Positions 1 through 56,044 of a stretch of 56,044 nt of DNA are shown here, piece by piece. Below the pieces are notes generated by a model. The model did not search any database and was not told where the DNA came from. It saw only the letters and a list, made by a program, of their open reading frames with translations. The stretch's first letter is position 1; each line of letters opens with the position of its first letter. Made by a program: the position numbers and the translations under genes. This stretch comes from Veillonellales bacterium (GTDB lineage: Bacteria; Bacillota; Negativicutes; JAAYSF01): the NCBI GenBank assembly GCA_039680175.1, contig JBDKTO010000112.1, forward strand, positions 1 through 56,044, read 5' to 3'.

Positions 1-1
1 T

Positions 2-151
2 TATATTGTGGATAACTTCAAGTATGACGCAGCTAATGATTATTATATTTGCCCTCAAGGTGCAGTTCTTTGTAATGTAAGCAAAAATGATGCAAAAAGA
101 AAACTCTATCGGAGTAAAACGTGCAAACAATTGATAGCGGCAATCAAGTAG
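2..151 (+). pseudogene. Transposase C-terminal remnant (IS1182-like)
   Basis: The frame is open from the left window edge for 49 codons and ends in TAG. It contains FKYDAANDYYICPQG followed by YRSKTCKQ. This resembles the junction just before the Cys-rich C-terminal domain of IS1182-type transposases, where a YICP(N/Q)G motif precedes a Cys-x-x-Cys stretch. Here the match stops after CKQ and the frame terminates six residues later, so the C-terminal domain is lost. The 5' part lies outside the window. It is probably a dead fragment. The family call rests on motif memory only. Confidence 0.5.
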
Positions 152-160
152 GGTTAAGAC

Positions 161-367
161 TCACTTTTGATTATAGCCGCTATTTTTATGCAAAATCGCT
201 ATTTTGGGCAATATTAAGGCAGAGAAATTAAGCATTTTCGCACAGTCTGACGTCCCTGGTTGTCCAATAGCATCAAGCCAGGGTAGATATTCGATAGAGG
301 CGAAGCCAATAATTCCGACGGTCACTACGCAGAGGATATACATTACAGCCATTTTTAGTTGCTTCAT
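161..367 (-). CDS. Small hypothetical membrane protein
   Basis: This 68-codon frame starts 7 bases after the lipase stop codon on the same strand. Residues 7-26 are strongly hydrophobic (MAVMYILCVVTVGIIGF) and suggest one N-terminal membrane anchor or uncleaved signal. The remainder is short and has no motif I recognise. The ribosome binding site is weak, so translation may depend on coupling to the lipase gene. It could be a real third cistron of the unit at positions 375-2101 or a chance frame; I cannot decide between these from one sequence. Confidence 0.35.
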   Translation of the reverse strand: MKQLKMAVMYILCVVTVGIIGFASIEYLPWLDAIGQPGTSDCAKMLNFSALILPKIAILHKNSGYNQK

Positions 368-374
368 CGAAACA

Positions 375-1727
375 TCACATCTTAGTATTTTTTTCGTTTA
401 CCGCTTTATTCTTCATCAGCCAGCTGTTTTGATGGGCACTCATATCTTTGAAAGCATGGATGAATGCTTCCAGAGGTGTTAAGTTGTAAGTCCCGGTAGA
501 ATATGTGGCTGTGTCAACGGCTGTACCTGTTGCCACATCATACACGGTTTGAGTTACTGTTATGTAATAGGTATTTTTTTCTTGTTTTATGCGCATGGCG
601 CTTACTTCAGAGGTAAGCGCCATGCGGCAGCCGGAGGCAGTAGCCTCTTCCTGCCATGTGGCGGGAACCGCCTGCGAGTTGGCTGTAACATAGTCCGGCA
701 ATGTTTGCCGGTATTCATCTTGCAGTGCTTCCTGCATATACCAAAAATCTGTTGTTAAGTCGGACGGCAGATTATTTCGAAGTGGGACAATGTAGACGCG
801 TCCGTTGGCTGTCTGTTTAGCGGCAGTCGGGGCGGGCAGTTCCATTCCGGCCTCAATCGCCTGGCGGCGTTTGTCATAATAGTTTTTGATTGCGGCGTCC
901 ATGTAGCTGGTCAATCGATGAGCATCATTGATTGTATCTGGCGGGTACCATTTAATTTCCCGGCCGAACTGCTGATAGCTGCCGACCATGGTTTGCAGAA
1001 CGCCGGTTACCGGATCACCGGAATTCACCACTCGAGTTAAGGGGAGGTTTGGACCGAATTTGGCGGCGAAAGCGGCATTGCCTACAGCAGGGGCACCGAA
1101 GGTGATAATTTCCATCTGCTCCGGGCTGATGCCTATACTTAGCAGTCTTGCCCCGGCCAGAGTGGCGGCTGCGCCGCCGAGACTATGGCCGGTTAGGTAT
1201 AGCTTACGGCTTTTATCGGCGGTGAGAAGAGCGGGCAGTGAGATTGGGGTATGTTGAGAATTTTGTAGGACAGCCGACGGGCCAGCCTGAATGAATTCAT
1301 TAAATCCCCTGTGTACTTTAGGTTCCGTGTCAGGAATATCTTTTTTAGCGGCATTGGCGGCAAATTCTGCGGGAGTGCTGCCGGCAAAATAGACTTTACC
1401 AACATTGAGGTCGGTTTTAATATCTCTTTTATTTTCTGTACCGACAATGGCAACAATGTAGTAGGGGATACCTTCTTTTCGAGCAATCAGGTAGCGGGCA
1501 CCGGTATGGCCCTGCACCTGAATATAATGATCAATTTGCCAGCCGTCCTGTTCCATGTAGCGATTGGCCAGATCGCCAAGCCGATCGCTATAGGCAGCCG
1601 CGCTTGCTCCGGCAGCCAGATAGATTTTGTAAGCTTGCTCATAATCTTCTTTTGGTCCGGCAAAACTTATGATCGGTATACATACCAGTACACCAGCGAC
1701 GAGTAATAGCAAAAGTAATCGTTTCAA
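375..1727 (-). CDS. Class 3 lipase family protein, secreted
   Basis: This 450-residue protein is a predicted alpha/beta-hydrolase lipase. Residues 1-23 form a signal peptide (hydrophobic core LLLLLLVAGVLVCIPIISFA, then G). The nucleophile elbow GHSLGG sits near residue 180 in the context YLTGHSLGGAAATLAGARLL, the hallmark of Lipase_3 proteins. Downstream, ITFGAPAVGN and the Asp of NSGDPVT match the family's acid region, and DAHRL near residue 270 can supply the catalytic His. The C-terminal 150 residues are not recognised. The start codon is TTG (CAA at 1725-1727 on the plus strand), overlapping the upstream gene's TGA, which implies translational coupling. It likely acts outside the inner membrane on an ester or lipid substrate; the true substrate is unknown. 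Confidence 0.8.
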   Translation of the reverse strand: MKRLLLLLLVAGVLVCIPIISFAGPKEDYEQAYKIYLAAGASAAAYSDRLGDLANRYMEQDGWQIDHYIQVQGHTGARYLIARKEGIPYYIVAIVGTENKRDIKTDLNVGKVYFAGSTPAEFAANAAKKDIPDTEPKVHRGFNEFIQAGPSAVLQNSQHTPISLPALLTADKSRKLYLTGHSLGGAAATLAGARLLSIGISPEQMEIITFGAPAVGNAAFAAKFGPNLPLTRVVNSGDPVTGVLQTMVGSYQQFGREIKWYPPDTINDAHRLTSYMDAAIKNYYDKRRQAIEAGMELPAPTAAKQTANGRVYIVPLRNNLPSDLTTDFWYMQEALQDEYRQTLPDYVTANSQAVPATWQEEATASGCRMALTSEVSAMRIKQEKNTYYITVTQTVYDVATGTAVDTATYSTGTYNLTPLEAFIHAFKDMSAHQNSWLMKNKAVNEKNTKM

Positions 1728-2101
1728 GGAATATCGCCCCGTCTTTCCGTTGAAAGCTGTTTACATGTTTTTGCGGCCTTTAAACCAGATAATTGCCTCA
1801 GCTTTTTTTCTAACCTGTCCGTAATCCTGGATGCGTTCCCTTTTTGCCCGGTTTGGTGCAGTTGTTCCAGTTCATGGATTAAATGCTCTATTTCTGTCAG
1901 AAGTTGATCTTTTTGGCGTTGGTATGCGATAACATCCGCAGGTAATTCTGTACTTCTTTGATGATGTACCAATTCCTCTTCCTCCATAGCTGGAGCGCGG
2001 TGAATTTTATATGCTAACCAGGTTATTGCCAGGATAAAAGCTATTGTTGCGGCATACCAGCAGACTGATATATTGTCCAACCATTCCCATATTGTTGACA
2101 T
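1724..2101 (-). CDS. Membrane-anchored coiled-coil protein, hypothetical
   Basis: This 125-residue protein has one N-terminal transmembrane segment (about residues 13-31, VCWYAATIAFILAITWLAY) and then a charged, Leu-rich region (about residues 55-110) with heptad-like spacing that suggests a coiled coil. The start ATG at 2101 is preceded by AAAGGTTGA. Its stop overlaps the TTG start of the lipase by 4 bases, so the two are co-transcribed and probably coupled. The family is not recognised. Topology suggests a small cytoplasmic-side or periplasmic scaffold linked to the lipase, but that is inference. Confidence 0.6.
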   Translation of the reverse strand: MSTIWEWLDNISVCWYAATIAFILAITWLAYKIHRAPAMEEEELVHHQRSTELPADVIAYQRQKDQLLTEIEHLIHELEQLHQTGQKGNASRITDRLEKKLRQLSGLKAAKTCKQLSTERRGDIP

Positions 2102-2290
2102 TGCTGATTCAACCTTTCATTTGTACTTCGGTCTGTCCAATCGATGACATGATCTTGATAGGGAGAGGTGGTGTCATAACCCCGTCCTTTTGGCGTCCGG
2201 CACAATGTTGCCGGGATTTTTTTATAGAATCAGTAGCAGTCTTTCATGAGATTACATAATATGTAGTGTAGTAAGGGGAGGGATGAAAAC

Positions 2291-2500
2291 ATGCAATATC
2301 GTTGTCCCCAATGTGGTGGCTGGCGTCAATTCCATGGCGTTCATGGTGGATTTGGTCACTTTGGTCACGGATTTGGTCATTTCGGCCACTTTGGACATTA
2401 TTATGGAGGTTTTGGTGGCTTGGGACTGGGGCTGGGATTAGGATATTTATTGGGTGCTTATCCTATTTACGATTATGATTACGATGATTTTTATTATTAA
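2291..2500 (+). CDS. His/Gly-rich small protein with N-terminal CxxC
   Basis: This 69-residue protein opens with YRCPQCGGW, a CPxCGG half zinc-ribbon. A run of GHFGH/GFGHFGH units follows (about residues 16-36, roughly eight His alternating with Gly and Phe), then a Gly/Leu-rich stretch GLGLGLGLGYLLGAYP, then an acidic Tyr/Asp tail ending DYDYDDFYY. The gene has a clear GGGGAGGGATG ribosome site and a hairpin terminator behind it, so it is probably real and monocistronic. Composition suggests metal binding or a surface or aggregating peptide. I do not recognise the family. Confidence 0.6.
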   Translation: MQYRCPQCGGWRQFHGVHGGFGHFGHGFGHFGHFGHYYGGFGGLGLGLGLGYLLGAYPIYDYDYDDFYY

Positions 2501-2524
2501 TTCAATTGCTGTATAAGATAAAGC

Positions 2525-2543
2525 CGCCCTCTTATGGAGGGCG
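2525..2543 (+). terminator. Hairpin after the His/Gly-rich gene
   Basis: CGCCCTC (2525-2531) pairs with GAGGGCG (2537-2543) across a 5-base loop. It is followed by a U-rich but interrupted tail (CCTTCTATATAT). It lies 25 bases after the stop codon at 2500 and probably ends that transcript. Confidence 0.55.
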
Positions 2544-2688
2544 CCTTCTATATATATAATTTCTATAACTGCCCAATGTCCGGCTGTTCATTTTTAGTAA
2601 AAACATCATCAGGGATGGAATATTGCTGCATAGAACCGTAAGCAAAAATCTCATACTATCATAGACAGCTCTTATTAAGGAGACTATT

Positions 2689-3408
2689 ATGAATGAACTG
2701 TTAGATATAGGTTGGCGAACCTCTCTAGTTTTATGTCTATTATTAATTATTGCACGAATATTAGGCAGACGAACATTGGCACAATTGACCTTTTTTGATT
2801 TTGCAGTAGGTATAATTATCGGAAATATAGCAGTGCTGATTCTATCAGATAGATATATGGAAATTGTTTTAATATTGTCGAGCTTAGTTATTGTTACTTT
2901 TTGGGTTCTTGTTATTAGTTTTGTATCCAGAAAGTCATTACCGGCAAGAAAGATTTTAGAGTCTCAGCCGATATTAGTCATATATAAAGGGCGCATATTA
3001 GAAGAAAATTTAAAAAGAAGGTACTATAATGTTAATGACCTTTTGGAATTGCTAAGAGAACAGGAAGTATTTTCACCCTCCCATGTTGAGGCAGCATTGA
3101 TTGAAACTGATGGGGCATTAAGCGTATTAAAGAAAACAGAGAAGCAAAATGAGTCATCATATGCTTCACAAACAAATAAACTCCCTTTTAGTAATATGCT
3201 TGGCAAGGAATTAATTATTGATGGGGAAATTATATTTGAAAACTTAAAAATTGCTGGGCTCTCTTATGAAGAATTAATTAATAAATTAGCTTTGCGCGGG
3301 ATTGCGAAGCCACAGGAAATAATGCTGTGCATGTTAAGCCCTGAGGGAGAATTATATATAGATATGAGAAAAGACCTGCTTATTAAAGATAATAACGACG
3401 ATTTCTAG
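2689..3408 (+). CDS. DUF421 (YetF-like) membrane protein
   Basis: This 239-residue protein matches the DUF421/YetF family. An N-terminal membrane domain (about residues 8-80, three hydrophobic segments) includes the family-typical ARILGRRTLAQLTFFDF and the FAVGIIIGN segment. A cytoplasmic domain follows with an ILVIYKGRILEENLKR stretch and the DLLELLREQEVFSP segment usual for the family. Length is close to other members. The start is well supported by TAAGGAG upstream of the ATG. In Bacillus, YetF-like proteins are linked to the spore or envelope; no enzymatic role is established. It is monocistronic here. Confidence 0.85.
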   Translation: MNELLDIGWRTSLVLCLLLIIARILGRRTLAQLTFFDFAVGIIIGNIAVLILSDRYMEIVLILSSLVIVTFWVLVISFVSRKSLPARKILESQPILVIYKGRILEENLKRRYYNVNDLLELLREQEVFSPSHVEAALIETDGALSVLKKTEKQNESSYASQTNKLPFSNMLGKELIIDGEIIFENLKIAGLSYEELINKLALRGIAKPQEIMLCMLSPEGELYIDMRKDLLIKDNNDDF

Positions 3409-3569
3409 CAAATAGAACTTAATATTAACAAGCAATCCTTAAAAGGAATGACTTACCTGATCTTCCATCCGGTCGCAGGCTGGGGTAGGGGCATAAAAAT
3501 CTGCTAATGTTGATTAGCAAACACAAATCCACCACAGTAAATATAGAACAACGGCATTTTGAAGACGGC

Positions 3570-3767
3570 TTAACTTCTTATTTCCCAGTTATCCGAACCA
3601 CAAAAAGGGCAGCGGGCTCTCCCCTGACCATAGAGAAAATCCTTAAAATCGAAACTGTTCCCGCAATCCTCGCAGATACATTCATTATGAACGCCAAGAA
3701 CATATGATATTTGACTGGCTGTCAGTAAGGCGATATAAAATAGATAGTTCAGATATCGCATAATCAT
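3570..3767 (-). CDS. Small zinc-ribbon protein with N-terminal membrane segment
   Basis: This 65-residue protein has a hydrophobic N-terminus (about residues 6-25, LNYLFYIALLTASQISYVLG) and then two Cys pairs: CICEDCG near residue 30 and CPFCG near residue 54, forming a probable Cys4 zinc ribbon. The start ATG has GGGAG upstream at good spacing. It stands alone between DUF421 and the tolC-like gene. The family is unknown; small zinc-ribbon membrane proteins are common in this group. Confidence 0.6.
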   Translation of the reverse strand: MIMRYLNYLFYIALLTASQISYVLGVHNECICEDCGNSFDFKDFLYGQGRARCPFCGSDNWEIRS

Positions 3768-3834
3768 AAAGTTTAACTCCCTATCGGTCTGGCAAATTGG
3801 CCGCCCCAGCCATTGACCTCTTATGGTAAATACT

Positions 3835-5130
3835 TTAATTGCTTCCTATAGCTTTGTCGAGTCGGGCTTTGCTGATGTTGTAGTCAAACAATGAGTTGGT
3901 ATAATTTGTTTTTGCCTGGGTTAACGCCAGTTCGGCATCCATAACATCCAGATTCGTATCAACTCCGGCACTATAAGCTTTTTGGGCAATCTCAAAATTG
4001 ACACTGGCTTCTTCAACCGCTACTTTGTTAGTAGAAATTCGCTTTTCCGCTTCTCTCATATTCAAATAGGCGTCGCTGATTTCCAACGAAATATCATCAT
4101 GTGTTTGTCTGGCTTGTTCCTTGGCAGCTAATACTTCTGATTGCGCCTGCTTGATTTTAGCATCCGTATTACCCGAATCGAACACATTAAGCTGTGTGAT
4201 CAGCATGGCAGTGCTGTCTTCATTCTTAGTACCGGCGAAGTCGGTGTCATCCCAGGCTACCGTGCCTTTTAGCATAACCTTGGGGCGGTTCTCGCTCCGG
4301 GTAATGTTAACCTGGGTTTCTCTTATTTTTACAGTTGTTTGTTGTTGCCGCATTTCTGGCCGATGGTCTAATCCAAACGTAATGACATCATCTTGACTGA
4401 GAGTGAATTGTTGATAAATTAACGGTTCTGTAAGATTGATTTCACTGTGCAAAGGCAATCCCATAGTTTTATTGAGACGATAAATCGCTAAGTTATAATC
4501 ATTTTGCGCTTTTACCAAAGTATTTTCCGCATTGGCGAGTTTGACTTTGGTCTGCAATACGTCATGCCAAGGGACTACCCCTTTATCAAACATATCTAGA
4601 ACATGATTCAGGTGAACTTTAAAATCAGCGACTGTTTGTTTAGCAATTTCTAATAACAGTTGGGATTGTAGCGCTTGGTAATAACCCTGACGGCTCTCTA
4701 ACTTAAGGTTATTTTTAGTGGCGGCTATTTCAAGCTGGGAATTTTCTTGTCCCAGTTGAGCCTGTTTAATTGAATTTTCTACTTTGCCGCCAGTGTACAG
4801 CGGGATACTGGCAGTCAGTGTATTGCTAAAGTAATTGTATGCATCGACCGATGACAATGTCGGCTGCCATGAATGCGGCGCATCGGAGCGCAGATCAATA
4901 TGTGTGAAATCGAGGGATGCTTTTTTATTGGATTGAGCTTCTTTGATTGCCCAAACGGTTTGTTCTTCACGTGCCGCTGCAATTTGCAATGCCGGATTAT
5001 TTTTAAAGGTTAGCGCAATGCTGTCATCAAGGGAGAGGTCTATTGGCTGCGCAAATGCAGGCTGAGATAATGCCAGGAAAGTTAGAATGGATAAGAAAGT
5101 TGTTTTAAAATAAGTAGAATGTAACTTCAC
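3835..5130 (-). CDS. TolC family outer-membrane efflux protein
   Basis: This 431-residue protein has a signal peptide cut after ALSQPAFA (about residue 27) and then the duplicated helical architecture of the OEP/TolC family: residues 30-220 and 225-425 each hold long Ala/Gln/Asn-rich helices. Typical motifs are ALTFKNNPALQIAAAREEQ near the start and ALTQAKTNYTNSLFDYNISKARLDKAIG at the end. It would form the outer-membrane channel for the RND pump encoded just upstream on the same strand. The start is GTG (5128-5130) with AAAGGAG ahead. Its presence is direct evidence for an outer membrane. Confidence 0.9.
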   Translation of the reverse strand: MKLHSTYFKTTFLSILTFLALSQPAFAQPIDLSLDDSIALTFKNNPALQIAAAREEQTVWAIKEAQSNKKASLDFTHIDLRSDAPHSWQPTLSSVDAYNYFSNTLTASIPLYTGGKVENSIKQAQLGQENSQLEIAATKNNLKLESRQGYYQALQSQLLLEIAKQTVADFKVHLNHVLDMFDKGVVPWHDVLQTKVKLANAENTLVKAQNDYNLAIYRLNKTMGLPLHSEINLTEPLIYQQFTLSQDDVITFGLDHRPEMRQQQTTVKIRETQVNITRSENRPKVMLKGTVAWDDTDFAGTKNEDSTAMLITQLNVFDSGNTDAKIKQAQSEVLAAKEQARQTHDDISLEISDAYLNMREAEKRISTNKVAVEEASVNFEIAQKAYSAGVDTNLDVMDAELALTQAKTNYTNSLFDYNISKARLDKAIGSN

Positions 5131-5200
5131 AATGAGCTCCTTTCTCGTAGGTTCGTGGTAGTCATAAATTTTTCTTCTGAATAGAACCGTTGCAAAGAAT

Positions 5201-8200
5201 TTATGCTAACGGAGCATCGCCTTGTTTATCGGGTCCCAGCGGAACCGGCAGCGTATGGTTGGACTGTACCCTGTAACAGGTGGCATACATAACCGGTAAA
5301 ACCAGGAGAGTAAGTATGGTGGCACCTAATAAGCCGGCGGCAATGGTTACAGCCAGCGGCCCCCAGAAAACACTGGATAGAAGGGGAACCATTCCCAAAA
5401 TTGCCGCGGCTGCTGTCAGCAAAATAGGCCGCAGCCGGATGACCGTTGCTTCAATTATGGCATTCCACGGAGAAGCCCCGGCGGCGAGCTGTTGGTCAAT
5501 TTGGTCGATAAGAATGACTGAGTTACGCATTATGATGCCTGACAAGGCTAAAATGCCAAGCTGCACCACAAAACCCAGAGGCTTGCCGGAGATGAACAGG
5601 CCTACGGATACACCGATAATGCCCAAAGGCGCCGTCAGCATCGTAAGCATCATTTTTGGGATACTTTGCAACTGGGCCATCAAGATGATCATAATAATAA
5701 TGAACATGGCCGGTACCGGCTCCAAAAGGAAGTGAAGGGCTTTAACACTGTCTTCATTCGAACCGTCGTATTCTATGCTGTAGCCAAAGGGCAGGCTTTC
5801 GCGCAGCGGTTTAAGCTGATCGTATATTTGTGTGGCCACATCCTGGCCGGTTACATTTTCAGCCTTGAGTTCTGCCTGCACCAGGATCATTGGTTTTAAA
5901 TCACGGCGGTAAATAAGGCCTTCTTCGGCATCATAGCTGATTTTGGCAATTTGATCCAAAGGTACATAGCGGCCATTACCCGTGTGAATGTTGATATTTT
6001 TTACGGATTCGGGATTGTTGCGGTTTTGAGAGTCAAAGCGAAAAACCATATCCACGGTTTTGTCATCTTCCCGGAATTGCGTTATAGGCAAGCCGGAAAG
6101 CTGGGTTTGCAGAGAGGTCGCCAACGGTGCGGACGCAACTCCCAGTTTCCTGGCTTTATCCTGATCAATGGCAAGATGGACAATCTTGCTTTTCTCATTC
6201 CACTTCAGGTTGACATTTTGCACATGGGGATTCGAAGCCATGGCCGCTTTTACCTGTTCGCTGATTTCACGAACCTTGTCCACGTCGTACCCTTTTACCC
6301 GGAGCATGACAGGATAATCAGCGGCAGGGCCGATACTAATAACTTTAGTGTGATATTGTACGGCGGGGAAATCGTCATTCAGCACTTTTGCGTATTTGGC
6401 ACGCAACTGGTCTCTTACTTTATCATCTTTGGCGACAATGACAAATTCGGCAAAATTAGTTTTGGGCAGTTCAGGTTCAATTGTCAAAACAAAGCGCGGG
6501 GCGCCCTCACCAACATGATAGGTATAGTAATCAATTCCGGGATCATCACTAATTCTTTGCGCAAACTCCTTGGCAACTTGTTCCGTATTCTCGAGGGAAG
6601 CGCCTTCCTGGAGTCTAAGCTGCACAATCAATTCTGGACGGGATGATGACGGAAAGAACTGCTGTGTAATATTTGTAAGTAAAAGCACGCCTAAAGCAAA
6701 GGAAATGACGGTGCCTCCCAGCATTATACCGCGGTGGCTTAGGCACCAGGAAAGAAGTCCTCTAAACTTATGGTATAAGGGAGTGTCGTAAACGTCATGG
6801 CTGTCTTCGCCGGAATGAGGCTTGACTTTAATGAATAAGTAGCCAAACAGCGGAGTGGCGGTGCCGGCTACCAGCCAGGATATAAGGAGCGCCATAGCAA
6901 TAACGTAGAACATGGTTACACAGTATTCAGAGGCATTTCCGTTTGAGAAGCCTACAGGAATAAAGCCCGCACAGGTAACTAATTCACCGGTCAGCCGGGG
7001 ATAGGCGGTGGAAGCATAGGCAAATTTGGCGGCGGCTAAACGATCCCAGCCTTCTTCCAGCTTCACGACCATGGTTTCTATGGTGATAATAGCATCATCA
7101 ACCAACAGACCCAAAGCAATAATCAGGGCACCCAGGGAGGTTCGATGCAAATCGATACCGGCAATTTGCATGACCGTGAACACGGTCGCAATGACCAGCG
7201 GTATGCAAAGCGCCACAATCATTCCGGAGCGAACGCCCAAACTGATAAAACTTACAATTAAAACAATGCCGATCGCTTCCGCCAGTGATTCGACAAACTC
7301 ATCGATGGAGTTTTCCACAACTTTGGGCTGGTTCACCGTTTGGTGGAGTTCCAAACCGGCCGGAAGTTCTTTTTGGATGTGATCCACGGCTGTTTCCATA
7401 TCTTTTCCCAGGTTCAGAATATTACCGCCGGTATCCATGGCCACCGCAATGCCGATAGCCGGCTGGCCGTTGTAATAGAACTGGGGATCGGAGGGGTCGG
7501 AATAACTGCGGCTTATTTTGGCGATATCCCCTAACCGGAAGCTGCGGCCGTTTACTTCAATGGGAAGGCTTTGAATATCTTCAAGGTTCTCAAACATGCC
7601 GGTAACCCGCATATACACATTGTCACTAGCGGTTTGAAGCATACCCGAAGGCGCCATAGCGTTTTGCGCTTGCAGGGTGGATAGAATTGTCTCCGGAGGA
7701 ATCCCGAGTTGCGCTAATTTACTGTTTTCAATCTCAACGTAAATTTTTTCGGTTTGCACGCCCAGTAGTTTGACTTTCCTTACGTTGGGAACCCCCAGAA
7801 AGACCCGCCGGATTTTTTCCGCTTTTTCCCTCATTTGTTCGTAGGAATAGCCGTCGCTGGTAAGCGCGTACACAATACCGTAAACTTCATCGAAGCGATC
7901 ATTAAACACCGGATCCATGACGCCGGTAGGGAAGGTGCTCTTTATGTCATTGACCATATTTCTGGCTTCCACCCAGCTGCTTCTTATTTCTTTTTTTGGC
8001 ACATTGTCTTTGAGGTTCACATAAATAACAGTAAGGCCCGGTGTGGAATAGCTTTTTAAGTAGTCAAGCCCCGGCAAATCCTGAAGCTTTTTTTCGACTT
8101 TGTCGGTGACTTGCTCTTCCATTTGGCGGGCGGTAGCGCCCGGCCAGGGAACCGCGATGACCATCTGCTTAATTACGAAATCGGGATCTTCCGCCCGGCC

Positions 8201-8305
8201 CATACTTTTATAGGAGAATAGGCCGGCAACGAAGGCGAGGATGACAAAAAAGTAAATAAACTGCTTATGGTTCAGCGCCCACTCCGTCAGATTGAATTGG
8301 TTCAT
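5201..8305 (-). CDS. RND efflux pump inner-membrane subunit (AcrB-like)
   Basis: This 1034-residue protein is full length for the AcrB/MexB-type family. It has an N-terminal transmembrane helix (about 14-34), a first periplasmic loop with VPWPGATARQMEEQVTDKVE, a block of helices near 335-530 that includes GLLVDDAIITIETMVVKLEEG with the paired Asp residues used in proton transfer, a second periplasmic loop, and a second helix block near 860-1015 with SGIIMRNSVILIDQID. It uses the proton gradient to export substrates through the adaptor and the TolC-like channel. The start ATG overlaps the adaptor's stop by 4 bases (ATGA), so the genes are coupled. The substrate cannot be read from the sequence. 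Confidence 0.93.
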   Translation of the reverse strand: MNQFNLTEWALNHKQFIYFFVILAFVAGLFSYKSMGRAEDPDFVIKQMVIAVPWPGATARQMEEQVTDKVEKKLQDLPGLDYLKSYSTPGLTVIYVNLKDNVPKKEIRSSWVEARNMVNDIKSTFPTGVMDPVFNDRFDEVYGIVYALTSDGYSYEQMREKAEKIRRVFLGVPNVRKVKLLGVQTEKIYVEIENSKLAQLGIPPETILSTLQAQNAMAPSGMLQTASDNVYMRVTGMFENLEDIQSLPIEVNGRSFRLGDIAKISRSYSDPSDPQFYYNGQPAIGIAVAMDTGGNILNLGKDMETAVDHIQKELPAGLELHQTVNQPKVVENSIDEFVESLAEAIGIVLIVSFISLGVRSGMIVALCIPLVIATVFTVMQIAGIDLHRTSLGALIIALGLLVDDAIITIETMVVKLEEGWDRLAAAKFAYASTAYPRLTGELVTCAGFIPVGFSNGNASEYCVTMFYVIAMALLISWLVAGTATPLFGYLFIKVKPHSGEDSHDVYDTPLYHKFRGLLSWCLSHRGIMLGGTVISFALGVLLLTNITQQFFPSSSRPELIVQLRLQEGASLENTEQVAKEFAQRISDDPGIDYYTYHVGEGAPRFVLTIEPELPKTNFAEFVIVAKDDKVRDQLRAKYAKVLNDDFPAVQYHTKVISIGPAADYPVMLRVKGYDVDKVREISEQVKAAMASNPHVQNVNLKWNEKSKIVHLAIDQDKARKLGVASAPLATSLQTQLSGLPITQFREDDKTVDMVFRFDSQNRNNPESVKNINIHTGNGRYVPLDQIAKISYDAEEGLIYRRDLKPMILVQAELKAENVTGQDVATQIYDQLKPLRESLPFGYSIEYDGSNEDSVKALHFLLEPVPAMFIIIMIILMAQLQSIPKMMLTMLTAPLGIIGVSVGLFISGKPLGFVVQLGILALSGIIMRNSVILIDQIDQQLAAGASPWNAIIEATVIRLRPILLTAAAAILGMVPLLSSVFWGPLAVTIAAGLLGATILTLLVLPVMYATCYRVQSNHTLPVPLGPDKQGDAPLA

Positions 8306-9426
8306 AAAGAGTCACCGCCCAATTTCACTTTCTGCCCCTCATTGAGCTTATGGACTCCGGCCGTTACGATCCGGTCGCCTTGCTGCAGTCCGGCGACAAC
8401 CTGAATGGTTCCATTGCCGAATTTACCGGTTTTAATTTGACGTAAGGCAACCGTGCCGTCGGTTACGACCCAAACATACGGGGTGTCGCCGTTTTGGTAA
8501 ACAGCCGACAATGGAATCGTTGCCGTTGATTGTGCTTCGCTATCGAAAAGGCTAACGGCAGCGGTCATGCCCAATTTCATTTCAGGCGGCGGGTTGAGTA
8601 AGCTGATGCGTACTTTGTAGGTGCGGGTTACCGGATCAGCCATGGGGGCAATTTCCCGCACTTTACCTGCCGCTGATACATTAGACAATGCCCAGAATGT
8701 CACTTTAATTTGCTGCGCTTTTCGTAACTCTTCGATCCGATTTTCCGGAACGCTGATTTCTACTTCCCGTTCCCCATCCTGAACAATAGTCAGTACCGGC
8801 TGTCCGGCACTGACCACCTGACCCGCTTCCGCCTTGATGGCAGAGACGACGCCCGGTTTGTCGGTACGCAGCAGGCTGTAGTCAAGCTGGTTGGCCCCCT
8901 GCGTACGTTGGGCAGAAGCCTGCTGTACCGTAGCGGAGGCTACTTCATAGGCACTGACATACTGTTCGTAAGTCATGCGGCCGACAGCGCCGTCTTCGTA
9001 GAGCTGCCGGTAGCGGTTCAAATTGCTTTCCGCCAGCCGGAGCTGTGACTCAGCGGAGTATACTTGGGCCGAAGCGCTGTTTACAGTTTGCTGAATATCC
9101 TTGGGATCAATCTGCATCAGCACATCGCCGACATTTATTACGCTGCCCAGTTCTACATTCCGTTTTATAATTTTGCCGCTGACCTGGAAAGCCAGCTGGC
9201 TTTCATAGCGTCCGCGGACTTCACCGGAATACGTGTATTCCTGCGCAGAGCCTGCGGCGCCAATTACGGCGGTTTGGACCACTGTAATATCATCTGTGAC
9301 TGTTTTGACTTGACGGTGTGAATTCCATATAATCCCGCCGATAATACACAATGCGATTACTAGTGCAGCTAATCCGTAATATATTTTTTGTTTTGGCAGT
9401 TTGGTCAACCAGTTCCATTGGTGCAT
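8302..9426 (-). CDS. RND efflux periplasmic adaptor (membrane-fusion protein)
   Basis: From ATG at 9426 this is a 374-residue membrane-fusion protein of the AcrA/HlyD type. I chose this start over one 17 codons further up because GAGGAG lies at the right distance. An N-terminal anchor (KIYYGLAALVIALCIIGGIIW) is followed by a lipoyl half-motif (VSGKIIKRNVELGSVINVGDVLMQIDPKD), an alpha-hairpin (about 95-160), the second lipoyl half (GVVSAIKAEAGQVVSAGQPV), a beta-barrel and a membrane-proximal domain (VVAGLQQGDRIVTAGVHKLNEG). It is first gene of the three-gene efflux operon and probably under TetR control through the sites near 9551. Confidence 0.9.
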   Translation of the reverse strand: MHQWNWLTKLPKQKIYYGLAALVIALCIIGGIIWNSHRQVKTVTDDITVVQTAVIGAAGSAQEYTYSGEVRGRYESQLAFQVSGKIIKRNVELGSVINVGDVLMQIDPKDIQQTVNSASAQVYSAESQLRLAESNLNRYRQLYEDGAVGRMTYEQYVSAYEVASATVQQASAQRTQGANQLDYSLLRTDKPGVVSAIKAEAGQVVSAGQPVLTIVQDGEREVEISVPENRIEELRKAQQIKVTFWALSNVSAAGKVREIAPMADPVTRTYKVRISLLNPPPEMKLGMTAAVSLFDSEAQSTATIPLSAVYQNGDTPYVWVVTDGTVALRQIKTGKFGNGTIQVVAGLQQGDRIVTAGVHKLNEGQKVKLGGDSL

Positions 9427-9550
9427 GATTTCACTCCTCGTTTTGGTTACTATTAAGAAACATAGATAAGGAAACACGTTTTTTCATTCTGGCATCCGGT
9501 TGATTGATTTGATTTTGGCCCAAACAACCGGAGGTGACGGAAGAAACTAA

Positions 9551-9587
9551 TTTTGTACCGATATTACATTATCGGTATTTATGGTAC
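9551..9587. promoter_or_regulatory. Candidate TetR operator upstream of the efflux operon
   Basis: Nested inverted repeats are visible: ACCGAT (9557-9562) with ATCGGT (9571-9576), and outer GTACC (9555-9559) with GGTAC (9583-9587). The left half TTTTGTACCGA(T)AT recurs ahead of the adjacent tetR gene at 10227. It lies 125 bases upstream of the adaptor start, a plausible repressor site. This is inference from repeat structure. Confidence 0.5.
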
Positions 9588-9597
9588 AGATACGCAT

Positions 9598-9627
9598 TTT
9601 TAAATCACACTTTTGTGTGATTTAAAA
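9598..9627. repeat. Perfect 13-bp inverted repeat between tetR and efflux operon
   Basis: TTTTAAATCACAC (9598-9610) pairs perfectly with GTGTGATTTAAAA (9615-9627) around TTTT. It lies just past the tetR stop. Without a clear U-run outside the stem it is an uncertain terminator; it could also be a protein-binding palindrome. Confidence 0.5.
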
Positions 9628-9644
9628 TAGCAGACAAAAAATTT

Positions 9645-10208
9645 TTATTTTTTAGATGTGCTCAGTCCGAATACGATAATATCCGCCATTGCTGATAATG
9701 CATCTGCATATGTCAGGTTGCTTTCTTCCAGGAATCGGTAGTTGAACAGGTCATTTGTCACACTCGTTATAATTTGTTTAAGCACAGATACATTAATCGG
9801 GCGAAGTGAGTGGGTTTCAATACTCTGGACGACAAGAGAAGTCAGGCGATTCAGATGTTCGTCGCGGAAGTCTGACACCAGCTGCCATTCATTTGGATAA
9901 TAGTGGCGCAGATCGTCATAAAGACTGTTATTGTTTATGGAACCGAATACCTGCGGTGAAACTTTTAGCAGAGCCTGAAATTTTTCCGCAGGGGATAGCC
10001 CAGGGTTATTGTAGATTTTATCCGCCTGTTCCTCGACATCGTGGATCGCTGTAGCTAAAATATCATGCACCAGTTCATTTTTGGAGGAAAAGTGCTCGTA
10101 TAAAGAAGTTTTACTAAGACTGAGACGCCGTGCAAGGTTGCTCATTGTAAATTTTACACCGCGGGTTTTCATCTCGTCGGCCGCGGCCATAAGAATTCGA
10201 TTACGCAA
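9645..10208 (-). CDS. TetR/AcrR family transcriptional regulator
   Basis: This protein has a TetR-type N-terminal helix-turn-helix: RILMAAADEMKTRGVKFTMSNLARRL, then SLSKTSLYEHFSSKNELV, in which the LYEHFSSKNEL recognition region is diagnostic. The C-terminal ligand-binding region (about 60-187) is divergent as usual. I prefer the TTG start at 10208 because AGGTGG sits 6 bases upstream; an ATG at 10223 would add five residues and overlap that ribosome site. It is transcribed in the same direction as the efflux genes, but 220 bases with candidate operators separate them, so it probably represses the efflux operon and itself. Confidence 0.88.
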   Translation of the reverse strand: MRNRILMAAADEMKTRGVKFTMSNLARRLSLSKTSLYEHFSSKNELVHDILATAIHDVEEQADKIYNNPGLSPAEKFQALLKVSPQVFGSINNNSLYDDLRHYYPNEWQLVSDFRDEHLNRLTSLVVQSIETHSLRPINVSVLKQIITSVTNDLFNYRFLEESNLTYADALSAMADIIVFGLSTSKK

Positions 10209-10226
10209 ATAAAACCACCTCATTAC

Positions 10227-10254
10227 TTTTGTACCGAAATGACAAAATGGGTAC
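10227..10254. promoter_or_regulatory. Candidate TetR operator at the tetR promoter
   Basis: TTTTGTACCGAAAT at 10227-10240 is almost identical to the half-site at 9551-9562, and GTACC (10231-10235) is mirrored by GGTAC (10250-10254). It lies within 50 bases upstream of the regulator's start, which suits autorepression. This is inference from the shared motif. Confidence 0.5.
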
Positions 10255-10357
10255 TATTGAATTCAAATTAAGATTATACCACTTTTTAACATGTGTCAAT
10301 AGCTATCATGTAAGAAATTAAAATTGTGAGGCAATGCTTCTAATTATGATAATGAAG

Positions 10358-10404
10358 GTGTTTATTAAGCAATTAATGACCAACTTAATAAACACATTTT
10401 TTTT
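10358..10404 (+). terminator. Hairpin with U-tract, orphan
   Basis: GTGTTTATTAAG (10358-10369) pairs perfectly with CTTAATAAACAC (10384-10395), followed by a run of T. It has intrinsic-terminator form on the plus strand, yet no plus-strand gene lies upstream. It may be a leftover from deleted DNA or insulation for the promoter that follows. Confidence 0.6.
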
Positions 10405-10406
10405 TA

Positions 10407-10435
10407 TTGACAAATGATTACGAGAGGCATATCAT
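10407..10435 (+). promoter_or_regulatory. Sigma-70-type promoter candidate
   Basis: TTGACA (10407-10412) and TATCAT (10430-10435) are separated by 17 bases, reading toward the amidohydrolase remnant and the flavodoxin/hydrolase pair. The surrounding stretch 10209-10590 holds no gene that I can support, only the operator, the orphan hairpin and this promoter. Confidence 0.5.
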
Positions 10436-10590
10436 TATTGTAACCAGCGTACTATAATTGTCTTTCTGGTACACGACAAAACGAAAAGCAATCAAGTAGG
10501 TAAATGGATTTATAAAATTATTTTCTTAAAAACTTTTAAAACAGTCGCAAAAAGACGCTGAAGAAAGAAAAAGACGTAGGAGTCTGCCTG

Positions 10591-10781
10591 CCTAGACAGT
10601 TGGCTGCGTTGCTGCCATTGGTAGAAACGGCTCATTTACTATACGGCTGATTATCCCTATACGCCGGCGGGTGACTGTATTTATTTGGCGGGCGCGTGAC
10701 AAGACAAACGTGATTACTGATGAGCAGCGGCGTGCGATATACCGGGATAATGCGATAAATTTATTTCCAAGGCTAGGATAG
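10591..10781 (+). pseudogene. Amidohydrolase (amidohydrolase_2) C-terminal remnant
   Basis: Read across three frames, this stretch gives PRQLAALLPLVETAHLLYG (frame of 10591), then ADYPYTPAGDCIYLAGA (frame of 10646), then DKTNVITDEQRRAIYRDNAINLFPRLG and TAG (frame of 10698). LLYG(S/T)DYPYTP and the closing DNA-x-x-LFPRL pattern are typical of the C-terminus of amidohydrolase_2 enzymes of the 4-oxalomesaconate hydratase / decarboxylase type. Two frameshifts and the lack of the N-terminal two-thirds show it is dead. It lies immediately upstream of the flavodoxin remnant, so the original unit may have included it. Confidence 0.7.
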
Positions 10782-10790
10782 TAATAGTTA

Positions 10791-11066
10791 ATGAAAGGGG
10801 GCGATAAAATAATCCGAAATGTCAACAACGTTGGCTCTTATCGGGAAAATGAGGTGGGCATTGTTGTCTCTAACTATCTGGAGGCTTTGGGAACCGCATG
10901 TTGGGAACGTACTATTGATAGAAAACTGACATTAGAAACAAAAGCATTGCTAGAACAGAAATTGATTCCCAATGAAGTGAATATACGAGAAGTTAAAAAA
11001 CATGTTGACAGTATATTGGTAAACGCCAATTTGAAAATGAAGCAGGAAGGAGAAACCAATGCCTAA
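10791..11066 (+). pseudogene. Truncated flavodoxin-family gene (C-terminal third)
   Basis: From about 10842 the frame encodes RENEVGIVVSNYLEALGT, then RKLTLETKALLEQKLIPNEV, then IREVKKHVDSILV. It aligns residue by residue with the C-terminal 65 residues of the intact flavodoxin-like protein at 12317-13027. The flavin-binding N-terminal two-thirds are absent, and the 17 codons before the match look unrelated. It overlaps the next gene's start by 8 bases, just as an intact upstream gene would. An intact reading frame does not make it functional here: the remaining segment has no cofactor site. It may survive as a translational leader for the hydrolase. Confidence 0.75.
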
Positions 11067-11961
11067 TGTAACGGCCAATGGAATTCAGATCGAGTATGAT
11101 ACTTTCGGCGATAGCTCTTCTTCAGCTTTACTATTAATCGCCGGCAATGGTGCCCAAATGCTCTTCTGGGATGCCGAGCTCTGCGAACTATTAGCGAAAA
11201 CAGGGCTTTTTGTAATTCGTTTTGACAATCGCGATGCTGGCCTTTCGACCAAATTTGATGAAGCCGGAGTCCCGGATATTATGGCTGCAATCAAAGCCGC
11301 TATGGAAGGTAAGGATGTTGCAGCGGCATATTCCCTGGACGATATGGCAGATGACTGTGCGGGGTTACTGGATGCATTGCACGTTGAAAGAGCGCATATC
11401 TGCGGCGCTTCGATGGGCGGCATGATAGCCCAAGTTGTTGCTTATCGGCATCCACGGCGTGTTCTGAGCCTGACTTCCATCATGTCAAACACGGGGAATC
11501 CCCATCTTCCGCAGGGAAAGCCGGAGGCCATAGCTGCCGTTGTCGCGCCGCCGCCGGCGGAGCGCACAGCATATATTGAACACAATATGAATGTATGGCG
11601 AAAGATTTGGAGTCCCGGTTTTCCCTTTGAGGAGAAGCGAGCTCGGACATACCTGGAGAAGAGCTATGACCGATCCTATTATCCACAGGGAATGGCGCGT
11701 CAAAATATGGCGATTCTTTCCCGCGGCGATAGAACAGCATTGCTTTCGTCCATTAAAGCCCCCACACTCGTAATACACGGGTCCGGAGATCCGCTGATCC
11801 CTATCGAAGCGGGGAAAGATACGGCTCGCGTAATTCCTAGGGCAAATTTATTGATCATTGACGGAATGGGGCACGACCTCCCCAAGGGGGCTTGGCCGGA
11901 AGTAGTAACCGCTATTTCCCGTCATATAAAAAAGGTAACACCCCCCAGCAATAGCCTTTGA
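11059..11961 (+). CDS. Alpha/beta hydrolase
   Basis: This 300-residue alpha/beta-hydrolase-fold enzyme has an oxyanion region LLLIAGNGAQMLFWD (about 24-38), a strand with VIRFDNRDAGLS, a nucleophile elbow GASMGGM near residue 118 (catalytic Ser), the acid Asp in IHGSGDPLIPIEAG near 245, and the His in DGMGHDLPKG near 273. The full triad is visible and length is normal. It resembles esterases of the aclacinomycin-methylesterase/RdmC type, but substrate cannot be assigned. AAGGAG precedes the ATG. A decayed second copy of its first 42 codons lies at 13063. Confidence 0.88.
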   Translation: MPNVTANGIQIEYDTFGDSSSSALLLIAGNGAQMLFWDAELCELLAKTGLFVIRFDNRDAGLSTKFDEAGVPDIMAAIKAAMEGKDVAAAYSLDDMADDCAGLLDALHVERAHICGASMGGMIAQVVAYRHPRRVLSLTSIMSNTGNPHLPQGKPEAIAAVVAPPPAERTAYIEHNMNVWRKIWSPGFPFEEKRARTYLEKSYDRSYYPQGMARQNMAILSRGDRTALLSSIKAPTLVIHGSGDPLIPIEAGKDTARVIPRANLLIIDGMGHDLPKGAWPEVVTAISRHIKKVTPPSNSL

Positions 11962-11977
11962 TTATATTTTAGGAACA

Positions 11978-12022
11978 ACTCCAACCAAAACGCTTCCGAC
12001 GTACGTTTTGGTCTGGAGTTTT
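11978..12022 (+). terminator. Terminator after the alpha/beta hydrolase
   Basis: ACTCCAACCAAAACG (from 11978) pairs with CGTTTTGGTCTGGAGT (to about 12019) with one bulge, followed by TTTTG. It lies 17 bases past the stop at 11961. Confidence 0.65.
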
Positions 12023-12085
12023 GTAAAACGATAATGCTTTCGCCAATACGTCATGTCCTCTGTTCCCGTATGGAACTTTTCCTGT

Positions 12086-12129
12086 AAAACTCAACCACCA
12101 CCTGCTTTAGCAGGTGGTGGTTGAGTTTT
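12086..12129. repeat. Perfect 20-bp hairpin in the 11962-12316 gap
   Basis: Arms at 12086-12105 and 12110-12129 are perfectly complementary around TTTA, with A-tracts outside on the left and T-tracts on the right, so it can terminate transcription in both directions. No minus-strand gene ends here, so it may instead be a mobile-element end or a repeat unit. Besides this and the terminator at 11978, the 355-base gap holds no gene I can support. Confidence 0.6.
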
Positions 12130-12316
12130 TGTCAGATGACTGGTATTGACAGATACGTTAGAAAGCAATATTATGGCAACGAAATGTTTGTACTTGTTTT
12201 GTATAATGGGTAAAAATAGATGAAGCAGCGTTTTTTGGACAGTATCAGTAAATTTTATTTTCCGGTTGAAATAAAGCACAATAAAACAAAAAGCAAAATG
12301 AAAGAAGTGTGATGCA

Positions 12317-13027
12317 ATGAAAATTGCAGTGATTAACGGCAGCCATCGCGGCAGAAATGGCAATACGAATATTATGAGTTCTGCTTTCTTAAAGGGAGCA
12401 AAGGAAGCAGGAGCAGAAACGGTAACTGTTTTTTTAGCAGAAAAAGAAATTAAATACTGTACGGCGTGTAAGGTCTGTTGGTTTAAAACACCAGGGAAAT
12501 GTGTCATCAAAGATGATATGGCGGAGATTATATCTCTTATCGAAGATGCGGATGTTCGTGTTTTGGCGACGCCGCTTTATTTTGATAATATTTCAAGTAT
12601 GCTAAAAACTTTTATAGATCGACTCATGGTAACAGCCAGCCCCTATTGGGGAAAAGATAGTCAAGGAGAATGCCGTCATTTAACAACGAAAGCGGCTCCA
12701 CAGATGGTCATGCTGGCAAATTGTGGCTTTCCGGAAAGATCACATTTCCAGGTGATCTCCCATTGGCTTAAACGACATGCGCGGAATCTCAATGCACAGA
12801 TAATTGGTGAAATATATGTTCCCCAGGGGGCGCTGTTGAGTGTCCGGGAAAACGAGGTGGGCATGGTTGTCGCTAACTATCTGAAGACTTTGGAAATTGC
12901 AGGCAGGGAGATTGCCATCAATCGAAAATTGACAGCAAAAACAATGGAATTGCTAGAACAAAAATTTATTCCGGATGAAGTTTATATACGGGAAGTTAAA
13001 AAGTATGTTGATAGTCTATTGGATTAA
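12317..13027 (+). CDS. Flavodoxin-family NAD(P)H-dependent oxidoreductase
   Basis: This 236-residue protein belongs to the NADPH-dependent FMN-reductase / iron-sulfur-flavoprotein group. It opens with KIAVINGSHRGRNGNTNIM, the FMN phosphate loop (GSxRxxxNT). Residues 47-65 hold CTACKVCWFKTPGKC, a Cys cluster also seen in relatives. ATPLYFDNISSMLKTFIDR near 95-115 matches the conserved A-T-P-x-Y flavin-contact region. The C-terminal 65 residues match the truncated copy at 10791. It probably reduces a quinone, nitro or metal substrate using NAD(P)H; the partner is unknown. The next gene downstream is a pseudogene of the hydrolase. Confidence 0.85.
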   Translation: MKIAVINGSHRGRNGNTNIMSSAFLKGAKEAGAETVTVFLAEKEIKYCTACKVCWFKTPGKCVIKDDMAEIISLIEDADVRVLATPLYFDNISSMLKTFIDRLMVTASPYWGKDSQGECRHLTTKAAPQMVMLANCGFPERSHFQVISHWLKRHARNLNAQIIGEIYVPQGALLSVRENEVGMVVANYLKTLEIAGREIAINRKLTAKTMELLEQKFIPDEVYIREVKKYVDSLLD

Positions 13028-13062
13028 GATATTGGAGAACGAGGCAGAAAGAGGAAAACACA

Positions 13063-13188
13063 ATGCTTAATGTGACGGCCAGTTGAATTCAGATTGAGTA
13101 TGATACTTTCGGCGTTAGGTCTTTGTCGGTCTTGCTATTAATTACTGGCAATGGTGTCCAACTGCTCTTGTTGGACGCCGGACCCTGA
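13063..13188 (+). pseudogene. Decayed alpha/beta-hydrolase gene, 5' fragment
   Basis: The frame starts ATG and encodes MLNVTAS, then a TGA, then IQIEYDTFGV, LLLITGNGVQ and LLDAG. It aligns codon by codon with the first 42 residues of the intact hydrolase at 11059 (MPNVTANGIQIEYDTFG). An in-frame TGA replaces the Gly codon at position 8, and the similarity ends near 13188 with another stop. The promoter-distal 250 residues are deleted. It occupies the same relative position after its flavodoxin gene as the intact pair does. Confidence 0.8.
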
Positions 13189-13310
13189 ATATGATGTATT
13201 ATGTGGAATTTTATAGAAAGAGCCCGGTTGTTCAGAAAATGTCCAGAATGGACTGATACAATTAAATTAACAAAAGCTATTTGCATTTTGAATTAATATA
13301 GCTTCTTAGT

Positions 13311-13390
13311 TAACTGGCAAACTTGCTGAAAGGCAGGGACGCAAAGCCATGGGTCTACAGGTTTTTCACCTACGATTGCCAGGCTGCATA
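13311..13390 (+). ncRNA. c-di-GMP-I (GEMM-I) riboswitch
   Basis: The aptamer core GACGCAAAGCC lies at 13339-13349, preceded by CTTGCTGAAAGGCAGG (a GAAA tetraloop hairpin) and followed by ATGGGTCTACAGG, all hallmarks of the GEMM-I class. CTGGCAA (13315-13321) closes the aptamer with TTGCCAG (13377-13383). The same TTGCCAG can instead pair with CTGGCAA at 13402-13408 to make a terminator, so ligand binding should favour readthrough. It precedes the small Cys-rich gene at 13462. Confidence 0.88.
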
Positions 13391-13413
13391 AAAGTGCGGT
13401 CTGGCAATTTTTA
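13376..13413 (+). terminator. Riboswitch expression platform terminator
   Basis: ATTGCCAG (13376-13383) pairs with CTGGCAAT (13402-13409), followed by a T run. The 5' arm is shared with the aptamer-closing stem, so the two structures are mutually exclusive. Confidence 0.8.
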
Positions 13414-13461
13414 TTTGATTTTGTTTAAACCGCCAAGATTAAGACCAGGGAGATGTAAGAA

Positions 13462-13689
13462 TTGGACGAAAGGAAATGTTCTTGTGGGAGTAAACAATTT
13501 GAAAACATTGATGTAACGCCTACGGGAATTATGCAAACAAGATATTTTACAAGATGTACACGGTGCGGGTTAGTCATATCCACGCATAGATGCGGCAGGC
13601 CATCGACAATTCGGGAGTTGTGGGGATCGTTAGGAATTACTAAGATTTTGCGTGCGGCTCATACAATTTTGGGAATAAGCCGGGTGTGA
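13462..13689 (+). CDS. Small Cys-rich protein under c-di-GMP riboswitch control
   Basis: This 75-residue protein starts with TTG, with AGGGAG 9 bases upstream. The N-terminal half contains CSCGS (about 7-11), then CTRCG (about 32-36) and HRCG: a small zinc-ribbon-like set of Cys. The C-terminal half (about 45-70, RELWGSLGITKILRAAHTILGIS) is amphipathic and basic, suggesting membrane or nucleic-acid contact. I do not recognise the family. Its position directly behind a c-di-GMP-I riboswitch places it in the motility/biofilm/surface regulon. That regulatory link is the strongest clue to its role. Confidence 0.65.
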   Translation: MDERKCSCGSKQFENIDVTPTGIMQTRYFTRCTRCGLVISTHRCGRPSTIRELWGSLGITKILRAAHTILGISRV

Positions 13690-13864
13690 TTTTGGCGATT
13701 TAGTAAGGACAAAAGCGCAGCATCCAAATTTAAAATTGAGCTGCTTGATGAAATAACGAATTTCAGATGATAAAAGAAAACCTCCCATCGAAGTGTAGAC
13801 CGTATCTTAACAAAACGGACACCGTCCATCCCTAGCATAGCGCCAGGGATGGGGTTTAAAAAAA

Positions 13865-13878
13865 TGACTGTTCAGTCA
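13865..13878. promoter_or_regulatory. TGACTG-TT-CAGTCA palindrome
   Basis: A perfect 14-base inverted repeat lies 58 bases before the secreted His-rich gene. It has the form of a dimeric repressor operator (TetR-type sites often read TGACT...AGTCA). TATAAT follows at 13901-13906, so a bound protein would block that promoter. The -35 element is unclear. Confidence 0.4.
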
Positions 13879-13935
13879 CAATTTTGTCATATTTACCAAT
13901 TATAATAAAACCATGAAATAGAGGAGGGATGCCCC

Positions 13936-14259
13936 ATGAAAAATATTGTAAAAAAAATAGTTGTCTATTCAATGGTAGGTATGCTGCAAATTGGGTTGGG
14001 TGCTTCAATGGTTTCTGCCTCTCCTGCACATGGTCCTGAAAGAGTACAATTTGAAGAACATCATCGTAATCACGATAACGATCGGCAGCGTGAACATGAT
14101 AGGCGTATACGAGAAGAAAATGATCGGCATGAGAGCGAAATGAAAAGGCATCCTGGCGAATCGAGAAGGCATTGGCATGAACGCCAGAAACATGAGAATG
14201 AACGTCATCAACACGAACTAGAACGTATTCATCACGAATTTGAACATCGCGGTTGGTAA
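13936..14259 (+). CDS. Secreted His/Arg/Glu-rich protein, hypothetical
   Basis: This 107-residue protein has a signal peptide (about residues 1-28, MKNIVKKIVV then a Gly/Leu/Met-rich core, cleavage near SASPA). The mature part is extremely polar: after the first ten residues it is nearly all His, Arg, Glu, Asp, Asn and Gln, with repeated RxHE/HExERH units and about 20 His in 75 residues, very likely one long charged helix. A GAGGAGGG ribosome site and a terminator frame the gene. It may buffer metal or protons in the periplasm, but the family is unknown. Confidence 0.7.
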   Translation: MKNIVKKIVVYSMVGMLQIGLGASMVSASPAHGPERVQFEEHHRNHDNDRQREHDRRIREENDRHESEMKRHPGESRRHWHERQKHENERHQHELERIHHEFEHRGW

Positions 14260-14264
14260 GAGAA

Positions 14265-15824
14265 TTATTCAAGAGTCACTCTGTCATTTGGGACAGGGTG
14301 GCTTTTTAGCATATTAGCAACAAATATATCTACAAGCTGCGGATCAAATTGACTTTCTTTTTCATTCTTGAGTTCTTGCAAGGCCTCCGCAGGAGCCATA
14401 ATTTTTCGATAGACTCTCTTTACCGTCATCGCCGCGTAAGCATCGGCTATCGCTAGAATACGGCCTTCAAAAGGGATTCCGTTTTTCATCCGGCCATGGG
14501 GATATCCGTATCCGTCATATCGTTCATGGTGATTCTCAATCGCCTTTCCTACGGTATCATCAATAGCGAACAATTTTAAAAAACTCATCCCGAACTCAAC
14601 ATGATTTTGCATTAAATGATACTCTTTTTCGCTTAATTTGCCGGGCTTACGCAGGATATGATTTGAAACAGCAATTTTCCCAATATCATGAAGCCAGCCC
14701 GCCAGATAAAGACGGTCAACGAAGGAAGCATCCATTCCTGCTTTTTCTGCTAAAAACGCACTGTAATGAGCAACGGCTTGGGAATGTACATAACTGTATA
14801 TATCTTTTTGTTCCAATACAGTTAGAATTTCCTGAAAGTTCTCCGGAATATTGTTAACGTTGTCATGCAAGGTGGGATGCATATTTTTTAATGTTTTATT
14901 ACAATACATATTCTTGTCAGCTAAATTGATCAATTCTTCAATATTCATCTTTTCTGTCTTGCTTTGTAAGGCTATTCCGTAAGAAAAAGCAATTTGTATT
15001 GGATTTAGATCATTATCAGTGACATAACAGGTTGTTTCTAACTGCTCAAGCATAGCAGCAACTGCCAAAGCATCTCCGCTCTCTTGTCCAAGGATAAGAA
15101 CAAATTCATCCCCGCCTAGCCGGGCAATCGCTGATTCTGAAATGACAAGCTTTCGCAATGCCGCAGCGAATTGAATCAGGACTTTATTACCGATAACATG
15201 TCCGTAAGTATCATTAATACTTTTAAAATTGTCAAAATCAATAAGAGCTACGATTACCTGCTTGCCGGCAGACAGCATTTTTTGACCAAGATGGATTGCA
15301 TGGGTAAAAGTGCTTAATCCCGTAAGCGGATCGGTGATGCTTGCTTGATAAAAACGATTGCGCTCTACTGATAAATTGCGGAAAAAGCGTACCACCATAC
15401 TGGCTAATAAGGCAAATAAAATAGTGCAGATGATTTTTACAACAATGAGTGCAGATATACCTCCGTCATAATTAATAAAGTGAAATGTAAGAGTTGTTAC
15501 TGCCAATATAGAAAAAAAAGGGTTCGGTAATACCGGGGCATATAGAAACCCGGCATTAATAATAAAAGGAGTAAAGGCATCCGCACCTATGCTTTTATAA
15601 GCGGCTATGGCATTCAACAGCCAATGATGACTGATAAGGGCTGCTGCGGCAAAGCCATAAGCGGTATTTTTTCGTCTAAATCGTAACGCAAGCAAGAGAA
15701 ATGCAGGAAATAATATAGTGGCGGCGTTAAAAATTCCCGGCGGAACTGCAATAAATAAAAAACCGGTGAATATGAGACTGAAAAGCGCATAAAGGACGTA
15801 AAATTTTGAGAGATTTTTAAACAC
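14265..15824 (-). CDS. Membrane GGDEF + HD-GYP c-di-GMP protein
   Basis: This 519-residue protein has about six transmembrane segments in residues 8-150, a GGDEF domain (about 165-320; DPLTGLSTF, then ARLGGDEFVLIL) and an HD-GYP phosphodiesterase domain (about 345-500; GWLHDIGKIAV, then NHHERYDGYGYP). Both active-site signatures look intact, so it may make and degrade c-di-GMP; I see no RxxD inhibitory site before GGDEF. The start is GTG at 15824 with AAAGGAGAA upstream. A c-di-GMP-I riboswitch and terminator lie in its leader, so the ligand it controls probably regulates its own expression. Confidence 0.92.
   Translation of the reverse strand: MFKNLSKFYVLYALFSLIFTGFLFIAVPPGIFNAATILFPAFLLLALRFRRKNTAYGFAAAALISHHWLLNAIAAYKSIGADAFTPFIINAGFLYAPVLPNPFFSILAVTTLTFHFINYDGGISALIVVKIICTILFALLASMVVRFFRNLSVERNRFYQASITDPLTGLSTFTHAIHLGQKMLSAGKQVIVALIDFDNFKSINDTYGHVIGNKVLIQFAAALRKLVISESAIARLGGDEFVLILGQESGDALAVAAMLEQLETTCYVTDNDLNPIQIAFSYGIALQSKTEKMNIEELINLADKNMYCNKTLKNMHPTLHDNVNNIPENFQEILTVLEQKDIYSYVHSQAVAHYSAFLAEKAGMDASFVDRLYLAGWLHDIGKIAVSNHILRKPGKLSEKEYHLMQNHVEFGMSFLKLFAIDDTVGKAIENHHERYDGYGYPHGRMKNGIPFEGRILAIADAYAAMTVKRVYRKIMAPAEALQELKNEKESQFDPQLVDIFVANMLKSHPVPNDRVTLE
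14274..14307 (+). terminator. Terminator of the His-rich gene, inside a convergent gene
   Basis: AGTCACTCTGTC (14274-14285) pairs with GACAGGGTGGCT (14292-14303) allowing two G-U pairs, then TTTTT. It ends the 13936 transcript. The same DNA encodes the last residues of the convergent GGDEF/HD-GYP gene, whose stop is at 14265. Confidence 0.7.
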
Positions 15825-15909
15825 ACTATTGTTCTCCTTTGCCTATGGAAATGGCATAGATATGATGAAGCAGATGATCTTGCCGACAATCCGCTATATA
15901 TAGTGCAAC

Positions 15910-15938
15910 AAAAAAGACCTAGGTTATAACCTAGGTCT
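15910..15938 (-). terminator. Terminator in the leader of the GGDEF/HD-GYP gene
   Basis: A perfect 24-base palindrome (15915-15938, AGACCTAGGTTA and its complement) is followed on the minus strand by six T. It lies 86 bases before the GTG start and downstream of the riboswitch aptamer. Confidence 0.8.
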
Positions 15939-15959
15939 CGCCGCGCTAGTTATCCTTGC

Positions 15960-16036
15960 GGCCTGGCAATCATAGTCATTCTTTGACTTTAGACCCATAG
16001 CTTTGCGTCTGCTATCTTTCGATAGAGTTGCCCTTT
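15960..16036 (-). ncRNA. c-di-GMP-I (GEMM-I) riboswitch, second copy
   Basis: On the minus strand the core reads GACGCAAAGC (16009 to 16000), preceded by TATCGAAAGATA (GAAA hairpin) and followed by TATGGGTCTAAAG. The closing stem uses GGCAA (16032-16028) with TTGCC (15969-15965). It resembles the copy at 13311 in core and spacing. A terminator palindrome follows directly, indicating control by premature termination of the c-di-GMP enzyme gene. How ligand binding affects that terminator is not clear from the sequence. Confidence 0.88.
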
Positions 16037-16088
16037 ATGTATAAATACAATTTATACAATTATATGTTATTATAAAAAAAATATAAAG

Positions 16089-16610
16089 TCAAGATGGAGG
16101 AAGTTTTTTACTGTTCCCTGTTCGGCAAATAGTTTGGGCGTAGTCGTTTGCATGCTGTTTTTCCAATTTTAAAAGGGATATTTTTACAGACAGCCCGCCT
16201 GCGTAGCCGACCAGATCTCCCTTCGCACCAATGACACGGTGGCAGGGTATAAATATAGGAATAGGATTTTTGTGATTCGCCATACCGACTGCACGGGAGG
16301 ATTGTGGATTTCCGATACTCTTTGCAACTTCTCCATAGCTTCGTGTTTCGCCATAGGGAATTTCTTGCAAAGACTGCCATACCTTCTGCTGAAATTCGGT
16401 ACCGTCAGGGGCAAGGGGAAGCTCGAATGTTTTCCGCTTGCCGGTAAGATAATCCTTAAGCTGCCTGCCGGCTTCTTTGAGCAAGTCTGTTTCTTGTAAT
16501 AGAGCATCTCCCGGGGAGCCCCCGTTGAAATACACATTCGTAATCGCAGTTCCGTTTTCTGCCATTCCAATGCGACCAATGTCCATTTGATAAAAAAATA
16601 CGTTTTTCAT
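16089..16610 (-). CDS. ogt: Methylated-DNA--protein-cysteine methyltransferase
   Basis: This 173-residue protein removes O6-alkyl groups from guanine by transfer to its own Cys. The active-site motif IPCHRVIGAKG is present near residue 135, preceded by the helix-turn-helix segment SYGEVAKSIGNPQSSRAVGMANHKNP that recognises DNA. The N-terminal domain is the short Ogt type. I chose the ATG at 16610 because AGGAAG precedes it at 8 bases; a start 12 codons upstream has no ribosome site. It is the last gene of a minus-strand run with an aldo/keto reductase and a DUF362 protein, about 47 bases after the former. Confidence 0.93.
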   Translation of the reverse strand: MKNVFFYQMDIGRIGMAENGTAITNVYFNGGSPGDALLQETDLLKEAGRQLKDYLTGKRKTFELPLAPDGTEFQQKVWQSLQEIPYGETRSYGEVAKSIGNPQSSRAVGMANHKNPIPIFIPCHRVIGAKGDLVGYAGGLSVKISLLKLEKQHANDYAQTICRTGNSKKLPPS

Positions 16611-16657
16611 TGCCATCACTTCCTGGAAGTTTGTTTTGCGGAACATTCAGCTGTAAT

Positions 16658-17677
16658 TTAATGATGCTTTTCGTAAAACTGATTGTATTTCTTCAGTTCC
16701 CGTTTCAAGAGGCTAGGCGTGTCCAGACCGTAAGGACAATGCTTTTTACAGTGTCCGCATTCGATGCATTTGTTGATTAAATTCATTTTTTCCCGAAAGC
16801 TGTCTGTCATAAAGGGTTGATAGGGGGCTCTCTTCAGCAACAGCGAGATTCTGGCCTGGGTAGGAATTTCAATTCCGGCAGGACATGGCAGACAATAGCC
16901 GCAACCGCGGCAAAAGTCTCCCGCCAATTCCGCTCTGTCCGCTTCAATCAGTTTCCACATAGCGTCATCCAGTACCGGCGGATTTTTTTCCAGAGCCAGA
17001 AATTCATCTAGCTCACTCATCTTTTGAATTCCCCAGATAGGAACAAGGTTATCAAATTGCCGCAAAAAGGCAAAGGTGGTGGCAGCGTTGGTAATTAATC
17101 CGCCGGATAACCCTTTCATGGCGATCAAGCCGATATCTTTTCTTTTACACACGGCAACTAGCTTCAAATCCTCCTCGCTAGCAAGGGAATTTAAAGGGAA
17201 CTGGATCGTATCATACAAGCCCGATTCGGCCGCCTGTATCGCTGTTTTTATATTGTGATTTGTAACGCCGATAAAACGGATCATTCCTTTTTGTTTGGCT
17301 TCCAGTAAGCCGGCATAAAGGCTTTCCCTGTCTTCCGGATTGGGTAGAACCTTAGGGTTATGCAATTGGTAAATATCAATATAATCTGTCTTTAGATTTT
17401 TCAGGCTGGTCTCGAGATGCGCAAATAATGTTTTTTTATCGGCAGCATGACTCTTGGTGGCGATGACAATCTGATTTCTGATATCAGACAGGGAGTAACC
17501 GAGCTTTTCCTCACTATCGGTATACATCCGGGCGGTATCAAAAAAGTTGATGCCTTTGTCATAGGCCTTTCGGAGGATTGCCTTCGCTTCTTCAAAAGAA
17601 ATACGCTGGATGGGCAAAGCGCCGAACCCGCTTCGACTGACCATTAAACCGGTTCGTCCCAGTTTGAGCTTATCCAT
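16658..17677 (-). CDS. Aldo/keto reductase with C-terminal 4Fe-4S motifs
   Basis: This 339-residue protein joins an aldo/keto reductase barrel (residues 1-255) to a ferredoxin-like tail. Barrel landmarks are INFFDTARMYTDSEEKLG (catalytic Asp and Tyr), the Lys in VIATKSHA and the His in YQLHNPK. The tail holds CRGCGYCLPCP and CIECGHCKKHCPYG, enough Cys for two clusters. This fused type is common in strict anaerobes and likely passes electrons between Fe-S donors and a carbonyl substrate; the physiological substrate is unknown. It lies 22 bases downstream of the DUF362 ferredoxin-like gene, so they may form an electron-transfer pair. Confidence 0.9.
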   Translation of the reverse strand: MDKLKLGRTGLMVSRSGFGALPIQRISFEEAKAILRKAYDKGINFFDTARMYTDSEEKLGYSLSDIRNQIVIATKSHAADKKTLFAHLETSLKNLKTDYIDIYQLHNPKVLPNPEDRESLYAGLLEAKQKGMIRFIGVTNHNIKTAIQAAESGLYDTIQFPLNSLASEEDLKLVAVCKRKDIGLIAMKGLSGGLITNAATTFAFLRQFDNLVPIWGIQKMSELDEFLALEKNPPVLDDAMWKLIEADRAELAGDFCRGCGYCLPCPAGIEIPTQARISLLLKRAPYQPFMTDSFREKMNLINKCIECGHCKKHCPYGLDTPSLLKRELKKYNQFYEKHH

Positions 17678-17699
17678 TGAGAAACCTCCTTAGCTTCAT

Positions 17700-18824
17700 T
17701 TAAATTTCAATCAGTTCATAGGATTTGGTGCCGATACCGATTTTTTCGGCATGATCGAGGCATACCCGCCAATTCGTTTCAGGATGGGCAGCGTGGAAAT
17801 AATCCGGTTTGCCGTCGCTGCAAGCCTGCTGTTTAAGCTGCTCTGCCAGGTAACTGCCGGGAAGAACGGGAGCCTGATTCGCCATATCCGCACAGGCCAT
17901 GTCGAGAGCTACAGGATCGAAGGAGGCGAACATACCAATGTCGGGAATACTGGGCAGGTCGTTTTCGGCATGGCAATCACAGTTAGGGGATACATCAATC
18001 ATTAAGCTGATATGAAAATGGGGCCTGTTATGTAATACCGCCAGTGCGTATTCCGCCATTTTTTTATTGAGAATGTCGTTAGACTCATCCCAGGCCGGAA
18101 CGATTGCATTAGAGTGGCAAACACCGATACAGCGGCCGCAGCCGGCACATTTGCTGTGGTCGATAGCCGCTTTTTTATCGGTAACGGTGATGGCGCTTTG
18201 GGCACAAATTTTAACACAGGTGCCGCAGCCGACACAGGTTTCACCGGATACATGAGGCTTGCCTTCACTGTGCATCTCCATTTTTCCGGCTCTTGAGCCG
18301 CATCCCATGCCGATGTTTTTTAGGGCTCCGCCGAAGCCGGTAAGTTCGTGACCTTTGAAGTGGGTCAGGCTGATAAAGATATCGGCATCCATGACAGCCC
18401 TGCCGATTTTTGCCTCTTTCACATATTCGCCGCCAGGGACGGGGACATTGACCGTATCGGTGCCTTTTAGTCCGTCGGCAATCAAAATCTGGCAGCCGGT
18501 AGTGAAGGGATTATACCCATTTTCATATGCCGCATCCAAATGTTCAAGGGCATTTTTACGCCGGCCGACATAAAGCGTGTTGCAATCGGTAAGGAAGACC
18601 TTTCCCCCTTTTCTTTTGATCAGATCGGCAATCACCTTGGAATAATTCGGTCTGAGAAAGGCCAGATTGCCGGGCTCGCCAAAATGTATTTTTATGGCAG
18701 TGAATTTATCTTTGAAATCAATTTGCTCGATCCCTGCTTGCTTGACCAGTTTTTCTAGTTTTTGCAGTAGATTCATATTGGGTGCTGCCCGTAAATTCGT
18801 AAAATAAACTTTTGCTTTTTCCAT
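17700..18824 (-). CDS. DUF362 domain protein with two 4Fe-4S motifs
   Basis: This 374-residue protein has a DUF362 fold (motifs FKDKFTAIKIHFGEPGN near 40 and LTHFKGHELTGFGGALKNIGMGCGSRAGK near 155) interrupted at residues 195-240 by a 2x[4Fe-4S] ferredoxin insert, CVGCGTCVKIC and CAGCGRCIGVC. The DUF362 region resumes and ends with FASFDPVALDMACADM. Family members are thought to be Fe-S electron carriers; no reaction is proven. It is first in the minus-strand run with the aldo/keto reductase and Ogt. Confidence 0.85.
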   Translation of the reverse strand: MEKAKVYFTNLRAAPNMNLLQKLEKLVKQAGIEQIDFKDKFTAIKIHFGEPGNLAFLRPNYSKVIADLIKRKGGKVFLTDCNTLYVGRRKNALEHLDAAYENGYNPFTTGCQILIADGLKGTDTVNVPVPGGEYVKEAKIGRAVMDADIFISLTHFKGHELTGFGGALKNIGMGCGSRAGKMEMHSEGKPHVSGETCVGCGTCVKICAQSAITVTDKKAAIDHSKCAGCGRCIGVCHSNAIVPAWDESNDILNKKMAEYALAVLHNRPHFHISLMIDVSPNCDCHAENDLPSIPDIGMFASFDPVALDMACADMANQAPVLPGSYLAEQLKQQACSDGKPDYFHAAHPETNWRVCLDHAEKIGIGTKSYELIEI

Positions 18825-19007
18825 GCTGTTCTCCTTCTCACTGAAAGATTTTGCGTATACCTTAATCTTACCACTTTGAGTATACTCTAAGTCAATAGGT
18901 TAAAGCGAGTGTTAGCATAACATTATATTCATATTTGGATATCTTGCAGGTATAGATAAAATTAAGTAGAAGATACATATAAAACAACAAATAGTGAGGA
19001 TGATGAT

Positions 19008-19166
19008 ATGGACATAGCGGCTCTTTCCGTACTAAACAGTCAACAGCAAGTACAATCTCAGGCCGGGACGATGATTTTGAAAAAAGCTATGGATGCATCG
19101 ACCCAAAGTGCTTCTGAAATGCTGAAGATGTTCGGTATTGGTAATAACATTGATCTACAAGTTTAG
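19008..19166 (+). CDS. YjfB family putative motility peptide
   Basis: This 52-residue frame reads MDIAALSVLNSQQQVQSQAG, then a middle with TMILKKAMDAS and a tail ending MFGIGNNIDLQV. The IAALSV...QAGTMILKKAMD...A pattern is that of the YjfB family, small proteins often found with flagellar or motility genes. GTGAGGATGATGAT supplies a ribosome site, and a terminator follows one base after the stop. It stands alone here. Function is unproven; the family name is all that can be given. Confidence 0.8.
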   Translation: MDIAALSVLNSQQQVQSQAGTMILKKAMDASTQSASEMLKMFGIGNNIDLQV

Positions 19167-19197
19167 CGAAACGCTCCGCAATGGGGCGTTTCGTTTT
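19167..19197 (+). terminator. Terminator of the YjfB gene
   Basis: CGAAACGCTCC (19167-19177) pairs with GGGGCGTTTCG (19183-19193) with one wobble, then TTTTG. Confidence 0.8.
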
Positions 19198-19349
19198 GAA
19201 TTTTACCATAAGTATAAACTCAGAAGAATCAGTACCTGTATTGTTAAAGAGGATTTTATTTTTAAAAACCGAATATACAGTATTGTCGATTTTGTATTTT
19301 AAAAGTTGCGATATGATCGTAAAAATCTAAAATAAAAGTGGAGTCTTAT

Positions 19350-20240
19350 ATGAAGAATAACGTGTTAAGAAGGATTAAAGAGGGGGCGGCAGTTTTGTCG
19401 CCCAAACAAATGCATTTAGCGAATTATATTTTAAGTAACTACCAAGAAGTATCTTTTATGAGCTCTGCGGAATTAGCAAGAGCTGCGTCTGTGGGAGAGT
19501 CAACAGTTATCCGATTGGCGGTTTCTTTAGGCTACTCAGGATATTCTGCTTTTCAGGATTCGTTACAGGAATTTATGCAGAAAGAAATATCTACATTAGA
19601 TAGATTTACAGTAGCGGAGGTCTCTGATGAAAGTACTATATATCAAAAAGTGTTTTCTAAAGAAGTCAATATGATAAATAAGGCGCTTAAAGAAATTAAT
19701 AAGGAAAAATTTGACAAAGTGACCCAACTGCTAAGCGAAAAAGAAAATCTAATAATAATTGGTTTACAGGGAACTCGTTGTTTGGCCGAGTATGCTGGTT
19801 ATAGCTTTAATAAAATAAGACCGAATGTGTTTAAATTTTATGATGTCGATGAATATGCCTATAACTTTTTTAATACCGTTGATGGTGACACAGTGGCTTT
19901 GGTTTTTTGTTTTACAAGGTATCCTCGAAAAACAATTTCCGCTATGGAAATATTTAAACATAGAGGTATTCCCGTGATTGTGGTTACTGATAGCATTGTT
20001 TCACCGGCAACTCATTTTGCTGATCTTTTAATTACAATACCACAGAAAAATTCATTTATTGATTGCCATGCAGCCAATATGTGTCTGATTAATGCAGTTT
20101 GTTTAGGGACGGCTTATAGGGATCAAAAGAAAACCCGCATTTATTTGGAGAGATTTGAGGAATATGCCAAAGGAAACAACATTTTTTTACAGTGGGCGCC
20201 GTTGTCCAAACATATTTTTCCTCAAATAGAGATAGAATAA
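19350..20240 (+). CDS. MurR/RpiR family transcriptional regulator (HTH + SIS)
   Basis: From ATG at 19350 (GTGGAG six bases upstream; a GTG four codons earlier overlaps that site) this 296-residue regulator has an RpiR-type helix-turn-helix, residues 1-80, with MSSAELARAASVGESTVIRLAVSLGYSGYSAFQDSL, and a SIS domain at about 105-250 with IIGLQGTRCLAEYAGYSFNKIRPNVF. Such proteins sense a phosphosugar or similar metabolite. It lies directly upstream of the dicarboxylate / aspartase operon, separated by 830 bases with repeated GAAGG motifs, so it plausibly controls that operon. Effector and sign are unknown. Confidence 0.88.
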   Translation: MKNNVLRRIKEGAAVLSPKQMHLANYILSNYQEVSFMSSAELARAASVGESTVIRLAVSLGYSGYSAFQDSLQEFMQKEISTLDRFTVAEVSDESTIYQKVFSKEVNMINKALKEINKEKFDKVTQLLSEKENLIIIGLQGTRCLAEYAGYSFNKIRPNVFKFYDVDEYAYNFFNTVDGDTVALVFCFTRYPRKTISAMEIFKHRGIPVIVVTDSIVSPATHFADLLITIPQKNSFIDCHAANMCLINAVCLGTAYRDQKKTRIYLERFEEYAKGNNIFLQWAPLSKHIFPQIEIE

Positions 20241-20302
20241 TTCAATGTTTGTATAATGGGGATAAATACCTTAAGCTAAGGGGAACCATTTAGGGCACCT
20301 CT

Positions 20303-20540
20303 GAAGGATGCTCATTTTTGGAGAAGGGCATACTTATTTAGAGATGAAAGAAAAGGGATAATATTTTTCAAAAAATGAAGGATATTATTCATCAAAAGTA
20401 GAATGAAGGATATAATTCAATATTAATAAAATTTTCAAGTTTATTATTTTTTTCAAAAAAACGAAGGATTTTATTCATCAAATATTTTTTGAAGGATATC
20501 ATATCATTATTAGACTTAAATAACGAAGGGCATGCTAAAA
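20303..20540 (+). repeat. Cluster of GAAGG-led degenerate direct repeats
   Basis: Seven units begin with GAAGGATN or GAAGGGCAT at 20303, 20333, 20377, 20405, 20463, 20491 and 20525. The best four read GAAGGATATTATTCATC (20377), GAAGGATATAATTCAA (20405), GAAGGATTTTATTCATC (20463) and GAAGGATATCAT (20491). Spacings of 28 bases recur (20377 to 20405, 20463 to 20491). The unit contains GAA-N8-TTC, a weak palindrome fitting a dimeric regulator. They lie between the RpiR gene and the Dcu operon. Confidence 0.6.
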
Positions 20541-21070
20541 AGATCTTGCCAATGCCATTTTTTAAGAACTAGGTCAATCACGACAAATGCGGCTAATTTT
20601 CTGATGAAGGAAGAAGTTGGTGAATCAAATTCTGCTTGCCAGATAAACTGAGAACGCGCATATCAGGCTTGAGATGCTTTACCCAAGCAGCAATAGTTGG
20701 CTTGTAAATGTTCTTTAAGAATGTTCTGAAGTTGTCAATGCTGGGGAAAAGCAAAATAGTGCCTTCAGCAGAATTGTTGTACGATTCTGAATTGGGAAAT
20801 ATCATTTTTCAATATTCTCCAATGCGAGGGGGGGTAAAAAGGAGCTCTAGTTCATATCTTTTGGTTCCGCAAGAGTACACTTTTTTCAAGGAGGTGGTTA
20901 AAAATATTTTGCATTTATATATGGAATAGATATACTGCAGCGAACTTCTGTAATGATTAAACAAAGTGTATTACAATTTGGGGAATCGCTTCCAGGTTTG
21001 GTTTAGCTCATACTGCTTTTCCTTTATCTACATAGCTAATGTTTCCATAAAGTGAAAGGAGAGATTTAAT
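20541..21070. other. Gene-poor gap before the dicarboxylate operon
   Basis: About 530 bases with no convincing gene. Two overlapping frames of about 70 codons exist on opposite strands (20593-20805 minus, 20708-20929 plus), neither with a good ribosome site or a recognisable motif; at most they are remnants. The 150 bases before 21071 are AT-rich and end in GAAAGGAGAG, the ribosome site of the transporter gene. The promoter of the operon is probably here but no clear -35/-10 pair stands out. Confidence 0.4.
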
Positions 21071-22396
21071 ATGTTTTGGATAGAACTAGCCATTGTTATC
21101 GGAATGCTGTTCTTTGCTGTACGATATGGTGGAATTTTTTTGGGGATGGCTGGAGGTGTAAGTTTAGCTATTCTGGTCTTTGTTTTTCATTTAAAACCAG
21201 CTCTGCCACCAATTGATGTAATGTTGATTATTACAGCTGTTGTTGTAATGACAGCAGCTGTACAGGCTGCTGGCGGTATGGATTATTTGATTTCGCTTGC
21301 AGAAAAATTATTGAGAAAAAATCCTAAAAATATAAGTTTTGTTGCACCATTGGTTAGCTATTTATTTACACTAATGGCTGGGACGGGAAATGTTGTATTC
21401 AGTATTATCCCTGTTATTGCTGAAGTTTCACGGGAAGCCGGGGTGCGCCCGGAACGTCCGTTATCCATATCGGTTATAGCATCGCAACAGGCAATTACTG
21501 CATGTCCAATTTCAGCGGCTACGGTTGCAATGGTTGGCCTTTTGGCACCATATAATGTTTCACTTGTAGATATTCTTATAATTTGTATTCCATCAACCTT
21601 GCTGGGTGTTTTAGGGGGAGCAATTTATGCCAGTCATATGGGGAAAGATTTAGATAAGGATGAAGAATATTTATCCCGCCTAAAAACGGGCGAAGTACCG
21701 CCTATTGTAGAAAGAACGAACGAGGTTAAAGTCAAACATTTTAGTACCGAAGCTAAATTGTCCGTTGCTATTTTTTTAGCTTCAGCACTATTGGTTGTTG
21801 TTCTTGGTATGTTTCCGTCGCTGCGGCCAATTTTTGAAGATGGTGGGAAAATGGCACCGATTTCTATGACTAGTACTATTGAAATTGTAATGATGGTCAT
21901 GGGAGCATTAACGGTGGTATTTTGTCGTGTTAAGGCGGATCAGATCATTGAAATGTCTATATTTAAAGCGGGTATGATGGGAGTGTTCTGCATCTTTGGT
22001 CTGGCATGGGCTGGAGATACATTGGTAGCAAATAATCTTGATTTTATAAAAAGCGGTGTTCAGGGAATTGTACAAACTGCACCCTGGGTATTTGCTATTG
22101 CGCTTTTCGCCGTTTCTGCTTTGATTTTAAGTCAGGCTGCAACCGTGAGGGCTTTAATGCCGCTTGGACTTGCTTTGGGTATTCCGGCGCCGCTTCTTGT
22201 AGGCATGTTTCCAGCAGTAAACGGATATTTCTTTATTCCTAGCTATGCAACATTAATTGCGGGTATTGCATTTGATAGAACCAAGACAACAAGAATTGGA
22301 AAGTATATTTTCAATCATAGCTATATGGTCCCAGGTTTAATTACGACAATACTTAGTGTAAGCATTGGTTTCTTTATTGCAAAGGCTATTTTATAA
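21071..22396 (+). CDS. Anaerobic C4-dicarboxylate transporter (DcuA/DcuB family)
   Basis: This 441-residue protein has about ten transmembrane segments and closely follows the DcuA/DcuB pattern: ARYGG-like RYGGIFLGMAGG near 20, PPIDVMLIITAV near 58, AAGGMDYLISLAEKLLRKNPK near 78, the GTGNVVFSIIPVIAEV segment near 110 and ITACPISAATVAMVGLL. In anaerobes these carriers exchange aspartate, fumarate or succinate across the inner membrane. Next to two aspartases it likely imports aspartate or fumarate and exports succinate. It is first gene of a plus-strand operon. DcuA and DcuB features are mixed, so I give no symbol. Confidence 0.9.
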   Translation: MFWIELAIVIGMLFFAVRYGGIFLGMAGGVSLAILVFVFHLKPALPPIDVMLIITAVVVMTAAVQAAGGMDYLISLAEKLLRKNPKNISFVAPLVSYLFTLMAGTGNVVFSIIPVIAEVSREAGVRPERPLSISVIASQQAITACPISAATVAMVGLLAPYNVSLVDILIICIPSTLLGVLGGAIYASHMGKDLDKDEEYLSRLKTGEVPPIVERTNEVKVKHFSTEAKLSVAIFLASALLVVVLGMFPSLRPIFEDGGKMAPISMTSTIEIVMMVMGALTVVFCRVKADQIIEMSIFKAGMMGVFCIFGLAWAGDTLVANNLDFIKSGVQGIVQTAPWVFAIALFAVSALILSQAATVRALMPLGLALGIPAPLLVGMFPAVNGYFFIPSYATLIAGIAFDRTKTTRIGKYIFNHSYMVPGLITTILSVSIGFFIAKAIL

Positions 22397-22447
22397 AGAA
22401 ATCGATTGGTAAGGTAATAATACTTTATAAATGAAAAGGTGGTTTTT

Positions 22448-23869
22448 ATGAGACTTGAACATGATTGTGTTGGTGAAATGGAGATAGCAGATGAACTGTA
22501 CTATGGAATTCAAACGGAACGTGCCAGGAATAATTTTGCTGTCTCAAATACCACATATGAATCCTATCCAATTTATTTAAAGTCAATTGCATTTTTAAAA
22601 ATTGCGGCAGCAAAGGCAAACGAAGAAATTGGCGCATTACCTACAGATATTGCAGCTGCAATTTGTCAGGCTGCGGAGGAAATTATTGCAGGAAAACATA
22701 AAGGGATGTTTCCAATCGATGTTTTTAGCGGAGGAACATCTGTTAATATGAATGTTAATGAAGTCATTGCTAATCGAGCCAATGAGATTCTTACAGGGCA
22801 TAAAGGCTATGAAAAAGTTCATCCCAATACACACGTTAATATGGGGCAGTCGACGAATGATGTTATTCCGGCGGCGCTTGAAATGAGTAGCTATTACTAT
22901 TTTCAAGCGCTCATTGAAGAATTGGGGCAATTATCAAAGGTTTTAGCGCAAAAGACAAAAGAGTTTGCTCAAGTTGTTAAGATCGCTCGGACATGCCTGC
23001 AAGATGCTGTCCCAATTACATTGGGACAGGAATTTTCCGGGTATTATGCTGTGATTAATCGACAAATTCATCTTTGCGAAAAAGCGCAGGAAGCATGCAC
23101 GCATCTTTCCTTTGGTGGGAGTGCAGTTGGAACTTGTATTGGTACATTTCCAGGATATTTAGATTCAGTTTACCGTCAGTTGAAAAACGTAAGTAAAATT
23201 CCGGTAAAATGTCGTGAAAATATTATTGACGGTTATCAAAATGATGATGGATTTCTTTTGGTTTCAGCCACGCTAAAGAGCGTAGCAACAAGCATCAGTA
23301 AGATATCACGCGATTTTAGACTGATGTCTTCTGGGCCACGGGCAGGGCTTAATGAAATAAATCTGCCCTCTTTGCAGCCTGGCTCGTCTATAATGCCGGG
23401 CAAGATCAATCCGGTTATTCCTGAAATGATGAATCATATTTGCTATCAAGTTTGTGGTAATGATTTGGCGATTACCATGTCGGTTGAAGCTGGTGAATTG
23501 GATCTTAATGTTTGGGATGCGCCATTGCGTAAATGTATACAGGAATCGTTTGTTCTTTTAACAAATGGATTAAAATTATTTACGGAAAAATGTGTCAAGG
23601 GAATTACAGCAAATGAAGCAGTTTGCCGTAATTACGCAGAAAACTCTTTGTCTAATGCGACGGTTCTTTCGGCTATTTACGGATATGAAAAAGGAACTGC
23701 TATAGTAAAAGAAGCCTATAAAAATAATGAATCGATCAAGGATACTGCAATTCGAAATAAGATTCTTACTCAGGAGGAAGCAGAAATTATATTAGATCCT
23801 ATGCTTTTGACGGATCAGACGAAGTGTAGTGAGGTCGTGGAGAAATATAAAGCAAAAATAATAAAGTAG
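22448..23869 (+). CDS. aspA: Aspartate ammonia-lyase (first copy)
   Basis: This 473-residue enzyme of the fumarase/aspartase superfamily converts aspartate to fumarate and ammonia. It opens with the aspartase-type RLEHDCVGEMEIADELYYGIQT. HVNMGQSTNDVIP near 135 and the signature loop GSSIMPGKINPVIPEMMNH near 315 (catalytic Ser) are intact, with TxxxCLQDAVPITLGQEFSGY between them. Length is normal. The ATG at 22448 has AGGTGG upstream and is preferred over a GTG three codons earlier. It follows the transporter by 51 bases, so imported aspartate can feed fumarate reduction. Confidence 0.92.
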   Translation: MRLEHDCVGEMEIADELYYGIQTERARNNFAVSNTTYESYPIYLKSIAFLKIAAAKANEEIGALPTDIAAAICQAAEEIIAGKHKGMFPIDVFSGGTSVNMNVNEVIANRANEILTGHKGYEKVHPNTHVNMGQSTNDVIPAALEMSSYYYFQALIEELGQLSKVLAQKTKEFAQVVKIARTCLQDAVPITLGQEFSGYYAVINRQIHLCEKAQEACTHLSFGGSAVGTCIGTFPGYLDSVYRQLKNVSKIPVKCRENIIDGYQNDDGFLLVSATLKSVATSISKISRDFRLMSSGPRAGLNEINLPSLQPGSSIMPGKINPVIPEMMNHICYQVCGNDLAITMSVEAGELDLNVWDAPLRKCIQESFVLLTNGLKLFTEKCVKGITANEAVCRNYAENSLSNATVLSAIYGYEKGTAIVKEAYKNNESIKDTAIRNKILTQEEAEIILDPMLLTDQTKCSEVVEKYKAKIIK

Positions 23870-23904
23870 GTTGGATGAAAAGTAATTACAAGGAGAGATA
23901 ATTG

Positions 23905-25392
23905 ATGCGAGATAGAATAAAAAGTGAACTGCTGGATTATTTTAAAAATGAAGTCATATATCCTGGCATTGTTCAGGAGTATAAGGTTGGCTTTAATGAA
24001 ATGATTTTATTAAATAAGGCCTACGCAATCATGCTGGTAAGAGAGAAAATATTAGATGAAGGAAGTGGAAAGTTAATTCTTCAGGGGTTAACCAAGGTTC
24101 AAAAAAACTTGAAACCGGAAGACCTTGATGGGAAATATGAAGAGCTTTATTTCAATGTGGAGCAGGCATTAGTCAAGGAAATAGGAATTAAAATTGGCGG
24201 AAAACTTCATGCCGGGAGAAGTAGAAATGATATTTATGCAACTCTTTGGCGTATGGAGACAAGAAAATCGGCATGGGATATTTTACAAAGCATTATTGAT
24301 CTTCAAGAAACACTTTTAAAAAAAGCCGCAGAAAACATGGAAACCATTCTAACCGGGTATACTCATATGCAGCCGGCCCAGCCAATTACTCTGGCGTTTT
24401 ATTATATGGCGGCTTTTAATGTCCTGAATCGTGATTTTGTTCGCTTAAAAAACGGCTACATAAGAACAAATATGTCTCCCTTCGGAGCTGCAGCACTTGC
24501 TGGTACGGGTTTTCCGATTAATCGCCAGGCTTTAAGCGATTTGCTGGGGTTTGAGGGGATATTGGTGAATGCGCTTGATTGTGTCGGTTCAAGAGACTAT
24601 TTACTGGAAATAGAAGCAGCACTGGCGATTATGATGATTAATGTTAGCAGGATAGCTCAGGATCATTACTTGTGGGCTACAAATGAGTTTGGTTTGTTAG
24701 ATATCGGCGGTGAACTTGCTGTTTGCAGCAGTATAATGCCACAGAAAAAGAATCCCGTTACGCTAGAGTATGCGAGGGCAAAAGCATCGCATATTGTGGG
24801 GGCCTTGGTATCCGGTTTTTGTTCTTTAAAAAATACGCCATTTTCACTGTGTATGGATTTATTTGAGACACCCGGCGATTATTGGAATGCCCGTAATGAA
24901 GTTTTAAGCAGCTTAGGGTTGTTGAAAGAAACTATACGGCACTCAAATTTAAGAAAAGATATTGCCTATGAAAAGACAGAGAAGAATTTTTCAACCGTCA
25001 CGGCTCTTGCCGACTATTTGGTTGGAAAGTTCGATATATCTTTTGTCGAAGCACATGATATTGTCGGAAGTATGGTTGCGGAAGTGATTGATCGAGGCCT
25101 GTCCATTAATGAAATGGATAGTTCTCTGCTTAAAAAGACTTCGAAAGAAATTCTTGGTAATGAACTGAATGTAAGCCAGGAAGAAATCAAAAATGTACTG
25201 GAACCGTGTAAAAATATTGAATCAAAAACGAGCATGGGTGGTCCAAGTAAAGGGTCGGTCAAGAAAATGATTGCCGAAGCCGATTTAGCTTTGACGAGTG
25301 AAAAAAAATGGCTGAATGAACAGATCGATCGAGTCGAGAAAGCCTATCAGAAGATACAAGCGGAGGAGGAGAAAATTCTTGGGATAAAGTAA
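23905..25392 (+). CDS. Argininosuccinate-lyase-like enzyme
   Basis: This protein of about 495 residues is in the fumarase superfamily, closest in motifs to ArgH: KLHAGRSRNDIYATLWRME near 105, TGYTHMQPAQPITLAFYY near 150, and the Ser loop CSSIMPQKKNPVTLEYARAKA near 275 (canonical ArgH has GSSLMPQKKNPD). Catalytic groups look complete. It lies between two aspartases with a Dcu carrier and a permease, with no arginine biosynthesis gene nearby, so it may cleave another N-substituted aspartate to fumarate plus an amine. Enzymes of this kind are known, such as EDDS lyase; that role is inference. AAGGAG precedes the start (TTG 23902 is possible). Confidence 0.8.
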   Translation: MRDRIKSELLDYFKNEVIYPGIVQEYKVGFNEMILLNKAYAIMLVREKILDEGSGKLILQGLTKVQKNLKPEDLDGKYEELYFNVEQALVKEIGIKIGGKLHAGRSRNDIYATLWRMETRKSAWDILQSIIDLQETLLKKAAENMETILTGYTHMQPAQPITLAFYYMAAFNVLNRDFVRLKNGYIRTNMSPFGAAALAGTGFPINRQALSDLLGFEGILVNALDCVGSRDYLLEIEAALAIMMINVSRIAQDHYLWATNEFGLLDIGGELAVCSSIMPQKKNPVTLEYARAKASHIVGALVSGFCSLKNTPFSLCMDLFETPGDYWNARNEVLSSLGLLKETIRHSNLRKDIAYEKTEKNFSTVTALADYLVGKFDISFVEAHDIVGSMVAEVIDRGLSINEMDSSLLKKTSKEILGNELNVSQEEIKNVLEPCKNIESKTSMGGPSKGSVKKMIAEADLALTSEKKWLNEQIDRVEKAYQKIQAEEEKILGIK

Positions 25393-25471
25393 TCTGTGCT
25401 GTATGTTATTGTATATGCCGGAGCTGCTATAGCACAGGGGAGATTCGAAAAGGGAGGAAGGCCCTGCAACG

Positions 25472-26881
25472 ATGAAAAATTCTAAGAATATGGTTTTTGT
25501 CAACGACAACGCTGCTTGTCAAAGTCAAACTAATACTGAGGCAAAGGGGGAGGCTCCTCGTCTTGAACGGGCATTAAAACCCATCCACCTTTGGGCGCTT
25601 GCGGTAGGTGTGGTTATTTCCGGCAATTATTTTGGCTGGAGTTATGGCTTTGGGGCCGGTGGACCTATTGGCTTGGCTATCGCCTTGATTCCGGTCACCA
25701 TTTTCTATATCACCTTTATTTTGTCTTATTCCGAGCTAGCAACAGCCATTCCGCACGCTGGGGGGCCATCAGCCTATTCCCGGCGCGCTCTTGGCAAGTT
25801 TTGGGGGTATATAAGCGGCATAAGCTGCTTGATTGAATTTGTGTTTGCCACTCCCGCTATTGCTTTAGCTGTAGGGGGTTATGTTCATAACATTGTCCCG
25901 CCTGTTTCCACTATGACGGCTACGGTAGTTGCGCTTTTACTCTTTATTTTTATTAATTACTGGGGTATTAAAGTATCGGCTGTATTTGAACTGGTTGTCA
26001 CTGTTGTTGCGCTGCTTGGGTTGATGCTATATTGGAGTTTTGCGGCACCATATTTTGAAATTAGCAGAATAATGACTGAACCGCTTCTGCCTAACGGCTA
26101 CCATGGTATTATGGCGGCGGTGCCTTTTGCAATTTGGTTTTTTTTGGCGGTTGAAGGCGTCGCCATGGCGGCGGAAGAGATGGTCAATCCGCAAAAAGAT
26201 ATTTCCATCGGGTTTTTGTATGGAATGGGCACTCTTTTGATAATGGCGGTTATGACTCTGACTATGACGGCTGGTATCGCCGACTATAATCTCGTCAAGA
26301 AAGTCGATTTTCCATTGCCAATGGCCTTAAGTGAGGTATATGGACAAGGGCATTGGAGCGTTGCGCTGATTAATTTTATTGCGCTGTTCGGCTTAGTTGC
26401 CTCCCTCCATGGAGTAATTGTCGGCTATTCCCGCCAAACGTATGCCATGGCTCGCAGCGGCTATTTGCCTAAATTTTTAGCGTATATCAATCCAGATCAT
26501 CATGCTCCGGTATGGGCTCTGATAGTGCCGGGGATGGTCGCCTTGAGTGCCGCATTAACAGGTTTGACTGATATTGTTATCACTATTGCGGTATATGGTT
26601 CGGTAATTATGTATCTAATCAGTTTGGTAAGTTTGTTTGTGTTGCGGGCTAAGGAACCAGAACTCAAAAGGCCTTTTAAGGTGCCTTATCCGGTTGTTCC
26701 AGCGATTAGTTTCTTAATGGCCATTTTTTGTTTGGTCAGTGTGGTTTATACCACTGTTGAGATCCTGAAATGGGTAGCGCTGGCGTATGGGATTGCGGTC
26801 GTGTACTACTTGATCTGGGGGGATAAAGCCATTCGCCCCTTTAACGAAGAGTTCGAAGTATTGGATAGGCTGAATAAATAG
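25472..26881 (+). CDS. APC-family permease, ethanolamine-permease-like
   Basis: This 469-residue protein has about 12 transmembrane segments and an APC-superfamily layout. ALAVGVVISGNYFGWSYGFGAGGP near 40 and SYSELATAIPHAGGPSAYSRRALGKFWGYISG near 90 match the ethanolamine permease (Eat-type) subgroup rather than general amino-acid carriers. WFFLAVEGVAMAAEEMVNPQKDI near 210 is also typical. Substrate could be ethanolamine, a related diamine or an amino acid. Its place between the lyase and a second aspartase suggests it imports the substrate or exports the amine product of the argH-like lyase. Confidence 0.85.
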   Translation: MKNSKNMVFVNDNAACQSQTNTEAKGEAPRLERALKPIHLWALAVGVVISGNYFGWSYGFGAGGPIGLAIALIPVTIFYITFILSYSELATAIPHAGGPSAYSRRALGKFWGYISGISCLIEFVFATPAIALAVGGYVHNIVPPVSTMTATVVALLLFIFINYWGIKVSAVFELVVTVVALLGLMLYWSFAAPYFEISRIMTEPLLPNGYHGIMAAVPFAIWFFLAVEGVAMAAEEMVNPQKDISIGFLYGMGTLLIMAVMTLTMTAGIADYNLVKKVDFPLPMALSEVYGQGHWSVALINFIALFGLVASLHGVIVGYSRQTYAMARSGYLPKFLAYINPDHHAPVWALIVPGMVALSAALTGLTDIVITIAVYGSVIMYLISLVSLFVLRAKEPELKRPFKVPYPVVPAISFLMAIFCLVSVVYTTVEILKWVALAYGIAVVYYLIWGDKAIRPFNEEFEVLDRLNK

Positions 26882-26949
26882 AGATTCAAACTGTAAATCG
26901 TAGGTGACCTTCTTGTAAAATAAACCAGAGTAACGGAGGGAAATATGCA

Positions 26950-28368
26950 ATGAGAATTGAACAAGACTGTTTAGGTGAATTACAGGTTCCAGCAGATGTT
27001 TATTACGGTATCCAAACAGAACGTGCGAAACATAATTTCGATGTGTCGGGGCACACCATTAGCGAATTGCCTACATTTATTCGTTCGATAGCAACAATAA
27101 AAAAAGCGGCGGCACTTGCCAATAGAGATATAGGGGTACTGGATGATCAAATAGCCGGCGCAATTTGTCAGGCCGCTGAAGAAATTATTGCTGGTAAGTT
27201 TACCGAAGAGTTTCCTGTTGATATTTTTCAAGGGGGCGGCAGTACTTCGACCAATATGAATGTAAATGAGGTAATTGCCAATAGGGCCAATGAGATTCTG
27301 ACTGGGCACAAGGGATATGACAGCGTTCATCCGAACACCCATGTTAATATGGGACAGTCGACGAATGATGTTATTCCCGCCGCAATGAGTCTGACCTGCT
27401 GTATTTATTTAAAAGAACTGATTGATAGTCTGCGGTATTTAGAAAAGCATTTGGCAAAAAAAGTCGATGAATTTAGGCTGATTGTCAAAGTGTCGCGCAC
27501 ATGCATTCAAGATGCCGTGCCTATAACGTTGGGCCAGGAGTTTAGCGGATATTTATCCTTTATTAGGCGTCACATCAGTCAATTCGAGCAGATAATGCAT
27601 TCCTGTGCAGAGCTGTCTCTTGGGGCAACAGCTGTAGGAACGGGATTAGGGGCTTTTTCCGGATATGTTTCAAAGGTTTACGAGTACTTGACTCGTCTGA
27701 CAGGCATTCCCGTGAAGGTGAAAGCCAATTTGTTTGATGGACTTCAAAATGCCGATCCTTATCTGCAAGTATCCGGAACTTTAAAAACGCTTGCAACGGG
27801 ATTGGGTAAAATCGCCACAGATCTCAGAATTATGTCTTCAGGCCCTCGGGCTGGTTTTAATGAAATCGAATTACCCTCCGTACAGCCCGGCTCATCCATT
27901 ATGCCGGGGAAAGTGAATCCCGTGATGCCTGAATTGATGAATCAGATATGTTATCAGGTTTGCGGTAATGATTCTGCGATTTCCATGGCTGTTGAGGGAG
28001 GTGAGTTGGATCTTAACGTGTGGGAGCCATTAATCATAAAATGTCTATCTGAGTCGTTTAAAATTCTAACCCGAGGCATTTTTCGGTTTACCGATTATTG
28101 TATTAGCGGTATAAAAGCAAACGAAGCAGTTTGTAAAAGAAATGCGGAATACTCGTTGGCTATTTCAACGGTGATTGCGGCTCTGTTCGGTTACGAAACG
28201 GGAACGAAAGTTGCGAAAGAAGCGTATCGTACCGGTGCAACGGTAAAAGAAGTAGCCTTAAAAATGGGTCTATTTACTGAGGAAGAAGCGGAAACGCTAA
28301 TGGATCCACTGACATTAACGGATCCGTCCAAGAGTAGCGAAATTCTTGCTTTATGTAAGCTGAAATGA
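26950..28368 (+). CDS. aspA: Aspartate ammonia-lyase (second copy)
   Basis: This 472-residue aspartase is clearly paralogous to the protein at 22448: both share DCxGE...YYGIQTERA, NVNEVIANRANEILTGHKGY, VNMGQSTNDVIPAA and SGPRAGxNEIxLPSxQPGSS. The Ser loop GSSIMPGKVNPVMPELMNQ is intact. It differs most at its N- and C-termini and between residues 150 and 260. GGAGGG precedes the start. Two copies in one operon may serve different fluxes, substrates or expression levels; nothing in the sequence decides this. A strong terminator follows. Confidence 0.92.
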   Translation: MRIEQDCLGELQVPADVYYGIQTERAKHNFDVSGHTISELPTFIRSIATIKKAAALANRDIGVLDDQIAGAICQAAEEIIAGKFTEEFPVDIFQGGGSTSTNMNVNEVIANRANEILTGHKGYDSVHPNTHVNMGQSTNDVIPAAMSLTCCIYLKELIDSLRYLEKHLAKKVDEFRLIVKVSRTCIQDAVPITLGQEFSGYLSFIRRHISQFEQIMHSCAELSLGATAVGTGLGAFSGYVSKVYEYLTRLTGIPVKVKANLFDGLQNADPYLQVSGTLKTLATGLGKIATDLRIMSSGPRAGFNEIELPSVQPGSSIMPGKVNPVMPELMNQICYQVCGNDSAISMAVEGGELDLNVWEPLIIKCLSESFKILTRGIFRFTDYCISGIKANEAVCKRNAEYSLAISTVIAALFGYETGTKVAKEAYRTGATVKEVALKMGLFTEEEAETLMDPLTLTDPSKSSEILALCKLK

Positions 28369-28464
28369 GGAAATTTCAAATTCTATATAGAACCATATGA
28401 AAAGAACACGCCCCGTCTCAAATCAACTGCTTACTTGCATTGACAAATAGTTATAAATTTCTTA

Positions 28465-28512
28465 TAAACCCCAGGCAGAGTCAATAACTGCCTGGGGTTT
28501 ATATTTTTTTTG
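28465..28512 (+). terminator. Strong terminator ending the aspartase operon
   Basis: TAAACCCCAGGCAG (28465-28478) pairs perfectly with CTGCCTGGGGTTTA (28488-28501), then a run of eight or more T from 28503. Confidence 0.93.
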
Positions 28513-28613
28513 CCTATTTTGCGTTAAGTTTGCCGATATTTATGACAAGAAATCCCGAAACAAGGTAGTATAGCTGCTCGGTTGACAATTGATGCAACTT
28601 TACCCCCTTATAG

Positions 28614-28701
28614 GTCGAAACCAGTTTGGCAGGACTAGCTAAAATATTTTTAAAAGATTTTTTCGACAAACCGCTTTTCAGTAAAGGCGGGGGCTGCCAA
28701 A
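28614..28701 (+). ncRNA. Structured leader RNA of the polysaccharide operon, possible pseudoknot
   Basis: Three complementary pairs are visible upstream of the first export gene: GTCGAAA (28614-28620) with TTTCGAC (28661-28667), TTTGGCAG (28625-28632) with CTGCCAAA (28694-28701), and a local hairpin CCGCTTTT/AAAGGCGG (28671-28678 with 28683-28690, one wobble). The first two cross, giving either a pseudoknot or alternative folds. It matches no riboswitch class I recognise (no GEMM-I core). The rest of 28513-28861 holds no gene. Confidence 0.45.
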
Positions 28702-28861
28702 TAGAAGAGAAGGTTTAAGGGAAAAGAGAATTGTCGGATTTATACAATATTGATACTCAAATGTTAGGAATGTGCATAATAGGTCGGGATTAGTTTCTTG
28801 ATTTGGTAAATAATTACAACTAAAATAAGCATAATGAAGCATTTTGGAGAGAGGAGATACT

Positions 28862-29497
28862 ATGAATCGTCTTGCAAAAATTGTATTGCTGATTCTAATA
28901 ACGATGATGGGCTGCGGCGCAAGCGCATCCGCGCAGGATTACCAACTAGGTGCCGGTGATGTGCTGGGTATCGGGGTATGGGGCTACGACGAATTTCAGA
29001 ATAAAGAACCTATTATCGTCAGGCCGGATGGCAAAATTGCTTTTCCGCTGCTCGGCGAGGTAGAAGTTGCCGGCAGATCACCGGCTGAAGTATCCGATAT
29101 ACTCACGGCTGGCTTATCGCATTATATCAATACTCCCCATGTTACAGTAAACGTTATGCGTTTTCGCACCACCCGGGTTTATGTGCTAGGAGAAGTAGAG
29201 AAACCAGGAATGTACGAAATCGAAAAGCAGCATAATTTGCTGGACGCCATCGGTATGGCGGGAGGATATACTAAAGACGCCGCCAAGAAAAAGGTTTTGA
29301 TTATTAGGCGGGATAAAAGCGGACAACCAGTTGTCGCCAATGTTCTCAACCTGGTGAGTAAAGGGGACTTATCGCAAAATTATGCTTTAAATGAGGGCGA
29401 CATCGTTTATCTAGCCAGCAACGGCAGAATCGATTTGCTCAGAGACATACTGCCGGTGATTTCCATCGTTTATCAGGTTCATCAGTTTGATGATTAA
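28862..29497 (+). CDS. Polysaccharide export protein (Wza-like, SLBB)
   Basis: From ATG at 28862 (GGAGAGAGGAG ahead; six codons inside a longer frame) this 211-residue protein has a signal sequence containing a possible lipidation Cys (TMMGC at about residue 19), a Poly_export domain (YQLGAGDVLGIGVWGYDE, then PDGKIAFPLLGEVEVAGRS) and one SLBB domain (VYVLGEVEKPGMYEI, then GYTKDAAK). It is shorter than E. coli Wza (about 380), as is frequent in Negativicutes. It would form or seed the outer-membrane exit for the polysaccharide. Confidence 0.9.
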   Translation: MNRLAKIVLLILITMMGCGASASAQDYQLGAGDVLGIGVWGYDEFQNKEPIIVRPDGKIAFPLLGEVEVAGRSPAEVSDILTAGLSHYINTPHVTVNVMRFRTTRVYVLGEVEKPGMYEIEKQHNLLDAIGMAGGYTKDAAKKKVLIIRRDKSGQPVVANVLNLVSKGDLSQNYALNEGDIVYLASNGRIDLLRDILPVISIVYQVHQFDD

Positions 29498-29513
29498 TAC
29501 GGAGGTAGAAACA

Positions 29514-30977
29514 GTGGAAGAAAGTAAACTGGACTTGCAAAATATGATTAAAATAGTAAAACGGCGCCGCAAACTGATTGTTGGCATATTTGCCGGAATT
29601 ACCCTATGCGCTGCAGCTGTCAGCTTTAGCATGCCTTCCGTTTACGAATCCGAAACAACGTTCAGAGTTAAACAGCCAAACGGCCTGGCGAGTTCGCTGG
29701 TGGTTGATATGCCGATAAAAAATCCTGGTGCCGCCGTTCCACTGTTAACATATGCCGAGATATTAAAAAGCCGGACCGTTGTGCAGGATGTAATTGGAAA
29801 AACGCAAGCTGTTAATGGGAAAAACCTTGATTACAACAACATGATCAACCGCATCACGACGCAGCCGGTTAAGGATACTGAGATTCTTAGAGTAAAAGTT
29901 ACAGCCTCGTCGCCGGAGGAGGCGCAGTTCATTGCTCAGACCTTGACAGAATCGTTTAACAGCAAGCTGACAGAGTGGTCCAGATCTGAGCAGGCGGCAG
30001 TTCGCAAATTTATCGGCGAGCGTTTAACTCAATCACAAATTAAACTGGAGAAAGCCGAAATCGCCTTGCAGGATTATAAGAGCGTCAATAAATTAACCGA
30101 TCCCGGTACGGAAACCAAGGCGCTGGTTGATACGCTGTCCACCATTAACAAGTTAGCTGCTGATAGTGCTGTTGCGCAAGCGGCAGCACAAGGCAAGCTG
30201 GCGAATGCCCAGCAGGAGCTGGCGGGCGAAACCCCAGGGGCCATTGCTGATAACTTATTAATACAGCAATATAAGGCTAAGCTGAGTGACTTGGAGGTGC
30301 AGCTCGTTGAGTTAACTTTAAAATATACGCCGAACCACCCAGCTGTAATCGCTGCCCAGGCAGCAATTCAGGAAACGCAAAGGCGGCTGAATGAGGAAGC
30401 CGCCAGTGTCATTAACGCCGAAGCACCTTCCCTGAACCCTATTCATCAATTATTACTGCAAAGCCGGATCACGGCGGAAGCCGAGATTGCCGCTGCCTCC
30501 GCGCAGCAGGGGGCTATTGATAGAATTGTAAACCAAAATCAGCAGGAATTAGGCAAGATGCCAATGAAAGAGCGCGGTTTGGCCAAAGTGATGCGTGATG
30601 CGACAGTGGCACAGGAAATATATATTATGCTGGCAAAACGCTACGAAGAGGCACGGATCAGCGAAGTAATGCAGCCCACGGATTTACAGCTGATCGACTC
30701 CGCTACCCGGCCGGACAGGCCCATCAGCCCTAATAAGGTAAAAATTATTGTGATTGGCGCACTTCTCGGCCTTCTTACCGGTATCGGTCTGGCATTGCTT
30801 ACGGAATATCTGAATCAATCTGTTCGAACTGCGGATGATGTTAAACGTTATTTTAATCTGCCTGTTTTAGGAAGTATACCGCATTTTGATCAGGAGTATC
30901 GAGCGCCTGCGGCCAGTTTGACGGACAAGCTCAGACAAATAACATCAGGCAACATGCAGAAAGGGGTGCAACGATGA
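29514..30977 (+). CDS. Chain-length determinant / GumC-type protein (Wzc N-part)
   Basis: From GTG at 29514 (GGAGGT seven bases before; the frame extends a little further up) this 487-residue protein has a Wzz domain: an N-terminal transmembrane segment (about 23-45), then SVYESETTFRVKQP, a long coiled coil (about 145-330, with AAAQGKLANAQQELAGE) and a GNVR region (ATRPDRPISPNKVKI), ending with a second transmembrane segment. The kinase part is a separate gene, which starts 4 bases before this gene's stop. Together they control chain length and export. Confidence 0.9.
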   Translation: MEESKLDLQNMIKIVKRRRKLIVGIFAGITLCAAAVSFSMPSVYESETTFRVKQPNGLASSLVVDMPIKNPGAAVPLLTYAEILKSRTVVQDVIGKTQAVNGKNLDYNNMINRITTQPVKDTEILRVKVTASSPEEAQFIAQTLTESFNSKLTEWSRSEQAAVRKFIGERLTQSQIKLEKAEIALQDYKSVNKLTDPGTETKALVDTLSTINKLAADSAVAQAAAQGKLANAQQELAGETPGAIADNLLIQQYKAKLSDLEVQLVELTLKYTPNHPAVIAAQAAIQETQRRLNEEAASVINAEAPSLNPIHQLLLQSRITAEAEIAAASAQQGAIDRIVNQNQQELGKMPMKERGLAKVMRDATVAQEIYIMLAKRYEEARISEVMQPTDLQLIDSATRPDRPISPNKVKIIVIGALLGLLTGIGLALLTEYLNQSVRTADDVKRYFNLPVLGSIPHFDQEYRAPAASLTDKLRQITSGNMQKGVQR

Positions 30978-31645
30978 CGAATAAGCTGAAGCTAATTGTC
31001 AATGAACGGGCTAGATCACCGGTAGCCGAAGCTTTCCGTGCCCTGAGAACCAACATACAGTTTTCAAAAGCTGACGGCGAACTTCGCATCATCATGGTTA
31101 CCAGTCCCGGTCCGGCAGAAGGGAAATCGACTGTCCTTGCCAATATTGCAGTATCCATGGCTCAGGCAGGCAGAAAAGTTTTGATTTTAGACTGTGACCT
31201 TAGGAAACCGGTACAACATAGTGCTTTTCGGCTCACGGGCAAAGGCCTGACGAATGCCTTGGCGGAAGGTATGCCGGTCACTAGCTTAATTCAGGAAACA
31301 GATATTAAAAATTTACGGGTTGTTACAAGCGGACCGATACCGCCTAATCCTTCCGAACTGCTAGGAACAAGTCAAATGCAGCAGATACTTAACAGCTTGA
31401 AAGAGCAGTGCGATGTCCTGCTTATTGACGCCCCGCCGGTTGTCGCGGTAACGGATGCATCGGTGCTGGCCGCCAGAACTGACGGCGTGATACTTGTTGT
31501 CAATTCTGGCACCACTCGGCCGGAGATGGTGCAAAAGGCAAAAGACCTGCTCATCAAAGCGCATGGCGATATTCTCGGTGTTGTATTGAATCGGGTGGAA
31601 ATTGACACAGATCAGGCCGATTACTACTATTACTATGGGAATTGA
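30974..31645 (+). CDS. BY-kinase-type tyrosine autokinase (CpsD/CapB-like)
   Basis: This 223-residue cytoplasmic protein contains the bacterial tyrosine-kinase set: Walker A TSPGPAEGKST near residue 40, Walker A' VLILDCDLRKP near 68 and Walker B DVLLIDAPPV near 150. Its C-terminus ends in QADYYYYYGN, the Tyr cluster that is autophosphorylated in CpsD-type kinases. Overlap of 4 bases with the preceding chain-length gene indicates that the two form the split Wzc complex. Phosphorylation cycling would tune polymerisation and export. Confidence 0.93.
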   Translation: MTNKLKLIVNERARSPVAEAFRALRTNIQFSKADGELRIIMVTSPGPAEGKSTVLANIAVSMAQAGRKVLILDCDLRKPVQHSAFRLTGKGLTNALAEGMPVTSLIQETDIKNLRVVTSGPIPPNPSELLGTSQMQQILNSLKEQCDVLLIDAPPVVAVTDASVLAARTDGVILVVNSGTTRPEMVQKAKDLLIKAHGDILGVVLNRVEIDTDQADYYYYYGN

Positions 31646-31683
31646 GCAAGAAATGGAATTAAGTATGGGAAGGTAAAAAAGAG

Positions 31684-32241
31684 ATGCTGAGGGGATTAAC
31701 TTATCTGCTGAGAGCTTTTTTATATCGAGTGCGGGGAGAATGTACTACCGAGAAGCTGCTTAGCATGGGTATGAGAATTGGGAAAAATTTCAATCGACAG
31801 TACGGTGTAATTCTTGATCCATCACATTGCTGGCTTATTTCTATCGGTGATAATGTGACAATCGCACCGCGGGTTCATATATTAGCCCATGATGCCAGCA
31901 CGTACTTATATCTGGGCTATACAAAAATAGGTAGAGTGAACATAGGAAATAATGTTTTTATCGGTGCAGAAAGCGTTGTATTACCTAATGTAACAATTGG
32001 CGATAACGTCGTAATTGGCGCAAACAGCACTGTTACAAAAGACATACCGCCCAATACTGTTTATGCGGGCAATCCTGCCCAATATGTGTCCAGCATCGAG
32101 GAGTTTATCAATAAGAACAAGGAACTTAAGAAATATAGGCCTTATTATGGTGAAGAGTATACCGTAAGAAAAAAGGTAACTGGTCAGAGAAAACAAAAAA
32201 TGGTCGATGAGTTAGCGGAAGGTCCGGGATATGTAGTTTGA
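31684..32241 (+). CDS. LbH-type acyltransferase (polysaccharide O-acetyltransferase)
   Basis: This 185-residue protein has the left-handed beta-helix repeats of hexapeptide transferases from about residue 50 to 140: IGDNVTIAPRVHILAHDAS, VNIGNNVFIGAESVVLPNVTIGDNVVIGANSTVTKDIPP and the closing AGNPAQ. The HDAS His near 71 is a plausible catalytic base. The family transfers acetyl or similar groups from acyl-CoA to sugar hydroxyls or amines. It probably decorates the polysaccharide; the acceptor is unknown. Confidence 0.85.
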   Translation: MLRGLTYLLRAFLYRVRGECTTEKLLSMGMRIGKNFNRQYGVILDPSHCWLISIGDNVTIAPRVHILAHDASTYLYLGYTKIGRVNIGNNVFIGAESVVLPNVTIGDNVVIGANSTVTKDIPPNTVYAGNPAQYVSSIEEFINKNKELKKYRPYYGEEYTVRKKVTGQRKQKMVDELAEGPGYVV

Positions 32242-32290
32242 TTGCTGCAATGGGAGGTATTTCCTGAAGCTGAGAAGGGATGAACGTTAC

Positions 32291-33097
32291 ATGGAGTCAA
32301 AGAAAGTTTCGGTGATTATGGGAGTATATAATTGTGAAAACACAGTAAAGGAAAGTATTGATTCAATCATAAACCAAACTTATACTAACTGGGAATTCAT
32401 TATCTGTGACGACGGTTCTTCGGATAATACATATAAAATTGCGCTGGAATATGCACATCAGTATCCGGATAAGATCAGATTGATAAAAAACGAGAAAAAT
32501 CTTCGTCTGGCAGCGACGTTAAATCACTGTCTGGAATACGCAACGGGTGAATATGTTGCCCGGATGGACGGAGATGATATATCTCTCCCCGCAAGGTTTA
32601 AGACGCAGGTCGCTTTTTTGAATGCCAACCCTCAATATCAAGTCGTTGGCACACAAATGATCACGTTTAATGAAACCGGCGATCAAGGAATCAGAGGGGG
32701 AATTGAAAAACCAGATAAAACATACCTCAGATATACCACTCCATTTGCTCATGCTACGATCATGATGCGGAAGGATGCTTATGATAAACTTGCCGGCTAT
32801 AAGGTGGATAAAGAAATAACAAGATGCGAAGATGTTGATTTATGGTTTAGATTTTTTAAGGAAGGATTGCAGGGCTATAATATACCAATTCCTTTATATA
32901 AAGTCAGGGAAGGGATTCAGGATTTTAAACGCAGAAAATTGTCATACGCAATTAATACAGCTAAAGTTTGTTATAAAGGTTATAAATTATTAGATTATCC
33001 CAAAAAATATTATATTTTTGCCTTAAAACCAATAGTATCCAGCTTAATACCGCCCAAATTGCTGAAGTACTATCATAATCTGAAAGAGGCGAAATAA
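32291..33097 (+). CDS. Glycosyltransferase family 2
   Basis: This 268-residue GT-A-fold enzyme starts KVSVIMGVYNCENTVKESIDSIINQTYTNWEFIICDDGSSDNT, with the nucleotide-binding DDGSSD, and later has YVARMDGDDISLPARF (DxD-type) and CEDVDLWFR. All catalytic landmarks of GT2 are present. It probably adds one sugar of the repeat unit; donor and linkage are unknown. The start is supported by a GAGAAGGGA site. Confidence 0.9.
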   Translation: MESKKVSVIMGVYNCENTVKESIDSIINQTYTNWEFIICDDGSSDNTYKIALEYAHQYPDKIRLIKNEKNLRLAATLNHCLEYATGEYVARMDGDDISLPARFKTQVAFLNANPQYQVVGTQMITFNETGDQGIRGGIEKPDKTYLRYTTPFAHATIMMRKDAYDKLAGYKVDKEITRCEDVDLWFRFFKEGLQGYNIPIPLYKVREGIQDFKRRKLSYAINTAKVCYKGYKLLDYPKKYYIFALKPIVSSLIPPKLLKYYHNLKEAK

Positions 33098-33117
33098 AAA
33101 ATTGAGAGGTAAATACG

Positions 33118-34206
33118 ATGTCTGTGCTGTGGATAACACTCGCTATAGTTTTTATAAGCGGATATTTTGCCCGAAGGTACAATGGCAATGTTGCTGCAAT
33201 AGACGGCGTTATTCTTACTTCCAACAGGCCCAATAAGGGCTTGGCCTTTATCGCTGCTGCAGCACTGGTTTTAGTCTCAGGCCTACGCAACAATATCGGC
33301 GATACTGGCTACTATATATATGGTTTTGTTCATTCTATACCATATAAGGGTGAGCCGGGTTTTGATGTTTTTCAAAGTCTTATCAAAGAGCTCATCTCCA
33401 ATGACCCGCAAGTTTTTATATTCATATGTGCTTTGATTACCAATGCATTGATCGTGCTTGTATTTTATAAATACTCCGCTATGTTCGAGCTCAGCCTGTT
33501 TCTCTATATCACCACCGGTAATTATTTAGTTACGATGAATGGCATCAGACAATGTCTGGTATCGGCAATAGTATTTTTAGGGACTCAACTTATTGCAACA
33601 GGGAAATGGCTGCCTTTCTTTATTCTCGTCGGCTTAGTAAGTACGATTCATACGTCGGCGTTGATCTTTATTCCCGTCTATTTTTTTGTCAGATTAAAGC
33701 CATGGAGCAAGCTGATTAGTATCACACTGATCGCAGCTATCGTTGTTCTCTTATTATTTGATCAAATTGGCGCTTTTTTGTTAGGTACTTTCGACGGTAC
33801 TCAATATGCTGGTTATGAAAAATCAATACTTGCAGCAGGCGGCGGGGCCAATATACTCAGAGTATTTGTTGGGGCTGTCCCGGTGATATTAGCCTATTTA
33901 GGGAGAAAACAAATTGAAAAAAATAATGATAAATTTGTCAATATACTCATTAACTTTAGTGTATTAAATCTTACTTTTTATGTTTTAGCTGTACAAAACT
34001 GGATTTTCGCCAGAATGAATGTGTATTTTGGTTTGTATGGGCTGCTGCTTTTACCGTGGCTAATAAAAAAACTGTTTGATAAAAAAACGAGCGCAATTGT
34101 CTATGGCAGCTGCGTGCTATTGTATATCATTTTTTGTTATTTCGAGCTGGAAAGTTATTTGAGTTATTGGGGAATTGGATATAGAAGTGATTTTATCGGA
34201 CTTTAA
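33118..34206 (+). CDS. EpsG/Wzy-type polysaccharide polymerase
   Basis: This 362-residue membrane protein has about ten hydrophobic segments and SGLRNNIGDTGYYIYGF near residue 60, the R-x-N-x-G-D-T pattern of EpsG-family polymerases. It is the only polymerase candidate found in the locus and is flanked by glycosyltransferases, so it most likely joins repeat units in the Wzx/Wzy route. It ends 107 bases before the next gene, a short gap without a separate gene I can support. Confidence 0.85.
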   Translation: MSVLWITLAIVFISGYFARRYNGNVAAIDGVILTSNRPNKGLAFIAAAALVLVSGLRNNIGDTGYYIYGFVHSIPYKGEPGFDVFQSLIKELISNDPQVFIFICALITNALIVLVFYKYSAMFELSLFLYITTGNYLVTMNGIRQCLVSAIVFLGTQLIATGKWLPFFILVGLVSTIHTSALIFIPVYFFVRLKPWSKLISITLIAAIVVLLLFDQIGAFLLGTFDGTQYAGYEKSILAAGGGANILRVFVGAVPVILAYLGRKQIEKNNDKFVNILINFSVLNLTFYVLAVQNWIFARMNVYFGLYGLLLLPWLIKKLFDKKTSAIVYGSCVLLYIIFCYFELESYLSYWGIGYRSDFIGL

Positions 34207-34313
34207 TATAGGGGATAATGTCCATCCGTCTCTCAGTATCCATTATTTAGCTAGGGTAAGTTTGTACGCAGGACTAAGAAAAGAGGCATTATTCTCTTTG
34301 GAAGCGGGAGAAA

Positions 34314-35426
34314 ATGAAGAAAAGGATATTATTTTTTATACCGGATTTAAGGTATGGCGGAGCTGAAAAAGTTTTAGTAAACCTTTTAAATAATTTAAGC
34401 AGAAATAAATATGAGTTATCTTTGCTCACTCTTTTTGATGAGGGAGTTAATAAACAGTATCTAAAAAAAGATATTCATTATAAATATATATTTAAAAGGG
34501 TATTCAGGGGGAATACTTATTTATTGAAAATATTTACGCCTACGTTTCTCTATAAATTATATGTGAAGAAACATTACGATATAGTCGTAGCTTATTTAGA
34601 GGGAATCCCATCACGGGTGTTCAGTGGCTGCGCTGATAACTCTATAAAAAAGATTAGCTGGATTCATACGGAAATGACAAATCCGCAAAAATTTATGGGA
34701 CCTTACCGTTCTTTTGCAGAAGGTATAAAGTGTTATCAAAAGTATGATGCCATTGTAGGAGTTTCTCAGACTGTAGTTGAGTCGTTTAAAAGAGGGACAG
34801 GCATACACGAAAAATTGTATGTTAAATATAATACCGTTGAAACGGAACAAATCAGAGCGAAAGCTTGTGAATCGGTTGATGATGTTATCTTTGAGAAAGA
34901 TGTGATTAATCTTTGCTCGGTGGGAAGATTAATCAAAGAAAAAGGATATGAACGATTGCTTAGACTACATAAAAAACTTATTAACGACGGAATTTTATTC
35001 CATTTATATATTTTAGGACGAGGTGAATATCGGACAAGACTGGAAAAGTATATTGCGAACAACAATCTCTCCCATAGTGTTACCTTGTTAGGCTTTAAAG
35101 AGAACCCTTATAAATATGTTAGAAGTGCGGATCTATTTGTGTGTTCTTCCTATAAAGAAGGCTTTAGCACCGCAGTGACGGAAGCGTTAATCGTGGGGAC
35201 CCCGGTCATAACAACGCTTTGCTCGGGAATGGAAGAAATGCTGGATTGTGGTAAATATGGGGTAATTGTTGAGAATAATGAAGCAGCATTGTATGAAGGT
35301 TTAAAAAAACTACTTACAGATAAAGAATTACTGGCTGCCTATAAAGCTAAGGCAAACCAGCGGGGCAAACAGTTTGAAACAAAAGCCACGATTGGCGAAG
35401 TAGAGAAACTATTTGATGAAATATAG
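34314..35426 (+). CDS. Glycosyltransferase family 4
   Basis: This 370-residue GT-B enzyme opens with RILFFIPDLRYGGAEKVLVNLL, the GT4 glycine motif, followed in the C-terminal domain by VGRLIKEKGYERLLRLHKKL and EGFSTAVTEALIVGTPVI, the E-x7-E nucleotide-sugar site. It adds a sugar with retention of configuration. GGGAG lies upstream of the ATG. The 3' end overlaps the next gene by 11 bases. Confidence 0.9.
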   Translation: MKKRILFFIPDLRYGGAEKVLVNLLNNLSRNKYELSLLTLFDEGVNKQYLKKDIHYKYIFKRVFRGNTYLLKIFTPTFLYKLYVKKHYDIVVAYLEGIPSRVFSGCADNSIKKISWIHTEMTNPQKFMGPYRSFAEGIKCYQKYDAIVGVSQTVVESFKRGTGIHEKLYVKYNTVETEQIRAKACESVDDVIFEKDVINLCSVGRLIKEKGYERLLRLHKKLINDGILFHLYILGRGEYRTRLEKYIANNNLSHSVTLLGFKENPYKYVRSADLFVCSSYKEGFSTAVTEALIVGTPVITTLCSGMEEMLDCGKYGVIVENNEAALYEGLKKLLTDKELLAAYKAKANQRGKQFETKATIGEVEKLFDEI

Positions 35427-36516
35427 GGGGGCAAAGGATATAACGGAACTTATTGATAATTTCCAGGCAGACAGACACAGGCGGCCGACGGTTAGTGTTA
35501 TTATGCCGGTCTATAACGTAGAAAAGTATATTTCTAAAGCCATTGAAAGTGTACTCGGCCAAACATACAGAGATTTTGAGTTAATAATTGTAGACGACGG
35601 CTCACCTGATAGAAGTGGAGAAATAGCAGAAGAGTATGCAAAAAAGGAGGATGCAATCCGCGTTCTGCATAAAGAAAATGGGGGGCTGTCAGACGCCAGG
35701 AATGCCGGTATAGTTGCCGCCAAAGGGAAATATACAGTATTCATGGATAGCGATGATTATCTGGAGGACAATTTATTGGAACAGGCAGTTTATGCTGCCG
35801 AAGAACAGCAGGCGGATGTTGTCATGTTTGGCTATTTTATTGATCGTATTAATGCGGCAGAGCAGTTAGCAGATCGGGAAACTATTTATTATCCATATGG
35901 CATTTATGAATATGCCGATTTAAAAAACATACAGATTAATGCTAACTTACTACAAATGGTTGGCTATGCATGGAACAAAATGTATCTTTCACAGTTGTTA
36001 AAACAAAATAATTTTATGTTTACCAAGGGATTATCGGTGGTTGAGGATATTGTCTTTAATTCAGCCGTATTTTCAAAGTTAAAAAAACTAATAATTATAG
36101 ATAGTCCTTTATACCATTACATACATAGAGAAAGAAAAACTCTGGTGAATATGTTTCATAAAGATGTATTTATACTGCATAAAAAGGGCATAACGAGCAG
36201 GAAGAAACTATTTGAAGCGTGGGGAATCAATCAAAATACGATTAATGAATTTATTAGTTTTGGCCATATTAGCGGAATTAGATATTGCTGTGCCAATATG
36301 TTTTATTATAAAAACGAGTTGAAATTAAAAGAAAAATATAACTATATAAAATTAATGTTAAACGATCAATTTACCAGGCAGATGATACAAAGTGTTCGCA
36401 GTAAGAATAAAACTGATTTAATCATGAAATATATTACTAAATACAGATTGAATATATTGCTGCTTATGTTATATAGCTATAATGCCAGAAAGAAATTGAA
36501 AAGCTGGGCAAAATAA
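35416..36516 (+). CDS. Glycosyltransferase family 2
   Basis: This 366-residue GT2 has TVSVIMPVYNVEKYISKAIESVLGQTYRDFELIIVDDGSPD at its front (DDGSPD nucleotide site), then GKYTVFMDSDDYLEDN (DxDD) and a longer C-terminal region than the GT2 at 32291, with VEDIVFNSAVFSKL. The start ATG at 35416 lies inside the preceding gene, and its stop overlaps the next start by one base (TAATG), so translation is coupled on both sides. Confidence 0.9.
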   Translation: MKYRGAKDITELIDNFQADRHRRPTVSVIMPVYNVEKYISKAIESVLGQTYRDFELIIVDDGSPDRSGEIAEEYAKKEDAIRVLHKENGGLSDARNAGIVAAKGKYTVFMDSDDYLEDNLLEQAVYAAEEQQADVVMFGYFIDRINAAEQLADRETIYYPYGIYEYADLKNIQINANLLQMVGYAWNKMYLSQLLKQNNFMFTKGLSVVEDIVFNSAVFSKLKKLIIIDSPLYHYIHRERKTLVNMFHKDVFILHKKGITSRKKLFEAWGINQNTINEFISFGHISGIRYCCANMFYYKNELKLKEKYNYIKLMLNDQFTRQMIQSVRSKNKTDLIMKYITKYRLNILLLMLYSYNARKKLKSWAK

Positions 36517-37568
36517 TGATAAAAGAAGTTAAGCAACTGATACCGATAAATATAAAGTATTACTTAACGTATTTGCTAAGTTCACAGCGCGATACCTTTT
36601 TTGAAAGGATAAAAAGAGAAAAAAAAATAATTGTAACCCTGGCGGCTGACTATGGGAATTTAGGCGATGTTGCTATTACGTATGCCCAAACTAGATTTTT
36701 AGAAACGACATACCCGGAGTATAAAATTATAGAGCTGCCAATTAGTGAAACTTTTTCAAAAGTAAAAGCGTTAAAGCACATATGCAGTAAAGAGGATATT
36801 ATAACGATTGCCGGCGGCGGCAATATGGGAGATTTATATAATGAAATCGAAAATTGCCGGCAATTCATTATAAAACAATTTCCCGACAACAAAATTATTT
36901 CATTTCCGCAAACGATAGATTTCTCTAAAACAGAACACGGCAATAGAATGCTTGAAAAGACGATTAAAATATATTCTCAGCATAAAGATCTTACTCTTAT
37001 AGCTCGGGAAAAAGTTTCCTATCATTTAATGAAAAAGTACTTTGGCAGTAATACTGTTTTAACTGCTCCGGACATTGTTATGAGTTTAGAGAAGACAGAA
37101 CCGCAATTTGAGCGGCATGGCATTCTGTTATGTTTAAGAAATGATGAAGAAAAGCTGATCGCGATGAATAGCCAAGAAAAGCTTATCAGCAGACTAAAAA
37201 AATTATTCGATGATATACAATATTATGACACCCATATAGGTAAATCCAATATGTCGGTACAAGAAAGGCAGGTAGAACTGGCGGCAATATGGGAAGCTTT
37301 CAAAAAAGCAAAAGTAGTTGTTACCGATCGATTGCATGGCATGATTTTTTGCTATATAACAAAAACTCCGTGCGTAGTATTCCCGAATCGTAATCATAAA
37401 ATCAAAGCGTCGTTTGAATGGATTAAAGACTGCAAATATATAAAGTTTTGTGAAGAATATGAGGCGGATACAGTATCACAATATATTACTGCGGCAGCAA
37501 ATATTGATCAAAGTAACATGGATAAGCCAAAATTGGCCCCATATTTTAACTGCATATCACAGACTTAA
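36516..37568 (+). CDS. Polysaccharide pyruvyl transferase family protein
   Basis: This 350-residue protein has the PS_pyruv_trans pattern: an N-terminal ADYGNLGDVAITYAQ (phosphate-binding-like loop), TIAGGGNMGDLY near 95, SFPQTIDFS near 130 and the C-terminal VVTDRLHGMIFCYITKTPCVVFPNRNHKIKA. Members transfer pyruvate from phosphoenolpyruvate to a sugar, making an acidic ketal, though others in this family act differently. Here it suggests that the exopolysaccharide is pyruvylated. The start is coupled to the GT2 before it. Confidence 0.87.
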   Translation: MIKEVKQLIPINIKYYLTYLLSSQRDTFFERIKREKKIIVTLAADYGNLGDVAITYAQTRFLETTYPEYKIIELPISETFSKVKALKHICSKEDIITIAGGGNMGDLYNEIENCRQFIIKQFPDNKIISFPQTIDFSKTEHGNRMLEKTIKIYSQHKDLTLIAREKVSYHLMKKYFGSNTVLTAPDIVMSLEKTEPQFERHGILLCLRNDEEKLIAMNSQEKLISRLKKLFDDIQYYDTHIGKSNMSVQERQVELAAIWEAFKKAKVVVTDRLHGMIFCYITKTPCVVFPNRNHKIKASFEWIKDCKYIKFCEEYEADTVSQYITAAANIDQSNMDKPKLAPYFNCISQT

Positions 37569-37636
37569 AAATCCAGATTTATGGTAGACAAGTAGTTTTA
37601 AAATGTTGATTGCCATGGAATAAGCGGGGAGATAGC

Positions 37637-38647
37637 GTGAAGATAAAAGTTTCAATTGTAGTACCGGTATATAAAACCGAAAAATTTATCCATAGATGTA
37701 TAGACGCATTAATATGCCAAACCTTAACAGATATAGAAATAATTTTAGTTGATGACGGCTCACCGGATAATTGCGGTAAAATTTGTGAAGATTATGCGAA
37801 ACAAGACAAGCGAATTAAAGTGATTCATAAAAAAAATGGTGGACTTAGTTCGGCAAGAAATACTGGAATCAGAGAAGCTAGCGGCGAATATATTGGCTTT
37901 GTTGACAGCGATGATTATGTCGAACAAACTTTTTGCGAGTGTATGTATAAAACAGCAAAAAAATTTAATATAGATATTGTTAATTGTGATTATTATTGGG
38001 AAAGTGAAACATCAGAAGCAAGAAGCAGCAGTTTAAAAAAAGATAAAGTTATTTATAATGAAGAAATCTTAGAATATCTTAAGAAAGCTCACGCGACAAC
38101 AATAATTTGGTTTGTATGGAGGAATATATACAGAAGATCCTTTCTTATAAAGAATAATATTTTTTTTGCCGAAGAAGTTAGATTTGGGGAGGATTCAATT
38201 TTCAACTTATATGCATTTTACTATGCAAAATCGCTGTATTCTGTAGATAAATGTTTATATCATTATATATCAAACCCGAACGGTCTAATTCAGACAAAGT
38301 ATAAGGAAAATTTACTGGAAAAATTTTATATTCAATATAAGGTGAAAGAACTTTTTTATAAAATACCATATTTGGCGGATATTGAATACAGGCAGGATTT
38401 CTGCAGAAATAATATTGAGCATTCATTAATCCTCCTATTAACAAATACGTATAATATCGCACATAAAGATTATTTGCAGCAGTTAAAGCAAATAAGAGAA
38501 AGTGAATTTATACAACAAAGTTTTAAAAATTACAAACCATCGGGCAATTTATCAAAGAATATGCAAATGGTAATTTGTCTATTTGAACATAAGCTGTATT
38601 TTTTGATTAATTTACTTTTTAGGCTAAAAAAGATGACGTCAATGTAA
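37637..38647 (+). CDS. Glycosyltransferase family 2
   Basis: From GTG at 37637 (GGGGAG five bases ahead; the frame continues upstream without a better start) this 336-residue GT2 begins KIKVSIVVPVYKTEKFIHRC and contains LVDDGSPDNCGKI and YIGFVDSDDYVEQ. It closely parallels the GT2 at 35416 in the first 130 residues, then diverges. Probably it transfers another sugar of the repeat unit. AT-rich codon use resembles the neighbouring pyruvyl transferase. Confidence 0.88.
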   Translation: MKIKVSIVVPVYKTEKFIHRCIDALICQTLTDIEIILVDDGSPDNCGKICEDYAKQDKRIKVIHKKNGGLSSARNTGIREASGEYIGFVDSDDYVEQTFCECMYKTAKKFNIDIVNCDYYWESETSEARSSSLKKDKVIYNEEILEYLKKAHATTIIWFVWRNIYRRSFLIKNNIFFAEEVRFGEDSIFNLYAFYYAKSLYSVDKCLYHYISNPNGLIQTKYKENLLEKFYIQYKVKELFYKIPYLADIEYRQDFCRNNIEHSLILLLTNTYNIAHKDYLQQLKQIRESEFIQQSFKNYKPSGNLSKNMQMVICLFEHKLYFLINLLFRLKKMTSM

Positions 38648-38681
38648 ATGGTATTATGACAGGGAAAGGAATGAAAATAAG

Positions 38682-39854
38682 GTGCACAGATCAAGAGAGC
38701 GGGCATTAATTGTTTTTTCCGTCACGATTCCTGACACCATGGGTTTTTTCAGCGGTCAAATCCAATATTTAATTGATTCCGGATTCGACGTAGCAGTAAT
38801 ATGCTCTCCGGGATGGCACAATGAAACCGCTGCGCAATATTATCCGCTAGCAATGGAACGTGAAATATCCCTCGGCAAAGATTTCGTTAGCCTTATCCGC
38901 CTTATAAAGCTATTAGTCACTTTAAAGCCTGACAGTGTTTGTGCCGGAACTCCCAAAGCAAGTTTTCTGGCAGGGATTGCCGCGTTTGTGGCTCGGGTGC
39001 CGGTTCGGGTTTATATGTGCCTTGGACTGCGCCTGGAAACGACAAAAGGGTGGAAGCGCAATGTCTTACTCATAACTGAGCGTGTTACATCCGCCTGTGC
39101 TACAAGAATTTGGTGTATTAGCCAAAGTGTCAAGAATCGTTTGTTAGAATTGGGCTTGGCGGATCCCCGGAAAATAGACCTTCTGGGGTACGGCAGCGTT
39201 AATGGGATAGATCTAAAGAAATTTCAGCTGTATCAAACAATGGGGGAACGCGACGCCTTATTAAAAAAGCACTCCATTCCGCCTAATTCTTTTGTAATTG
39301 GCTTTGTTGGCCGTTTAACAAAAGACAAGGGTGTGCCGGAGGCGCTGCTGGCATTTAATGAGCTGAAACAAACCTTTGATAATATATTTCTGGTTTTAGT
39401 TGGCAGCTTCGAGGCGGGCGATCCTTTGCCCGAGCAAACTTTAGAACTAATTCATCGGGATCAAAGAGTTATTTTAACTGGTTTTGTTACCACGGTTAAG
39501 GATTATTACCACCTCTTCGATCTGCTGTGGCTGCCAAGCCACAGGGAGGGAATGGGTGATGTACTGCTGGAGGCAGCTGCTTCCGGACTTGCTGTTGTGG
39601 CTTGTCGAACAACCGGGATTATTGATGTGGTGGATGATGGTAAAACGGGCTTCTTAGTGCCGGTAGGGGACAGTACATTGCTGGCGGAGCGCACCAAGCT
39701 GCTGCTGCTGGACAGAGCCTTAGCCATCAAAATGGGCCAGGAAGCGAGACGAAGCGTAGAACAACGGTTTAATCAGCAAAAGGTATGGGAAGGTATGAAA
39801 AATTATCAACAAGGGCTGCTTAAACAAGTATATAAGCGCGATTACATGCACTAA
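38682..39854 (+). CDS. Glycosyltransferase family 4
   Basis: This 390-residue GT4 starts at GTG and has FSVTIPDTMGFFSGQIQYLI, TPKASFLAGIAAFVARVPVRVY near 95, VGFVGRLTKDKGVPEALLAF near 210 and PSHREGMGDVLLEAAASGLAVVACRTTG (E-x7-E) near 300. Its G+C content looks higher than that of the genes either side, hinting at a different origin within the locus. It adds a sugar with retention; the donor is unknown. Confidence 0.9.
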   Translation: MHRSRERALIVFSVTIPDTMGFFSGQIQYLIDSGFDVAVICSPGWHNETAAQYYPLAMEREISLGKDFVSLIRLIKLLVTLKPDSVCAGTPKASFLAGIAAFVARVPVRVYMCLGLRLETTKGWKRNVLLITERVTSACATRIWCISQSVKNRLLELGLADPRKIDLLGYGSVNGIDLKKFQLYQTMGERDALLKKHSIPPNSFVIGFVGRLTKDKGVPEALLAFNELKQTFDNIFLVLVGSFEAGDPLPEQTLELIHRDQRVILTGFVTTVKDYYHLFDLLWLPSHREGMGDVLLEAAASGLAVVACRTTGIIDVVDDGKTGFLVPVGDSTLLAERTKLLLLDRALAIKMGQEARRSVEQRFNQQKVWEGMKNYQQGLLKQVYKRDYMH

Positions 39855-39869
39855 CAAGGGGAGGGTAAC

Positions 39870-41060
39870 TTGATAAATATTGGAAATATAAAAAAAGAAA
39901 TTATCAACAATAAAGCTCGTGTCAGTGCAGAGATTGCCATTGAGGGGTATAATAAGATTTTATTTTTCGAAACTAAAAAAGAGAATGTTGAATATTTATG
40001 CGCTGATAAAGCAGATGGGTTTTTATTAGGATTATTAATTGCTGCACTAAAAATGCATTCGGATATAACGGTAGAATTTCCTGTTTCCGAAAGACTGTTA
40101 TATGGACTCACTACTGTGCTAATACCCGCATTAGTCAAGATGAACTCTGAATTCCAAAGTATTAATATCTATGCCAGGCATACAACCGCCGCTAAAAAGT
40201 CAAATAAATTTGCCGGAGTTGCCACGGGCTTTTCCTGTGGCGTAGACTCATTTTACACTGTTTTGAAAAATATTGGAGCGGATATTCCCGGTTCCCATAG
40301 GCTGACTCATTTAGTGCTGTTTAATACCGGCAACTTTGGTTTAGAATATGAAACTTCATTAAGAGAATTTCAAAAGCAGATTCAGTATATTCAACCGGCA
40401 TGCAACTCATTAAAGTTACCGCTGCTATGGTTAAATTCAAACTTAATGGAGTTTGTCAAATTCCCATTTGGGCAGGTACATACATTTTGCAATATCGCTG
40501 CCGCGCTGATATTGCAAAATTTAATTAAAACCTATTATTATTCATCAGGCTATTCTGTCGGTGCGTTTAAATTGAATTTTTCGGATAGTTCGCATTATGA
40601 TTTGATTAACGAAATTGCTTTAAAGACAGAGGACTTTGAAATGGTATCATTCGGCGGATTGATTTCCCGATTTGATAAGACGAAATATATAATTAATTCT
40701 GCCAGTGTAAATAAAAATTTAAATATATGTGTAGATTCAGCGAGAGCAAGAAAAGAATTTAATAAAATTAATTGTTCAAAATGTTATAAGTGCATTCGTA
40801 CCATGACCACTCTGGATGTACTTGGGGAATTACGGAATTATGACAATGTATTTGATTTGAGTACATATTATAACAAAAAAAATAAGTATTGGGGGCAGCT
40901 TAGATATATAAAATGGAGGACTAAAGACGAATTTGCGGCAGATATTATTTCGCAGGCAAATAGATTAAAGTACCCTATTCCCAAATTGTCATATCTTTGG
41001 ATGATAATACAGGGAATAAAAAATCAAATAGATAAAGTAAAAGAATCAGGCAATGTTTGA
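39870..41060 (+). CDS. PP-loop ATP-pyrophosphatase-like protein of a polysaccharide locus
   Basis: This 396-residue protein (TTG start, GGGGAGGG upstream) has FSCGVDSFYTVLKN near residue 125, a variant of the SGGxDS PP-loop of N-type ATP pyrophosphatases that adenylate a carboxyl or amide before amidation or thiolation. A Cys group NCSKCYKCIRTM near 305 may bind zinc. The first 115 residues have no domain I know. It lies between glycosyltransferases and the flippase, so it may make an amide or amidine on a sugar acid, as the PP-loop protein WbpG does in Pseudomonas. That link is inference. Confidence 0.65.
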   Translation: MINIGNIKKEIINNKARVSAEIAIEGYNKILFFETKKENVEYLCADKADGFLLGLLIAALKMHSDITVEFPVSERLLYGLTTVLIPALVKMNSEFQSINIYARHTTAAKKSNKFAGVATGFSCGVDSFYTVLKNIGADIPGSHRLTHLVLFNTGNFGLEYETSLREFQKQIQYIQPACNSLKLPLLWLNSNLMEFVKFPFGQVHTFCNIAAALILQNLIKTYYYSSGYSVGAFKLNFSDSSHYDLINEIALKTEDFEMVSFGGLISRFDKTKYIINSASVNKNLNICVDSARARKEFNKINCSKCYKCIRTMTTLDVLGELRNYDNVFDLSTYYNKKNKYWGQLRYIKWRTKDEFAADIISQANRLKYPIPKLSYLWMIIQGIKNQIDKVKESGNV

Positions 41061-41096
41061 CATTCAGCTAAACTTATTATACGGGGAATTGCATAT

Positions 41097-42641
41097 ATGA
41101 ATGCGGGAACAAGAACTATAAATTCTGTGAGGAATATAATAGTTAGTCTAAGCTATCAATTGATATTGCTATTTCTAAGTTTTATGTCAAGAACAATATT
41201 TATTAAAACGTTAGGAGCAGAGTATTTAGGCATAAATGGTCTTTATTCTAATATTTTATCAGTCTTATCTTTGGCGGATTTAGGCATAGGAAGTGCGATA
41301 ATATATTGTATATATAAGCCGCTGGCAGAAAATGATATAGCAAAGATAAGCGCATTGATGAATTTTTATAAGCGAATCTATCGGTATATTGCGATTGCAG
41401 TAGGTGTTATTGGCATTGCACTGGTGCCGTTCTTGGACATCCTGGTCAAAACGGATACACCTATCCAAAACCTTGAACTTTATTATGTATTGTTTTTAAG
41501 CAATACGATTATGAGCTATCTTTTTATTTATAAGTCGGCAATTATAATTGCCGATCAGAAACTATATTTGATAAAAATATACTCATTTGCTTTTGAAATT
41601 ATAAGATTTATTTTCCAAATAGTGATTCTTGTTACCACACATAATTATATGCTGTATTTAATTGTTCAATTGCTATGTACTTTCTTGAACAATTTATTTA
41701 TTGCCTATAAGTCAAATAAGCTGTATCCCTACATAAAGAATGCAGCAAGACGATTAAATAAAGCCGAAAGGGGAAATATTATTGAAAATATAAAATCCAT
41801 GTTTTTATATAGGATTGGCGGTGTAATCTTAAATAGTACTGATAATATTTTTATTTCAAGTATGATAGGTACCGTTTGGGTTGGAATTTATTCGAATTAT
41901 TTCTTAATTGTAGGTGCGGTACAAGGGTTTACCGAAATTGTGTACTCATCAATTAGCGCGAGTGTAGGTAATCTCAATGTGAGTGAAGATATGAAAATTA
42001 AAGAGAAATTATTTAGAGTTATAGATTTTTCGACATTTTGGCTGTATGGGTTTTGCAGTATATGCTTCTTCGTACTGCTAGATGACTTTATAACGTTATG
42101 GCTGGGGAAAGAGTTTTGCTTGGGGTTGCCTATTGTAGTTGCAATCCTATTGAATTTTTATATTCCAGGTATGTTGCGGAGTACTGCTTTGTTTAGAGAT
42201 ACAACGGGATTATTTAAACAGACTAAATATGTTTTTTTGATTACAGCGGTTATAAATTTGGGGTTGTCATTTTTTTTAGGGCTGCATTTTGGGTTGGCTG
42301 GAATTCTATATGCAACAGCAATTTCAAGAATGTTGACAAATGTTTGGTTTGAGCCGATGATGTTATATAAAAAATATTTTCAAAAAAGTTCTCAAAAATA
42401 TTTTAGTAAACAGGTATTATATTTTGCGTTGCTTTGTATAATCTGCGGACTGATTTCTTTTATAGCATCGTTTTTCAATGACGGCTCTGTCGCTGCCTTT
42501 ATTAAGAAAATGATACTATGCTTATTAATACCCAATGTTATCTTTGCTATTTTATTTTATAGAACCGATGAGTGTAAGTACTTAATCGAAAAATATTATG
42601 TCATGTCACACAGCAGACGCGGCCAGCATATGTTGAAGTAA
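41097..42641 (+). CDS. Wzx-type polysaccharide flippase
   Basis: This 514-residue integral membrane protein has about 12-14 hydrophobic segments. The start SVRNIIVSLSYQLILLFLSFMSRTIFIKTLGAEYLGINGLYSNILSVLSLADLGIGSAI is the typical front of polysaccharide transporters of the MVF/MATE-like family. It would flip lipid-linked repeat units to the outer leaflet, where the polymerase at 33118 joins them. Codon use is AT-rich like the genes before it. Confidence 0.9.
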   Translation: MNAGTRTINSVRNIIVSLSYQLILLFLSFMSRTIFIKTLGAEYLGINGLYSNILSVLSLADLGIGSAIIYCIYKPLAENDIAKISALMNFYKRIYRYIAIAVGVIGIALVPFLDILVKTDTPIQNLELYYVLFLSNTIMSYLFIYKSAIIIADQKLYLIKIYSFAFEIIRFIFQIVILVTTHNYMLYLIVQLLCTFLNNLFIAYKSNKLYPYIKNAARRLNKAERGNIIENIKSMFLYRIGGVILNSTDNIFISSMIGTVWVGIYSNYFLIVGAVQGFTEIVYSSISASVGNLNVSEDMKIKEKLFRVIDFSTFWLYGFCSICFFVLLDDFITLWLGKEFCLGLPIVVAILLNFYIPGMLRSTALFRDTTGLFKQTKYVFLITAVINLGLSFFLGLHFGLAGILYATAISRMLTNVWFEPMMLYKKYFQKSSQKYFSKQVLYFALLCIICGLISFIASFFNDGSVAAFIKKMILCLLIPNVIFAILFYRTDECKYLIEKYYVMSHSRRGQHMLK

Positions 42642-42676
42642 GTGATAAATGCTAAAGGCACAGGAGGAAAGCTGTT

Positions 42677-44710
42677 ATGGATGACATAAAAAATATATAC
42701 GCTATAGATCCTAAAAAATGGAATATTTATCCAGACGGAACGCATTCCTTGGAAACCGCAGCAGGCATTAACAATGCATTGCAATATGCCTGCGACAACA
42801 AGTATAATGGAGGATACTTATCTAGTGGCACCTATCTTATTGACGCCGTATCCCACCCCATATTAATTCCTGATAAATTATCATTTTATATGCATGCTGA
42901 CTGTATTTTGCAAGCGGAAACAACATTTCGTCCTTTATATAGTATTGTAAAGCTGGTCAATTGCAGCAATTTAGAAATTAGAGGGGGACAGATAATCGGT
43001 GATACGACAGAGCACATATTTTATTTAACCAGTTTATTTGAATCGGGCAGCATCAATGAGACTACCGGCGCAACTGCTGCGGATTCCACTAAAATTAGGA
43101 CAATAAATTTTTTGGATTCTTCAATATACAATAATTTTTTTGATGAAAACTTTTTTTTAATACAAAAAAACAGCTCGATTGCCTCAAGCGTTTGTGATGT
43201 ATACCAATATGACGCGAATGGAGTTTTCATAAGTAAAATTACCGGGGTTACACTACAAACGGATGTATATTCAGCTAATGCGCAATTAAAAGATGCCAAT
43301 GCTGTAAAATTTAAAATCGTCATAACACAGGCAGACCCTGCAGGCGCGCAAGTATATATGCGGAATGGCATCTATCCTACACACGAATTTGGCTATGGGA
43401 TACAGTTATTGCAATGCACAGATATTAAAATCGCCGATTGTTATATAGGAAAATGTACCGGTGATTCGATTATTTTTGATCACAGCCCAGCCTATGCAAA
43501 TCCTAATACAGGGATAGTTGTAGATCATTGCGTTTTAGACGGCAGCAGGCGGCAAGGGATTTCGATTGTCAGCGGGCAATATATAACGATTATAAATAAT
43601 GCCATTAAAAACATAAAGGGGACAGATCCTCAATATGGCATTGATATAGAAGATGAGACAGGGTATGGCAACGATATTTTAATCGAAAATAATCGTTTTA
43701 CAGGTAATAATCATGGAGATGTAAATAATTTCAATGGCAGAAATGTTATTATACGTAACAATACGATGCAAGGTGGTGTCGGGGGTATTAATACTTACGC
43801 AATAGCTAATGTATATGGCTATAATTCTATTTATGAGGATAATATTATTACCGGGTTCGGAACGGGTGTGGGTATAGCGTGTAATTCGGGCGCAAAGGAC
43901 TACTCCGCTAAGTGGTTTATTGTTAAAGGCAATATAGTAAAAGGATTTTCGCGAGGTATAGGGATAGGCAAGGCAAATACGGCAATTGTAGAAAATAACC
44001 ATATAGAGAATTGTGAGAACAGCATTACATTTGATAACATAAATTATTTATTTGTTAAAGGCAACACTTATTACAATAACACTTATACTAACTATGACTG
44101 GTTAGGTACTATTGCAGATGGCAGTATAGCCGGCGAATCAATTTATAATTCAACAGTCCTATTAGCTAAAAATATACCAGTAGTATCCTCATCTTTCTTT
44201 TCTTGTTTACTATCTGGCTGCGTGGCGGATGCAGATGCTGTCTTTTCAAATTGTATTTTTAATGCGATGGCTGCTGACCAAACTAAGCAGTTAATAGCCT
44301 ACGATGGCAATTTTAAGTTTAAAAATTGTATTTTTAAAGGAACTATTAGTAATGTTGCAGGTAAAAATGCTTATTATATTATTGCCGGCAATCGAGTAAC
44401 ATTTGAGGGGTGCACGATAGAAACCAATGCCTGTCAGTTTTTATGGGTGTATAAGGATGCTTTGCTAAAGGATTGCAATATAAAAATGAATGCAGCAACG
44501 CCGATAACCCTGATTAAATCTGTTGCGTTTGACCCAGCCGTATTCATAATTCAAAATTGCAACTTTAGAAATACGGGTGCAAATAGTATAACTATTGATT
44601 TGGGTTCCACGGTTTCAGCTTCTTATTTTATCAATAATGTAAATCAGGGGTCAATCATATTAGTCAAACAATCAACCCATACGGAGGTTAATACTGTAAC
44701 AATAGCTTAA
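42677..44710 (+). CDS. Right-handed beta-helix protein (pectate-lyase-like)
   Basis: This 677-residue protein resembles phage tailspikes and polysaccharide lyases. The N-terminus has PDGTHSLETAAGINNALQYA and GGYLSSGTYLID, typical of the beta-helix entry. Residues 240-500 hold many short rungs of the type IxIxNNxxxxGxxxG (IRNNTMQGGVGGINTY, VENNHIENCENSITF). A large insert interrupts the start of the helix at about residues 115-235. No signal peptide is visible. It may cut or epimerise the polysaccharide, or anchor it; the catalytic residues are not recognised. Confidence 0.75.
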   Translation: MDDIKNIYAIDPKKWNIYPDGTHSLETAAGINNALQYACDNKYNGGYLSSGTYLIDAVSHPILIPDKLSFYMHADCILQAETTFRPLYSIVKLVNCSNLEIRGGQIIGDTTEHIFYLTSLFESGSINETTGATAADSTKIRTINFLDSSIYNNFFDENFFLIQKNSSIASSVCDVYQYDANGVFISKITGVTLQTDVYSANAQLKDANAVKFKIVITQADPAGAQVYMRNGIYPTHEFGYGIQLLQCTDIKIADCYIGKCTGDSIIFDHSPAYANPNTGIVVDHCVLDGSRRQGISIVSGQYITIINNAIKNIKGTDPQYGIDIEDETGYGNDILIENNRFTGNNHGDVNNFNGRNVIIRNNTMQGGVGGINTYAIANVYGYNSIYEDNIITGFGTGVGIACNSGAKDYSAKWFIVKGNIVKGFSRGIGIGKANTAIVENNHIENCENSITFDNINYLFVKGNTYYNNTYTNYDWLGTIADGSIAGESIYNSTVLLAKNIPVVSSSFFSCLLSGCVADADAVFSNCIFNAMAADQTKQLIAYDGNFKFKNCIFKGTISNVAGKNAYYIIAGNRVTFEGCTIETNACQFLWVYKDALLKDCNIKMNAATPITLIKSVAFDPAVFIIQNCNFRNTGANSITIDLGSTVSASYFINNVNQGSIILVKQSTHTEVNTVTIA

Positions 44711-44783
44711 AGTTTTGGCACGGTTTTGACGCGGCTAAAATTTTGCAGAAATCACTTTTACGCAATGAAGGCTTACAAAGGTT

Positions 44784-44966
44784 CTATTTATTCCATTTAT
44801 AACCGCATCTTCTACATTTATAGCTTAATCCTCCGATTAAGCGTTCTTGCAGGGGATGTTTTTCTTTACAGATTGGACAACATAAAGGGCAGTCTGGATT
44901 TACGCAAATTTGAGTGAGACCTAATAAAGATGTTTTCATTTCCGCATTGCAAATAGAACATTTCAT
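44784..44966 (-). CDS. Small zinc-ribbon protein
   Basis: This 60-residue protein has four Cys pairs: CSIC at the start, CVNPDCPLCCPIC in the middle and CRRC near the end, enough for two zinc sites. AAAGGTTGA precedes the ATG. It runs opposite to the polysaccharide genes and sits at the junction of the two halves of the locus; on the plus strand no convincing gene overlaps it. The remainder of the gap 44711-45206 holds nothing I can identify. It may be regulatory or a leftover of an insertion. Confidence 0.55.
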   Translation of the reverse strand: MKCSICNAEMKTSLLGLTQICVNPDCPLCCPICKEKHPLQERLIGGLSYKCRRCGYKWNK

Positions 44967-45206
44967 TATAAATCAACCTTTTTATTTCAATTTTAACATA
45001 AAAGCCCGGAAGACGACAGATGCAAGGGAGCGGTTTGTTAAGGGCTCAACTGGAATAATAAGCTTGCTGATTAGCAGAAGCGGGAAATAAAAATAGTAAT
45101 TGCAAAAAAAATACAATTAATATAAAATAAGGGTAATATTGGGAATCATATAGAAAAGCAACTGTAATGATAGTAACTGAGAAAATTATATAGCTGCAAA
45201 GACAAG

Positions 45207-46289
45207 ATGCTTGATTGTTGTAATGTATTCGGGGAGATGATTCCGATATCACTAAATGACAGAGTAGAATGGGTCGATACTGCCAAAGGAATCGGTATTA
45301 TTCTGGTTGTGCTGGGGCATATTTGGCTGATGAGGGAAGGCTATAATTATATTTATTCTTTCCATATGCCATTATTCTTCTTTTTATCAGGCTACATAGT
45401 CAATTTTGCAAAGTATGATGGTTTAAGGCAGTTTATAGTGGTGAAACTGAATGGTCTGGTCATACCATATTTCTGGTTTTCTTTCTTTACTTATTTATAT
45501 TGGGTCCTTGTTGAGAGAAAGTTTTCCGGCAATGAGGTCAGTCCCGCAGCTGCATTTATAAATATTTTTATTTCTCCCGGCGCTGACCAATATTTGCCTC
45601 ATAACCCTGCACTATGGTTTTTAACCTGCTTATTTATTGTTGCAATTGCCTTTTATGGAATGGCAAGCAAGCAAAAACTGCTGCATATAGGTATTTTGCT
45701 CTTGCTGAGCTCAACTGCAGGCTATGCTGCAACTTTGTATTTGCCAAGTTCCTTTCCCTGGAGTATTGATGTGGCACCAACTGCTATTGTATTTTATGGG
45801 ATGGGGTTCATTATAAAAAAAATGAAAGTAACATTTATAAAATCCAGCTGTAGGCGGTTGTGGGTGCTTTGCTGCTGTGTACCGGCAGGATTTATAATTT
45901 CACAGCTTAATGGCAGTGTCGTTATGGCAGACAACGTGTATGGCAATTACTTATATTTTTATCTTGGGGCATCTTTGGGAATAACCAATGTTGTCATTAT
46001 TGCGATGCTTTTTAGAAAAAACAGGGCGTTGTCTTATTTGGGACAAAATTCCCTGATTATTTTAGCCTTGCATTTTCCCATTAAAAGAGCAGTTGCGAGT
46101 CTTACCAGCAAAGTTTTAGATATGCCGTTGGTACAAATGAAAGAGTCATTTTTGATCAGTGGAATTGACACTGTAATTACAATTTTGTTTTTGCTGCCGT
46201 TTATCTATTTAATTCGCCGTCAATTATCGTTTATGCTGGGCAGAAGGCCTGCGAGAAATAGGATTGCGGAGGGGGCAGGGCTTTCGTGA
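45207..46289 (+). CDS. Acyltransferase 3 family protein (OafA-like)
   Basis: This 360-residue membrane protein has about ten hydrophobic segments. RVEWVDTAKGIGIILVVLGH near residue 14 contains the RxxxxDxxKGIxIxxVxxxH start of acyltransferase-3 proteins, and SFHMPLFFFLSGY near 50 follows as expected. Such proteins move acetyl or other acyl groups across the membrane onto sugars. The ATG at 45207 has a weak site; an ATG at 45237 is possible but lies too close to GGGGAG. Its stop overlaps the next start (GTGA). Confidence 0.85.
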   Translation: MLDCCNVFGEMIPISLNDRVEWVDTAKGIGIILVVLGHIWLMREGYNYIYSFHMPLFFFLSGYIVNFAKYDGLRQFIVVKLNGLVIPYFWFSFFTYLYWVLVERKFSGNEVSPAAAFINIFISPGADQYLPHNPALWFLTCLFIVAIAFYGMASKQKLLHIGILLLLSSTAGYAATLYLPSSFPWSIDVAPTAIVFYGMGFIIKKMKVTFIKSSCRRLWVLCCCVPAGFIISQLNGSVVMADNVYGNYLYFYLGASLGITNVVIIAMLFRKNRALSYLGQNSLIILALHFPIKRAVASLTSKVLDMPLVQMKESFLISGIDTVITILFLLPFIYLIRRQLSFMLGRRPARNRIAEGAGLS

Positions 46290-46918
46290 AAAATTTATTG
46301 ATTATTGGTGCAGGGGGGTGTGGCCGGGAAGTTTTTCAGTGGGCCAAAGACATTCAAAGCGAGAAACAAATCTGGAATTCCATCCGCTTTTTGGATGATG
46401 ATCCGCAGATGTTAAACAGCTTTGAACTGCAAGAGGCCATGGCGGGGACGATTAAGGGCTATCAGCCCTGTGCCGGTGATGAGATTATTTGTGCTATCGG
46501 CGATCCGGTTACTCGACTTGCACTATGTAACGATTTTAAGAGAAAAGGGGCAATTTTTGCGAATGTAATTCATCCAACCGTGATTATAGCGGATGATTCC
46601 CGCATTGGCACAGGTGTGATTATTTGTCCGAGAACGATCATTTCAACTAACGTTCAAATCGGTGATTTTGTTTTAATCAATACGTTTTGTGTGGCGGGAC
46701 ACGACGTTACAATAGAACAAAGCTGTACATTGAGTGCTCAGTGTGACTTGATGGGAGGTGCTTACTTGGAGGAGGCAGTTTTTCTGGGAAGCGGAGCCAG
46801 GATATTTCCCGGCATGCGTGTGGGCAAACAATCTAGAATTGGCGCGGGAAGTGTGGTAATCCGGAATGTCCCGTCCAATGTCAGCGTCTTTGGTAACCCG
46901 GCTAAACAAATTTATTAA
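46286..46918 (+). CDS. NeuD/PglD-type sugar acetyltransferase
   Basis: This 210-residue protein has a NeuD-type N-terminal domain (LLIIGAGGCGREVFQWA, then RFLDDDPQML) and a C-terminal left-handed beta-helix with ILI-x-rungs, AGHDVTIEQSCTLSAQCDLMGGAYLEE and GNPAKQIY. The His in AGHDVTI is a likely base. It acetylates an amino or hydroxyl group of a sugar nucleotide. GTG start with GGGGGCAGGG; coupled to the acyltransferase-3 gene before it. Confidence 0.88.
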   Translation: MKNLLIIGAGGCGREVFQWAKDIQSEKQIWNSIRFLDDDPQMLNSFELQEAMAGTIKGYQPCAGDEIICAIGDPVTRLALCNDFKRKGAIFANVIHPTVIIADDSRIGTGVIICPRTIISTNVQIGDFVLINTFCVAGHDVTIEQSCTLSAQCDLMGGAYLEEAVFLGSGARIFPGMRVGKQSRIGAGSVVIRNVPSNVSVFGNPAKQIY

Positions 46919-47055
46919 AAATGATGCGTGGAAGGGTGGGATTCAATGTTTCATGAATATTTCGGGACAATGGTGGATTAAGCTGGTACGGAGGTTTAGA
47001 TAGAATATCATTGTGTTGATTCAGGACAAGCTGAAGGAGTGAGGGAGGGAACGGG

Positions 47056-48582
47056 ATGAAGCATACGGTACTGGAATATCTCCTACAGACGGTTGAGCGA
47101 TATGGTGATAAAACCGCTGTTGTTGATGGCGAACGCCGGATGACATTCGAGCAGCTTACTATTGCCGGCAAAAAAATAGGCTATTATTTGTATTTAACTT
47201 ATAAATCTAGCGGGCAGCCGGTAGCCGTATTGCTGCCCAAGAGCGTTGACGGCCTGACAGCTTTTTTGGGAATTTTATACAGTGGCAATTTCTATGTACC
47301 CTTTGACGAACAGTTGCCTGGACTCAGGCTAAAACGGATGATTGATAATTTACAGCCAATGGCAGTCATTACAGCTCCGGAATATGAGACGAAGCTGCTG
47401 GCCGCCGGCGTTAACCAGGAGCAGCTGGTCATGCTTGAAAAAGCTGCAAGTCAGGGGAACCGGTATGATGGTAAAGTACTGGAGACGATTCTGGCACAAG
47501 TAGTTGATACCGATCCGGTTTATATTATCTATACGTCAGGCTCAACCGGCGCACCTAAGGGAGTGGTGATATCCCATAGGGGCGTGATCGACTATATTGA
47601 CTGGGCAGTACGTTGCTTCCAGGTGGATTCGAAGACCGTTATTGGCAATCAATCGCCGTTTTATTTTGATAATTCAACATTGGATATTTACTTGTGCCTG
47701 GCCGCAGGGGCAACCCTTGTGCTCATTCCCGCCCAGTATTTTGTTTTTCCGGCGAAACTGATGGAGTACGTCAATGTTATGAAGATTAATTTCATTTTCT
47801 GGGTGCCCTTTGTTCTGGTCAATGTGGCCAATCGGCGTATTTTGGAAAGTACGGCGGGTTCCACTCTGACCAAGATTTTATTTGCCGGCGAGGTAATGCC
47901 CAATAAGCACCTTAACTACTGGCGCAGGTACATACCGGATGCTTTGTATGCTAATTTATATGGTCCGACTGAAATCACGGTGGACTGTACCTATTATATT
48001 GTCAAGCGGGAATTTGCCGATCAGGAACCATTGCCTATCGGCATACCGTGCTGTAACAGTAATATTTTGGTGCTTGACAATGAGGGCCGGCCTGTGGCGG
48101 GGCATGAACCGGGCGAACTATGCGTCCGGGGAAGTTCACTTGCGCTAGGCTACTGGAATGATCCGGATAAAACAAAAGCTGCGTTTGTGCAAAATCCACT
48201 TCACGATCATTATCCTGAACGCATCTATCGTACCGGCGATTTGGTGTATTATAACGATCATAAAGAAATTATGTACATAAGTCGGAAGGACCATCAAGTA
48301 AAACACCGGGGATACAGAATTGAGCTGGGGGAAATTGAAAATGCTGCGCTCAGTCTGCGGGAGGTGGAACATGCCTGCGTGGTTTACAATAAAAACCGGC
48401 AGGAGATTGTCCTGATTTATCGGTCATTAAGGACGCTTAGTATAGAATATATTCGGAAAAATTTGCTGCCGCTGCTGCCAAAATACATGCTGCCTGCAGT
48501 TGCTTATCAATTGAATGAGATGCCGCTTAATGCCAATGGGAAAATTGACCGGCCGGTTTTGGAGAGCAGGTATGGAGGCTAG
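47056..48582 (+). CDS. Stand-alone adenylation enzyme (AMP-ligase, DltA-like)
   Basis: This 508-residue protein is an amino-acid-adenylation-type ligase with all core motifs: YTSGSTGAPKGVVISH (A3) near 160, NLYGPTEITVDCTYYIV (A5) near 300, GELCVRGSSLALGYWN, YRTGDLVYY (A7) near 395, HRGYRIELGEIE (A8) and NANGKIDRPVLE (A10) near 490. Length matches DltA. It would activate a carboxylic or amino acid with ATP and load it on a carrier protein; two candidates lie downstream (49461, 53339). Substrate is not readable. The stop lies 4 bases before the next start. Confidence 0.9.
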   Translation: MKHTVLEYLLQTVERYGDKTAVVDGERRMTFEQLTIAGKKIGYYLYLTYKSSGQPVAVLLPKSVDGLTAFLGILYSGNFYVPFDEQLPGLRLKRMIDNLQPMAVITAPEYETKLLAAGVNQEQLVMLEKAASQGNRYDGKVLETILAQVVDTDPVYIIYTSGSTGAPKGVVISHRGVIDYIDWAVRCFQVDSKTVIGNQSPFYFDNSTLDIYLCLAAGATLVLIPAQYFVFPAKLMEYVNVMKINFIFWVPFVLVNVANRRILESTAGSTLTKILFAGEVMPNKHLNYWRRYIPDALYANLYGPTEITVDCTYYIVKREFADQEPLPIGIPCCNSNILVLDNEGRPVAGHEPGELCVRGSSLALGYWNDPDKTKAAFVQNPLHDHYPERIYRTGDLVYYNDHKEIMYISRKDHQVKHRGYRIELGEIENAALSLREVEHACVVYNKNRQEIVLIYRSLRTLSIEYIRKNLLPLLPKYMLPAVAYQLNEMPLNANGKIDRPVLESRYGG

Positions 48583-48586
48583 ATGG

Positions 48587-49564
48587 ATGAATTTTAAACA
48601 AGTGATCGTCCTGGGGTCGGGTAAAATAGCGGTTGAGTGCATAGACAGCCTTGTGGGGTATACGATTAAGGTGATCGCTGTTGAACAGGAAGAGCAGCCA
48701 ATATCTTTTGTTCGGGTCATTGGGAGGAAGTATGGCCTGGAGTATCACCGGATTACAAATAAACAGGATCTAACGGAATATCTGGACAGAATTGAGGCGG
48801 AAACGCTGGTGATTAGTGCGAATAATAATTATCTTTTCCCAGCGAAGATATTGAGAAAGAAAAACTTCAGCGTCGTCAATTTCCATAATGCGCTTTTACC
48901 GGATTATCCCGGGAGAAATGCGCCAACCTGGGTAATTTTCAACGATGAAAAAACAACGGGAATTACTTGGCATTTGGTGGACGAAGGGGTGGATACCGGC
49001 AATATACTCAGTCAAAAAACAATTGGGATCACTCCAACGGTGACGGCATTAGAATTGACTAAACAATGTATGGACGCTGGGGCTGAGGCCTTCCGCGAGA
49101 TGCTGCCAGGAATACTGGAAGGTCAATTTTCCGGTAATATTCAGGATGTGAAGCAAAGAAAGAATTTCCATTATGCCAAGGATATTCCCAATAATGGCTA
49201 TCTGGAAGTTTCCTGGTCATTGGACAAGGTATCTGCTTTTTTGAGATCGCTTAATTACGGTAGAGCTCAGCTTTTTCCACCGTCTAAGGTAGTACTGCTG
49301 GGACAGCGGTACTTCATTAAAAAGTACCGCATTATAGCGGCGATAACGCCGGAATACCATATGGATTTATGCGAAAAAGAAATAATTTTACAGGATGGCC
49401 AGAGGCGGATTCACATAGCGCTTCAAAGGGCACAAGAAGATGAGGTGGAGGAACAGGAAAATGGAGAAGCTGAGAAAGTTGCTGCAGGAAATCAGACCGG
49501 AGATAAATTTCACGGAGACGGAGGCGGGAGACTTCATACAAGCTGGGATACTGGATTCCTTTGA
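48587..49564 (+). CDS. N10-formyltetrahydrofolate-type formyltransferase
   Basis: From ATG at 48587 (GGAGG eight bases ahead; the frame extends 24 codons up into the preceding gene) this 326-residue protein is in the Fmt/sugar-formyltransferase fold. VVNFHNALLPDYPGRNAPTW holds the N-x-H pair and VDEGVDTGNIL the Asp of the formyl-transfer site. It lacks the tRNA context of Fmt and lies in a sugar locus, so it likely formylates a sugar amine or a carrier-bound amine. The last 35 residues are read in the frame overlapping the next gene and look non-native. Confidence 0.83.
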   Translation: MNFKQVIVLGSGKIAVECIDSLVGYTIKVIAVEQEEQPISFVRVIGRKYGLEYHRITNKQDLTEYLDRIEAETLVISANNNYLFPAKILRKKNFSVVNFHNALLPDYPGRNAPTWVIFNDEKTTGITWHLVDEGVDTGNILSQKTIGITPTVTALELTKQCMDAGAEAFREMLPGILEGQFSGNIQDVKQRKNFHYAKDIPNNGYLEVSWSLDKVSAFLRSLNYGRAQLFPPSKVVLLGQRYFIKKYRIIAAITPEYHMDLCEKEIILQDGQRRIHIALQRAQEDEVEEQENGEAEKVAAGNQTGDKFHGDGGGRLHTSWDTGFL

Positions 49565-49697
49565 TATCGTAATGCTTGTTTCGGCTATAGATGAAGCTTA
49601 CAGCATATCGATTAACGGACTTGATATTGTGCCGGAAAATTTTACTGATCTGGCGAGCCTTCAAAAATTAGTGCTGAAGTACGGAGGACAGCCATGA
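49461..49697 (+). CDS. Acyl carrier protein (first)
   Basis: This 78-residue protein is a phosphopantetheine carrier: GILDSFDIVMLVSAIDEAY has the D-S-x attachment Ser at about residue 33. The ATG at 49461 has AGGAAA upstream. It overlaps the formyltransferase by 104 bases in another frame and the next gene by 4 bases (ATGA), so it forms a pair with the FabH-like synthase. It probably carries the acyl group built or activated by the neighbours. Confidence 0.85.
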   Translation: MEKLRKLLQEIRPEINFTETEAGDFIQAGILDSFDIVMLVSAIDEAYSISINGLDIVPENFTDLASLQKLVLKYGGQP

Positions 49698-50761
49698 ATT
49701 TTACTTTTCAGCATAAACGAATTAGTGGAGTTCTGACTGTTTTGCCTCACAATGAAATAAAGTTTGAAGACGAGATGAATCAGTATAATTTCCCTTTAGA
49801 AAATACACTGCGACTCAAGCAGATTATGGGTTATGACCGGCATCGAATTGCTGAGCCGGGAGTCTGTGTTTCGGATTTATGCATATTCGGACTGAGATCA
49901 CTGCTGGTTCGTGGTTTGGTCAACAAGAACGACATTGACGCTCTTATTCTTGTCACGCAAACGCCGGACTACCTATTGCCGCCTACCAGCAATACTATCC
50001 AAGGAAGATTGGGCCTCAAGCAAGATATATTCTGTCTGGATATCAATCAAGGCTGCGCCGGCTATATCATTGGACTGATTCAAGCATTTATGCTGTTAGA
50101 GCAAGATGCGGTCAAAAAGGCTGTGGTACTAAACGGGGATATTCTCAGTCGAAAAACTTCCTGCAGGGATCGGAACAGCTATCCGTTGATTGGCGACGGA
50201 GCAGCGGTGACTATAGTGGAAAAGACTGATCAGGATAACACCATTTATGCGAATATCAAGATGGACGGCAGCCGGGGCGAGGCATTAATGATTCCTGCCG
50301 GGGGGCTTAGGATGCCGGTTACAGCGGAAACAAGAGTACTGGAGGATGATGGTGATGGCAACCTGCGGAGCAAGGAAAATTTGGTTATGGATGGACTAGG
50401 CATCTTTCAATTTGTCCAAACAGAGGTACCGCAAATGGTGGACAATCTGCTGAATTTTAGCGGGGAAGATAAAGACAAAGTGGATTATTTCATGTTTCAC
50501 CAGCCTAACCGTTTTATGCTGGAAAAATTGGCAGATCAGATGCAAGTACCGCGCCGCAAAATGCCCAGTAATATTGTCGAACGGTTTGGTAATGCCAGCG
50601 GGGTTACTATTCCTGCCAACATCACCTTTAATCTGGGCTCGCAGCTACGGAAAGACTGGCTGCGGCTCTGCCTGAGTGGGTTCGGTACGGGGTTAGCCTG
50701 GGGTTCTATGCTGCTTACAGTAGGCGGCTTGGATTTCTGTGAGATGATTGATTATGAGTGA
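49694..50761 (+). CDS. 3-oxoacyl-ACP synthase III (FabH-like)
   Basis: This 355-residue ketoacyl synthase III has the full Cys-His-Asn triad: Cys in DINQGCAGYIIGL near 120, His in FHQPNRFML near 275 and Asn in FGNASGVTIP near 305. It condenses an acyl-CoA or acyl-ACP with malonyl-ACP, or acts as an acyl-transferring FabH homologue. It is coupled to the carrier protein before it and sits in a glycan locus, as in flagellin-glycan and O-antigen clusters that make acyl groups for sugar amines. Such a role is the likely one here. Confidence 0.88.
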   Translation: MNFTFQHKRISGVLTVLPHNEIKFEDEMNQYNFPLENTLRLKQIMGYDRHRIAEPGVCVSDLCIFGLRSLLVRGLVNKNDIDALILVTQTPDYLLPPTSNTIQGRLGLKQDIFCLDINQGCAGYIIGLIQAFMLLEQDAVKKAVVLNGDILSRKTSCRDRNSYPLIGDGAAVTIVEKTDQDNTIYANIKMDGSRGEALMIPAGGLRMPVTAETRVLEDDGDGNLRSKENLVMDGLGIFQFVQTEVPQMVDNLLNFSGEDKDKVDYFMFHQPNRFMLEKLADQMQVPRRKMPSNIVERFGNASGVTIPANITFNLGSQLRKDWLRLCLSGFGTGLAWGSMLLTVGGLDFCEMIDYE

Positions 50762-50870
50762 GAACGTTCGTTTTGCCGCCTTTGGGGGGAAAGCTGCCAT
50801 CGGTGGCGAGGACGGGTGAATATTTTTTCTGGAATTTAATGCTGAAAATTATTAAAGAGAGGATATTTCG

Positions 50871-51482
50871 ATGAATTTGAAAAGAGTATTTGATTTTGTT
50901 AGTTCGGTGTGTTTACTTGCGGCTTTTTCGCCCGTTATGCTGGTTGCTGCATTATTAATCAAGCTGAATATGGGATCGCCTATTTTCTTTAAGCAGATAA
51001 GAGCGGGATTATATGGCAGCCACTTTTATATTTATAAATTTCGCACGATGATAGATGCTAAGGATGAATATGGGGAATTTTTACCGGATGCAGTTAGGGT
51101 GACTAGGCTGGGAAGGTTCTTACGTAATTTTAGTTTGGATGAATTGCCACAATTATATAATGTAAGTAGAGGCGATATGAGTTTAGTAGGACCGAGACCG
51201 CTCCTCCTAAAATATCTGCCTTATTATAGCGCGAGGGAATCATTGCGGCATACTGTACGACCGGGTATAACGGGCTTAGCACAGATATCTGGCCGGAATT
51301 TATTATCCTGGGATGAAAAGTTGGAGCTTGATGCAAAATATGTTGAAAATTGGTCACTATGGTTAGATTTAAAGATCCTTTTTCTTACATTCTTGCGTGT
51401 GGTTAACCGAAGTGGGGTAGTTAGCGTGCAGGATAGTATGATGCTGGCCTTAGACAAGGAACGAGAATTAAAGATAAATTGA
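50871..51482 (+). CDS. PglC-like initiating phosphoglycosyltransferase
   Basis: This 203-residue protein is a minimal bacterial sugar transferase (PF02397 type): an N-terminal membrane helix (about residues 8-30), FYIYKFRTM near 55, LRNFSLDELPQLYNV and MSLVGPRPLLL near 105, VRPGITGLAQISGRN near 135. It transfers a sugar phosphate to undecaprenyl phosphate, starting repeat-unit assembly. It is the only initiating enzyme I found in the locus. AGAGAGG precedes the ATG. Confidence 0.9.
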   Translation: MNLKRVFDFVSSVCLLAAFSPVMLVAALLIKLNMGSPIFFKQIRAGLYGSHFYIYKFRTMIDAKDEYGEFLPDAVRVTRLGRFLRNFSLDELPQLYNVSRGDMSLVGPRPLLLKYLPYYSARESLRHTVRPGITGLAQISGRNLLSWDEKLELDAKYVENWSLWLDLKILFLTFLRVVNRSGVVSVQDSMMLALDKERELKIN

Positions 51483-51531
51483 ATTTGTAAAAAAATATAT
51501 GTGTCAATAATTGTATAATGAGGGGATTTTA

Positions 51532-52593
51532 ATGAAGTTCACATTTATTACGCCTGACTCGCATTGCTGGCTTGAAACCATTCATAAGCTGCCGCATGAC
51601 AGCTATCATCTGCCTGAATATGTAGCATTAAATGCAAGCTATGAAAAAGGCGATGCGTATGCATATGTTATGGAAGATGGTTCTAATATATTTTTTTTCC
51701 CTTTTATTATTCGGCCGATTTCTCTTGCGTTTCATGAAATGGGAGATTCAGTGCTGTATGATGCAATATCGCCCTATGGGTATTCCAGTCCGCTCTTGTT
51801 AACGGAAGACACGACAGGTCGGTTTTGCCAAAAAGCAATGAGTACTTTTTTGGCAGAAATGAAACGGAGAAATGTTGTAGCAGTCTTTTCACGACTGCAT
51901 CCGCTTCTAACGAATCATGAAATGCTAAATGGCTATGGAACATTAGTCAACCATGGCAGCACAGTTTCCATTGATCTTACTTTATCCGAAGGGGAACTGT
52001 GGCAGCAAATGCGGCGGAATCATCGTGCTGGTATAAAACGGACCGGGGAGAAAGGCTATAGTGCATTTGTAGATTATGAGGGGAAATATTGGGAGCAATT
52101 TATTGCCATCTATTATGAAACTATGGAGCGAAATAAGGCGGATCAATACTACTATTTTAGTGCTCGCTACTTTGAAAAGTTAAGGCAGGCAATGAGAGAA
52201 TGCATGTATTTAGGCGTTGTTCTTGATCAAGGGGAGGTAGCATCTGCCGGCCTTTTCACTGAAAGCAACGGGATTGTTCAATATCATCTATCCGCAACTG
52301 CGGACAAGTATTTAAAGGGCGGAAGTTCGAAACTCTTGCTTTATTTTATAACACTCTATGAAAAAAAACGGGGCAGCCGCATACTGCATATCGGGGGCGG
52401 GATTGGTGGAAACGAAGATTCATTATTCAGATTTAAAGCAGGATTTTCACAAACCAGACATGCGTTTTATACTTGGCATATCATTGTCAATGAAGGGATA
52501 TATTCTCAATTAGTTAGCGAATGGGAGCAATATAACGGTAAAAAAGCAGACGATATATGTGACTATTTTCCGGTATATAGGAAAGACGTTTAA
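51532..52593 (+). CDS. FemAB/GNAT-like transferase
   Basis: From ATG at 51532 (GAGGGG six bases ahead; seven codons inside a longer frame) this 353-residue protein resembles FemAB-like / BioF2-like GNAT proteins: SIDLTLSEGELWQQMRRNHRAGIKR near 145, a YYYFSARYFEKL segment, and SSKLLLYFITLYEKKRGSRILHIGGGIG near 255. Relatives transfer amino acids or acyl groups, often to peptidoglycan or sugars. In this locus it could move the adenylated amino acid, or an acyl group from a carrier protein, onto a sugar amine. Confidence 0.8.
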   Translation: MKFTFITPDSHCWLETIHKLPHDSYHLPEYVALNASYEKGDAYAYVMEDGSNIFFFPFIIRPISLAFHEMGDSVLYDAISPYGYSSPLLLTEDTTGRFCQKAMSTFLAEMKRRNVVAVFSRLHPLLTNHEMLNGYGTLVNHGSTVSIDLTLSEGELWQQMRRNHRAGIKRTGEKGYSAFVDYEGKYWEQFIAIYYETMERNKADQYYYFSARYFEKLRQAMRECMYLGVVLDQGEVASAGLFTESNGIVQYHLSATADKYLKGGSSKLLLYFITLYEKKRGSRILHIGGGIGGNEDSLFRFKAGFSQTRHAFYTWHIIVNEGIYSQLVSEWEQYNGKKADDICDYFPVYRKDV

Positions 52594-52621
52594 TGCCACA
52601 AAAAATGGGAGTAAGATACGT

Positions 52622-53266
52622 ATGGCAGGATTATTAATTATCGGAGCGGGCGGCCACGGTAAAGTGGTTGCGGATACTGCGCTGAGCATGGACAAATGGG
52701 ATAAAATTGCTTTTTTGGATGATCGTTATCCAGAAATAACCTCTGTGCTCAATTTTCCCATTCTGGGAAAAGTTGATGAATATCTGCCGTTCCATAGCAG
52801 TTATCAAGATGTGGTCGTTGCTGTCGGTGATAATAAGCTGCGGGTGGAACTCATTCGCCGATTCATTGATTGCAGGTTTAGACTGCCGCTTATTATTCAT
52901 CCCCAAGCTTTTGTAAGCAGATTTTCTGACATAGGCCACGGGTCAGTAGTATTTGCCCAGGCTGCGATAAACGCAGGAACAGTAGTGGGCATTGGAAGCA
53001 TAATTAATACGGGAGCAACTGTTGATCATGAGTGCCTGCTAGGGTGTGGTGTCCATGTTTCTCCCGGTGTGCATATAGCGGGTCAGGTAAAGATCGGGGA
53101 CTATACGTGGCTGGGTATTGGTTCGACAATTATTCAGCAACGATCCCTTGGCCGCAATGTGATAGTAGGCGCCGGTGCAGTCATTATTCAAGATGTTCCG
53201 AATGATGTTACTACTGTAGGAGTGCCGGGAAGAGTCTTACATAAACAATATTTAAACTATGTATAG
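52622..53266 (+). CDS. PglD-like sugar acetyltransferase (NeuD family)
   Basis: From ATG at 52622 (GGGAG ahead; 21 codons inside a longer frame) this 214-residue protein has a Rossmann-like front (LLIIGAGGHGKVVADTAL, then IAFLDDRYPEI) and a beta-helix tail with NTGATVDHECLLGCGVHVSPGVHIAGQV, in which the His of VDHE is the usual base, then GVPGRVLHK. It resembles PglD, which acetylates a UDP-amino sugar. Beside a PglC-like transferase, a bacillosamine-like first sugar is plausible; the aminotransferase for it is not in this window. Confidence 0.88.
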   Translation: MAGLLIIGAGGHGKVVADTALSMDKWDKIAFLDDRYPEITSVLNFPILGKVDEYLPFHSSYQDVVVAVGDNKLRVELIRRFIDCRFRLPLIIHPQAFVSRFSDIGHGSVVFAQAAINAGTVVGIGSIINTGATVDHECLLGCGVHVSPGVHIAGQVKIGDYTWLGIGSTIIQQRSLGRNVIVGAGAVIIQDVPNDVTTVGVPGRVLHKQYLNYV

Positions 53267-53338
53267 AGTTAAGTCTTGTATGAACGCGAGTTTAAGAGCA
53301 CAGGCCTCGATTATGGGACGCGGAAGGGAAGATGCGGA

Positions 53339-53578
53339 GTGGAACAACAGGAATTCATCCAAAAGATCAGGGAAGTGCTGTTTGAAACAAAGCGGAATAT
53401 TGATGCGGCAACAGTGCTTGATGATTTGGAAGGCTGGGATTCACTTGGAAGGCTGAGTCTTGCGGTGCTGATTCAGGAATCCTTTGGCGTGATGGCAGAT
53501 ACGAATACACTGCGGCAGTGTAGGACTGTAGGTGATATTATCAATCTGGTTCAGAGTAATTCGTTTCAGCAAAGCTGA
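53339..53578 (+). CDS. Acyl carrier protein (second)
   Basis: From GTG at 53339 (AAGGGAAG upstream; the frame also starts at ATG 53276) this 79-residue protein has EGWDSLGRLSLAVLIQESFGV, the D-S-L phosphopantetheine site near residue 40, followed by an ACP-like end TVGDIINLVQ. It differs strongly from the first carrier protein (49461). It is last gene of the polysaccharide locus, 73 bases after the PglD-like gene. A second carrier may pair with the FemAB-like transferase; this is inference. Confidence 0.8.
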   Translation: MEQQEFIQKIREVLFETKRNIDAATVLDDLEGWDSLGRLSLAVLIQESFGVMADTNTLRQCRTVGDIINLVQSNSFQQS

Positions 53579-53646
53579 AACACCGGTAATGCAGGTGGGG
53601 GCGGCTTTGCCTGTCTATAGAGGCGGGAGCCTTGACTCACCGTTAA

Positions 53647-53931
53647 GATAAACTTACTTTAGTCCACCAACTGAGTATTCTAGCAGTGTTACTCCTCACT
53701 TCGAAAGATGCCTCTGGTGTAACAGGAAGCGGATTCATAGTTCTGGCAGCAACTTTATCGGTTATTCCTGGTATTCCGATGGCCGATTTAGCGCTAATCT
53801 TTAGCATTGATCGGTTTATGTCTCAGGGCCGTGCTGTGACTAACCTTATTGGGAACGGCGTAGCTACTATTGTAGTTTCGAAATGGGAACAAGAATTAGA
53901 TGTAAAAAAAGTTGAAGAGATATTAAATTAG
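53647..53931 (+). pseudogene. DctA-type dicarboxylate symporter, C-terminal remnant
   Basis: The open frame encodes [20 protein letters not shown], then [10 protein letters not shown], then [29 protein letters not shown]. This matches the C-terminal third of DAACS-family C4-dicarboxylate symporters almost motif for motif. About 330 N-terminal residues are missing and there is no start. It is a truncated remnant, 12 bases upstream of pdxS, and may still contribute its 3' end to a leader. Confidence 0.87.
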
Positions 53932-53942
53932 AAGGTAATAAA

Positions 53943-54825
53943 ATGGACCAAGGAACATTCAGAGTAAAATCTGGATTGGCCGAAATGCTTAAAGGTGGCG
54001 TTATTATGGATGTCACCACGCCAGAACAAGCCAAAATTGCCAAACAGGCCGGTGCCTGTGCTGTAATGGCTCTCGAGCGTGTTCCATCTGACATTCGTGC
54101 CGCCGGCGGTGTGGCGCGTATGGCTGATCCGGCTATTATACAAAGAATTATGGATTCCGTTACGATTCCCGTTATGGCCAAGGCGCGAATTGGTCATTTT
54201 GTCGAGGCACAGATTCTAGAGTCGCTCGGCGCGGACTATATAGATGAAAGTGAAGTCTTAACACCTGCTGATGATAAGTTTCATATTAATAAGCATAAAT
54301 TTAAAATACCTTTTGTCTGTGGTGCAAAAAATCGAAGGTGAAGCTTTGCGTCGTATTGCCGAGGGTGCAGCAATGATTCGCACAAAAGGAGAACCTGGAA
54401 CCGGCAATGTAATTGAAGCGGTACGCCATATCCGTATGGTCATGAGTCAAATTCGAGAATTACAGAATCTGCCGGATGAAGAAGTTTCAGCCTTTGCAAA
54501 AAAGATTGCCGCACCGCTCGAACTTGTTGTAGAGACAAAAAAATTAGGAAAGTTACCTGTCGTAAATTTTGCAGCAGGTGGTATTGCTACTCCAGCCGAT
54601 GCTGCACTTATGATGCAGCTAGGTTGCGATGGTATTTTTGTCGGGTCCGGTATCTTCAAATCCGGCGATCCGGCTAAACGAGCCAAAGCGATTGTTGCTG
54701 CTACAACATATTATAATGATCCAAATGTACTCGCCGAAGTGTCAAAAGATCTGGGAGATGCAATGGTTGGAATTGATATATCTACTATCCCGGGAAATGA
54801 GTGTATGCAGGAACGCGGTTGGTAG
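53943..54825 (+). pseudogene. pdxS: pdxS with a frameshift (PLP synthase lyase subunit)
   Basis: The first frame (53943-54341) encodes [21 protein letters not shown] to VPFVCGAKN-like IPFVCGAKN and then breaks. The second frame resumes at about 54340 with [22 protein letters not shown] and ends with the normal MQERGW. Together they cover a full-length PdxS (about 294 residues), which makes pyridoxal phosphate with PdxT. One extra base in AAAAAATCGAAGGTG shifts the frame. Either a genuine mutation or a sequencing error at a homopolymer. No pdxT follows. Confidence 0.88.
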
Positions 54826-54950
54826 TATTGTTTACAAAATAAATAGAAAAAGTTGAGAATTATATTTTTGACTGTGTTGGAGAATTTCCCAAACATAACA
54901 ACTTCTAACCATTGAACATAATCCCTATACTTTTTGCATGATTTCTTTTT

Positions 54951-54977
54951 ACTGCCTCGCACTGGCAGTATTTTTTT
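54951..54977 (+). terminator. Terminator downstream of pdxS
   Basis: ACTGCC (54951-54956) pairs with GGCAGT (54964-54969), then ATTTTTTT. It lies about 125 bases after the pdxS stop. The 263 bases between pdxS and the IS200 remnant hold no gene that I can support. Confidence 0.75.
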
Positions 54978-55088
54978 ATACATAAGAATCTGAATAGCTT
55001 ATATGCTAGTGATATTTGCAACGGCCGATTTAATAGGTCGATTCGCTTGTCTATAAGGGATATTATAAAAGATTTGTGTAAATAATAG

Positions 55089-55281
55089 AAAGGAATTGAA
55101 ATTATAGAGGGACATATGATGGCAGATTATATACACGTACTAATTTCGATTCCACAAAAATACAGTGTATCGGAGATCATGGGGTATCTAAAAGGGAAAA
55201 GTGCCATTATGCCTATTTGAGAGGCACTTAAATTTGAAATACAAGTTTGGAAGTCGTCATTTTTGGGCGGAAGAGTATTGT
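55089..55281 (+). pseudogene. tnpA: IS200 (Y1) transposase TnpA remnant
   Basis: In one frame from 55089: EIIEGHMMADYIHVLISIPQ, then YSVSEIMGYLKGKSA, then a stop at 55218. In the next frame it continues FERHLNLKYKFGSRHFWAEE to about 55281. This is the middle of a TnpA, with the His-x-His-type IEGHMMxDxIH and the MGYLKGKS region, followed by the RHFWAEGYY region, with one frameshift. The N-terminal start and the catalytic Tyr end are missing. It is fused to an IS630 remnant on the other strand. Confidence 0.85.
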
Positions 55282-55629
55282 CCAACGTTCATGTCCTTCA
55301 GGCGGTGCTGTACAAGTTAAGGCTATAATTTTTGCTTCAATTTCTCCATCAAATTTATGGGCTCGGTTTTTCTGCGATTTTCGACCCAGAGCACTTTCCA
55401 AACCCTCTTCAACATACCGTTTGGCAATTTGGATTACGGAACACCGACAGGCATCATAGGTTTGTTCGATCTTTTTATTCGTCCAGCCTTTGTTTTCCGG
55501 TATTTCGTCCAATTTTAGAAGAATTTGCGCATGTTTGATTTTATAGCCTTGGGTTTTTCCTTCTTTAATGATTTTTTTCAATTCTTTGCGTTCATCTTCA
55601 GACAATGTAACATAATATTTTTGACTCAT
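55228..55629 (-). pseudogene. IS630-type transposase, N-terminal half
   Basis: The 133-codon frame has the IS630 N-terminus: KYYVTLSEDERKELKKII, a helix-turn-helix TNKKIEQTYDACRCSVIQIAKRYVEEGLESAL and the PPEGHERWT segment near 115. In an intact element this continues into the DDE catalytic domain. Here the frame breaks after ERWT and reads 16 residues of the antisense of the IS200 remnant, so the DDE domain is gone. A complete HTH remains but no transposition activity is expected. Confidence 0.82.
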
Positions 55630-55667
55630 TCTTTTGCACCTGCGGTTTTTACTTTATTATACTCTTA

Positions 55668-56044
55668 TCAGATGCATATTCGTATCTTTTTGCTAAATGG
55701 GTGATGTACTAGCAGGCAGGTGTAATCTGCAGTGACGTTTGAAGAGTCAAGACATACCCGGCGTAAAGATTTCTTTTTTGTGATTTCAATGTTTGTTTTT
55801 ACGCGGATTACAAACGGTTGACAATCTTTAAAATAAGTATCGGAACGCTCAATTTGAAAATAGGCTCTGTCTGCAACTATAATACAAGCTTTATCCGCTA
55901 ATTCATTCAACAAAGGGCCGTCGTGTTGCAGGCCGGTGGTTTCCAGCACTTTTTGCGGAAGTTCCGTAGATAAATTTAAGGCAGTATGAAGCTTTACTCC
56001 TGCCCGCTTGCCATGATACGGAGCCCACAGCAACCTTGTTTCAC
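55668..56044 (-). pseudogene. IS4-type transposase fragment, cut by the window edge
   Basis: Read from the right edge, the frame is open into the window with ETRLLWAPYHGKRAGVKLHT, then LPQKVLETTGLQHDGPLLNE, CIIVADRAYF and FVIRVKTNIE. This resembles an IS4-type DDE transposase: the second Asp lies in VADRAYF. The DDE E and the C-terminal part are lost after SNVTADYTCLL, where 10 unrelated residues and a stop follow. The 5' part lies outside the window, so the state of the N-terminus is unknown. It is the outermost remnant of the scarred right end. Confidence 0.75.

Follow-up and report, generated by a model that had tools for sequence, protein, structure and literature searches.

Tandem copies of a predicted TetR-controlled operon, probably split by the loss of different genes, in a Veillonellales bacterium

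Gene content of the two tandem copies

The window, that is, the whole stretch of 56,044 nucleotides of Veillonellales DNA that was analysed, contains two tandem copies of one gene run, the arrangement that the tandem-duplication model calls for. Copy 1 consists of the tail of a flavodoxin-like gene (FLAV) followed by an intact alpha/beta hydrolase gene (HYD), and copy 2 of an intact FLAV followed by the head of HYD. Two pairs of direct repeats, 10842-11019 / 12845-13022 (178 nt, 79% identical) and 11048-11183 / 13052-13187 (136 nt, 80% identical), are in register, with offsets of 2003 and 2004, respectively. In a whole-genome search, the FLAV-tail stretches match each other with E=7e-38 and the HYD-head stretches with E=6e-30, which excludes chance resemblance.

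The collinear repeats agree with the sequence-only reading of this locus, in which a unit of FLAV and HYD occurs twice, with FLAV cut in copy 1 and HYD in copy 2, and their shared offset bears out its claim that homology runs over the FLAV/HYD junction in both copies. The extent of the unit had to be revised, however: homology reaches further upstream than the gene pair, to the promoters and to amidohydrolase remnants. Because this upstream homology includes an amidohydrolase remnant and the promoters P1 and P2 (see below), the duplicated unit spans approximately 10400-13188.

The intact HYD of copy 1 (11059-11961, + strand) is an open frame of 300 aa that matches PF00561 with 84.7 bits, is 89-91% identical in amino acid sequence to the Sporomusa orthologues, is preceded by a strong Shine-Dalgarno sequence of its own (GGAAGGAG), and contains the nucleophile motif G-x-S-x-G as GASMGG. 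It aligns over nearly its full length to 8pzg (E 9e-75) and to EstX 11tv. A strict macrolide esterase assignment was rejected, as HYD scores below every curated cut-off (NF052610, 203 bits vs 420; EstT, 159 vs 450). Judging from these comparisons, HYD is a distant relative of the macrolide esterases EstT/EstX, the nearest among the curated models, and in its pump and TetR surroundings it is a possible ester-detoxifying enzyme. The 3' flank of HYD in copy 1 (11962-12087, + strand) is conserved, with 80% identity to the corresponding flank in Sporomusa ovata. The HYD 5' remnant of copy 2 (13063-13188, + strand) comprises 42 codons from the ATG at 13063, with TGA at codon 8 (13084-13086) and codon 42 (13186-13188), in accord with the earlier description of a 42-codon hydrolase with an in-frame TGA.

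The intact FLAV of copy 2 (12317-13027, + strand; 236 aa, open) passes the gathering cut-off of PF03358, NADPH-dependent FMN reductase / flavodoxin-like (73.6 bits; cut-off 24), and is 87-91% identical in amino acid sequence to its nearest orthologues. By this profile match, FLAV is a flavin reductase-like, PF03358-type flavodoxin-fold protein. Its translation carries the cysteine motif CX2CX2CX7C (CTACKVCWFKTPGKC), which is also present in Sporomusa silvacetica, with one change between the cysteines. Iron-sulfur flavoproteins (Isf) are characterized by a compact cysteine motif with a bound 4Fe-4S cluster. The FLAV 3' remnant of copy 1 (10836-11018, + strand; 61 codons, still open) matches only residues 175-235 of the 236-aa FLAV, at 66% amino acid identity, and lacks the FMN-binding part. 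Its reading frame continues to the TAA at 11064-11066, overlapping the start of HYD.

The amidohydrolase is represented by debris in both copies. In copy 1, a 3' remnant (10576-10775, + strand; 81.4% nucleotide identity), the reading frame of which is broken and interrupted by TGA, corresponds to residues 274-341 of the amidohydrolase of S. silvacetica, and in copy 2, the last ~25 nt of the gene are joined to P2 in a deletion scar (12249-12275, + strand). A genome search found no intact amidohydrolase of the operon kind elsewhere. The amidohydrolase was thus lost from both copies, and therefore not every gene retained one working copy.

Promoters, operator-like sites and terminator

The best two sigma-70-like matches in 9450-13600, each with 11/12 positions and a 17-nt spacer, lie at 10407-10435 and 12146-12174 and occupy homologous places in copies 1 and 2. 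The first belongs to P1 (10400-10473, + strand; TTGACA at 10407, TATCAT ending at 10435), which is 73.7% identical to the S. ovata operon promoter, and the second to P2 (12143-12252, + strand; TTGACA at 12146, TATTAT ending at 12174), which is 73% identical to the operon promoter of S. silvacetica and 71.6% to that of S. ovata. Just behind P1 and P2 are operator-like GTAC-N16-GTAC sites at 10449-10472 (0 mismatches) and 12190-12213 (1 mismatch). A predicted TetR operator of the same form is located in the tetR promoter (10231-10254), with a sister site before the pump (9555-9578, 1 mismatch), and comparable sites are found in S. ovata, S. silvacetica, Sporomusa acidovorans and one further genome (G014). 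With one mismatch allowed, the pattern is not rare in the window (14 matches vs 7.5 expected), so its weight derives from position and conservation. A version with a fixed central motif gave no matches, leaving plain GTAC-N16-GTAC as the useful form, which is plausible as the TetR operator.

Between the copies lies a perfect 20-bp hairpin with a T run (12087-12130, + strand; MFE -38.8 kcal/mol, z -7.9), a predicted terminator. The hairpin occurs once in the genome; a dispersed repeat as the cause of the duplication was accordingly dismissed.

Because each copy kept a promoter and an operator-like site, with the hairpin between them, FLAV and HYD are predicted to form two separate single-gene units under one repressor. 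We infer promoter, operator and terminator function from motif, position and predicted folding. The sequence-only reading had concluded that one working copy of each protein remains but that the two are separated; FLAV and HYD do lie apart, and, with promoters of their own, are predicted still to make up one regulon.

Directly behind the dead HYD head, there is a c-di-GMP-I riboswitch (13306-13391, + strand), the 3' side of which overlaps an intrinsic-terminator-like stem (13374-13409), with short ORFs nearby (13462-13689 and 13936-14259). A second c-di-GMP-I riboswitch (15954-16042) precedes a gene encoding a GGDEF + HD_5 protein (14265-15824, - strand), a c-di-GMP enzyme that is probably under c-di-GMP control.

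The pump cluster and its probable horizontal origin

Upstream of the two copies are genes for an RND pump (5201-8305; ACR_tran), its neighbouring periplasmic adaptor (MFP; 8302-9477, - strand; TIGR01730, 253.6 bits) and a TetR-family regulator (9645-10223, - strand; PF00440), which is 80% identical in amino acid sequence to the S. ovata protein encoded at the same position beside the operon. The TetR protein is predicted to repress the pump, itself and both copies of the unit. An outer membrane efflux protein gene (3835-5130, - strand) adjoins the RND pump gene; the alignments to S. ovata and S. acidovorans are nearly contiguous across its place, so that the gene is either extra here or lost there.

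The region ~5181-9457 shows 88.8-90.4% nucleotide identity to S. ovata / S. acidovorans. Most of the block from the pump to FLAV and HYD is at 88-90%, and tetR at 81-83%, vs ~74% DNA identity to Sporomusa for rpoB. HYD-like DNA was detected in 8 of 380 genomes of the class, scattered over several families. Because of the 88-90% identity against 74% for rpoB, together with this patchy spread, the cluster from the pump to HYD probably was acquired horizontally. No plasmid carrier of the unit was found among 72,556 plasmid records, which yielded just two short HYD-like matches, and a literature search on the Sporomusa cluster found nothing specific.

The much greater proximity of the cluster to Sporomusa compared to the rpoB of the same genome, in a draft assembly of 121 contigs with a contamination of 4.33%, could also signal a collapsed or chimeric repeat or a contaminant contig. 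Collapse, however, cannot yield copies that are 20% different, and beyond either end of the cluster, the same contig runs on with no such identity to the Sporomusa stretches used for comparison, making an assembly or binning artefact exceedingly improbable.

Ancestral gene order and deletion scars in relatives

The check for an undivided ancestral pair in relatives, proposed in the sequence-only reading, succeeded in S. silvacetica, where the order is promoter region, Amidohydro_2 protein, FLAV (1483-2220 of locus L056) and HYD (2298-3197), with 77 bp from the FLAV stop to the HYD start; FLAV and HYD are each ~91% identical in amino acid sequence to the intact gene in the window. The S. ovata and S. 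acidovorans clusters (NZ_ASXP01000006.1 and NZ_FNAM01000040.1, respectively) share with the window the pump, TetR, promoter, operator-like sites, and FLAV and HYD of the same families, and both encode the amidohydrolase. They differ from the window in that S. ovata has one complete operon, which lies next to tetR and the RND pump and shows the same order with two additional genes (L058), whereas in S. acidovorans, the canonical site has only the HYD 3' end, fused to a short amidohydrolase-like stretch, with the intact HYD and FLAV on the same contig ~18 kb and ~25 kb from the amidohydrolase, respectively. In a metagenome-assembled genome (MAG) labelled Neobacillus sp. (JAQSXG010000221.1), which contains a Sporomusa-like operon at ~90% identity, the order is FLAV, a DJC28_CD gene, acyltransferase-like ORFs and HYD; this contig is probably mis-binned or mislabelled. 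Among the relatives searched, there was no genome with both copies complete and none with only one gene lost.

Comparison with these operons locates the deletions. In copy 2, the deletion of the amidohydrolase extends from the promoter region to the 3' end of the gene, and in the relatives, similar GTAAA-like words are found at these two places. Copy 1 lacks the FLAV-HYD spacer that is present in S. silvacetica, and the FLAV-tail ORF runs into the HYD start because the deletion of the spacer took the FLAV stop. The deletions presumably passed through short repeats.

Comparable debris was identified in other hosts. The S. acidovorans scar, with its amidohydrolase-like stretch and HYD 3' end (L223, reverse strand 13580-13650), suggests that this genome, too, formerly had a second copy. 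In S. ovata, a second fragment of HYD lies on a separate contig (C5:243102-243269 of its assembly G317; 92% nucleotide identity). Taken over three genomes, this debris may mean that the cluster has repeatedly undergone duplication and loss. The S. acidovorans cluster also contains a group II intron RNA match between tetR/promoter and the amidohydrolase (L223 8478-8552), with a reverse transcriptase-like ORF near it.

Selection on fragments and intact genes

Private changes were counted at those codons that do not vary among the relatives compared, and the counts are small. The FLAV tail of copy 1 has 9 nonsynonymous and 3 synonymous changes, vs 0 and 3 in the FLAV of copy 2, and the HYD head of copy 2 has 8 and 3, vs 2 and 2 in the HYD of copy 1. 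Full-length comparisons of FLAV with S. silvacetica, S. ovata and the MAG give a dN/dS of 0.12-0.14, and those of HYD with Sporomusa-type genes give 0.15-0.18. The substitutions fit reciprocal relaxation, with the fragments relaxed and their intact partners under purifying selection. For FLAV and HYD, the claim of reciprocal loss made in the sequence-only reading thus stands, given the undivided pair in relatives and this substitution pattern; it does not extend to the amidohydrolase, which is gone from both copies.

As the FLAV-tail ORF (10791-11066) has remained open and extends 8 nt into HYD, counted from the ATG, it might act as a functional leader that couples HYD translation. We consider this very unlikely, considering the 9 nonsynonymous vs 3 synonymous changes at conserved codons, the separate, strong Shine-Dalgarno sequence of HYD, and the origin of the overlap in the deletion that removed the FLAV stop.

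Origin of the second copy

The dS between the copies is 0.48 (CI 0.28-0.77), compared to 0.27-0.41 among the alleles of S. silvacetica, S. ovata and the MAG. The dS of the copies to the Sporomusa-type alleles is 0.28-0.48, and the fraction of bootstrap replicates in which the two copies are more distant from each other is 0.71-0.97. Because the copies diverge like alleles of different Sporomusa-type genomes, a recent local duplication in this lineage is unlikely. The sequence-only reading had pictured a duplicated FLAV-HYD pair, and the head-to-tail layout and matching spacing are in favour of a recent tandem duplication of this pair alone within the species. However, the promoter and the amidohydrolase were duplicated as well, and the copies are 77-80% identical, below the identity of either to most Sporomusa-type alleles. 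On the extent of homology and the divergence, this scenario was rejected, and overall we regard it as very improbable.

Both an ancestral tandem duplication and a second acquisition are possible. Under the latter, a diverged allele from another Sporomusa-like donor would have come to lie beside the resident one, followed by reciprocal decay of the xenologues. The dS and bootstrap values above are in line with such an origin, as is the movement of the whole cluster between families. Trees were built for the 183-nt FLAV tail, the 126-nt HYD head, both joined, and the full genes, and were mostly star-like. For the FLAV tail alone, the AU test speaks against sister copies (p=0.036), and the quartet sites are fewest for the pairing of the two copies (1 site, vs 8 for a split into copy 1 plus S. 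ovata and copy 2 plus S. silvacetica, and 3 for the third pairing). These 8 sites, however, fall within 33 nt and may represent one conversion tract; once the full FLAV is used for the tree, sister copies are compatible with the AU test (p=0.20); and the HYD head is uninformative (p=0.25 and 0.15). Moreover, immediate head-to-tail placement is the product of tandem duplication. We therefore view a second acquisition as a serious possibility that nonetheless falls well short of being likely.

Proposed history and comparison with models of gene-order change

Most probably, a TetR-controlled operon came to be present in tandem copies that lost different genes, leaving HYD and FLAV as single-gene units in swapped order. 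The homology, the gene content, the ancestral order in relatives, and the contrast between relaxed and constrained substitutions are direct observations. We infer the order of events and the origin of the second copy as follows. The starting point would be an operon under TetR control that comprised the promoter, the amidohydrolase, FLAV and HYD and belonged to the probably horizontally acquired RND-pump cluster; two copies of it would then have come to stand in tandem. Thereafter, the two would have lost different genes, mainly through deletions: copy 1, the greater part of both the amidohydrolase and FLAV, so that HYD was left; copy 2, most of HYD and all but a little of the amidohydrolase, so that FLAV was left. 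With the promoters and their operator-like sites kept, and the hairpin, this would result in two single-gene units, HYD and then FLAV, under the same repressor, and the amidohydrolase would vanish altogether. The outcome suggests that a split operon can retain common control if the operator stays in each copy. The functional consequence is probably modest, and the locus presents a clear but ordinary snapshot of bacterial gene-order change in a duplicated detoxification operon.

More tentatively, and with somewhat less than even probability, the locus could be a frozen intermediate of duplication and loss that preserved the regulatory parts of each copy, such that one operon became two separately promoted, reordered units within the TetR regulon, with the process repeating in the mobile cluster in other hosts, as the remains of HYD in S. 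ovata and S. acidovorans would indicate. If this is true, the cluster is a natural series for testing the route of gene-order change described by the two models considered below.

The tandem duplication - random loss (TDRL) model describes gene-order change in mitochondrial genomes (PMC3283314). As in that model, the tandem copies at this locus have each lost other members of the gene run, and FLAV-HYD has turned into HYD-FLAV. The differences are that a bacterial operon is involved, that the losses left readable remnants, that one gene is gone from both copies, and that the copies may not come from simple duplication.

Under the SNAP hypothesis, duplication followed by the loss of different genes from each copy fixes a new bacterial gene order, and dosage selection that keeps the duplication is required; a finished event is without diagnostic trace, and the authors propose seeking pseudogenes with matching active copies (PMC7055797). 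At this locus, different genes were inactivated in each copy, and pseudogenes and matching active copies remain, so that the locus is an operon-scale trace of the SNAP sort, in which the survivors, the remnants, both promoters and the ancestral order are all readable. It differs from SNAP in scale (~2 kb per copy vs tens of kb or more), in the old divergence, and in that the genes are not known as essential. In its gene content and order, the outcome fits TDRL and later-stage SNAP, and would make the locus a good specimen of a known kind rather than a new kind.
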